DNA of 33,435 nucleotides from Clostridia bacterium. GTDB taxonomy: Bacteria > UBA6262 > WVXT01. Positions 1-33,435 of the stretch are shown here, piece after piece. The notes beneath the pieces were generated by a model. The model had not been told where the DNA came from. It searched no databases and worked only from the letters and a program-made list of their open reading frames with translations. The stretch is from NCBI GenBank assembly GCA_009619095.1, contig WJOT01000041.1:1-33435 (forward strand), in the 5' to 3' direction. Positions within the stretch are counted from its first letter, which is position 1. Every line of letters begins with the position of its first letter. A program made the position numbers and the translations under genes.

Positions 1-175
1 TGTCAAGGCTATCTAAAAGGCCAAGGATATGGAGTAGTGTTGATTTGCCACTTCCCGAGGGTCCCATTATAGCAACAAATTCTCCGGAAGAGATTTTAAG
101 GGAAACATCCTTTAAGGCAGGGACATCAACTTCTCCAATATGGTATGTTTTGCTGATGTTTTTTAATTCTATCAT
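1..175 (-). CDS. ABC transporter ATP-binding protein, MacB/LolD type (N-terminal fragment)
   Basis: This is the first 58 codons of an ABC ATPase that continues past the window edge; the ORF track does not list it. I translated it from the minus strand. It begins [11 protein letters not shown] and reaches the Walker A motif GPSGSGKST, followed by LLHILGLLD, which is the typical start of MacB/LolD/FtsE-type ATPases. The N-terminal '[13 protein letters not shown]' also fits MacB/LolD. Its ATG overlaps the stop of the adaptor gene as ATGA, so the two are translationally coupled. By context it should power efflux or extrusion through the adaptor and TolC-like protein encoded just upstream. Whether a MacB-like permease is fused or separate cannot be seen here. 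Confidence 0.85.
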
Positions 176-1113
176 TTTTTGCGGGAACGCCTCCCCACGG
201 GAATCCCAAAATATCTCCTTTGAACTTCTTTCCTCTCCTTTTCATTGGATAAAACTAAATCAGACTCTTTCAGGCCAGAAACTATCTCCACATTTTTCCC
301 ATCTTCAATTCCAGTTTGAATTTCTCTATTTTCAGGCTCCCCAAATTCTGTTTTCAGAAGAACAAATTTCTTCCCTTTTCTTTCTTTGATAACAGTAGCT
401 GGCAAAAGAAGAATGTCCTTCTTTTTACTTATTGTCACATCAATGTTTGCGCTCATCCCCGAACGAAAAATTCCCAATGTTTTTTCCGGCAAAATATCCA
501 CTTGATATATAGTTACATTATTCACAATCTGAGATTCATAAGCAATGTGTTCAATTTTTCCCTCGATTTTTTTCTCCGGATAGGCATCAAGGACTATTCT
601 TGCTTTCTGTCCGGGCTTCAGTTTTCCCATGTCTGTCTCATCAACCTGAGCCTGAACGATTAAATTATCAGCCATAACCAGAATCGGGTCATAGGATGTT
701 ATTGTCTGGCCGGGTTCAACGTTTCTTTTAATAATAAACCCTTTTAGCGGCGCAACAATCGGTGTAGGCTTATAAACATCTTCCCATTTTTTCAATTCTT
801 TTTCCCCTTTTGCCCTTGCCGCATCAAGTAGAGCCGCCCGGTCCAGAGAACTCATCCAGGCAAGAATCTCTCCCTTCTCGATTTCTTCTCCTTCTGTAAC
901 CAGAACCTCCTCTACCCTCCCGGAAATCGATGGTTTAATTTCCAGACGATTTCTCGGCTTTACCACTCCGCTGGCAGAGACAATCAGGGAAATTGAACCA
1001 CGCTGGGGTCTTATTTCTGTGTAAACAGTTTCTTTTCTTCCCCGTCTTGAGAGAAAAAACGCTCCCACTATCAACACAATAACAACAATCAATATCCAAT
1101 TTTTCAATTTCAT
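172..1113 (-). CDS. Periplasmic adaptor (membrane fusion protein, MacA/HlyD-like) of an efflux pump
   Basis: A membrane-anchored adaptor that should bridge the inner-membrane ABC transporter and the TolC-like channel. I start it at MKLKNW rather than at the longer ORF start: that ATG follows GAGGAGGAATA and overlaps the tolC-like stop as TAATG. It has one N-terminal membrane segment (about residues 5-22), a lipoyl half-motif region ('[20 protein letters not shown]'), then '[20 protein letters not shown]', a beta-barrel region and a C-terminal membrane-proximal domain, as in MacA-type proteins. The segment between the two lipoyl halves, where a coiled-coil hairpin is usually found, is only about 35 residues, much shorter than in MacA. 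At 313 aa the protein is therefore short. Family assignment is strong; the exported substrate is unknown. Confidence 0.88.
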
Positions 1114-2426
1114 TATTCCTCCTCGCCTAAAACTTTCTTCCATTCAGCCCAGGCAACAAATGCATTGAATTTTGCGCCAAGCAAAGATTTTTTTGAGTTT
1201 ATAAACTCATTCTCTATCGTGTCCCAATCCTGATAGGAGATAAGACCATTAATATACTTTACTCCGGAAATTTTAGCCCGCTCTTGGGAAGCCATAAAAT
1301 ATTTTTCTCTAACTTTTACATTATCTACGGCATCAATAAGTCCGTTATATACTTGTTCAACCTGGAACAAGATTTCTTGCTTTACTCCCCGGAAATTCTC
1401 TTCTGATTTGACTTTATCAATCCGGGCAATTTTCAAATCATATATTTTCTTTCCTCCAGAAAAAAATGGATAAGAAAGGCTCAGGCCAACATTCCACCTC
1501 GCTCTTTCCAGAGGCCACTCAGGGCCACTCCTCGAGGTACTCCCACTGAAAGAAATTTGGGGATAAAAGGCTCCTCGTGTATATCTCAAATTATATTTTG
1601 ATGAATCAACTCCATATCTTGCCACTAAATAATCAGGACTTTTTACCAGCAATTCCTGAAATGATAAGATTCCCTCTGGAGGGATCACCTTAAGTGTTCC
1701 GCTTACAGCAATAACTTCAAATTCATCCCTTCCCATTTCTTTTGAAAGTTTCATCTGTTGAATCTTTAGATTTCGCTTTGCTAAAGATGTCTCATACTCT
1801 GCCTGATACAGGTCTGCTTCTGAACGCAAATATGCGCCTTTATCTTCCCTCCCTGCTTCATACCTCAATTTTACCAATTGAGTGTTTTCTCTTCTCCTTT
1901 TCAGTATCTCTTCAGAAAGTGAAATCGTCTTTTGACCCCTTAAAACTTGAGCAAAAGCAACCTTCAAATCATATATTGTGTCGGAAACAGTCCTTTTAAA
2001 CTTTGCCTCTTCTCGTTTAAGCTCTGCTCTTTCCTGCTTTAACTTACTTGAATTCTTAAAACCAGAAAATATGGAAAGTCTTCCAGAAATTCCGTAATTA
2101 AATTCTTCATTTTCACTTCCGCCCTCAGCAAAGGATTCAAAACTGGTTATAGAACTCGACTTCCTCCAACCCGCACTTGCCGAAAACTGGGGCAAGAAAT
2201 TTGTAAATGCACTTCTGTAGGAAAGCCTTGCCGATTTAAGAGACTGGTGGGCAGAGATTATCCCTGGATTTTTCTTTTTTGCCTCAAAAAGCACATCTTC
2301 CCAGACAAGTGTTTTAGCAAAAACAAGGTCCAAATTTACAAGAATGATACCTGCCAGTAATACACCCCGCAGGAAACCCTGCCATAAATGGTGATGCATT
2401 CTTTTAGAAATAATGATTCTCTTCAT
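1113..2426 (-). CDS. TolC family outer membrane efflux protein
   Basis: A 437-aa outer membrane channel protein of the TolC/OEP family, expected to form the exit duct for the adjacent adaptor and ABC ATPase. The N-terminus carries basic residues and a hydrophobic signal segment ending near 'VFAKTLVW'. The mature part contains two OEP-like halves, with 'EAKKKNPGIISAHQSLKSARLSY' at the start of the first and a second repeat beginning near 'ELLVKSPDYLVARYGVDSSKYNLRY'. Long alpha-helical stretches alternate with short strand-rich parts such as 'YPQISFSGSTSRSG'. It overlaps the preceding LTxxQ-protein gene by ATGA. A 59 bp piece of its 5' coding region is found again at 4014-4072, upstream of the operon. 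Family is clear; the specific substrate is not. Confidence 0.9.
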   Translation of the reverse strand: MKRIIISKRMHHHLWQGFLRGVLLAGIILVNLDLVFAKTLVWEDVLFEAKKKNPGIISAHQSLKSARLSYRSAFTNFLPQFSASAGWRKSSSITSFESFAEGGSENEEFNYGISGRLSIFSGFKNSSKLKQERAELKREEAKFKRTVSDTIYDLKVAFAQVLRGQKTISLSEEILKRRRENTQLVKLRYEAGREDKGAYLRSEADLYQAEYETSLAKRNLKIQQMKLSKEMGRDEFEVIAVSGTLKVIPPEGILSFQELLVKSPDYLVARYGVDSSKYNLRYTRGAFYPQISFSGSTSRSGPEWPLERARWNVGLSLSYPFFSGGKKIYDLKIARIDKVKSEENFRGVKQEILFQVEQVYNGLIDAVDNVKVREKYFMASQERAKISGVKYINGLISYQDWDTIENEFINSKKSLLGAKFNAFVAWAEWKKVLGEEE

Positions 2427-2833
2427 TCTTCTCTCTTTTTATGGCCTTCCTTAATTCTCTTCTTTCTTTTTTCTTTAAATTCTTGTTTAAGCTCTTTAAA
2501 TTTTTCTAATTGCCCAGGCGTGAGCAATTTTTCAATCCGCCTGTCACTATCTTTCTTAATAGCCAGGACTCTTTTTTTCATTTTTTTCATCTCTTTCCGG
2601 ATTTTTTCCCAACCCTTTTTCATAATTTGAGAGACCTTTTCTTCCTGCTCTTTAGATAATTCTAACTCCTGGCATAACCTTTGCAAACGTTTCTCATGAA
2701 ATTTTTCTTTCTTATGTTCTACCATTCTCACCCATTCCTTGCCAATCTGTTCTTCGCTACTTCTCCCTCCTAAACTAGCAACTGCTAAAAAGAGTAAGCT
2801 GCACACCAACAAACTTTTCAAAATTGTCCTCAT
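2423..2833 (-). CDS. Small periplasmic LTxxQ-type protein (Spy/CpxP/ZraP-like)
   Basis: A 136-aa exported, very charged helical protein. I choose the ATG of MRTILKSLL because it follows GGAGGTTGAGAAA. Residues about 1-22 look like a signal peptide (ending near 'AVASLGG'). The rest is dominated by Lys/Glu/Arg helices, and contains 'ELSKEQEEKVSQI' and 'LLTPGQLEKFKELKQEF', which match the LTxxQ repeats of Spy/CpxP/ZraP-type periplasmic chaperone or metal-sensing proteins. Its place between anti-sigma factor and efflux genes fits a role in sensing or buffering envelope or metal stress. Sequence similarity in this family is weak, so the name is inferred from motif, size and location. Confidence 0.7.
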   Translation of the reverse strand: MRTILKSLLVCSLLFLAVASLGGRSSEEQIGKEWVRMVEHKKEKFHEKRLQRLCQELELSKEQEEKVSQIMKKGWEKIRKEMKKMKKRVLAIKKDSDRRIEKLLTPGQLEKFKELKQEFKEKRKKRIKEGHKKREE

Positions 2834-2852
2834 TTTCTCAACCTCCTTTCCT

Positions 2853-3287
2853 CTATCCCAGAGGGCCATAATAGATTTCCAGCAACTCTTCTTCAAAATT
2901 TTCCTCTAACTGTGTGTCAATCAGTAAATCTGATATTACCTCAGTTGGCCTCGGATAAAAAAACTTTTTGTAATTTACTAATCCCACTATCAATAAAAAG
3001 AAAATTAAAATTACGAGAATCGATTTCCTAAACACTGGAAAATATACGCGCCGTATCGGTTGCTTTCCTTTATTTTTAATACGTGCAAACAATCTGGTTT
3101 CGAAAAATTCCTGCGGTTCCTTTCTTTCTTTTAAAAGAAATACCCTTTTCATCTGTTTCAAATATTTTAATTCTCTGGCGCAATCAAGGCACGTCTTGAG
3201 ATGATTAAGTAATTTTTTCTCTTCATCTTGAGTTATTTCCTGGTCAAGATAAGCAGATAACAATATTTTGAACTTTTTACAGGACAT
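2853..3287 (-). CDS. Zinc-finger anti-sigma factor
   Basis: A 144-aa single-pass membrane protein that should hold the adjacent ECF sigma factor inactive. The N-terminal part carries 'HLKTCLDC' (His29, Cys33, Cys36), the Hx3Cx2C signature of zinc-binding anti-sigma (ZAS/putative zinc-finger) domains, plus Cys3. A hydrophobic segment near residues 88-108 ('KSILVILIFFLLIVGLV') separates this cytoplasmic part from a short, acidic periplasmic tail ending 'ELLEIYYGPLG'. The gene begins 3 bp after the sigma factor stop codon, the usual sigma/anti-sigma arrangement. The periplasmic tail is only about 36 residues, so sensing probably needs a partner, with the LTxxQ protein downstream as candidate. 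Confidence 0.88.
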   Translation of the reverse strand: MSCKKFKILLSAYLDQEITQDEEKKLLNHLKTCLDCARELKYLKQMKRVFLLKERKEPQEFFETRLFARIKNKGKQPIRRVYFPVFRKSILVILIFFLLIVGLVNYKKFFYPRPTEVISDLLIDTQLEENFEEELLEIYYGPLG

Positions 3288-3290
3288 AGC

Positions 3291-3869
3291 TCATTCCCCC
3301 TGTGAATAAAGAAAAGCCAATTTCCCCTTTAGCTTTTGCCGCGCCCTGAATAGCCATATCTTCACTTTAGCAAGAGAAATCTTCATTATTTGAGAAATTT
3401 CAATATAAGATAAACCCTCCATTTCTTTCAAAGTTATAATAATACGATACTTTTCTGGCAAAGAATTTATTGCTTTCTGAATAATATCCTGTAACTCATT
3501 CTTTCTCAACTCTTCAGTAATATCTCTTTCCTTACTTGCCAAAACATCTTTCAACTTTAATTTCTCTTCCTGGTTAAATTCCGTTTCATAAGATATAATC
3601 TTATTTTTTCTTCTCCTGAGTTCATCAACACACCTGTTAATTGTAATTCTATAAAGCCAGGTAGAAAAAGAGGATTCCCCTTTAAAACTATCTGCCTTAG
3701 TATAAACTTTAAGGAAAACTTCCTGAGCAGTATCATCTGCTTCTTGAGCATTACCCATAATAGAATAAATTGTATTAAAAACAGTCGTTTTATACTTCCT
3801 GACCAGCAATTCAAATGCTTGCTGGTCACCTTTTTTAAACTTAGCAAGGAGTTCGAAATCTTCCTCCAT
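3291..3869 (-). CDS. ECF (extracytoplasmic function) RNA polymerase sigma factor, RpoE-like
   Basis: A 192-aa sigma-70 family protein with only regions 2 and 4. Region 2 is seen in 'EADDTAQEVFLKVYTKADSFKGESSFSTWLYRITINRCVDELRRRK'; region 4 in 'LPEKYRIIITLKEMEGLSYIEISQIMKISLAKVKIWLFRARQKLK'. The ORF track starts at a GTG 21 bp upstream, but I prefer the ATG of MEEDFELL: it has AAAGGTG about 8 bp before it, and the candidate promoter would place the transcript start almost on the GTG. It heads an operon with its anti-sigma factor, an LTxxQ protein and efflux genes, so it probably controls its own operon in response to envelope stress. Confidence 0.93.
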   Translation of the reverse strand: MEEDFELLAKFKKGDQQAFELLVRKYKTTVFNTIYSIMGNAQEADDTAQEVFLKVYTKADSFKGESSFSTWLYRITINRCVDELRRRKNKIISYETEFNQEEKLKLKDVLASKERDITEELRKNELQDIIQKAINSLPEKYRIIITLKEMEGLSYIEISQIMKISLAKVKIWLFRARQKLKGKLAFLYSQGE

Positions 3870-3900
3870 TGAGTTTGCACCTTTTTTCACCTCTACTATT

Positions 3901-3929
3901 TAGACGAAAGAGGCGAATGAAATGTTACA
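3901..3929 (-). promoter_or_regulatory. Candidate ECF-type promoter of the sigma/efflux operon
   Basis: On the minus strand TGTAAC and CGTCTA are separated by exactly 17 bp. A -35 with an AAC core and a -10 with CGTC are typical of promoters read by ECF sigma factors. It sits about 30 bp before the preferred sigma factor ATG, with a ribosome-binding site in between, which fits autoregulation. A 9 bp hairpin (GTGCTTTTT/AAAAAGCAC, 3937-3960) lies just upstream. This is motif reading only. Confidence 0.5.
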
Positions 3930-4013
3930 CTTTCCTGTGCTTTTTTATAACAAAAAGCACAGCGGGATGCTTGAAGCACAAGGGCATGCTTGTGGTCAAA
4001 TGGGACATAAATT

Positions 4014-4072
4014 CTTGCAGATTTAAGAGACTGGTGGGCAGAGATTATCCGTGGGTTCTTCTTTTCTGCCTC
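4014..4072 (-). pseudogene. Partial duplicate of the TolC-family gene 5' region (remnant)
   Basis: This intergenic stretch matches 2227-2285, inside the TolC-like gene, at 54 of 59 positions, with a 31 bp perfect core. Read on the minus strand in the corresponding frame it gives 'EAEKKNPRIISAHQSLKSAR', against 'EAKKKNPGIISAHQSLKSAR' in the intact gene. Similarity ends on both sides and there is no start codon or continuing ORF of TolC type. It is probably a relic of a second TolC-family gene or of a local duplication. The rest of the 3930-4104 gap shows only the short hairpin CACAAG-GGCATG-CTTGTG near 3980. Confidence 0.65.
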
Positions 4073-4104
4073 CTGACCCGAGCCGAGTTTGCTTCATCGT
4101 ATAG

Positions 4105-5289
4105 CTAACAAAACTTTTTATACAGTCTCAATGTACTCTCAGCAACAATCTCCTTGGTATATTGCTGCTCAACCATCTGGCGGCCTGTGTGTCCCAGTCG
4201 CTCCCGTAATTCCTTGTTGCCTAAAAGGCAGTTAATTCGAGAGGCCAAAGACTCAAAATCCTTAACTGGAATGATGAATCCATTAATGCCGTCTTTAATA
4301 ATCTCCGGCATTCCTCCTGTTTCAGTAACCACCATTGGCTTACCTGATGAAAGGGCTTCCAACATCGTCAGTCCAAAAGGTTCAGACACGGACGAGGGAT
4401 AAACACAAACCGACGAAGCAGCGTAAAGCTTAGGCATATCTACAAGCGGAAAAGCATCAATTAACACATTATCCTCAAGACCAAGAAACTTAACCAGATT
4501 TACCATATAGGCAATGTCCTTCTGCTGGCTCTGGGCCCAGTCTATAATATTCTTTGTACCGGCAAGCACCAGAACCACATCAGGAAACCTATCTTTGATT
4601 ATACGCAATGCCTTTATGCTCACATCGCACCCTTTAGCTAACCCCATTCTTGCAGGATGAAATATTACGTTTCCCCTCCGTAAGATAGGATATTTTTTAA
4701 ACACAGGTAGCGGGTCTACCTTGGGAGAAAAAATCTTTTGATCGATACCATGATGGATAACCGTGATGTGTTTGTGTCTATACCCAGTTCCGATAATCTC
4801 TCTTTTAATAAAATGGCTAACAGCAATAATATGAGTCCATTTAGTATTCTTCGTCAAGTCCAGAAATAGATTATCGTCCCATACATTATGTGCAGTCAAA
4901 ATAAGGGGAATGCTTTTCTTGATAGATATTTCTTCAATTGCCAACGCATGTGCCTTGCTAAAATAATGCATATTGTGAACGTGGATACAATCAGGTTTTG
5001 TTTCGTAGATGAATTTTTTAAATATAGCTTTTACCTCGTCGAAAAGACCGCTAATCCCTCTTTTACTAAGCCAGTTCAAATCCATAGTGGGCTGACGGAA
5101 AATACCCACACCTTTATACGTATCTCTTCCCTTCTCTCCTTCAAATGCACCAGTAAGAAGATTGACCTTATGGCCCATTTTAACTAAAGTTGGTAACAAT
5201 ATCGTTAAATGTGTCTCCACTCCTCCAATAATAGGAGGAAAACCCCAGTGCAAATGAGATATGCTTAACTTCTTTTTCTTTTTTGCCAT
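4105..5289 (-). CDS. GT4-family glycosyltransferase
   Basis: A 394-aa retaining glycosyltransferase with the GT-B fold. The N-terminal glycine loop is 'HWGFPPIIGGVETHLTILLPTLVKMGHKV'; the C-terminal half has 'IFHPARMGLAKGCDVSIKAL' and the donor-binding 'YPSSVSEPFGLTMLEALSSGKPMVVTETGGMPEII', i.e. the EPFGLTxLEA signature of GT4. I start it at the second ATG (MAKKKKK), which is about 8 bp after AGGAGG; the track start 6 bp upstream is too close to that site. It follows the GH65 phosphorylase gene by only about 20 bp and seems to be the last gene of the pgmB-GH65-GT4 unit. Donor and acceptor cannot be predicted from sequence. It might make a disaccharide or glycoside related to the phosphorylase substrate, but that is speculation. 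Confidence 0.88.
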   Translation of the reverse strand: MAKKKKKLSISHLHWGFPPIIGGVETHLTILLPTLVKMGHKVNLLTGAFEGEKGRDTYKGVGIFRQPTMDLNWLSKRGISGLFDEVKAIFKKFIYETKPDCIHVHNMHYFSKAHALAIEEISIKKSIPLILTAHNVWDDNLFLDLTKNTKWTHIIAVSHFIKREIIGTGYRHKHITVIHHGIDQKIFSPKVDPLPVFKKYPILRRGNVIFHPARMGLAKGCDVSIKALRIIKDRFPDVVLVLAGTKNIIDWAQSQQKDIAYMVNLVKFLGLEDNVLIDAFPLVDMPKLYAASSVCVYPSSVSEPFGLTMLEALSSGKPMVVTETGGMPEIIKDGINGFIIPVKDFESLASRINCLLGNKELRERLGHTGRQMVEQQYTKEIVAESTLRLYKKFC

Positions 5290-5308
5290 TATCATCCCCT
5301 CCTAAAAT

Positions 5309-7639
5309 CTAAAAATAGTAAGTGGGCAGTTCCTTTGCCGGTCTTTTCCGCTCAAATTCAAACGTCTTATTGACAGCCAATCTATATAAAACGCCGAATA
5401 CTCTTATCTTAACCTTCTTCCTGCCCGGGGAAATAATCTGAATTTTTATTTTATTATTTTTGACTTCCAGTCTAAGCAGGTTTCCTCTCCAATGCAGGGA
5501 AAAAAGTACTTTCCTCCATATTCTTGGCATTTTTGGATTGACTGACAATATACCTTTCTGTATTTTCACCCCGGCAAAACCATTTATCAAAACCTGCCAG
5601 CTTCCCCCCATACAAGCTGCGTGAATACCTTCATTTGTATTATTATGAATATTGCTTATGTCAGTACGCAGAGCAGTATGGAAAAATCGATATCCCCTGC
5701 TTCTATCTCCCACATCAATAGCCATACGGGCATATACCGGGAGGCTCAACGAAGACTTGTGTATCGTCCTGTCAATATAATATGCATAGTTTTCTCTTTT
5801 GGTCTTAATGCTGAAAACGTCTGAAAGCAGATACAAAAGCATAATCACATCTGCCTGCTTAACAAGTTGTGTTTTGCCATAATCTCTGGGAGTTAGTTTC
5901 TCCGAGACAATAGGTACAGAATTCTCATCCCAATCAGTTATTTCAACCATTCTCTTCTTAAAATACCCATCGAATTGCTCAATCACCTGCCCTTTACCCA
6001 TGTTTATGCTGATACGGATAGCAATATTCTTCCATTTTGCCGCCTCTTTGGATGCAAGCCCTATTTTTTGAACCAACTTTCTATAGACCTTTATATTTAA
6101 CTTCCTTAACCTCTTAAACATATTATAGGCTATAACCAAATTCCACTTTGCCATCATATTAGTAAAAGCATTATTATTAACATCTCTATGGAACTCGTCA
6201 GGACCGATAACCTGTTTAATTTCGTATTTTTTCTTCTTTTTATTATATTCCACGCGGCTGGCCCAAAATCTTGCCGTCTCGAATATCACCTCATAACCAT
6301 AATCCCTGAGAAATTTCTCATCGTGCGTAACATTATAATAGTGATAGAAGGCATAGGCAATATCTGCAGTTATATGATGCTCCATCTCGCCTGTATGTAT
6401 TCTAATTATTCTTCCGTCTAAATCTTTAGCCCAGCAGGGTGTCTCCTCTTCTCCTAAACCAGCAGATTCCCAGGGAAACATCGCCCCTTTAAACCCGCAT
6501 TTTTTAGCAATCACTCTTGCTGCATCTAACCTCCTGTATCTATACAGCAACATATTCTTAGCTACATCAGGCAAAGTATACAGATAGAATGGAAGAAGAA
6601 AGATTTCAGTATCCCAGAAGATATGTCCACGGTAACCCTCACCGGTCAATGCCCTGGCTCCTATACTGGATGAACCATTGTCTTTTGGTCCACATATTAA
6701 CATATGGTAAATATTGAACCTAAAAATTTTTTCAACTTCCGGGTCACCCCATATAGAAACTTCAGCCACATTCCACAAACCTTCCCAGGCACGAATATGT
6801 CTTCTCAGTAAACAATCGAAACTACTTTGAAACGCCTTTCTGAATTTCTTCTCTGATAATTTCTTTTTCTTATCTAAATTCTCTCCCTTTAAAACGGCTT
6901 CCACATGGAATATCTTGGTAAATACAACAGTTTGGTTCTTCCGTAACTTCAGTTCAAATATATTATCTTTTGCCAGGATCTTTTTCCCTTTGGTTTCATA
7001 ATAAAAACCGCTCCTGAAAATCACCGTATGCAATTTACCAAAAGTCTCCACTATAAGATATCCTTCATTCTTAAATTGGCCTACTTCCTTGACCCTGAAA
7101 TGTTTCTTGCGTCCTTCATTTACGGTTCTTACATTATACACAGAAGTATCTATTCCTGTTTCGATGGACGCCTCCACTTCATCATCCAGCGGCGTAAAAA
7201 TAATCTGCATAACGCCGATATTCTTATCCTGCATAGACACAAATCTCAAAGTTTGATAATCGTATTTTCTTTTCTTCCTATCTTGAAAAACAGTATGCCG
7301 CCATAAGAGACCATGCCTTAAGTTCAAAATTCTTCTATGTTTCACAACATCCATGGTAACAACACCCAGTTTTTCTCCATCTATCATTATCTTGAAATTA
7401 AAAGGATTAGGCAAGTTAACTAACTCGGCAACCTGAGAACCAATTCTATCATATACTCCTGCAATATATGTCCCTGGTTGGGCATCATAAGGTATCTCTT
7501 CTAAAACAGCGCGGCTCCCTAAAAAACCATTCCCCAGGGCAAGTTGAGCTTCCCTCACTCTCAGAAGCGACCTCACCCAACCCTCTTCCTTAATCAACCA
7601 GGGATATTCAGTTTTGTATTTAGAATAATAATCTTTCAT
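5309..7639 (-). CDS. Glycoside hydrolase family 65 protein, alpha-glucoside phosphorylase
   Basis: A 776-aa GH65 enzyme, full length for the family. These inverting phosphorylases split alpha-linked glucosides such as trehalose, maltose, kojibiose or nigerose with phosphate, giving beta-glucose 1-phosphate. Visible GH65 features are the N-terminal 'REAQLALGNGFLGSRA', the (alpha/alpha)6-barrel sequences 'GHIFWDTEIFLLPF' and 'AMFPWESAGLGEEETPCW', the catalytic-acid region 'IGPDEFHRDVNNNAFTNMMAKW' (Glu as general acid, near residue 490), and the phosphate-site region 'NTNEGIHAACMGGSWQVLINGFAG'. The start overlaps the stop of the beta-phosphoglucomutase gene by ATGA, so product and next enzyme are coupled: phosphorylase makes beta-G1P and the mutase converts it to G6P. 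Substrate specificity is not readable by eye. Confidence 0.92.
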   Translation of the reverse strand: MKDYYSKYKTEYPWLIKEEGWVRSLLRVREAQLALGNGFLGSRAVLEEIPYDAQPGTYIAGVYDRIGSQVAELVNLPNPFNFKIMIDGEKLGVVTMDVVKHRRILNLRHGLLWRHTVFQDRKKRKYDYQTLRFVSMQDKNIGVMQIIFTPLDDEVEASIETGIDTSVYNVRTVNEGRKKHFRVKEVGQFKNEGYLIVETFGKLHTVIFRSGFYYETKGKKILAKDNIFELKLRKNQTVVFTKIFHVEAVLKGENLDKKKKLSEKKFRKAFQSSFDCLLRRHIRAWEGLWNVAEVSIWGDPEVEKIFRFNIYHMLICGPKDNGSSSIGARALTGEGYRGHIFWDTEIFLLPFYLYTLPDVAKNMLLYRYRRLDAARVIAKKCGFKGAMFPWESAGLGEEETPCWAKDLDGRIIRIHTGEMEHHITADIAYAFYHYYNVTHDEKFLRDYGYEVIFETARFWASRVEYNKKKKKYEIKQVIGPDEFHRDVNNNAFTNMMAKWNLVIAYNMFKRLRKLNIKVYRKLVQKIGLASKEAAKWKNIAIRISINMGKGQVIEQFDGYFKKRMVEITDWDENSVPIVSEKLTPRDYGKTQLVKQADVIMLLYLLSDVFSIKTKRENYAYYIDRTIHKSSLSLPVYARMAIDVGDRSRGYRFFHTALRTDISNIHNNTNEGIHAACMGGSWQVLINGFAGVKIQKGILSVNPKMPRIWRKVLFSLHWRGNLLRLEVKNNKIKIQIISPGRKKVKIRVFGVLYRLAVNKTFEFERKRPAKELPTYYF

Positions 7640-8286
7640 TTCCTAAACAATTCCTCGATTGTTTTATAGTCTACCTCGGATAAATCTTCCACAACGAGAT
7701 TTGCCTTTGCCAGTCTTTTTGGATTGCCATAGCGGTCGATTCCCACGCAGAGCATCTTCCCATTTACTGCAGCCTCAACGCCTAAGACAGCATCTTCAAA
7801 CACAACGCATTCTGCATAAACACAGCCTAATCTCTCAGCAGCCAACTGGAAAATCTGAGGGTCTGGCTTAGCCTTAGTAATATCATTACCGTCCACTATA
7901 GCATCCGCCAGATAAATAATCCCCGTCCTTTGTAAAATTCTTTTACAGTTCCGGCTCGAGGAGGCAAAGGCTATTTTCTTATTATGACTTTTTAACTCCT
8001 TGATTAAATCTATACAAGAGGTATACACAGGAATCTTTTCTTTCTCGATGAACTCAAGAAAATATCCCTGTTTTATGTCACCGGCTTTTTTTAATTCTAC
8101 TTCACTAATGTCCTTCAAGATTGCCCTTGCCCCGTCATGTCTGGGAATACCATCAACCTTGCTTTTATACTCATCAAAGGTAAAATCTATCCCGTATTCA
8201 GAAAACATCTTCTTCCATGCCTTAAAATGAATTGGCACCGTATCAACAATTACACCATCCAAATCAAAAATTGCTCCTTTAAACAT
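7636..8286 (-). CDS. pgmB: Beta-phosphoglucomutase-like HAD hydrolase
   Basis: A 216-aa HAD-superfamily protein, expected to interconvert beta-glucose 1-phosphate and glucose 6-phosphate. Motif I is 'FDLDGVIVDT' at the N-terminus (nucleophile and acid/base Asp); 'VPIHFKAWKKMF' is typical of the beta-PGM cap; motif II is 'FASSSRN'; motif III/IV region is 'KAKPDPQIFQLAAERLG...VVFEDAVLGVEAA'. I start at MFKGAIFDLDG, 6 bp after GGAG. The track's longer start is a TTG lying inside a repeat at 8310-8329. Coupling with the GH65 gene (ATGA overlap) strongly supports the beta-PGM assignment over other HAD phosphatases. Confidence 0.85.
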   Translation of the reverse strand: MFKGAIFDLDGVIVDTVPIHFKAWKKMFSEYGIDFTFDEYKSKVDGIPRHDGARAILKDISEVELKKAGDIKQGYFLEFIEKEKIPVYTSCIDLIKELKSHNKKIAFASSSRNCKRILQRTGIIYLADAIVDGNDITKAKPDPQIFQLAAERLGCVYAECVVFEDAVLGVEAAVNGKMLCVGIDRYGNPKRLAKANLVVEDLSEVDYKTIEELFRK

Positions 8287-8309
8287 TGCCTTCTCCATCG
8301 GTTTTATTT

Positions 8310-8407
8310 GGGGACACAATACTTAATTAATAACCATACGGGCTATTCGTGCCATAGCATAATTAACACATCAGGATCGTATCTGGATAATTAAGTATTG
8401 TGTCCCC
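8310..8407. repeat. 98 bp MITE-like element with 20 bp perfect terminal inverted repeats
   Basis: GGGGACACAATACTTAATTA at 8310-8329 is the exact reverse complement of TAATTAAGTATTGTGTCCCC at 8388-8407, flanking a 58 bp non-coding centre. The same 20-mer occurs again at 17246-17265. The right end is followed by AGAATTGCCCAGAATTGC, a short direct repeat also present in altered form after the other copy. This fits a non-autonomous mobile palindrome; no transposase is in the window. It lies between tRNA-Glu and pgmB. Confidence 0.8.
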
Positions 8408-8435
8408 AGAATTGCCCAGAATTGCTCTGCATAAC

Positions 8436-8514
8436 TGGTAGCGCCAACGGGATTCGAACCCGTGATCTCTGCCTTGAGAGGGCAGCGTCCTAAACCAGGC
8501 TAGACGATGGCGCC
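8436..8514 (-). tRNA. tRNA-Glu (anticodon CUC)
   Basis: On the minus strand the sequence starts GGCGCCATCGTCTAG and folds as a complete cloverleaf. The acceptor arm is GGCGCCA with TGGCGCT (first pair G-U). The anticodon stem CTGCC/GGCAG closes the loop CTCTCAA, giving anticodon CTC with U33. The T arm is ACGGG-TTCGAAT-CCCGT. Discriminator A is followed by an encoded CCA at 8438-8436. The gene starts only 26 bp after the rmuC stop codon, so it may be read from the same transcript. Confidence 0.95.
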
Positions 8515-8540
8515 ATTGACTACAATCGTAAATTCTTACA

Positions 8541-9575
8541 TTACTGGGATTCTTGGGGAATTTTTGGAGGTTTCTCTTCTCCTACGGTTAATAATTTCTC
8601 CCCCAGTCTATCAAGTTTCTTCTCAGCTTCCTCGTATTTGGTTCTACTATTGAAAAGGTGTTTACCCAATACCTCAAAATCTTCCTTGAACTTAATCAAG
8701 TCTCCATGGAGGCGAGTCAGATTACCTAAAATCTCTTCCGCAGCTTTCTCGATTCTCAATCCTTTCAACCCCAGGACTAAAACCTGCAAATAGGCATAGA
8801 AGCTGTTGGGCGAGACTGGAATAACTCTCTTGGAAAGCGCATAAGAACTGATTCCTTCCCCTTCGCCAAGAGTCTCGTCCTTAATTATCGTCTCATAATA
8901 TACATTTTCAGCAGGGATATAGAGGAGAGCAAAATCGAAAGTATCCTCATCCGGCAAAATGTACTTATCAGAAATATCGTCAATATGTTTTTTGACATCT
9001 CTCACAAACTCCCGGCGACTTCCTTGTTTCTCATCTTCACCACTGCTTTCTAACATCTTTTTGAAGTTCTCCAATGGAAACTTAGAATCTACTGGAACAA
9101 GCCGCTTTCCCAGGCGAATAACCGCATCCACAATTTCTCCATTCTTGAATTTGTGCTTGAGAGTGAAATGTTCTCGTGGCAGAATCTGTCCCAAGAGATT
9201 TGCCAGCAGGAACTCACCCACTTCGCCACGAAAGGTAGGTGCCCTGAGAAGGTCCTGAAGGCTGGATATATCTTTTCCCACTTCGTAAATTCTCCTGTTT
9301 GCCTCCTCCATTCTGCCCAGGCTCTCCTTTACAGAAGTGACAACTTGGGTAGTATTGCCCAGCCTTTCACTTACCTGGCTGGTAACAGCGTTTAACTGGT
9401 TTGTCAACTGAGTGGTGAGGTTTGCTATCTGCTGTTGCATCACCAGAAGTGCCTGGTCACTTCCTCCCTTTCCCTCCAGATCCTTAATTCTTCTTCTCGT
9501 ATTCATGGCCATCCACAACATAAGAATAACCAGAACGCCCACTCCTCCAAGTAAAACCCATATAGTCAATTCCAT
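8541..9575 (-). CDS. rmuC: DNA recombination protein RmuC
   Basis: A 344-aa protein of the RmuC family, membrane-anchored with a coiled coil and a nuclease-like domain, implicated in limiting recombination between inverted repeats. I start at MELTIWVLLGG because GGAGGG lies about 6 bp upstream. Residues 1-22 form a membrane segment, about 35-110 are coiled coil ('MQQQIANLTTQLTNQLNAVTSQVSERLG'), and the core carries 'LQDLLRAPTFRGEVGEFLLANLLGQILP', 'DAVIRLGKRLVPVDSKFPLENF' and 'FALLYIPAENVYYETII', all diagnostic. It is transcribed from a good promoter at 9712-9740, with a repeat element in the roughly 130 bp leader. A protein linked to inverted-repeat stability is notable in a region so rich in palindromic repeats. 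Confidence 0.95.
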   Translation of the reverse strand: MELTIWVLLGGVGVLVILMLWMAMNTRRRIKDLEGKGGSDQALLVMQQQIANLTTQLTNQLNAVTSQVSERLGNTTQVVTSVKESLGRMEEANRRIYEVGKDISSLQDLLRAPTFRGEVGEFLLANLLGQILPREHFTLKHKFKNGEIVDAVIRLGKRLVPVDSKFPLENFKKMLESSGEDEKQGSRREFVRDVKKHIDDISDKYILPDEDTFDFALLYIPAENVYYETIIKDETLGEGEGISSYALSKRVIPVSPNSFYAYLQVLVLGLKGLRIEKAAEEILGNLTRLHGDLIKFKEDFEVLGKHLFNSRTKYEEAEKKLDRLGEKLLTVGEEKPPKIPQESQ

Positions 9576-9602
9576 TAATTTCCCTCCATTTAAAAGCACT
9601 TC

Positions 9603-9650
9603 GGGCGACCGCCCCGCTCAGGCGGGATAAACTGCGTGTCGCCCCTACGC
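9603..9650. repeat. REP-like hairpin repeat, family B (copy 1)
   Basis: GGGCGAC and GTCGCCC form an outer stem enclosing a second hairpin (CCCGC/GCGGG), followed by ATAAACTGC and ending in CTAC. The same layout and 30-odd shared positions occur at 31338-31383, and in reverse orientation at 31289-31330. Both direct-orientation copies are followed by GAACAAACTAT (9694 and 31389). It lies in the rmuC leader; a further small hairpin GGGC-ATAAA-GCCC follows at about 9666-9678. Confidence 0.75.
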
Positions 9651-9711
9651 GACCAAAACCTTTACGGGCATAAAGCCCTACACTACCAAGCAATGAACAA
9701 ACTATTTTTCT

Positions 9712-9740
9712 ATTATACCAAAATTAAGAACCTGAAACAA
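9712..9740 (-). promoter_or_regulatory. Sigma-70-type promoter for rmuC
   Basis: On the minus strand TTGTTT and TATAAT are spaced by 17 bp, and the -10 is extended (TGGTATAAT). It lies between the end of the alcohol dehydrogenase gene and rmuC, leaving a leader of about 130 nt that contains a family B hairpin. The -35 is a moderate match; the -10 is perfect. Confidence 0.6.
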
Positions 9741-9747
9741 GGAGAGT

Positions 9748-10899
9748 CTACATTGACCTCCTATATATTTCCTCTATCTCTTCAGTAGTGGGGCGCCGGG
9801 GATTCAAAGTGAGGAGACGCTTATTCTTGCTCACGGTTTTAGCAAAATCAGCCAGGGACTCCTCCTTCACTCCTATCTCTTTCATGCCTCTCGGTATCCC
9901 TATCTTCCCTAAAAGCTCTCTCATTGCTACTACACTCAGGTGAGCAGCCTCTTTTTCTGATAGACCTTCTACTTTCTTCCCCATTGCCTCAGCAATGTTT
10001 CTAAATTTTAAAGGATTGCCTTCGAGATTAAACTCCATTACTTCAGGCATAAGCAGAGCATTCGCCAATCCATGAGGAGCGCCATAGTGGAGAGTGATGA
10101 AATAACCCATCCCATGAATTATCCCCGCGCCAGCAGAATTAATCACCATTCCCGCAAGCATAGAAGCAAAGAGCATCTTCTCTCTAATTTTTAGATTATC
10201 TGGTTGAGAAATTGCTCCCGGCAGGGCCTCAGCAATTAATACTATCGATTTCAAGGCTAAGATATCACCCACCGGGTTTGCCTGTGTGGAGACATATCCT
10301 TCAATAGCATGACTTAAAGCATCCACTCCTGTATTGGCAATAAGAGAAGCTGGCATACTCAGGGTTAACAGTGGATCGAGGATGGCAAGTTTAGGGTTAA
10401 TATGGGGAGTACCGATTATCTGTTTTAACATTTTCTTCTGGTCAGTAATAACTGCGTATTTTGTAACCTCACTTCCTGTTCCCGCTGTAGTGGGGATAGC
10501 GATAATGGGAAGAGCCGGTTCTTTTACCTTATCCGTCCCAAAATAATCAGTAATCTCACCCTTGTTGGTCATAAGCAGGGCAATTCCCTTTGCTGCGTCC
10601 ATCGGGCTTCCTCCGCCAAGACCAATCACTACATCTGCCGCGCATTTTTTAGCAAATTTTGCTCCTTCTTCCACTATCCCGATACTGGGGTCAGGTTCCA
10701 CCTTATTAAATATCTCTACTTGAAGGTTATGTGAAGTAAGCGAATTTACCACTTCGTCCAGACTACCCGACTTCTTTGACGAGGACTTCCCTGTAACTAT
10801 CAAAGCCCTCTCGCCAAATTTTCTGGCTTCTTCGCCCACTCTTTTCAAACTTTCTTCGCCAAAAATAATTCTTGTAGGAGAATAGAAAACGGATTCCAT
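9748..10899 (-). CDS. Iron-type (group III) alcohol dehydrogenase
   Basis: A 383-aa NAD(P)-dependent Fe-ADH family oxidoreductase. The Rossmann-like N-terminal half has 'ADVVIGLGGGSPMDAAKGIALL' (GGGSxxD, cofactor binding) and 'PIIAIPTTAGTGSEVTKYAVI'. The metal-binding C-terminal half carries 'TGVDALSHAIEGYVS' (Asp and His ligands) and 'AGAGIIHGMGYFITLHYGAPHGLANALLMP' (two further His), as expected. Length and ends match the family; the start has GGAGG 7 bp upstream. Members act on ethanol, 1,3-propanediol, butanol, lactaldehyde or methanol, and this cannot be decided by eye. It stands alone between the helicase-nuclease genes and rmuC. Confidence 0.92.
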   Translation of the reverse strand: MESVFYSPTRIIFGEESLKRVGEEARKFGERALIVTGKSSSKKSGSLDEVVNSLTSHNLQVEIFNKVEPDPSIGIVEEGAKFAKKCAADVVIGLGGGSPMDAAKGIALLMTNKGEITDYFGTDKVKEPALPIIAIPTTAGTGSEVTKYAVITDQKKMLKQIIGTPHINPKLAILDPLLTLSMPASLIANTGVDALSHAIEGYVSTQANPVGDILALKSIVLIAEALPGAISQPDNLKIREKMLFASMLAGMVINSAGAGIIHGMGYFITLHYGAPHGLANALLMPEVMEFNLEGNPLKFRNIAEAMGKKVEGLSEKEAAHLSVVAMRELLGKIGIPRGMKEIGVKEESLADFAKTVSKNKRLLTLNPRRPTTEEIEEIYRRSM

Positions 10900-10912
10900 G
10901 TTTTACCTCCTG

Positions 10913-10993
10913 CTCCCCCTCACCTCAATCCTCTCCCCCCGTAGGAGTGTCCCGACAAGTCGGGACAAAAGTAAAGCTCTCGCTTTACACTCC
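10913..10993. repeat. Intergenic multi-hairpin repeat upstream of the alcohol dehydrogenase
   Basis: Starts with a degenerate family C copy (CTCCCCCTCACCTCAATCCTCTCCCCCC), then GTAGGAGTG opens an outer stem with ACTCC at 10989-10993. Inside are two perfect hairpins: GTCCCGAC-AA-GTCGGGAC (10949-10966) and GTAAAGC-TCTC-GCTTTAC (10971-10988). The whole could fold as a three-way junction. No ORF is present. Confidence 0.6.
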
Positions 10994-11000
10994 ATTATAT

Positions 11001-11037
11001 CCCCCTCACCCTAACCCTCTCCCCGCGGGAGAGAGGG
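11001..11037. repeat. Family C repeat (CCCCCTCACC...CCCTCTCCCC hairpin), copy 1
   Basis: CCCCCTCACCCTAACCCTCTCCCC followed by GCGGGAGAGAGGG gives a strong hairpin. A near copy lies at 30321-30355 and a degenerate one at 10913-10940. The stop codon and final residues (about FPSLPRGEG) of the adjacent helicase-nuclease are read from this repeat. Confidence 0.75.
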
Positions 11038-14000
11038 AAATCTTATCTCACAGACTAATTTATAATCGCAAAATTCGCATCTTTTTGGTGGACTGACCAG
11101 TGCGAAATCTTCTTCCCGAATTTTCTTTATAATTGCCTTTATTTTCTTTTCTAAATCACGCTCCATATCCTTTTCAATTTTTATGGTGACCAGTTGATTA
11201 TGCCTCAGCCAGTATAAGCTCAACTTTTCCACAGGATTATATCCTAAGACCTTCTCCGCCCCCCATTTGTAAAGGAGCATTGGCAAAACGTAAGGCTCTT
11301 CATTCTTCTGGCGATTGGTCTTATAATCGATAATATGGTATCCCTGCCCGGAAGGTCTATCGATTCGATCGATTATTCCCCTGATTTCACACTGTTCAAT
11401 GAAAAGATGGAATGGCTCTTCTACTCTAACGATGTTACCAATTTGCTTCTTTGAATTATCCAAAAATTTTAGAAGAATTGGTTTAGCTTCTTTCTCATAG
11501 ATATTCCGAATCTCCCTGTCAGTAATTCCATGAGCTTTCGCCAGTGAACGGAATTTACTCATCAATTTCGATTCTTTCCATTCTTTTCCTTCTTTTCTTG
11601 ATAAAATGTATTCTTCCAGAGTTTTGTGAATTACTGTCCCGAACGTCGACTCTTCAATCATCTCCTCTTCTTTCTCTCTTTCCAATCCAGGGTCTGGAGG
11701 AAGATTGAATAGGTAGAGATATTTATACCTTAAGGGACACTGGTCAAAAGTAGCAAGCTGGGTAACTGTAAAAGAAGGAAGAGAAATATCGTGAGAAGGA
11801 AGCGATTTATAGGAAGAAAATACGACATTTTTTATCTCTTCCAGTGACAGCGTCTCAATCCCCTTCTCTCTTTGGCTTGCCCGATAGATTTCTTTCTCCC
11901 AGCCTTTCTTCTCCTGTAAAAACTTCTCCCTCCTATTTTCAATTAAGGAAGAGAACTCCTCCTTTATTTCTCCTTTTTCGTCGAGAAAATAGGAGATAAA
12001 TGGACTCAACTTTCCTTGCACATTCCTGGTACCGGAAATTATCAATTTCTCCCGGGGTCTGGTCAGGCTAACATAGAGAAGCCTCTTCTCTTCCATGTCG
12101 ATGTCTCCTTTTCTCCTCTTCTTCCTCTCTTCTCTGGTAGATATAATGGACTGTTCATCATAAGCATAAAATGGAGAAGCTCCTCCTTTAGAAGGAAAAG
12201 CCTTATCCTTGACGTTAGCTAAGAAAACGATGGGAAATTCCAAGCCCTTTGCCTGATGAATGGACATTAAACGTACAGCGTTCTCCTCGCCAGGTTTAGC
12301 TTCACTCTCCACCACTCCCTGTTGAGTAACTTCCTTCACATAGGCAATGAAATCCTCCAGTGTAGAGAAGATATTTCTCTCCTCAAATTCCCCGACGAGG
12401 CTGAAAAACTTCTTAATATTTGCCAGGGTTCTCCTCCTTTCAGTGGGAGGCAAACTCTGAGCATAATGGAAATAGTTGCTCTGGCTAATCACTTTATATA
12501 TCAGCTCACCTAAACTGTAGTTATTCTTCTCCAGGAAAAATCTCTCTAAAAGGGTTTTGCAATTCCTGATGACCTTCTTATCCTCCTCTCCAATGTCGAG
12601 ACCATCCAACTTCCCCAGGGCATCGTAGACGGGATAACGCTTCCTCACCATTTTCTCTTCGTCTTCGATTTCTTGCTCAGGAAAGACACTGGCCAGAGAA
12701 GAGAGACTGGAATTCTTAATTCTGAAAATGGGCGACCTCAACAACCTTACCAGGGAGATGTCATCAAAGGGATTATTAATTGTGCCTAGTAGTGCTACCA
12801 AATCCCTTATTTCTAACCTTTCATAGTAACCTGTCCCGCCAGTAGTAATAAAAGAAATCCCATGCTTCCTTAGAGCCTCCTCATATATTCCCACTGGAGT
12901 CTTAATTCCTCTTAACAGTATCGCTATATCCTTAAGCTGTAAACTCCTTTCCCAATCTTCTCCCCTGATTGGATTCTTTAAGCGGTAGTCTCTCAGGAGC
13001 TGAAGAATTCTCTGAGCAATAAATTCAGCTTCCTCTTCCTGGGATTCTGCCAGAAATATCTCCACAGCACATTCTTCTCCTTCCTTTTCTGAACTTATAG
13101 GTTCATAATCAGGAATTTCCCTATCCAGAGCTTTATTGACTACTTTCAGAATCTGATTAAAGGAGCGGAAATTCTTAGTCAAAGAAAGGCTCAGTTCAGA
13201 TTCCTTGCTGAAATATTCAATATTCTCAGGTTTTGCTCCTCGAAAGCCATAGATGGACTGTTTGACATCGCCCACCACGAAGTAGTTATGAGAGAACTGA
13301 CGTAAGAGTTTATCCTGAAGGGGAGTGGTATCCTGATACTCATCGACCAGGACATATCTGAACTGTTTTCGGTATTTCTCTCTTATCTTCCTATTATTCC
13401 TGAGAAGATGCAAAGTCTCCAGAAGAATCCCGGAAAAATCGAAGTAGTGGCGTTTTTTGAGTTCCTTCTCGTAAGAAGCATAAACCTCGGCAATGAGGTG
13501 GGCTAATTTTTTTTTCTCCTCATCTTCTACTTTTGTAATCTTGTGCAGAAATTCCGAAGGAGACATTGCCTTATTTCTTATCTCCTGAACGTATTTATAA
13601 ATCGCACTCAAGAAATCGTCCAGCCACTGGTCGATAGTAACCCGGGGCAACTTCCCTTCCTCAAGTAGTGCTTTACCCACCTTGCAAAAAAGAATTTTAG
13701 CCTCTATCTCATTAATCACTCTGAAATTGGGTTCCAGCCCTACCTCCAGTCCATTCTCTCTAAGAAGCCGAGTGCAGAAAGAATCGATGGTACTGATATA
13801 GGCTTTCCTTGCCAGAACTTCTCTGGGAAGAGACATATTCTGCAATTCTTCTTCCAATCTCTCCCTCATCTCTCCCGCAGCCTTATTGGTGAATGTTACT
13901 GCCAGAATGGACTCTATAGCCTCTTCGGGAGATACTCCCTTCTCTAAGAGATTAGAAAATATCTTTAGGTACCTGTTTACCAGAACCGAGGTCTTCCCTG

Positions 14001-14079
14001 TTCCGGCTCCTGCCTTCAGGCAGACAGTACCTTCAATCTCATCAACTGCCCTCTTCTGTTCTAAAGTTAACTCTCTCAT
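11011..14079 (-). CDS. UvrD-like helicase with C-terminal RecB-family nuclease (AdnB/AddA-like subunit)
   Basis: A 1022-aa SF1 helicase-nuclease for double-strand-break end processing. Motif I is AGAGTGKT (residues 23-30), motif II 'VDEYQDTT' (near 250), motif III 'VVGDVKQSIYGFRG', motif V 'MSIHQAKGLEFPIVFLANV' and motif VI 'LLYVSLTRPREKL', all intact, so the motor should be active. The C-terminal PD-(D/E)XK domain has 'EIRGIIDRIDRPSGQGYHIIDYKTNR'. Cysteines in 'FDQCPLRYKYLYLF' and 'CEFCDYKLVC' match the four-Cys Fe-S cluster of AddB/AdnAB-type nucleases. The ATG sits 4 bp after a repeat or terminator-like hairpin and has no clear ribosome-binding site; the last residues come from a family C repeat. 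It pairs with the subunit encoded at 14139-17144. Confidence 0.9.
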   Translation of the reverse strand: MRELTLEQKRAVDEIEGTVCLKAGAGTGKTSVLVNRYLKIFSNLLEKGVSPEEAIESILAVTFTNKAAGEMRERLEEELQNMSLPREVLARKAYISTIDSFCTRLLRENGLEVGLEPNFRVINEIEAKILFCKVGKALLEEGKLPRVTIDQWLDDFLSAIYKYVQEIRNKAMSPSEFLHKITKVEDEEKKKLAHLIAEVYASYEKELKKRHYFDFSGILLETLHLLRNNRKIREKYRKQFRYVLVDEYQDTTPLQDKLLRQFSHNYFVVGDVKQSIYGFRGAKPENIEYFSKESELSLSLTKNFRSFNQILKVVNKALDREIPDYEPISSEKEGEECAVEIFLAESQEEEAEFIAQRILQLLRDYRLKNPIRGEDWERSLQLKDIAILLRGIKTPVGIYEEALRKHGISFITTGGTGYYERLEIRDLVALLGTINNPFDDISLVRLLRSPIFRIKNSSLSSLASVFPEQEIEDEEKMVRKRYPVYDALGKLDGLDIGEEDKKVIRNCKTLLERFFLEKNNYSLGELIYKVISQSNYFHYAQSLPPTERRRTLANIKKFFSLVGEFEERNIFSTLEDFIAYVKEVTQQGVVESEAKPGEENAVRLMSIHQAKGLEFPIVFLANVKDKAFPSKGGASPFYAYDEQSIISTREERKKRRKGDIDMEEKRLLYVSLTRPREKLIISGTRNVQGKLSPFISYFLDEKGEIKEEFSSLIENRREKFLQEKKGWEKEIYRASQREKGIETLSLEEIKNVVFSSYKSLPSHDISLPSFTVTQLATFDQCPLRYKYLYLFNLPPDPGLEREKEEEMIEESTFGTVIHKTLEEYILSRKEGKEWKESKLMSKFRSLAKAHGITDREIRNIYEKEAKPILLKFLDNSKKQIGNIVRVEEPFHLFIEQCEIRGIIDRIDRPSGQGYHIIDYKTNRQKNEEPYVLPMLLYKWGAEKVLGYNPVEKLSLYWLRHNQLVTIKIEKDMERDLEKKIKAIIKKIREEDFALVSPPKRCEFCDYKLVCEIRFPSLPRGEG

Positions 14080-14082
14080 TGT

Positions 14083-14115
14083 AAAAAAGGGGACAGGCTA
14101 CTTTTTCTCTGTCCC
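14083..14115 (-). terminator. Terminator-like hairpin between the two helicase-nuclease genes (also a dispersed repeat)
   Basis: On the minus strand GGGACAG, a 12-base loop and CTGTCCC are followed by C and six T, which looks like an intrinsic terminator. The next 4 bases lead straight into the ATG of the downstream subunit. The core TGTAAAAAAGGGGACAGGCT-CTTTTT recurs at 20260-20286 with one mismatch, so it may be an inserted repeat rather than a dedicated terminator. Confidence 0.55.
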
Positions 14116-14138
14116 TGTTCCTATAAATATTGTACTTG

Positions 14139-17100
14139 TCACTTTTTTTCTTCTGTTATTTTCTTATCGCAAAGGAAATTGAAGTCGCAATTCCAGCAGT
14201 TCCTTGGCTTCTGGGGATAGTATCCCTGGAGAATCTCCTTTGCCTTTTCTCTGAGATGCTTTAGTGCACTTTCCAAGCACTCCTTGGTGGAAAGAACCAC
14301 TCCTTGAGCAGAATATTGCTTACCTTCCTCGACCGTTGCTTTGATATTTGCCTTAGAATTTTGGAGGCCTTTACGCAGCCAGTATATAGAGAGTCTCTTT
14401 ACGGGCCTGTTCAAGTCTTCCCTGGCACCAAAAAAATAGATGGGTAACTGGAAACTTTCTCCTTCGTTCATTTTCCGACAGAGGCGAAACTCCATAAACG
14501 GATTCTTACCGGTCTTATAATCAATAACTTCCTCGACTCCTCCCTCAAGGCGATCCAGGCGGTCTATTCGTCCAGAAAAAGTCAACCCATCTATCTGCCA
14601 GGTAAATTTTTTCTCCGTATCCTCAATGGAGAAACTCTCTCTTTCCTTTTCCTTATCAAGATATCTTAGAAGAATTCTGGAAGCCAATCTCTGATAGACA
14701 TCTTTCTCAAACAAAGTGGAAAAACTTCCCCCTTCCTGGGAAAAGACCTTCTTAATCTCCTTCTGTATATCCCTTTTTGCATAGGAAGAATGTAGAGCAT
14801 CTTTACTATTGTATTTCTCATGAAAGGATGCAAGAATACTGTGGAGGAGTCTTCCAAAAATTAAAGCAGGTCTTGGCTTAATCCAGATTTTTAAGAGGAA
14901 GGAGAAGAAGAACTTTGCCGGACATTCACTGTATGACTCAAGCTTATAGCCAGAGAACCTATAATCAGGAGAAATCTTCACTTTATCCCAGAGACTCTCC
15001 TGGTCGAACTCTCCCTTAATTCTCATTATCTCATTATATTTCTCTCTATCAATTTCCTCAAGCAGCCCTTCTAAATCCTTACTTCCTGTTGTAAGCCAGA
15101 AGTTGACCAAATCCTCCCGGGTTAAAATTTCATCCTTCTCCTCAGGGCCGAGAACCGATGGCTTATCGAGAAATTCCATCCCTCTACTCCTGCATTTCTC
15201 CAGGAGTTCGTCTTCCCTTTCTGCCTCAACGAATTTCAACACTAAAGAAGAGAGAAAAGAATCGCGATTCGACTCGTAGGTTTTTCCATAAGTTAAATAT
15301 AATCTCTTCCTTGCTCTACTTATAGCCAAATTAAAGATTCTCTCTTCTTCTTTCAGGTGTTGGGAAAGTTCGGGAAGGGGGTTCAGTTTCAATTTCTTCT
15401 TCTCTCCAAGGCCTAAAAGGGAAGATTCGGGCAAATCTCGGGGAAACTTTCCTTCCACAAGACCAGTTACGAAGACTATGGGGAAGAACTTTCCGCTTGC
15501 CCTTTGCACAGTCATAATCCGGACGCTATCCTCCTGGGGAATAAATGTAATTGCTTCCTCCCGACCATAAGAAGTAAGCATCTCGTCAAGATAACTCATA
15601 AAATCGAAAAAGGATAAATTGTTTTCAATCTTCTGGAACTTCTTCACTACCTCCAGAAAATAGCTCAAGTTTTGAGCCAATCTCTTATTCTTCGTCCCTG
15701 CCTGGAGATAACCGAACCTCAAGAAAACTCTATAAATAAGCCTTTCCAGGGATTCCTTTTTAGCCTCTCTCTTCATTTCCTCTAATGTTCCCAGAAATTC
15801 CCCAAGAGAGGAGATAGTATCCTCATTTAAACCCCATCCAGGATAGCTTGTGCTAGACCCCGCCTGGGAAAAGTCCTGAGGTAATTTCTTCACCACCGTT
15901 TTTATGACCGCTAAGAAAGGCAATCCTTTCCTTTCACTATAGGTCACCAGCCTCTGAATATCCACAGTGTCTATGTTGAACTCAGGAGCTGAAAGAGCCC
16001 TCAGGAGATGGGTGTTCATCTCTTCTTCCTGTCCCCAGATGCACTTTAAGATAGAGATAATCTGGACAATTTCTGGCTGCTTGAAAAATGCTATGCCTCC
16101 CATTACCGTGTAATCGATATCGTAAATTTTCAAGGCATTTTCTAAGTTCTTTATTTCTCTGGAGACGCCACGGCAGAGAATAACAATGTCGCAATAGTGG
16201 TAACCCTGGCGGGTCAAACCATAAACTTTGCGGGCAATGAACAGAGCTTCCTCGCTTCCACTGCCACATTTCACTAAAGTTATCTCCGGGGAAGAGATGG
16301 GAATTTCGGAAAGGGAGATTATCTGTGGCTCAAACTCAGTTAAGAATTTCCTCTTCACCTCCTGGGGCAGGGCTCCACGAAAACGAAAGACACTCTCTTC
16401 TTCATTACCTGAAAAAAATACTTCCTGTTTCTTCAAGGCTAAAAGAGCAAAAAGTTCATACTGATTCAAATCGATGTTCTGAAAGTCGTCAAGAAGAATG
16501 TGCCTAAATCTCTCCCTGTAATTTTTAAGAATATCCCGATGACTTTTAAAAAGTTGAATGGTTTTCAACACCAGGTCTCTGAAATCTAAGCGGTTCTCTC
16601 TGTGCAGATAATCCTGGTAGTCTCTGTAAATTCTTTTCAAATCTCTGAATTTCCCATAGTCGGGCAGACTAACCTGGGGATTAAGTTTCCAAAGGTCAAT
16701 AAAGTCGACCACCTCATCTAAGAAACCCAAAGTACGCTGGACCTTCCCATAGTAGTTCAACTTCAAACCTTTAAGAATTTTACTCAACACCAGCCTTTCC
16801 TCTAATCCGTCAAGGACCTGAAAGTTGGGATAGATACCCGGAACCCTGTTATAATTTTTCCGGAGAACTCTCTTGCAGAACCCGGTGAAGCTATTCACCC
16901 AGAACTCTCCATATCCTGGCTCGAGATGGCCCCTCAAAACCCCCACCATCTCCTCCTGGTCAGTAAACACAAGTATCCTTTCAGATGGAACAATTCCCGA
17001 AGATAAGAGATGTTCAATTCTTCTCTTTAAAACTTCGCTCTTGCCCGACCCGGCTGGACCCAAAAGAAGAAGCGGTCTACCTCGATGGGCCACCGCCTCC

Positions 17101-17144
17101 CTCTGTGCACTATTTAAATCCTTTAAAATATCCACCTTAAACAC
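14139..17144 (-). CDS. UvrD/Rep-related protein with C-terminal PD-(D/E)XK nuclease (AdnA/AddB-like subunit)
   Basis: A 1001-aa partner of the following helicase-nuclease. Walker A is intact ('GPAGSGKSEV', residues 29-38), but other helicase motifs are altered: motif II reads 'LLDDFQNID' rather than DExQ, motif V reads 'MTVQRASGKFFPIVF' with the usual His replaced, and motif VI reads 'LAISRARKRL'. The nuclease domain looks intact ('FSGRIDRLDRLEGGVEEVIDYKTGKN', 'FQLPIYFFG'), with Cys in 'YSECPAKFFFSFLLK' and 'CWNCDFNFLC' for an Fe-S cluster. Both subunits therefore carry motor plus nuclease, as in AdnAB. The start codon is GTG with no strong ribosome-binding site, and a second GTG lies three codons on, so the exact start is uncertain. 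The last codons overlap a repeat (AAAAAGTGACA). Confidence 0.85.
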   Translation of the reverse strand: MFKVDILKDLNSAQREAVAHRGRPLLLLGPAGSGKSEVLKRRIEHLLSSGIVPSERILVFTDQEEMVGVLRGHLEPGYGEFWVNSFTGFCKRVLRKNYNRVPGIYPNFQVLDGLEERLVLSKILKGLKLNYYGKVQRTLGFLDEVVDFIDLWKLNPQVSLPDYGKFRDLKRIYRDYQDYLHRENRLDFRDLVLKTIQLFKSHRDILKNYRERFRHILLDDFQNIDLNQYELFALLALKKQEVFFSGNEEESVFRFRGALPQEVKRKFLTEFEPQIISLSEIPISSPEITLVKCGSGSEEALFIARKVYGLTRQGYHYCDIVILCRGVSREIKNLENALKIYDIDYTVMGGIAFFKQPEIVQIISILKCIWGQEEEMNTHLLRALSAPEFNIDTVDIQRLVTYSERKGLPFLAVIKTVVKKLPQDFSQAGSSTSYPGWGLNEDTISSLGEFLGTLEEMKREAKKESLERLIYRVFLRFGYLQAGTKNKRLAQNLSYFLEVVKKFQKIENNLSFFDFMSYLDEMLTSYGREEAITFIPQEDSVRIMTVQRASGKFFPIVFVTGLVEGKFPRDLPESSLLGLGEKKKLKLNPLPELSQHLKEEERIFNLAISRARKRLYLTYGKTYESNRDSFLSSLVLKFVEAEREDELLEKCRSRGMEFLDKPSVLGPEEKDEILTREDLVNFWLTTGSKDLEGLLEEIDREKYNEIMRIKGEFDQESLWDKVKISPDYRFSGYKLESYSECPAKFFFSFLLKIWIKPRPALIFGRLLHSILASFHEKYNSKDALHSSYAKRDIQKEIKKVFSQEGGSFSTLFEKDVYQRLASRILLRYLDKEKERESFSIEDTEKKFTWQIDGLTFSGRIDRLDRLEGGVEEVIDYKTGKNPFMEFRLCRKMNEGESFQLPIYFFGAREDLNRPVKRLSIYWLRKGLQNSKANIKATVEEGKQYSAQGVVLSTKECLESALKHLREKAKEILQGYYPQKPRNCWNCDFNFLCDKKITEEKK

Positions 17145-17245
17145 CCAATTGCCTGACCACGGCCTATTTTACCATCCCTGGTGCGACCTTGCCACCAATC
17201 CTGATTCGCTTAAGCAAGTTGTTAGATATCTGATTCCAATTCAAA

Positions 17246-17265
17246 TAATTAAGTATTGTGTCCCC
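17246..17265. repeat. Solo terminal repeat of family A (TAATTAAGTATTGTGTCCCC)
   Basis: This is an exact copy of the 20 bp inverted repeat bounding the element at 8310-8407, followed by ATAATTCTCCCCATAATTCC, which resembles the direct repeat after the other copy. The transaldolase stop codon (17249-17251) lies inside it. The rest of the 17145-17245 gap shows no gene or clear signal. Confidence 0.75.
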
Positions 17266-18400
17266 ATAATTCTCCCCATAATTCCATTTTTTCTTTCAAA
17301 GTGGTCAGGAGATTCTGAAAAGATTTTTCGAATGCGTTTACTCCTTTTCTCTGAAGAGTCTCACAGACCTCATCTAAATCGATTCCCGCTTTTTCCATCC
17401 GGGAAAGAACTTCTTCCACTCCACCCAAATTCTCTTCCAAAGATAACCTCGGCTTTCCGTGGTCTCTGAAGGCATCCAGCGTCACTTGAGGAATAGTATT
17501 TATTGTATCAGGGCCAATCAATTCCGCCACATACTTCACATCACTATAAGCAGGGTTTTTAGTGGAGGTGCTTGCCCAGAGTGGTCTTTGAACTCTGGCC
17601 CCTCTTTTTTCCAGGTCTTTGAACTTTTCTTGAGAGAAAATCTCCTTAAACTTTTGATAAACCTTCTTGGAATTGGCTACTGCTGCTTTTCCCAAAAGCT
17701 CCTGTAAATCTCTTTTCCTTTCAGGGTCTTTCTCCGATTCTGTCAGTGAACTAATCTCTTTATCCGCCAGTGTGTCTATCCTGCTCACAAATAGACTGGC
17801 CACCGAAGCCACTCTCTTAAAATCTCCTCCCTCTCTGGAAAACCCTTCCAGTCCCTTAATGTATGCCCGGGCAACGTTTTCGTAATGGGACAAAGAGAAG
17901 ACGAGAGTAGCATTTACATTAATGCCTTTCGATATCAGACGCTCTATTGCCACAGCCCCTTCTTTTGTTGCCGGGACTTTTATCATAATGTTTTCTCTTC
18001 CTATTCTCATAAACAATCTTTGAGCCTCACAAATAGTCTGGTCAATATCGTATGCATATTTAGGAGGAACTTCGATACTCACATATCCATCTTTTCTTTC
18101 TGTTTCCTTATATATTTCGTAAAGAATATCTGCCGCCAGAGTCACATCCTTTATTGTCAAGCTCTCATATACCTCTTCGGCAGTCTTATTTTCTCCAGCC
18201 ATTTCTTTAATTTCAGGGTCGTATTCGTTACTTTGAGTAATTGCTTTTTCAAATATCGTGGGATTGGATGTAACTCCCGAGATGCCATCTTCTTCCACCA
18301 TCTTTTCCAGCTTTCCCGAAGTGAGAATAGACCTCTCAATGTTATCATACCAGATGGACTGTCCAAAATTCTTAATCTGATAAACTGGATTCTTTCCCAT
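17249..18400 (-). CDS. tal: Transaldolase (long form)
   Basis: A 383-aa transaldolase of the pentose phosphate pathway, moving a dihydroxyacetone unit between sugar phosphates. Class I aldolase-type TIM barrel features are visible: 'SIWYDNIERSIL' at the start, 'GISGVTSNPTIFEKAI' (strand 1), 'GYVSIEVPP', the Schiff-base lysine in 'ENIMIKVPATKEG', 'GINVNATLVFSLSHY', 'VASVASLFVSRID' and 'RPLWASTSTKNPAYSDVKYVAEL'. Length and the late 'TINTIPQVTLDAFRDHG' fit the longer tal group found in actinobacteria and many other phyla. The last residues (about ELWGELWGHNT) and the stop codon are read from a family A repeat, so the native C-terminus has been altered. GGAGAGG precedes the ATG. Confidence 0.95.
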   Translation of the reverse strand: MGKNPVYQIKNFGQSIWYDNIERSILTSGKLEKMVEEDGISGVTSNPTIFEKAITQSNEYDPEIKEMAGENKTAEEVYESLTIKDVTLAADILYEIYKETERKDGYVSIEVPPKYAYDIDQTICEAQRLFMRIGRENIMIKVPATKEGAVAIERLISKGINVNATLVFSLSHYENVARAYIKGLEGFSREGGDFKRVASVASLFVSRIDTLADKEISSLTESEKDPERKRDLQELLGKAAVANSKKVYQKFKEIFSQEKFKDLEKRGARVQRPLWASTSTKNPAYSDVKYVAELIGPDTINTIPQVTLDAFRDHGKPRLSLEENLGGVEEVLSRMEKAGIDLDEVCETLQRKGVNAFEKSFQNLLTTLKEKMELWGELWGHNT

Positions 18401-18422
18401 TTCTATTTTCCTCTCCCAAGAC

Positions 18423-19649
18423 TCACAAAAGGCTTATCTGTTCCGGCTCTATTTTCTTTTCTTCTTCAAATATCTTTACTTTCCCATAAACCCCGTCATA
18501 TCCGGGAGAAACCTTTATTTTTCTCTCCCTTACCCTGGCGATACCTTCAGCAATTTTAGGATGAACTTTATAAATTTCATCAACAGGAACTTCTAACATA
18601 ATTTTGAATTCACTGCCAAATTTTTCAATCAGGTAGTAGTATAACTTATCCACTTCTGCTGACTTGGAAGTCTTTCCAACCACCTCACCGATTACTTCCT
18701 TTAAAAGAACGAAACTCCTAAAAGGAATTGCGCCCTGAGGTTTGAAGCCGATTTCTCTGTCGGCAAGTTCATACACGCGATGCATAACTCCTATAGTGAG
18801 AGGTTTGCCACAACCGGGACAAATATTATTATGACTCTTTGTCTCTTGGGGAGAAAGACACACGTTACAATTCCTGTGACCGTCATAATGGTACTTCCCT
18901 TCCTGGGGAAAGAATTCTATAGTGCCCAGGAATTTATCCTTCTCTTTATTCTTTATTGCAGAAACTATCTCCTTATAGTCAATTTTGCAATTAAAAATAT
19001 TGGCTTCCCTTCCTAAATTAGCAGGAGAATGGGCGTCACTATTAGAAATTAAGGCAAACCTGTCCAGATTAGAGAGAGCCCAGTTCATTTCAGGGTCGCT
19101 GGACAATCCTGTCTCCAGAGCATAGATTTGGGAAGTCAATTCCCCAAAGCATTCTTCTATGTCGTCAAACCCGGAATTTGCTCCAAAGAGCGAAAACCAA
19201 GGAGTCCAGATATGTGCCGGCACAATAAAACATTCACTGGAAGCTTCCAACACAATCTTCGCTAACTCCTTTGCTGAAAGTCCCAGGATAGGTCTTCCGT
19301 CAGAATGCAAATTACCGATTCTTGATAGTTCCCTATTCACCTTGTGGACTACCTCAAAACTGGGAGCAAAAACGAGAATATGAATTTTTCTTACCCTTCC
19401 CCCCTGGGAATAGATACAACTTATCTCGCTAGTGAGAAAAAAATGGACTCCCCCATACTCATAAACACCATAACTCACTGGCTTGAGGCAATCTTCAAGT
19501 TCATCCAGCCAGTGGGGATGAGTAAAGTCTCCTGTTCCTAAAATATCAATCCCCTTAACCTTAGCACGCTGACTTATCTCTCGAATGTTCATCTCGCCGG
19601 AAGTAGCCCTTGAATATCGAGAATGAATATGAAAATCAGCGATTAACAT
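18423..19649 (-). CDS. Endonuclease Q family protein (PHP-type DNA repair nuclease)
   Basis: A 408-aa protein matching endonuclease Q, an enzyme described in Thermococcales and some bacteria that nicks DNA 5' of uracil, hypoxanthine and abasic sites. The PHP-like N-terminus has 'ADFHIHSRYSRATSGEMNI', 'GTGDFTHPHW' and 'LTSEISCIYSQGGRVRKIHILVFAP', with further metal-ligand regions in 'IVPAHIWTPWFSLFGANSGF' and 'ALISNSDAHSPANLGREAN'. A zinc finger (CNVC, then CPGCG, about residues 256-278) and the region 'FRSFVLLKEVIGEVVG' follow, as in EndoQ. GAGGAAG precedes the ATG. The VanZ-like gene upstream overlaps it by 14 bp. Family assignment is firm; the exact lesion specificity of bacterial members is less so. 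Confidence 0.88.
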   Translation of the reverse strand: MLIADFHIHSRYSRATSGEMNIREISQRAKVKGIDILGTGDFTHPHWLDELEDCLKPVSYGVYEYGGVHFFLTSEISCIYSQGGRVRKIHILVFAPSFEVVHKVNRELSRIGNLHSDGRPILGLSAKELAKIVLEASSECFIVPAHIWTPWFSLFGANSGFDDIEECFGELTSQIYALETGLSSDPEMNWALSNLDRFALISNSDAHSPANLGREANIFNCKIDYKEIVSAIKNKEKDKFLGTIEFFPQEGKYHYDGHRNCNVCLSPQETKSHNNICPGCGKPLTIGVMHRVYELADREIGFKPQGAIPFRSFVLLKEVIGEVVGKTSKSAEVDKLYYYLIEKFGSEFKIMLEVPVDEIYKVHPKIAEGIARVRERKIKVSPGYDGVYGKVKIFEEEKKIEPEQISLL

Positions 19650-20019
19650 TTTTCTTCCTCACTATCAAAAAGAAGAGTATCAATCCTATCCCAAATGCGT
19701 CTATTAGAATATCGTAAATCGACCCGTGTCTGGTGGGAACAAAACTCTGATGGATTTCGTCGGATATTGCATAAAGCAGGGAAAGCGCCCCGGACCATGC
19801 ATAAACCTTTGTCAGATTAATCTTAATCGAGTGGAAAATCGCCCTCCACACAAGAAAGGCGAGTATTCCGTATTCAGCAATATGGGCAATTTTTCTGAGG
19901 ATTATATCCCAAATTCCCCAGGGCGTTGCAAGGCTAGGAAGGCTAGAGAGGTAGAAAATGATGCCACACCACAACCCCACTGGTAGCCACAGCCTCAAAA
20001 ACAGAAAAATCTTCCTCAT
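19636..20019 (-). CDS. VanZ-like membrane protein
   Basis: A 127-aa protein with four predicted membrane segments: about residues 8-26, 48-64, 74-90 and 103-122. The VanZ-family signature is plain: 'WCGIIFYLSSLPSL', 'KIAHIAEYGILAFLVWRA' and 'YAISDEIHQSFVPTRHGSIYDILIDAFG'. The biochemical role of such short VanZ proteins is unknown; the name comes from teicoplanin resistance. Its 3' end overlaps the endonuclease Q start by 14 bp, suggesting co-translation. Ribosome-binding site is weak (AAAGAGAG). Confidence 0.88.
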   Translation of the reverse strand: MRKIFLFLRLWLPVGLWCGIIFYLSSLPSLATPWGIWDIILRKIAHIAEYGILAFLVWRAIFHSIKINLTKVYAWSGALSLLYAISDEIHQSFVPTRHGSIYDILIDAFGIGLILFFLIVRKKNVNR

Positions 20020-20048
20020 CTCTCTTTGCCTTGAACATCAATCGTTAC

Positions 20049-20243
20049 TCATTTGTAGCATTCAATAAATTTTTCTAAAGACCTGTCGTAAGTCCTCTCT
20101 ACCTTGGAAGGGAAAAAACATGCCGGCAGTTCTCTCGACCTCCAGTGGTATGCTATACACTCGCAACAAATCCCTTTTCTGGAGCAAGGCTCATAAGTAC
20201 AGTTACAATTCTTCCGATTTCTGTTTTCGTTACACTCTCCCAT
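20049..20243 (-). CDS. DUF6485 family small cysteine-rich protein
   Basis: A 64-aa protein starting [34 protein letters not shown] reject the longer ORF start because this ATG has AAGGAGATAGAA directly before it and the extension is repeat-derived. Seven cysteines in the first 30 residues (C4, C13, C15, C20, C26, C27, C29) suggest a metal site. '[24 protein letters not shown]' completes the pattern I recognise from DUF6485 proteins of Desulfo-type and candidate-phylum bacteria. Function is unknown. It lies between VanZ-like and DUF3467 genes in a same-strand run. Confidence 0.8.
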
Positions 20244-20259
20244 TTCTATCTCCTTTCCA

Positions 20260-20286
20260 TGTAAAAAAGGGGACAGGCTGCTTTTT
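20260..20286. repeat. Family E repeat (TGTAAAAAAGGGGACAGGCTGCTTTTT)
   Basis: Matches 14080-14106 with a single A/G difference. The flanking A and T runs can pair around GGGGACAGGCTG. It lies directly upstream of the ribosome-binding site of the DUF6485 gene, just as the other copy lies directly upstream of a helicase-nuclease start codon. Confidence 0.7.
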
Positions 20287-20307
20287 TGAAAAAGTCCGTT
20301 CCTCTTT

Positions 20308-20601
20308 TTAGAAGCCGATTCTTTTAGACAGCTCACCCGCTGCTTTTATCTCTCCGAATTTCTCTTCATACCTTTTAATATTCTCTTGTAGGGCAAGGAG
20401 TAATCTCTTGGTATGGCCAGGACTTGAGATTATTCTCGCCCTCACTTTCGCTTTCGGCTCCTGGGGCTGAACGTAAATGAAATCCATTGTAAACTCAGTC
20501 TCACTATGCCTTATAAAAGCCAAATTGGCATATGCCCCTTGAGCCATAACATCATCCAATTGGATTCGAATTTGCACCTGCTTTTCCTGTTGGTCGGGCA
20601 T
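20308..20601 (-). CDS. DUF3467 family protein
   Basis: A 97-aa protein starting [47 protein letters not shown] trim the track ORF to this ATG since AAGGAGGTTAGAG lies right before it. 'IQLDD..AQGxYANLAxIxHSxxEFxxDFIxVxP' and '[33 protein letters not shown]' are the conserved core of DUF3467. No enzymatic motif is seen; the function is unknown. It lies between the Minf_1886 and DUF6485 genes, and a GCGAAGC/GCTTCGC hairpin separates it from the former. Confidence 0.85.
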
Positions 20602-20693
20602 AACTCTAACCTCCTTGCTTTGTCTTCCCCATTTAGTATAAATGTGGCGACCTTTCTGATATTTCTTCGGCTCAGTCATCTTTATAATCTGAC

Positions 20694-20711
20694 GCGAAGC
20701 TTACGCTTCGC
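20694..20711. repeat. Short intergenic hairpin GCGAAGC-TTAC-GCTTCGC
   Basis: A perfect 7 bp stem with a 4-base loop followed by CTAC (GTAG on the minus strand). It resembles in layout the other GTAG-associated hairpins at 10941 and 31383, and lies between the Minf_1886 and DUF3467 genes. Confidence 0.5.
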
Positions 20712-20728
20712 TACTCCTTTCTCATATA

Positions 20729-21085
20729 TCAATATTTATAACCTTTATCAAAGGCTTCCTTGAAATCGTACCCGCACTTGAAATCCTCAATACTATCGTC
20801 CTCTGTCTTAGCCAAAAGTCCAGTATCCACCATATTGAAAACTATATTGCCAAAATCTTCCGTCCTTTTTACTCCCCAATTCTCAAAAACCGTGCGAGCC
20901 ATCAGCCCAAAACATTCCAGACCATATTCCTTAATGCCCTCAAGGAGTCTTTGACCACTAACATGTCTCGGCTTATCAAATTTACTTTGTGTGTAATTTA
21001 AAGCTCCCATAACAAAATCGTAAGCCTCGACTTTATAGCGAGAGTCCTTGACTACAATTTCCTCCACAATCTTCAAAAAACTCAT
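20729..21085 (-). CDS. Minf_1886 family protein
   Basis: A 118-aa protein that I recognise as the Minf_1886 family by 'ALNYTQSKFDKPRHVSGQRLLEGIKEYGLECFGLMARTVFENWGVKRTEDFGNIVFNMVDTGLLAKTEDDSIEDFKCGYDFKEAF', conserved over almost its full length. I start it at MSFLKIVEE (GAGGTGAAGAATAAA upstream). No catalytic motif is evident and the function is unknown. It follows the orphan PD-(D/E)XK nuclease gene by about 40 bp, so the two are probably co-transcribed. Confidence 0.85.
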   Translation of the reverse strand: MSFLKIVEEIVVKDSRYKVEAYDFVMGALNYTQSKFDKPRHVSGQRLLEGIKEYGLECFGLMARTVFENWGVKRTEDFGNIVFNMVDTGLLAKTEDDSIEDFKCGYDFKEAFDKGYKY

Positions 21086-21126
21086 TTTATTCTTCACCTC
21101 TAATAACCTTTCCAAACGCTCCTACT

Positions 21127-22038
21127 TTAAACTTCGCTCAGGCAAATTCTCTTGAAATTACAGGAGCTACAGATTTCCCGGTTGAGTGTCTTGGCAAAAT
21201 TATCCTGGGAAGCTATATTCTGAACAGGGTCTGCCAGTAATGACTTCATTTCCCTGATACTCTTTCCCATATATCCCTTAATCTCTTCTATCTCTCCAGC
21301 ATCCAACTTGTTTGTAATACCCCTCTTATGGTACAAATTGTACTCAATCGTTTTAACTTTTTCCGAATCCACATTCCAGTGGTCAATTGCAAATAAAGTG
21401 TAACAACCAAGTTGAATGTCGCTTCCAGCACGTTCAGATTTACCGGTTTTCCAGTCTATTATGATAATACTGCCATTTCTATCTCTGTAAGCAAAATCTA
21501 ACTTGACATTGATTTTGGTATCTTCGAAGAGGAAAGCCTGAAACTCCTCTATGGGCAACCAGAGTGAAAAGTCGATATTCTTAACCATATCAAAAATATC
21601 TGAACTATAAAAATTCTGAATGCATGTCTCTACGTGCTTCCAGAGGTCTTTCCATTTCTCATCTTTCACTTCTATATCATATTCGTGCTCAAATAAGGCG
21701 CAGCTTTTAGGGTCTTGCCAGTACATTTTGTTCTTTGAGGATTCGAAACCGTGCCGCATCTCTTCCCTGGTTAAATTGATGAGGCGATTCATCAGTGGCA
21801 CTCTGCCAGACTTCGTCTCCTCCAGAACATTCTTGATAACCTCATGAACTACTCCCCCTGCCCACATAAATCTGTTCTTCAGTTTCCCCAGAATGTATAT
21901 CTGCCTGACCTCGTCAGGAGCATCAAACTCCCAACCACCCCAGTGTCCATAATAACTGTAATAGTATTTTCTGCGGCATTCCCTGAAAACACTATTTCTC
22001 GAATTTGACCAGGAGAATTCGTTCTTTAATTTCCCCAT
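21127..22038 (-). CDS. Orphan PD-(D/E)XK nuclease with probable Fe-S cluster (PDDEXK_1/Cas4/AddB-like)
   Basis: A 303-aa stand-alone nuclease of the RecB/AddB/Cas4 type. The N-terminal 'SRNSVFRECRRKYYYSYYGHW' holds the first Cys; the active site is 'VKLDFAYRDRNGSIIIIDWKTGKSE' (Asp, Asp and Lys); a QxxxY motif is present in 'DIQLGCYTLFAI'; and the C-terminus 'REICSSCNFKRIC' provides three more Cys. The arrangement Cys...CxxCx5C is that of the Fe-S-stapled nuclease fold. There is no helicase part and no cas gene nearby. It resembles the nuclease domains of the two helicase-nucleases 4-8 kb away, but is encoded with Minf_1886/DUF3467 genes. Its substrate is unknown. Confidence 0.85.
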   Translation of the reverse strand: MGKLKNEFSWSNSRNSVFRECRRKYYYSYYGHWGGWEFDAPDEVRQIYILGKLKNRFMWAGGVVHEVIKNVLEETKSGRVPLMNRLINLTREEMRHGFESSKNKMYWQDPKSCALFEHEYDIEVKDEKWKDLWKHVETCIQNFYSSDIFDMVKNIDFSLWLPIEEFQAFLFEDTKINVKLDFAYRDRNGSIIIIDWKTGKSERAGSDIQLGCYTLFAIDHWNVDSEKVKTIEYNLYHKRGITNKLDAGEIEEIKGYMGKSIREMKSLLADPVQNIASQDNFAKTLNREICSSCNFKRICLSEV

Positions 22039-22072
22039 TTCTCTTCAACCTCTTCTTCCTGTTTTCGGTAGC

Positions 22073-22089
22073 CGCAACCTTAGGTTGCG
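22073..22089. repeat. Short intergenic hairpin CGCAACC-TTA-GGTTGCG
   Basis: A perfect 7 bp stem with a 3-base loop between lemA and the orphan nuclease gene, preceded by GGTAGC. Layout is similar to the GTAG-associated hairpins elsewhere in the window. On the minus strand no T run follows, so it is not an obvious terminator. Confidence 0.5.
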
Positions 22090-22095
22090 TTCCCC

Positions 22096-22662
22096 CTAAA
22101 ATTCAACCCGGGGGGCTTCAGCTTCTTCCTCTCCAACTTCGAAATAAGTTCGCTGCTCATCCAGATCTCTTTTTTTAGCAAAGAAGCGCCCAAAGACTTC
22201 TCTAATATGGGCATTAAACCCCTTGACCGCTCGATTATACCTCACCCTGGCCACAGCAATTCTATTTTCAGTCCCCGCCAGTTCGTCCATTAGCCTGATG
22301 AAGGTCTGATTGGCTTTCAAATCAGGATACCGCTCAACTATTACCAGAAGACGGCCTAAAGCACTGTCCAATTTTGTGGCTGCCTTAATCTTTGCCGGAA
22401 TTGTTTTTGCTCCAGCAAGTGCTGCGCGCGCATCGGCTATGTGAGTAAATACTTTTCTTTCATGTTTCATATATCCTTTAGCTGTAGCCACCAGGTTGGG
22501 AATTAATTCGCTTCTCCTCTTGAGCTGTGTATCAATCTGAGCCCAAGCCTCATTCGCCTCTTCATCCATTCTCACTACGCGATTAAGGCCAGAAATGTAC
22601 CAAGCAGCCCCCACAAAAATTAAAAAAACAAAAATAACCAGAAAAATCCATGCCTTTTTCAT
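22096..22662 (-). CDS. lemA: LemA family protein
   Basis: A 188-aa LemA-family membrane protein. An N-terminal membrane segment (about residues 4-24) is followed by 'EEANEAWAQIDTQLKRRSELIPNLVATAKGYMKHE', the LemA hallmark, then 'LGRLLVIVERYPDLKANQTFIRLMDELAGTENRIAVARVRYNRAVKGFNAHIREVF'. The extracytoplasmic part is helical. AGGAGGAGG precedes the ATG. LemA genes are often next to TPM-domain genes, as here, but in this genome a long palindromic repeat array separates them. Molecular function is not well established. Confidence 0.95.
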   Translation of the reverse strand: MKKAWIFLVIFVFLIFVGAAWYISGLNRVVRMDEEANEAWAQIDTQLKRRSELIPNLVATAKGYMKHERKVFTHIADARAALAGAKTIPAKIKAATKLDSALGRLLVIVERYPDLKANQTFIRLMDELAGTENRIAVARVRYNRAVKGFNAHIREVFGRFFAKKRDLDEQRTYFEVGEEEAEAPRVEF

Positions 22663-22713
22663 AATTTCCTCCTCCTTTTGTGAATCAGTAAGTGTTTTCC
22701 CTCACCAATCTGA

Positions 22714-22970
22714 AGAAAATAGTTTGTGAAGAACGTTCGGAATTTCAGCCAAAAAGCGAGAACAAGTGTTCCCCGAGGAAACACTTCCCGATTGAAAATC
22801 GGGATGCTTCACTCATTTGTTTCCGAGCAAAAATTTGTTCGACCCCCGCTCTGCGGGGGAAGTTTATTTTTGCGCCCTGCAGAGCCCGAAGTTTCCCAGC
22901 GGTAAAAAATTCCTCGCCGCTCGAAAAATCAACTCTTCCCTGTTTTTTTTCTGCCCCCCTTTAAAGAAAA
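22714..22970. repeat. Palindromic repeat array, unit 1 (divergent)
   Basis: The right half (about 22875-22970) is nearly identical to the equivalent part of unit 2, including the 37 bp spacer TCTTCCCTG...AAAGAAAA. The left half is diverged and carries extra hairpins (CCCGATT-GAA-AATCGGG, about 22788-22804). The apical hairpin here is CCCCCGC-TCT-GCGGGGG. No credible ORF is present, and the short track ORFs across it are not gene-like. Confidence 0.75.
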
Positions 22971-23178
22971 GTTGATTTTGAAGAGCATTGGAATTTTAGC
23001 GAGGAAACGAGGCTGACAATAACTCTTCCAAGCAGAATTTTGTTTGAGCCCCCGATAAATCGGGGGCGAGTTTAATTCTGTGCCCTGCAGAAGCCGAAGT
23101 TTCCCAGCGGTAAAAAATTCCTCGCCGCTCGAAAAATCAACTCTTCCCTGTTTTTTTTCTGCCCCCCTTTAAAGAAAA
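22971..23178. repeat. Palindromic repeat array, unit 2 (208 bp)
   Basis: A 171 bp imperfect palindrome beginning GTTGATTTT (22971) and ending AAAATCAAC (23141), with an apical hairpin CCCCCGAT-AA-ATCGGGGG, then a 37 bp spacer. Nearly identical to unit 3 and spaced from it by exactly 208 bp. Confidence 0.9.
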
Positions 23179-23347
23179 GTTGATTTTGAAGAGCATTGGA
23201 ATTTTAGCGAGGAAACGAGGCTGACAATAACTCTTCCAAGCAGAATTTTGTTTGAGCCCCGATTTATCGGGGCGAGTTTAATTCTGTGCCCTGCAGAAGC
23301 CGAAGTTTCCAAGCGGTAAAAAATTCCTCGCCGCTCGAAAAATCAAC
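23179..23347. repeat. Palindromic repeat array, unit 3 (169 bp palindrome)
   Basis: Same as unit 2 except that the apical stem is one pair shorter on each side (CCCCGAT-TT-ATCGGGG) and a few bases differ; the trailing spacer is missing. The array ends about 12 bp before the stop codon of the TPM-domain gene. Confidence 0.9.
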
Positions 23348-23359
23348 TTTTCTTACTTA

Positions 23360-24115
23360 TTACCATCTCCCGGTGGCACCTCCGCCGCCAGAGAGTCCTC
23401 CGCCAAATCCTCCAAATCCTCCTCCAAACCCTCCTCCTCCTCTACCCCAGAAGCCTCCTCCCATGAAAAAGAACGGCAAGAGGAAGAGCCTGCCCCCCAT
23501 AAAGAAGAGGATTAAGAATAAGTATAATAGATTCCCCAGAGCTCCCCTGCGCCGAGACCTCCCGGCAACAGCCACCTCATAATTCTCTTGAGGGAGAGAA
23601 CTTAGGGCAAGTAATTCCACTTCCTTTTCCCGGGCAATTAAATTGGCAAGAGTAGCCGTACCATTAAAAAGCCCTTCGCCGAACTCTCCTCTCCCGAAAC
23701 TGGGAGCAATCTTCTGACGAATAACCTCTCCAGCCATACCATCAGTAATGATACCCTCTAATCCATAACCCACTTCTATTCTAATCAGTCGTTCACCAAC
23801 ACTAACAAGGATTAACAGACCATTATCCTCACCCTTCTTCCCAATCCCCCACGCCTCAAAGAGGTCTACCGCATAACTTTCTATATCTCCTTCCGAAATA
23901 CTCTCCAGGGTCACTACAGCAATTTCAGAAGTCGTCTTTCTTTCCAGTTCAGTAACAAGATTTGTCAACCGGGCTACATCGCTGGATGAGAGAATGTGAG
24001 CAAAGTCATTAACGTATCCCACCGGCTTGGGAAAGGAAGCCTCCTTCCCCAAAGAAGGAGCCTGTAGAAGAAATAGTGTGATTAATATTACCGGCAGTAT
24101 CTTAATTCTTCTCAT
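23360..24115 (-). CDS. TPM domain protein (YgcG/Psb32 family), exported, glycine-rich C-terminus
   Basis: A 251-aa exported membrane protein. A signal peptide (about residues 1-23) leads to the TPM_phosphatase domain: 'PVGYVNDFAHILSSSDVARLTNLVTELERKTTSEIAVVTLESISEGDIESYAVDLFEAWGIGKKGEDNGLLILVSVGERLIRIEVGYGLEGIITD'. A membrane segment ('LLYLFLILFFMGGRLFLLPFFFM', near 198-220) and a Gly-rich tail (GGGGFGGGFGGFGGG...) follow, the usual layout of this family. Its ATG overlaps the upstream gene's stop as TAATG. It is a common partner of LemA; the function is poorly defined, with roles suggested in membrane-protein complex repair. Confidence 0.92.
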   Translation of the reverse strand: MRRIKILPVILITLFLLQAPSLGKEASFPKPVGYVNDFAHILSSSDVARLTNLVTELERKTTSEIAVVTLESISEGDIESYAVDLFEAWGIGKKGEDNGLLILVSVGERLIRIEVGYGLEGIITDGMAGEVIRQKIAPSFGRGEFGEGLFNGTATLANLIAREKEVELLALSSLPQENYEVAVAGRSRRRGALGNLLYLFLILFFMGGRLFLLPFFFMGGGFWGRGGGGFGGGFGGFGGGLSGGGGATGRW

Positions 24116-24855
24116 TACAATTCCATCCTGTCACAGATTATGCACAACTTCTCAACCTCTTCTAAGTAGTCACCGAAGAGTTTTTCTAAGTTATCTTTTA
24201 CCTTTTTACCCTCTTTCATCTCGAGAACCTTTAAGAAGAGGGCACCATTAACAGTGAACTCTCTTTCCAAATCACTGATAATATCTCTTTTCTTAACGGG
24301 CAAGGCCTTTCCCTTCAGCCGCAACAGGCTTCGGAAAATGGGAATAAGAGAAGTAAGGGAATTGACTAAAAGAGAGCGAATCCTTTTCTCCTTCATCCCT
24401 ATCTCTAAATAGACCTGATATAGCCTGATCAATCCCCCCTTTAATTGCTGTTCGCATTGTAGCCTCACATTTCGGCCCTTTACTTCCAGTTCGCCCAATA
24501 TGTCTTTTCCATAAATGAGGCTATAACTCTCCTTCATTTCCAGAAATTCTATAGGGAATGTATCCGTAGAAGACTTTATATGCTCAACAGTAAGAAGGAG
24601 AGGGACAATTCCCTTTTTCCTTCCCTGGTTAATAAGTTTCAAGCTCTTCTTCAAGTCAGGAGGGTCTATTCTCTCCATTACCAAAAGGAGATTGACGTTC
24701 GATTTTTTAGGAATAAAATCTTCTCCCACTGCGCTACCATAAAGGGAGATAGATTTAAGGTTATCCCCATGCAATGCAATCATTGCCTGGCTAAAAGGCA
24801 CCAAAACTTTCCTCACATGGCTATTTAACTTTTCCAGATTGACCAGGATGTCCAT
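24115..24855 (-). CDS. Nucleotidyltransferase-fold protein with altered catalytic residues
   Basis: A 246-aa protein whose N-terminal part resembles a Pol-beta/MNT-type nucleotidyltransferase: 'LKSISLYGSAVGEDFIPKKSNVNLLLVME' fits hGSxxx..(D)x(D)hhV. The two catalytic carboxylates expected in the 'SDIDLLV' position are both Asn here (SNVNLLLV), so it is probably not a normal nucleotidyl transferase. The C-terminal two thirds are helical. It is the first gene after a good promoter (24888-24916), has AAGGAGAC before the ATG, and is coupled by TAATG to the TPM-domain gene. I recognise the general family but not a function. Confidence 0.7.
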   Translation of the reverse strand: MDILVNLEKLNSHVRKVLVPFSQAMIALHGDNLKSISLYGSAVGEDFIPKKSNVNLLLVMERIDPPDLKKSLKLINQGRKKGIVPLLLTVEHIKSSTDTFPIEFLEMKESYSLIYGKDILGELEVKGRNVRLQCEQQLKGGLIRLYQVYLEIGMKEKRIRSLLVNSLTSLIPIFRSLLRLKGKALPVKKRDIISDLEREFTVNGALFLKVLEMKEGKKVKDNLEKLFGDYLEEVEKLCIICDRMEL

Positions 24856-24887
24856 AAAAGTCTCCTTTCCACTAAATTATTCATAGG

Positions 24888-24916
24888 ATTTTAACATATT
24901 TCCCCATCTTTTTCAA
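24888..24916 (-). promoter_or_regulatory. Sigma-70-type promoter for the nucleotidyltransferase-fold/TPM/lemA run
   Basis: On the minus strand TTGAAA and TAAAAT are separated by 17 bp, each differing from consensus by one base. The -10 ends about 33 bp before the start codon, with the ribosome-binding site in between. Confidence 0.6.
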
Positions 24917-24922
24917 CCATTT

Positions 24923-24952
24923 AAGAAAAATGGGGTCAACTCTATTTTTCTT
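24923..24952. repeat. A/T-stem hairpin repeat (AAGAAAAAT-GGGGTCAACTCT-ATTTTTCTT)
   Basis: A perfect 9 bp stem with a 12-base loop, just upstream of the promoter at 24888-24916. It resembles the other A/T-run hairpins at 14083, 20260 and 24994, all with a GGGGACA/GTCA-type loop. Confidence 0.55.
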
Positions 24953-24993
24953 GGAAATGGAGTAACAGAGTTTACGAGGCTGTGTCATGGAGG

Positions 24994-25016
24994 AAAAAAG
25001 TGCCTGTCACTTTTTT
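24994..25016 (-). terminator. Bidirectional terminator-like hairpin at the end of the M48 peptidase gene
   Basis: AAAAAAGTG-CCTGT-CACTTTTTT is a perfect 9 bp stem with flanking A and T runs. The M48 gene stop codon (25007-25009) lies in it, so the last residues 'PKK' are read from the hairpin. The stem is weak in G+C for an efficient terminator; a repeat is an alternative. Confidence 0.5.
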
Positions 25017-25831
25017 GGCTCCTCGGCAGGCAGATTTTGCGTCAAACTCTTAAACTTTTCCTGATTCCTTACCAGTCCAGTTTCCTCAAACTCAACCTGT
25101 TCCAGGTAAAGCTGAATCCTTTCAATTCTATCGCCTGTAGGTGGATGGGACCGAAACAGATTTTCAAACTTAGTTGGAGGTTTCTTTTCCATAGCTTTAA
25201 GTTTCTCGAAAAACTCAGTCATTCCCTTTGGATTGTATCCGGCAGCAAGGGGATAGCGGACTCCAGAATTGTCAGCCTCAAACTCGTTCTTCCGGCTATA
25301 TCCCAGAAGCATTAAGGAAAAAAGGAAATTGGTATATTGCCTCAACTGGCTCAAATCTTTCTTAGTGAGTATTTCTCCCAGGAGAATAATTGCCGAATAA
25401 CCAAATGCTTTCTCCAGTCGTTTTGCCCCATGGCGCCAGACAACGTGTCCAATCTCATGTGCCATCACTCCTGCCAGTTGAGCTTCGTCATCCATTTCCC
25501 TAAGGATTCCCCTGGTGACAAAAATGAATCCTCCGGGAGCAGCAAAAGCATTCACCATGGGAGTATCCAGAACAGTAAAATAGTAAGTTATCTCTTTTCT
25601 CTCGCAAACATTGGCCAGTTTCTGTCCCACCTCGTTTATATACTCGTGTAACTTGGGGTCATCGTAAACGCCAAACTGCTTTACTACCTGTTGAGCAGTT
25701 GCTTTTCCCAGGGCAACTTCCTGCTTTGTAGAGACTAATCTGAGCTCCCTTTTCCCTGTAACCGGATGGGCTGCACATCCTACCAGGAAAACAAAAGATA
25801 CCAGTAAAACGATATTCAAGAGTTTTTTCAT
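25007..25831 (-). CDS. M48 family zinc metallopeptidase, lipoprotein
   Basis: A 274-aa envelope peptidase. I start it at MKKLLNIVLL, which follows AAGGAGGG. The signal peptide ends in the lipobox LVGC (Cys19), so it should be a lipoprotein. The M48 zinc motif HEIGH is at residues 125-129, with the third ligand in 'RKNEFEADNSGVRYPLAAGYNP' (near 190). 'NAFAAPGGFIFVTRGIL' and 'RSHPPTGDRIERI' are further conserved M48 parts. It resembles the catalytic part of BepA/LoiP-type periplasmic proteases but lacks a TPR domain. It probably takes part in outer-membrane protein quality control. The C-terminal codons run into a hairpin repeat. Confidence 0.93.
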   Translation of the reverse strand: MKKLLNIVLLVSFVFLVGCAAHPVTGKRELRLVSTKQEVALGKATAQQVVKQFGVYDDPKLHEYINEVGQKLANVCERKEITYYFTVLDTPMVNAFAAPGGFIFVTRGILREMDDEAQLAGVMAHEIGHVVWRHGAKRLEKAFGYSAIILLGEILTKKDLSQLRQYTNFLFSLMLLGYSRKNEFEADNSGVRYPLAAGYNPKGMTEFFEKLKAMEKKPPTKFENLFRSHPPTGDRIERIQLYLEQVEFEETGLVRNQEKFKSLTQNLPAEEPKK

Positions 25832-25844
25832 CGAATTTCCCTCC

Positions 25845-26609
25845 TTAAACCGCAAGCCATCCTCCATCCACAAAGATTGTCTGGCCGGTTATGTAATCAG
25901 AAGCATCAGAAGCAAGAAATACAGCTATTCCCGCCAAATCCTCAGGCTTACCCCATCTACCTAAAGGAATTCTTGCATTTATTGCCGAAAATCTTTTGGG
26001 GTCCTTCCGCAAAGGCTCAGTCAAATCAGTCTCAAAATAGCCCGGTCCAATAGCATTAACCCTAATGTTATATTTCGCCCAGTCACTGGCGAGCGACTTG
26101 GTCAGTTGAGAAACCCCTCCCTTGCTTGCTACATAGGCAGAAATATTCTTCCCCCCTATAAAGCTGGCTATGGAAGAAATGTTTATAATTTTCCCTCTCT
26201 TCTGTTTAATCATTACTCTCCCCACCGCCTGGCAACACAAGAAAGTCCCTTTCAGATTAACATTGAGCTCCTCATCCCAATCTTCTTCTGAAAAGTCTTC
26301 TGAAGGCACTCTGGTAATCCTTCCAGCATTATTGAATAGAAAATCTATCTTACCAAATTTTCCCATGGTTTTATCTACCATTACATCAATATCTTCTTTT
26401 CTCGCCACATCAACCTGCAGGGGAAGCACTTCCCCTCCCCAACTTTTGATTTCCTCAGCTACTTTCTCAATTATTTTCAGTTCCCTGCTGGTCACAGCAA
26501 GGTCTGCCCCAGCCTGAGCAAGACCAATAGCAATACCTTTCCCCAGACCGCGGCTTGCACCAACCACTATCCCTGTTTTCCCCTTAAGACTCATCTTTTC
26601 CAAAATCAT
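25845..26609 (-). CDS. Short-chain dehydrogenase/reductase (SDR)
   Basis: A 254-aa classical SDR. The cofactor motif is 'VVGASRGLGKGIA' (residues 15-27; the usual TGxxxGxG begins with V rather than T). 'NNAG' is near 92, the active-site Ser in 'INISSIAS' and Tyr/Lys in 'SAYVASKGGVSQLTKSLA', and 'NAIGPGYFETDLT' closes the site; the C-terminus is 'YITGQTIFVDGGWLAV'. Overall similarity looks closest to gluconate 5-dehydrogenase or 2-deoxy-D-gluconate 3-dehydrogenase type SDRs, but the substrate is uncertain. It overlaps the DUF2784 gene stop by ATGA and ends 13 bp before the M48 start. Confidence 0.9.
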   Translation of the reverse strand: MILEKMSLKGKTGIVVGASRGLGKGIAIGLAQAGADLAVTSRELKIIEKVAEEIKSWGGEVLPLQVDVARKEDIDVMVDKTMGKFGKIDFLFNNAGRITRVPSEDFSEEDWDEELNVNLKGTFLCCQAVGRVMIKQKRGKIINISSIASFIGGKNISAYVASKGGVSQLTKSLASDWAKYNIRVNAIGPGYFETDLTEPLRKDPKRFSAINARIPLGRWGKPEDLAGIAVFLASDASDYITGQTIFVDGGWLAV

Positions 26610-27037
26610 AACTTCTCTCTCCCAGGGCTCAATCTTGCCATTATGCTTTTTATTTTCTTCGGTGGTCTAACTATAAACACCACTATTGTAAATATGGCAA
26701 GAAAAACTGTTGGTATCTGTATTACCAAAGGATTAACATCAGGATAAACCAACTTCTCTAAATAATGGACAATGAACGAACCAGAATATACTAAAGATAC
26801 CTCATATCTTAACCTGAGTTCATTCTCGAGGATGGTTAAGGGGCAATACTTGCCCAGAATGCTTAAAGAGGCAACATAGAAAATACCTAAAAGATGGAGC
26901 GACCTGAAAAGCCACCTATCGAAGAACTTCTGCCTGAAGAAGAGAGCATATCCGGTAAGCAGAAATCCCAATAGCATAAATAGAATATACAGGAAATGTA
27001 CCACAATGATTGCATCAGCAAATATTTTATGTGACAT
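26606..27037 (-). CDS. DUF2784 family membrane protein
   Basis: A 143-aa integral membrane protein with about four membrane segments (residues about 8-30, 42-60, 82-95 weak, 106-125). It shows the DUF2784 pattern 'ADAIIVVHFLYILFMLLGFLLT', 'RSLHLLGIFYVASLSILGKYCPLTILENELR' and 'SFIVHYLEKLVYPDVNP'. No catalytic motif is apparent and function is unknown. The stop overlaps the SDR start (ATGA), so they are coupled; the cupin gene ends 12 bp upstream. Confidence 0.85.
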   Translation of the reverse strand: MSHKIFADAIIVVHFLYILFMLLGFLLTGYALFFRQKFFDRWLFRSLHLLGIFYVASLSILGKYCPLTILENELRLRYEVSLVYSGSFIVHYLEKLVYPDVNPLVIQIPTVFLAIFTIVVFIVRPPKKIKSIMARLSPGREKL

Positions 27038-27049
27038 TTTTTATCAATC

Positions 27050-27319
27050 TTATCCAAACTTATATACTTTCCTAATTTTCTCTATCACATTCCAGGTGCA
27101 TTTAAGTCCTTTGGGGAATGTAACCAGGTCGCCCTTCCCAAATTCAACTTCGCCATCAGGAGTTTTAACCTTCACTTTCCCTTCCAGAACATAGCAAGTC
27201 TCCTTGTCATCATATTCCCAGTCGAAAGTTGAAGGCTCGCATTCCCATGGACTCCATTCATCCACTCCCAACGATTTCAATTCCTCATCAGACAGTTTCT
27301 CCACCTTAATTTCCGCCAT
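27050..27319 (-). CDS. Small cupin domain protein
   Basis: An 89-aa single-domain cupin of the EutQ-like (cupin_3) type. 'WSPWECEPSTFDWEYDDKETCYVLEGKVKVKTPDGEVEFGKGDLVTFPKGLKCTWNVIEKIRKVYKF' shows both cupin motifs; the usual first-motif His ligands are absent, as is common in this subgroup, with Glu and Cys in their place. AAGGAGGTTTAGGT precedes the ATG. It could bind a small ligand or have sugar-related activity; nothing in the sequence decides this. Confidence 0.85.
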   Translation of the reverse strand: MAEIKVEKLSDEELKSLGVDEWSPWECEPSTFDWEYDDKETCYVLEGKVKVKTPDGEVEFGKGDLVTFPKGLKCTWNVIEKIRKVYKFG

Positions 27320-27363
27320 ACCTAAACCTCCTTAGCCACTAATACGATAAGTAAAAAAAATTT

Positions 27364-27708
27364 CTAAACAAGCTCTTTCCAGCTAATCAAAACCAGGATT
27401 ATAATTGCCAAATTGACCAAAATTGCCAGTAGACTCACTCTCGCAGGCGAAATTATATTAAGAATTAACACCAGGCCCGAAACAACTAAAGCCACCACTC
27501 CTGCCATTCGTCGCTTTTTTCTTAATCCATACCCACTGAAACAATATAAGCCACCCATCACTAACATTAAAATAGGAAATCCAAAGTTTTTACCCATAGA
27601 TATGGCGGGAATACCGAAGACAATAGCATTAAATAACATTATAATTCCCCAAATCCAGGCCAAAGTGGAAGCTATAGATAAATATAATCTTTTCTTAGAT
27701 TCTTCCAT
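27364..27708 (-). CDS. Small hydrophobic membrane protein of unknown function
   Basis: A 114-aa protein with four likely membrane segments (about residues 9-30, 40-60, 68-84, 90-110) separated by short basic loops (KKRR near 64). I do not recognise a family. GAGGTGG before the ATG and the same orientation as its neighbours support a real gene. Confidence 0.65.
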   Translation of the reverse strand: MEESKKRLYLSIASTLAWIWGIIMLFNAIVFGIPAISMGKNFGFPILMLVMGGLYCFSGYGLRKKRRMAGVVALVVSGLVLILNIISPARVSLLAILVNLAIIILVLISWKELV

Positions 27709-27728
27709 TCCACCTCACCTTCTCTAAT

Positions 27729-28148
27729 CTACCAACCGGATATTTGAGTTCCATCAAGAACAAGATGTGTACAATCAATGCAAATTCTCCCTGTTGCAGA
27801 ATCATAGCACCACCCACCGCTATCAGTGAGATTAGGTCCTATGACTTGATTTGTTCGTGGATGAGACTTAAGGTTCAAATATGGAATCTCATTTACATAA
27901 TTAGGAATCAGAGAATTGGGAAGTGGGTTAGAAGGCCATACTCCCTTATTAGTTCCATAGTAGGTCATAATTGACATACGCAAAATACCCAGATTCCCCT
28001 TTGCCACATTCTCATTTGCTCGGCGAGTTGAATTGCCAAATGTTATGATAACAGTAACTACAAGTAATCCAAGAACCGCTACAGAAATCATAAGTTCCGT
28101 CAAAGTGAACCCTTTTGAATCCGACACCACACATCCTTTTTTATTCAT
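27729..28148 (-). CDS. Orphan type II/IV pseudopilin-like protein
   Basis: A 139-aa prepilin-type protein. The class III signal is 'SDSKG/FTLTELMISVAVLGLLVVTVIITF', with Glu5 of the mature protein. The globular part contains 'WPSNPLPNSLIPNYVNEIPYLNLKSHPRTNQV' and ends 'GGWCYDSATGRICIDCTHLVLDGTQISGW', similar to major pseudopilins or Omnitrophota-type prepilin proteins. I prefer the ATG of MNKKG; a GTG 21 bp upstream is possible. No secretion or pilus assembly gene is in the window. A tRNA-derived repeat lies directly upstream. Confidence 0.82.
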   Translation of the reverse strand: MNKKGCVVSDSKGFTLTELMISVAVLGLLVVTVIITFGNSTRRANENVAKGNLGILRMSIMTYYGTNKGVWPSNPLPNSLIPNYVNEIPYLNLKSHPRTNQVIGPNLTDSGGWCYDSATGRICIDCTHLVLDGTQISGW

Positions 28149-28207
28149 TCTCCAATTTCGATTTTCCACTGTTCAGTTCCCACTCCGTCGGAACTGCCAA
28201 GGAAGGT

Positions 28208-28366
28208 GAATCCCTACAGATAAGCAAGCTGCCGGGGGAGGATTCGCTTTCTCGCCGTTCCCCTTACTCCCACGGCTCAAAAGCCGGCCAACTCGCTTCC
28301 GCCCTCCAGGCTCTTCCTCGAATGACCTCGGCGCTCGTTGGCTTCGAATCCTCGCAGGTAAGCAAG
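28208..28366. repeat. tRNA-Gln 3'-end duplication with hairpin-forming interior
   Basis: 28208-28246 repeats 28346-28384 at 35 of 39 positions, with a perfect 26 bp core (28221-28246 = 28359-28384) that includes the 3' end of tRNA-Gln. Between them, GGATTCG (28240-28246) and CGAATCC (28345-28351) can pair and enclose smaller stems such as CGGCT/AGCCG. No ORF is credible. The unit looks like a mobile palindrome attached to the tRNA 3' end. Confidence 0.75.
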
Positions 28367-28437
28367 CTGCCGGGGGAGGATTCGAACCTCCACAACAAGA
28401 TCCAGAGTCTCGTGTCCTACCATTAGACCACCCGGCA
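28367..28437 (-). tRNA. tRNA-Gln (anticodon CUG)
   Basis: On the minus strand TGCCGGGTGGTCTAATGG starts a 71-nt cloverleaf. The acceptor arm is TGCCGGG/CCCGGCA with the U1-A72 pair and discriminator G typical of tRNA-Gln. The anticodon loop is CTCTGGA, giving anticodon CTG. The T arm is GGAGG-TTCGAAT-CCTCC. CCA is not encoded (CTTG follows). The 3' part is duplicated 138 bp downstream. It follows the DUF1844 gene, which follows gltX. Confidence 0.93.
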
Positions 28438-28442
28438 ATCTC

Positions 28443-28769
28443 TCATTTTTGTTCTTCTTGTTTCTCTTCCTTCTCTTCTTTCTTTTCTTCTTTCTTTTCT
28501 TTCTCTTCCTTTTTTACCTCATCAACATAGTTTAGCTGGAGAGTGGCCAGAGTCTCACCGATTAACTTTTCTTCCTCTTTAACCAGATTTCCTTTACTCT
28601 TCTCTTTTAACATTTCCAGCATATCGACTGTTACCTTTGCCTGCTCTAAATTTCTGTCAATCTTACCCGTCAGGGGATTAGTAACTTTACCCATATGCTG
28701 CATTGCTGCCTGGGAAAGGGAGAGAACAAGGCTCATAAAAAGCATGTTCAATTTTGGTTCTTCAGCCAT
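28443..28769 (-). CDS. DUF1844 family protein
   Basis: A 108-aa protein beginning MAEEPKLNMLFMSLVLSLSQAAMQHMGKVTNPLTGKIDRNLEQAKVTVDMLEMLKEKSKGNLVKEEEKLIGETLATLQLNYV, which is the DUF1844 core almost in full. A highly charged Lys/Glu tail (about residues 86-108) follows, read from a long TTCTTT-type tract on the plus strand. GGAGG precedes the ATG. Function is unknown. Only 5 bp separate its stop codon from the tRNA-Gln 5' end. Confidence 0.88.
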   Translation of the reverse strand: MAEEPKLNMLFMSLVLSLSQAAMQHMGKVTNPLTGKIDRNLEQAKVTVDMLEMLKEKSKGNLVKEEEKLIGETLATLQLNYVDEVKKEEKEKKEEKKEEKEEKQEEQK

Positions 28770-28789
28770 CCTGCCTCCTTGTAGAGAAA

Positions 28790-30301
28790 CTATAGGAAGT
28801 TCTTGATTGTATAATCTATTCTCTTTAAGACTCTCTCTTTGCCGAGAAACGATAAGAGAGCAAATAGACCCGGCCCTCGCGTGCGGCCGGATACTGCCAC
28901 CCTGATGGGATGGAACACTTCACTTGTCTTTTTACCGCTCTCCTTAGTATAGTTGCGAACTTCCTGTTCAATTTTCTCTTCTGAGAAATCTTCCAACCTG
29001 GTGAGCCTATCCCTGCAATCGGATAGTATCTGTTTAACGCCACTAACCTTTAATACTTTCTCTTTGGCTTCCTCTTCGTAATCTTTATTTTCTAAGTCCT
29101 CCTTAAGCATATAACTTATCAAATATGGAATATCCTTCAGTAATTTTATTTTTTCCTGTTCCAGGGAAATGGCCTTTGTTAATATATTCTCTACCCACTG
29201 CTTAACCTCTTCATCTGTGTCCCCTTGAATCAGATTTTCTTTAATTATAAACGGAAGCGCTTCCGTAGTAAGCTCATCCGGTTCCATCTTCCTTATATAC
29301 TCACCATTCATCCAGAGAAGTTTTTGAAGGTCGAAAATGGCAGCAGATTTTGCGCACCTTTCCAAAGAGAACTTTTCTTTCAATTCCTCTATGTCGAAAA
29401 TCTGCTGACTATCTTCTGTAGCCCAGCCCAGAAGGGCTAAATAATTAACCATTGCTTCTGGAAGATACCCTTCTTTTTCATAATATTCTAATGAAGTCGC
29501 CCCATGCCTTTTACTGAGCCGGCTACCATCCGAGCCGAGAATCATCGGTACATGGGCAAATTGAGGCTTCTCCCAGCCAAGCGCTTCATAGAGGAGAATC
29601 TGCCTGGGAGTATTGGATATGTGGTCATCACCACGAATCACATGGCTTATCTCCATTTCGTGGTCATCAACTACAACCGCAAAATTGTATGTGGGGGAGC
29701 CACTCGATTTAAGCATAACAAAATCGTCCAGAAGGTTGTTCTGGAAGCTTACTTTCCCCCTTACTATATCTTCAAATTCTGTAACTCCCTCCTGGGGAGT
29801 CTTGAAGCGCACTACAGGCTTCCTGCCTTCCTCTTTATATATCTTCTCGTCTTCTGCAGTAAGATTGCGACATCTACCATCATACTTTGGTGGCCTCTTC
29901 TCCTGGATTGCCTTCTTTCTCATCTCCTCCAGCTCTTCAGGAAAACAGTAACACCGATAAGCCTTGCCATCCTCAATCAGTTTTTCCGCATACTTCCTAT
30001 ATAATTCGAGCCTTTTCATCTGGAAGTATGGCTTATGTTCCCCAACTTCTTTAATAACTGTTTTATGCCGGTCGATGGTAATCTTAGGACCCTCATTCCA
30101 ATTCATACCCAACCATTCAAGCCCACGAATAATCGCCAGTACAGCCTCATTTGTAGAACGCACCTCATCAGTATCTTCTATCCGGAGAATAAATGTACCG
30201 CCTTTCCTCTTGGCAAAAAGCCAGTTAAATAGTGCAGTGCGGGCTCCTCCTAAATGGAGATAACCTGTGGGCGAAGGTGCAAATCGTACCCGAATAGACA
30301 T
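28790..30301 (-). CDS. gltX: Glutamate--tRNA ligase
   Basis: A 503-aa class I aminoacyl-tRNA synthetase, full length. The HIGH-type motif is 'APSPTGYLHLGGARTALFNWL' (residues 8-28), 'FILRIEDTD' follows, the KMSKS-type motif is 'GSDGSRLSKRHGATS' (near 255) and the C-terminal anticodon-binding domain ends 'VAVSGRTRGPGLFALLSFLGKERVLKRI'. TTGGAGGTTTA precedes the ATG. It is followed by DUF1844 and by tRNA-Gln, so a non-discriminating enzyme that also charges tRNA-Gln is conceivable; the sequence as read does not decide this. Confidence 0.97.
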   Translation of the reverse strand: MSIRVRFAPSPTGYLHLGGARTALFNWLFAKRKGGTFILRIEDTDEVRSTNEAVLAIIRGLEWLGMNWNEGPKITIDRHKTVIKEVGEHKPYFQMKRLELYRKYAEKLIEDGKAYRCYCFPEELEEMRKKAIQEKRPPKYDGRCRNLTAEDEKIYKEEGRKPVVRFKTPQEGVTEFEDIVRGKVSFQNNLLDDFVMLKSSGSPTYNFAVVVDDHEMEISHVIRGDDHISNTPRQILLYEALGWEKPQFAHVPMILGSDGSRLSKRHGATSLEYYEKEGYLPEAMVNYLALLGWATEDSQQIFDIEELKEKFSLERCAKSAAIFDLQKLLWMNGEYIRKMEPDELTTEALPFIIKENLIQGDTDEEVKQWVENILTKAISLEQEKIKLLKDIPYLISYMLKEDLENKDYEEEAKEKVLKVSGVKQILSDCRDRLTRLEDFSEEKIEQEVRNYTKESGKKTSEVFHPIRVAVSGRTRGPGLFALLSFLGKERVLKRIDYTIKNFL

Positions 30302-30320
30302 TAAACCTCCAATATTTATT

Positions 30321-30355
30321 CCCCCTCACCCCAACCCTCTCCCCCATGGGAGAGG
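30321..30355. repeat. Family C repeat (CCCCCTCACC...CCCTCTCCCC hairpin), copy 2
   Basis: CCCCCTCACCCCAACCCTCTCCCCCATGGGAGAGG aligns with 11001-11037. CTCTCCC pairs with GGGAGAG. It lies in the 94 bp gap between hisG and gltX, in the gltX leader. Confidence 0.75.
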
Positions 30356-30395
30356 AAGAAAAGATGAAGGACTCCAATTTCCAATTACGTCTTGC

Positions 30396-31268
30396 CTAAT
30401 AGATTACTTTATTCAGGGGATACTCTATTATCCCTTCAGCACCAGCGCGCTTCAGTTCCGGAAGAATCTTCTTTACCATTTCTTCTTTTAGGATTATCTC
30501 AAGGGCAAGCCAACCCGGAATAGTCAAAAGGGAAACTGTTGGCTTTTTGAGTGCAGGCAGAATCTTCATAAGTTTGGAAATGTCTTCCTTTCTCACGTTC
30601 ATCTTTAACCCCACCATGCCCTCTGCTGCCAGAGCTCCCTGTAAGAGAATAGCAATATTCTCAATCTTGTTCCTCTTCCAAGGATTCTGATAGGACCCCT
30701 TATTGGCAATGAAACGCGTTGTCGATTCTATAATCGTATCTATAGTTCTTAAATAATTTGCCTCCAGAGAAGAGCCGGTCTCGGTCAATTCCACAATAGC
30801 ATCAGCTAAAGTCCCTGCCTTTCCCTCGGTAGCTCCCCAGGAAAATTCCACATCTGCTTTTACTTTCTTCTTCTTCAAATAATCCTTAACTACGTTAACT
30901 AACTCAGTGGCTATCTTCTTTCCTTTCAGGTCTTTCACGGATCTAACTCGTGAATTGTTAGAAACAGCCAGGACCCACTTCACCGGACGGTACCCCGACT
31001 TGGAATATACAAGCTCACACACTTCTTTTACTTTTGCCTTGTTTTCTCTAATCCAGTCGTAGCCAGTGAGCCCTGCATCGAAAGTACCATCCTCAACATA
31101 TCTGGCCATCTCCTGAGCCCTTACCAGCATAACTTCCAATTCCGAGTCATCGCATGAGGGAAAATATGACCTCCCTCCTACATAAATACGTATGCCGGCT
31201 TTACGGAACAACTCCATAGTTGGCACCTGAAGGCTCCCTTTTGGTAAACCCAATTTTAATTTTGGCAT
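30396..31268 (-). CDS. hisG: ATP phosphoribosyltransferase, long form
   Basis: A 290-aa HisG, the first enzyme of histidine biosynthesis, joining ATP and PRPP. The periplasmic-binding-protein-like catalytic part starts '[22 protein letters not shown]' and contains '[10 protein letters not shown]' and '[15 protein letters not shown]'. The PRPP loop region is '[27 protein letters not shown]' (E-x-x-x-x-G-x-A-D-A-I). The ACT-like C-terminal regulatory domain (about 215-290, '[27 protein letters not shown]') makes it the long, hexameric, histidine-inhibited form that does not need HisZ. AAGGGAGGG precedes the ATG. No other his gene is in the window. Confidence 0.96.
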
Positions 31269-31286
31269 CTATCCCTCCCTTTCTGT

Positions 31287-31383
31287 GGGGGACGGACGCA
31301 GTTTATGCCGACCTTTCGGCGTGCCGTCCCTTCCTTTGGGCGACCATCCCGCTTGCACGGGATAAACTGCCTGTCGCCCCTAC
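31287..31383. repeat. Inverted pair of family B hairpins (REPIN-like)
   Basis: 31289-31330 has outer stem GGGACGG/CCGTCCC, GCAGTTTAT and inner hairpin GCCGA-CCTT-TCGGC. 31338-31383 has outer stem GGGCGAC/GTCGCCC, inner stem CCCG/CGGG and ATAAACTGC. The second is the same design in opposite orientation, so the two form a REPIN-like pair in the 138 bp gap between rimI and hisG. Another copy is at 9603-9650. Confidence 0.75.
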
Positions 31384-31406
31384 AGCGACGAACAAACTAT
31401 CTTTCA

Positions 31407-31898
31407 TTACAAATTTCTCTTTTCCATTACAATGGCGTCTTCTCCAGTATAAGCATAATAGCCTTCCTTGATTTTCGTCTTCCGGAAACCCCATTTCTCG
31501 TACAACCTCAGTCCCACCCTATTGGAAGTTCGAACTTCCAGGGTTGCTACTTTGGCTCCCAAATTTTTTGCCTTCTCCAAAAGAAATCTGAGAAACTCAC
31601 TCCCAAAGCCACGACTCCTATAGTCTGGATGTACGGCAAGATTGGTTATGTGCGCCTCGTGTTTAACCATCCAGAAACCACCATAAGCAATCATCCTGCT
31701 CTTTTTCTTTTCCTGAGAATTTTCTCTCATTACATAAAAGTGGGAAAAAGGTATTATCAACTCATGATAGAACATTGCCAGTGACCACGGTTCAGGAAAA
31801 GATACGCTTTCTATCTCCACCACCTCCTCAAGGTCGTTGTAATCCAATGGGAATATGGAAAATTTCAACTCTTTCTCAATCTTTCCTTCTCTTCCCAT
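31407..31898 (-). CDS. rimI: Ribosomal protein S18-alanine N-acetyltransferase (RimI-type GNAT)
   Basis: A 163-aa GNAT acetyltransferase. 'IFPLDYNDLEEVVEIESVSFPEPWSLAMFYHEL' is the typical RimI start. Acetyl-CoA binding motif A is 'AHITNLAVHPDYRSRGFGSEFLRFLLEKA' (the usual RxxGxG/A loop is present as RSRGFG), and 'ATLEVRTSNRVGLRLYEKWGF' is the RimI motif B. The C-terminus 'EGYYAYTGEDAIVMEK' also fits. Its start lies 34 bp inside the end of tsaB, so the genes are co-translated, the standard tsaE-tsaB-rimI order. Function as S18 acetylase is inferred from family and context. Confidence 0.9.
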   Translation of the reverse strand: MGREGKIEKELKFSIFPLDYNDLEEVVEIESVSFPEPWSLAMFYHELIIPFSHFYVMRENSQEKKKSRMIAYGGFWMVKHEAHITNLAVHPDYRSRGFGSEFLRFLLEKAKNLGAKVATLEVRTSNRVGLRLYEKWGFRKTKIKEGYYAYTGEDAIVMEKRNL

Positions 31899-32566
31899 TT
31901 CACTTCAGCCTCCGCTCTCCTTATATATAGGGGAAAGACTTCATCATACTTTTTCCCTTCCCCGGAAACAAGTTTCTCCAAACCCAACCGGGCAACGCGG
32001 GCTGCCGAAACGTAACGCCTTTCCTTCTTGACAATTTTTACTTTCTTCTTTAGAAAATCTTTAATTATATTTTCATAAAGGTCCGCTGCCTCACCAAGAA
32101 AGAGTATAGTTTCCTCTTTATCTTTCAATATTTTCAACCAGTCCTCTATCCCAATTAGTTGATGGGGAGTCAATCTCTTTCTGCCATCATATAGTGCAGT
32201 GTAGATTTCCCGGCGTAGAGCATCAATCATAGGGCAAACAAGCTCTCCGGATGTTTCCATACCAAAGGCTAAGCCATCAAGGCTGGGAATTCCTGCCAAG
32301 GGAATGTTTAAACTCTGAGCAAGCCCTCTGGCTGTGGAAACTCCCACGCGAATTCCCGTAAATGAACCTGGACCAATGGACACCGCAATTCCATTTATAT
32401 CCTTAATAGCCATGCCATTTCTTTTCAATATTTCATCAAGAAGTGGAATTACCCTTTCCGAATGGGAAAGTCCCAGATGGAGTGAAATCTCATCCCGTAA
32501 CTTCTTTCCATCTGTCAGGGCTATACTACAGGTTTTAGTTGATGTCTCTATTCCCAGAATTACCAT
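31865..32566 (-). CDS. tsaB: tRNA N6-threonylcarbamoyladenosine biosynthesis protein TsaB
   Basis: A 233-aa ASKHA-fold protein, the partner of TsaD and TsaE in making t6A37 of tRNAs that read ANN codons. The family start 'ILGIETSTKTCSIAL' and the signature 'GIAVSIGPGSFTGIRVGVSTARGLAQSLNIPLAGIPSLD' are clear; 'ICPMIDALRREIYTALY' type motif is present as 'VCPMIDALRREIYTALYDG'. GGGAGAT precedes the ATG. It overlaps tsaE upstream by 32 bp and rimI downstream by 34 bp. Confidence 0.95.
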   Translation of the reverse strand: MVILGIETSTKTCSIALTDGKKLRDEISLHLGLSHSERVIPLLDEILKRNGMAIKDINGIAVSIGPGSFTGIRVGVSTARGLAQSLNIPLAGIPSLDGLAFGMETSGELVCPMIDALRREIYTALYDGRKRLTPHQLIGIEDWLKILKDKEETILFLGEAADLYENIIKDFLKKKVKIVKKERRYVSAARVARLGLEKLVSGEGKKYDEVFPLYIRRAEAEVKWEEKERLRKS

Positions 32567-33014
32567 TTACATTGATCTCCCTGCCAATCAGATTAGTTAT
32601 CTTTATCTCCCGATTATTCTCAGAAATTATTTTTAATTCTATTTCCATTCTCTTTTCAGGCCAGAGTGGTCTCATCTTCTCCGCCCATTCAATAATTGTT
32701 ACTCCCTGATTATAGAAATATTCTCTATAACCCAGTTCTTCTACTTCGGATAATTTATCAAGACGAAAGAGGTCAAAATGGTAAACTGGAATTCTTCCTT
32801 TATACTCGTTAATTAACTTGAAGGTGGCACTACTTACAGAGCCTCGAACTCCCAACCCCTGAGCAATGCCCTGGGTAATGGTCGTCTTGCCAGAGCCGAG
32901 TTCGCCAACAAGACAGATTATATCTCCCGGCAGAAGTCCTTTGCCGATTGCTCTACCAATCTTTCTCGTCTCTTCCTCACTCTTGGTAAACTTTACCCAA
33001 CCTCTATTCTTCAT
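32535..33014 (-). CDS. tsaE: tRNA t6A biosynthesis ATPase TsaE
   Basis: A 159-aa P-loop ATPase of the t6A complex. Walker A is 'VGELGSGKTTITQGIAQGLG' (P-loop residues 37-44), followed by 'SSATFKLINEYKGRIPVYHFDLFRLD' and 'VTIIEWAEKM', all typical. I start at MKNRGW rather than at the upstream GTG of the track ORF, because that ATG lies 10 bp after the preceding stop codon and the extra residues are not family-like. The length is close to the usual 150-160 residues. Confidence 0.93.
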   Translation of the reverse strand: MKNRGWVKFTKSEEETRKIGRAIGKGLLPGDIICLVGELGSGKTTITQGIAQGLGVRGSVSSATFKLINEYKGRIPVYHFDLFRLDKLSEVEELGYREYFYNQGVTIIEWAEKMRPLWPEKRMEIELKIISENNREIKITNLIGREINVNGNSGNRDIN

Positions 33015-33024
33015 TATTCCAAAT

Positions 33025-33435
33025 CTATTCGCCGAGATGTCGAATGACACCGTATTTTCTGGGAATTGTAAGATCTGCCTTTCTGGCTGTTTGCTCTTCT
33101 TTTATTCTGTAATCAACGTCCATGATTTCTATAAATTCCGCCGTATAGTCCTTTAACACGCCTGGATATTCAAATATTTTACCACCCTTGGTCAACTCAA
33201 GTACAACCTTCTTACCAATATGTCTTTCTAATAAAGGCTCGAAAGATGTTCCCATAGAACCCACCAATTCCTGTTTTAACTGGGAGACGTATTTATCTTG
33301 AGAAGTTAGCATCGCCCCAGCAGGAGCGGCTCTTTTGGCCTGACCAATCAACAGATTCACTACATCCATCACCGAATCTTTTACCGTCTTGAATAAATTT
33401 TGTATTCTTCTTTTAAGCCTTCTTAAGGCTCCGGT
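33025..33435 (-). CDS. Unknown protein, 5' part beyond the window
   Basis: An open frame that continues to the window edge without a stop. I can read 'TGALRRLKRRIQNLFKTVKDSVMDVVNLLIG' before the track's GTG start, so the track start is probably internal. The C-terminal region 'HIGKKVVLELTKGGKIFEYPGVLKDYTAEFIEIMDVDYRIKEEQTARKADLTIPRKYGVIRHLG' looks like a small beta-rich domain. I do not recognise the family. The stop codon lies 10 bp before the tsaE start, so it is probably in the same operon. Confidence 0.6.
   Translation of the reverse strand, partial: TGALRRLKRRIQNLFKTVKDSVMDVVNLLIGQAKRAAPAGAMLTSQDKYVSQLKQELVGSMGTSFEPLLERHIGKKVVLELTKGGKIFEYPGVLKDYTAEFIEIMDVDYRIKEEQTARKADLTIPRKYGVIRHLGE

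Follow-up and report, generated by a model that had tools for sequence, protein, structure and literature searches.

The stretch of DNA studied here (the window, 33,435 nt from a Clostridia bacterium whose 1.99-Mb assembly in 132 contigs we call G000) carries a TPM-domain gene and lemA, and between them lies an array of three long imperfect palindromes (Table 1). The earlier note had described two units with a 208-bp period and a diverged third, and these proved to be real: a repeat search gives direct repeats at 22855-23052 and 23063-23260 with 96% identity and a third, partial copy at 22855-22938 (92%; the right half of W3 against W1), and the outer arms of W2 (23172-23187 and 23339-23354) are complementary at 16 of 16 positions. 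The 37-bp spacer is repeated together with the 208-bp tandem unit. The apical stems were also read correctly, being CCCCCGC..GCGGGGG in W3, CCCCCGAT..ATCGGGGG in W1 and CCCCGAT..ATCGGGG in W2. The unit length of roughly 170 bp was too short, as the palindrome with full arms measures ~183 bp (23172-23354).

Table 1. Features of the array and its flanking genes; the minus strand is the mRNA-sense strand of the units, and G001 is a close relative.
Feature	Position	Strand	Evidence
lemA, downstream of the array by transcription	22096..22662	-	PF04011, E 9e-53
W3, oldest/diverged unit	22707..22941	-	covariance model match, E 1.2e-13
W1, full unit, apex CCCCCGATAAATCGGGGG	22960..23149	-	covariance model match, E 2.4e-37; direct repeat; alignment with W2 and G001
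37-bp spacer between the GTTGATTTT..AAAATCAAC cores of W1 and W2	23142..23178		sequence and direct repeat D1
W2, full unit, apex CCCCGATTTATCGGGG	23168..23355	-	covariance model match, E 1.1e-39; fold z -6.9
TPM-domain gene, upstream of the array by transcription	23360..24115	-	PF04536, E 2.6e-38

The proposed course of the palindrome from GTTGATTTT to AAAATCAAC holds for W1 and W2 but not for W3, in which the left arm is the family-type AAAATAGTTTGTGAAGAAC, the outer GTTGATTTT arm is missing and additional nested hairpins occur at ~22765-22815. As a result of this left arm and the additional hairpins, the outer arms of W3 do not pair as they do in W1 and W2, and its fold is weaker (z -3.3). 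Folding of both strands, a check put forward in the earlier note, showed that W2 (23172-23354) reaches -71.4 kcal/mol on the + strand against a shuffle mean of -43.0 (z -6.9) and a z of -5.8 on the - strand, a folding strength far beyond chance. Pairing is kept at the apices while their sequence changes, as had been claimed, but the covariation between W1 and W2 is best read as a single concerted change in W1. Differences between these two units are almost confined to the apex, where the W1 loop has gone from TTTA to TAAA and one C and one G have been added, one per side. Since TTTA is common to W2 and the G001 unit, and W1 is altered on both sides of the apex, one concerted change in one copy would account for the difference. 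The W1 apex change matches known products of template switching, a process known to homogenise arms and invert spacers (PMC8604942).

We compared the locus with other genomes, all of them fragmented assemblies, which include three further members of the genus (G001, 95-98% identical to G000, together with G002 and G003) and a sister-genus member (G004). In G004 (L195) the TPM-domain gene and lemA lie ~85 nt apart with no element between them, which confirms that the array splits two normally adjacent partners. The orthologous G001 site holds one unit and a remnant of a terminal repeat, and of the genomes compared only G000 has the 208-bp tandem duplication. With one unit in G001 and none in G004, the element would most simply have entered the TPM-lemA gap after the split from the sister genus.

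Relatives of the array units are found on other G000 contigs by BLAST, and the window units are a diverged subfamily of a more widespread element. The covariance-model search of the genome and its relatives that had been recommended was carried out with a model (R1) built from 33 copies (alignment A2), and reveals the element as a ~185-bp imperfect palindrome with about 40 full-length copies in four genomes of the genus; this total is a hand count of listed matches, the raw tallies of 21, 13, 36 and 45 including reverse-strand echoes. The model has no match in two sister-genus genomes (the six genomes searched are all those of the phylum in the collection), BLAST over 54 more distant genomes gave only a single 29-nt match, and a viral collection gave zero matches to the exact degenerate pattern of the element. 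The family consensus has the ends TTTAAAAGATAGTTTGT.../...ACAAACTATCTTTTAAA, which occur 38 times in G000 at <=3 mismatches compared with 4 times in a reversed control. As in MITEs, conserved terminal inverted repeats are present at multiple dispersed sites, and the element is short and has no protein of its own, the overlapping ORFs being mechanical and not common to copies. A different outer stem, again complementary, is found in the window units and in copy C39. Tandem duplicate aside, no near-identical recent donor/daughter pairs were seen.

Smaller hairpins are also associated with the family. Two further intergenic hairpin clusters in the window, at 9599-9747 and 31268-31407, end in the family terminal repeat (9694-9712 and 31389-31407) and are truncated relatives of the element joined to GGGCGACC-type hairpins. 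A hairpin cassette, AAGTGTTCC...GGGATGCTTCACTC, occupies one fixed position inside some copies (L009, L006, L209 and window 22765-22815), and at one orthologous copy it is cleanly present or absent between G002 and G000. On L050 (C6:63566) and L049 (C102:9441), 24-bp perfect hairpins of differing sequence lie at the same point of the terminal repeat, flanked by TTCA direct repeats.

Site occupancy changes between close relatives, which is a further property of MITEs. Where orthologous sites have flanks 95-98% identical, most of those bearing the element have as their counterpart in the relative a different palindrome, a shorter version or nothing, and often it is other hairpins that take its place. 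At C14:34009 the element is present in G000 and G002, with an unrelated hairpin in G001; the G002 orthologue carries a 216-bp hairpin cassette, absent from G000, with a clean junction. At C8:2257 a 400-bp form in G000 corresponds to a 47-bp form in G001 that retains both ends. When these sites were read for a target, no clean empty site was seen for the family and no duplication could be read, and the ends often had TTAA-like flanks which may be part of the repeat. Wholesale exchange of intergenic hairpins with the flanking genes aligned was observed at eight G000 loci (L006, L008, L009, L033, L044, L046, L050 and L052) compared with G001 contigs L220, L309, L260, L281, L227 and L234; the outer terminal repeats are sometimes shared, the interior alone differing. 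Misassembly is an unlikely source of exchanges whose interiors share no sequence, although every assembly concerned is fragmented. Separately, a 105-bp segment is cleanly inserted in G000 C61 (L026) at ~2619-2723 and absent from G001 (L280, L285); its ends, TCCCGCCTCTC..GAGAGGCGGGA, are inverted, its junctions show what appears to be an ATGAA direct repeat, and it looks like a different, ordinary MITE.

Across the 33 copies, 96.6% of cells are paired in a 44-pair structure, and two-sided changes are found at 26 pairs and 108 cells compared with shuffle means of 11 and 28, while in slid control structures the pairing drops to 33-59%. The secondary structure is conserved with real covariation, which is compatible with DNA or RNA; the covariation supports a fixed structure, and homogenisation of a palindrome yields the same pattern. 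Taking strand A as the window + orientation and strand B as its complement, A is the more stable in 31 of 33 copies with RNA parameters and in 32 of 33 with DNA parameters, where the copies are related and the trials not independent. The fold is not, then, favoured on the transcribed strand. GU exceptions outnumber AC exceptions by 47 to 26 (in 25 vs 16 pairs) in favour of the non-mRNA strand, again in copies that are not independent, and as a test for RNA this asymmetry is suggestive only. Terminator-like sites were found on strand A in 17/33 copies and on strand B in 3/33, counts which follow our scan rule, a stricter rule giving 0 on both strands; in the window array they lie on the + strand, mid-element.

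The orientation of the element relative to genes is close to fixed. With orthologues and nearby fragments merged there are 36 distinct loci, and strand B is the mRNA sense at 34 of these, strand A at 1, with 1 not scorable (34:1; two-sided sign test on 35 loci, ~2e-9). The sole A-oriented case is a degenerate half copy, and its G001 orthologue is B-oriented. In the first copy set all 25 copies scored between co-directional genes have B as the mRNA-sense strand; genes were called simply as the longest ORFs, and the one divergent call (C44) is co-directional on direct reading. Copies typically start no more than some tens of nucleotides from the upstream stop codon. G001 is an extremely co-directional genome, with ~96% of coding length per contig (L210-L329) on one strand and positive GC3 skew there, and 93% of neighbouring gene pairs are co-directional. 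It is because of this arrangement that the directions of replication and transcription are inseparable here, as are fork- or transcription-directed insertion and the purging of a polar orientation. Given that terminator-like sites are mostly on A, copies in the A orientation could be polar and lost. Other palindrome families in these genomes also lean to one side, in small numbers and with some of them nested in the element (10:2, 11:0, 8:1 and 6:0, with two others at 4:2 and 1:2). To our knowledge, descriptions of short palindromic elements do not usually include a strict strand lock, and ordinary MITEs are not strand-locked.

We consider it reasonably probable that the array marks one of the sites occupied by a non-autonomous palindromic mobile element confined to this genus, MITE-like and of ERIC/YPAL/BOX size (~185 bp). 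Dispersal between different genes, terminal inverted repeats, the lack of a protein of its own, polymorphism of sites and the orientation lock are all observed, and it is from this distribution that we infer mobility. A mobile palindrome amplified in tandem had been one of two options in the earlier note, and the dispersed copies, their inverted repeats, the presence/absence at orthologous sites and the private duplication speak for it; against it, no transposase, autonomous parent or target-site duplication can be tied to the family, and the lock needs an extra cause. A copy would have inserted between TPM and lemA in the lineage of the genus, the complement of the window + strand being mRNA sense, and palindrome and spacer (208 bp) would then have been tandemly duplicated in G000. 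The arms may have been kept complementary by re-homogenisation of imperfect hairpins, through polymerase template switching between arms and inversion of the apex, and a mobilising factor that probably recognises the folded window-plus strand would help to keep them so. The one-way orientation could stem from replication-fork- or transcription-directed insertion, or from the loss of opposite-orientation copies, which would put terminator-like hairpins into the operon mRNA. These data can be explained without any host function; a function exerted through the mRNA is the weaker case, since transcription yields the less structured strand and, in close relatives, unrelated hairpins stand in place of the element.

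The other option of the earlier note, a structured RNA, gains from the covariation across copies and loses from the lesser stability of the mRNA-sense strand (31/33) and from the concerted nature of the apical change. In its most specific form, a hairpin transcribed with the operon would act as a putative functional intercistronic RNA element, controlling processing, stability or translation of the downstream gene, with selection keeping both pairing and orientation. Covariation well above shuffles and slid controls would be expected of such an element, as would the position of nearly all copies between co-directional genes, near the upstream stop codon and in one orientation. We nevertheless think it unlikely, as it is the less stable strand that is transcribed, with GU exceptions rarer on it than AC exceptions (26 vs 47), unrelated hairpins or nothing replace the element in relatives that are 95-98% identical, and 93% of all neighbouring genes are co-directional anyway. 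Nor did any described Rfam family match: at the gathering score only two tRNAs were found in the window, and at a relaxed E-value there was one weak isrK match (22.6 bits vs a cut-off of 50).

Turning to the enzyme that might mobilise the element, Y1 transposases are present in G000 and G002 and are the only transposases among the families searched. IS4/IS5 and IS1380 transposases were absent from the genomes searched, and neither an autonomous relative nor a transposase sharing these ends was found (IS4/IS5, IS1380, reverse transcriptase and Y1 flanks, in incomplete genomes). Spread driven by a reverse transcriptase was rejected, there being no RVT_1 in six genomes. The element might be single-stranded DNA moved by a Y1 HUH transposase of IS200/IS605 or RAYT type, REP/REPIN-like and of unusual size, with the lock arising from insertion into the lagging-strand template. 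IS200/IS605 elements have been reported to follow replication direction (PMC5371812), as have Tn7 and several IS families (PMC5371812; PMC6006769). Such an origin would suit a genome whose genes are ~96% co-directional, and other GTAG-containing hairpin families in the same genomes also lean one way. It strikes us as improbable all the same, in that the family lacks the GTAG/CGTC foot of REPs and measures 185 rather than 20-40 bp, the element flanks none of the ten Y1 loci examined, no Y1 gene is detectable in the element-bearing G001 and G003, and the strand that would be expected on the lagging-strand template is the one that folds less well.

A putative antisense or trans-acting non-coding RNA transcribed from the window + strand, with the fold as the selected feature, would account for the better folding of that strand in 31/33 copies and for its retaining GU pairs (47) more frequently than AC mismatches (26). 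We judge this very improbable given that the array region has no promoter-like site, that copies differ in length, with parts lost and nested hairpins gained, and that terminator-like sites fall mid-element on the very strand concerned. A simple local tandem duplication of a chance palindrome, or a repeat assembly artefact, would fit a W1/W2 duplication that is not seen in G001 and the fragmented state of all genomes involved, but is scarcely credible and is refuted as a full account by the ~40 full-length copies dispersed over four assemblies and by the unit at the same site in the orthologous G001 contig. The earlier note had tied that outcome to a lack of both further copies and covariation, and both are found.

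Read as a non-autonomous mobile palindrome, the element would represent a new family within a known general class (MITE/ERIC-like); its strand lock is uncommon and its exchange of content rapid. It resembles the ERIC, YPAL, NEMIS and Correia-type MITEs in its ~100-200 bp class, its whole-length imperfect palindrome and its intergenic, transcribed context, often touching stop codons. Unlike these, it is oriented 34:1 to flanking genes, folds better on the non-mRNA strand, has interchangeable apical and nested hairpins, and no target duplication was seen; we claim no sequence relation. Orientation-dependent effects on operons have been described for ERIC (PMC3049150). With REP/REPIN sequences and their RAYT (Y1) enzymes it shares intergenic palindromes downstream of genes and Y1 transposases in two of the four genomes. 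REPs, however, are 20-40 bp palindromes with a GTAG or CGTC tag (PMC3733652), whereas the element is ~185 bp, has no such tag in its consensus and is absent from the flanks of the ten Y1 loci. Pneumococcal BOX elements are likewise modular, stem-forming interspersed repeats of variable length with cassette-like inner parts, but are over-represented between convergent genes (PMC3049150). The present element sits between co-directional genes in a single orientation.

Integron attC sites are imperfect palindromes that come right after a stop codon, have an orientation fixed relative to the gene, fold better on the non-coding strand and have a variable apex. The element shares each of these features, but its arms have the opposite polarity (GTT in the 5' arm) and those of its flanking genes that were identified are ordinary chromosomal genes rather than cassettes. 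An attC origin was rejected, as this end polarity is wrong and no IntI integrase was above cut-off in the element's genomes; all TIGR02249 (integron integrase) matches were below cut-off, likewise in 14 control genomes.

The genus might, more tentatively, possess a broader system in which several intergenic palindrome families insert with a strand fixed by reference to transcription or replication, and in which close relatives exchange them at shared intercistronic sites; though doubtful, this would imply a fork- or transcription-coupled insertion of hairpins unmatched by the transposases found. A family with a 34:1 orientation, a better-folding non-mRNA strand and changing sites makes it testable whether fork-directed insertion or selection against polarity alone is at work. 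Covariation in palindromic repeats is not in itself a sign of RNA function, a caution that arises because the apex change in the window altered both arms at once between near-identical copies.

Two minor observations concern the ends and surroundings of the element. The terminal repeat GAAAGATAGTTTGCG (copies L181 and L184) resembles that of the insect transposon piggyBac, also a TTAA-target element; the likeness is probably a coincidence, and the bacterial IS1380 relatives of piggyBac were absent. Just downstream of lemA, at window 22060-22117, there is a short REP-like palindrome, GGTAGCCGCAACCTTAGGTTGCG, and a similar one is found in L049.
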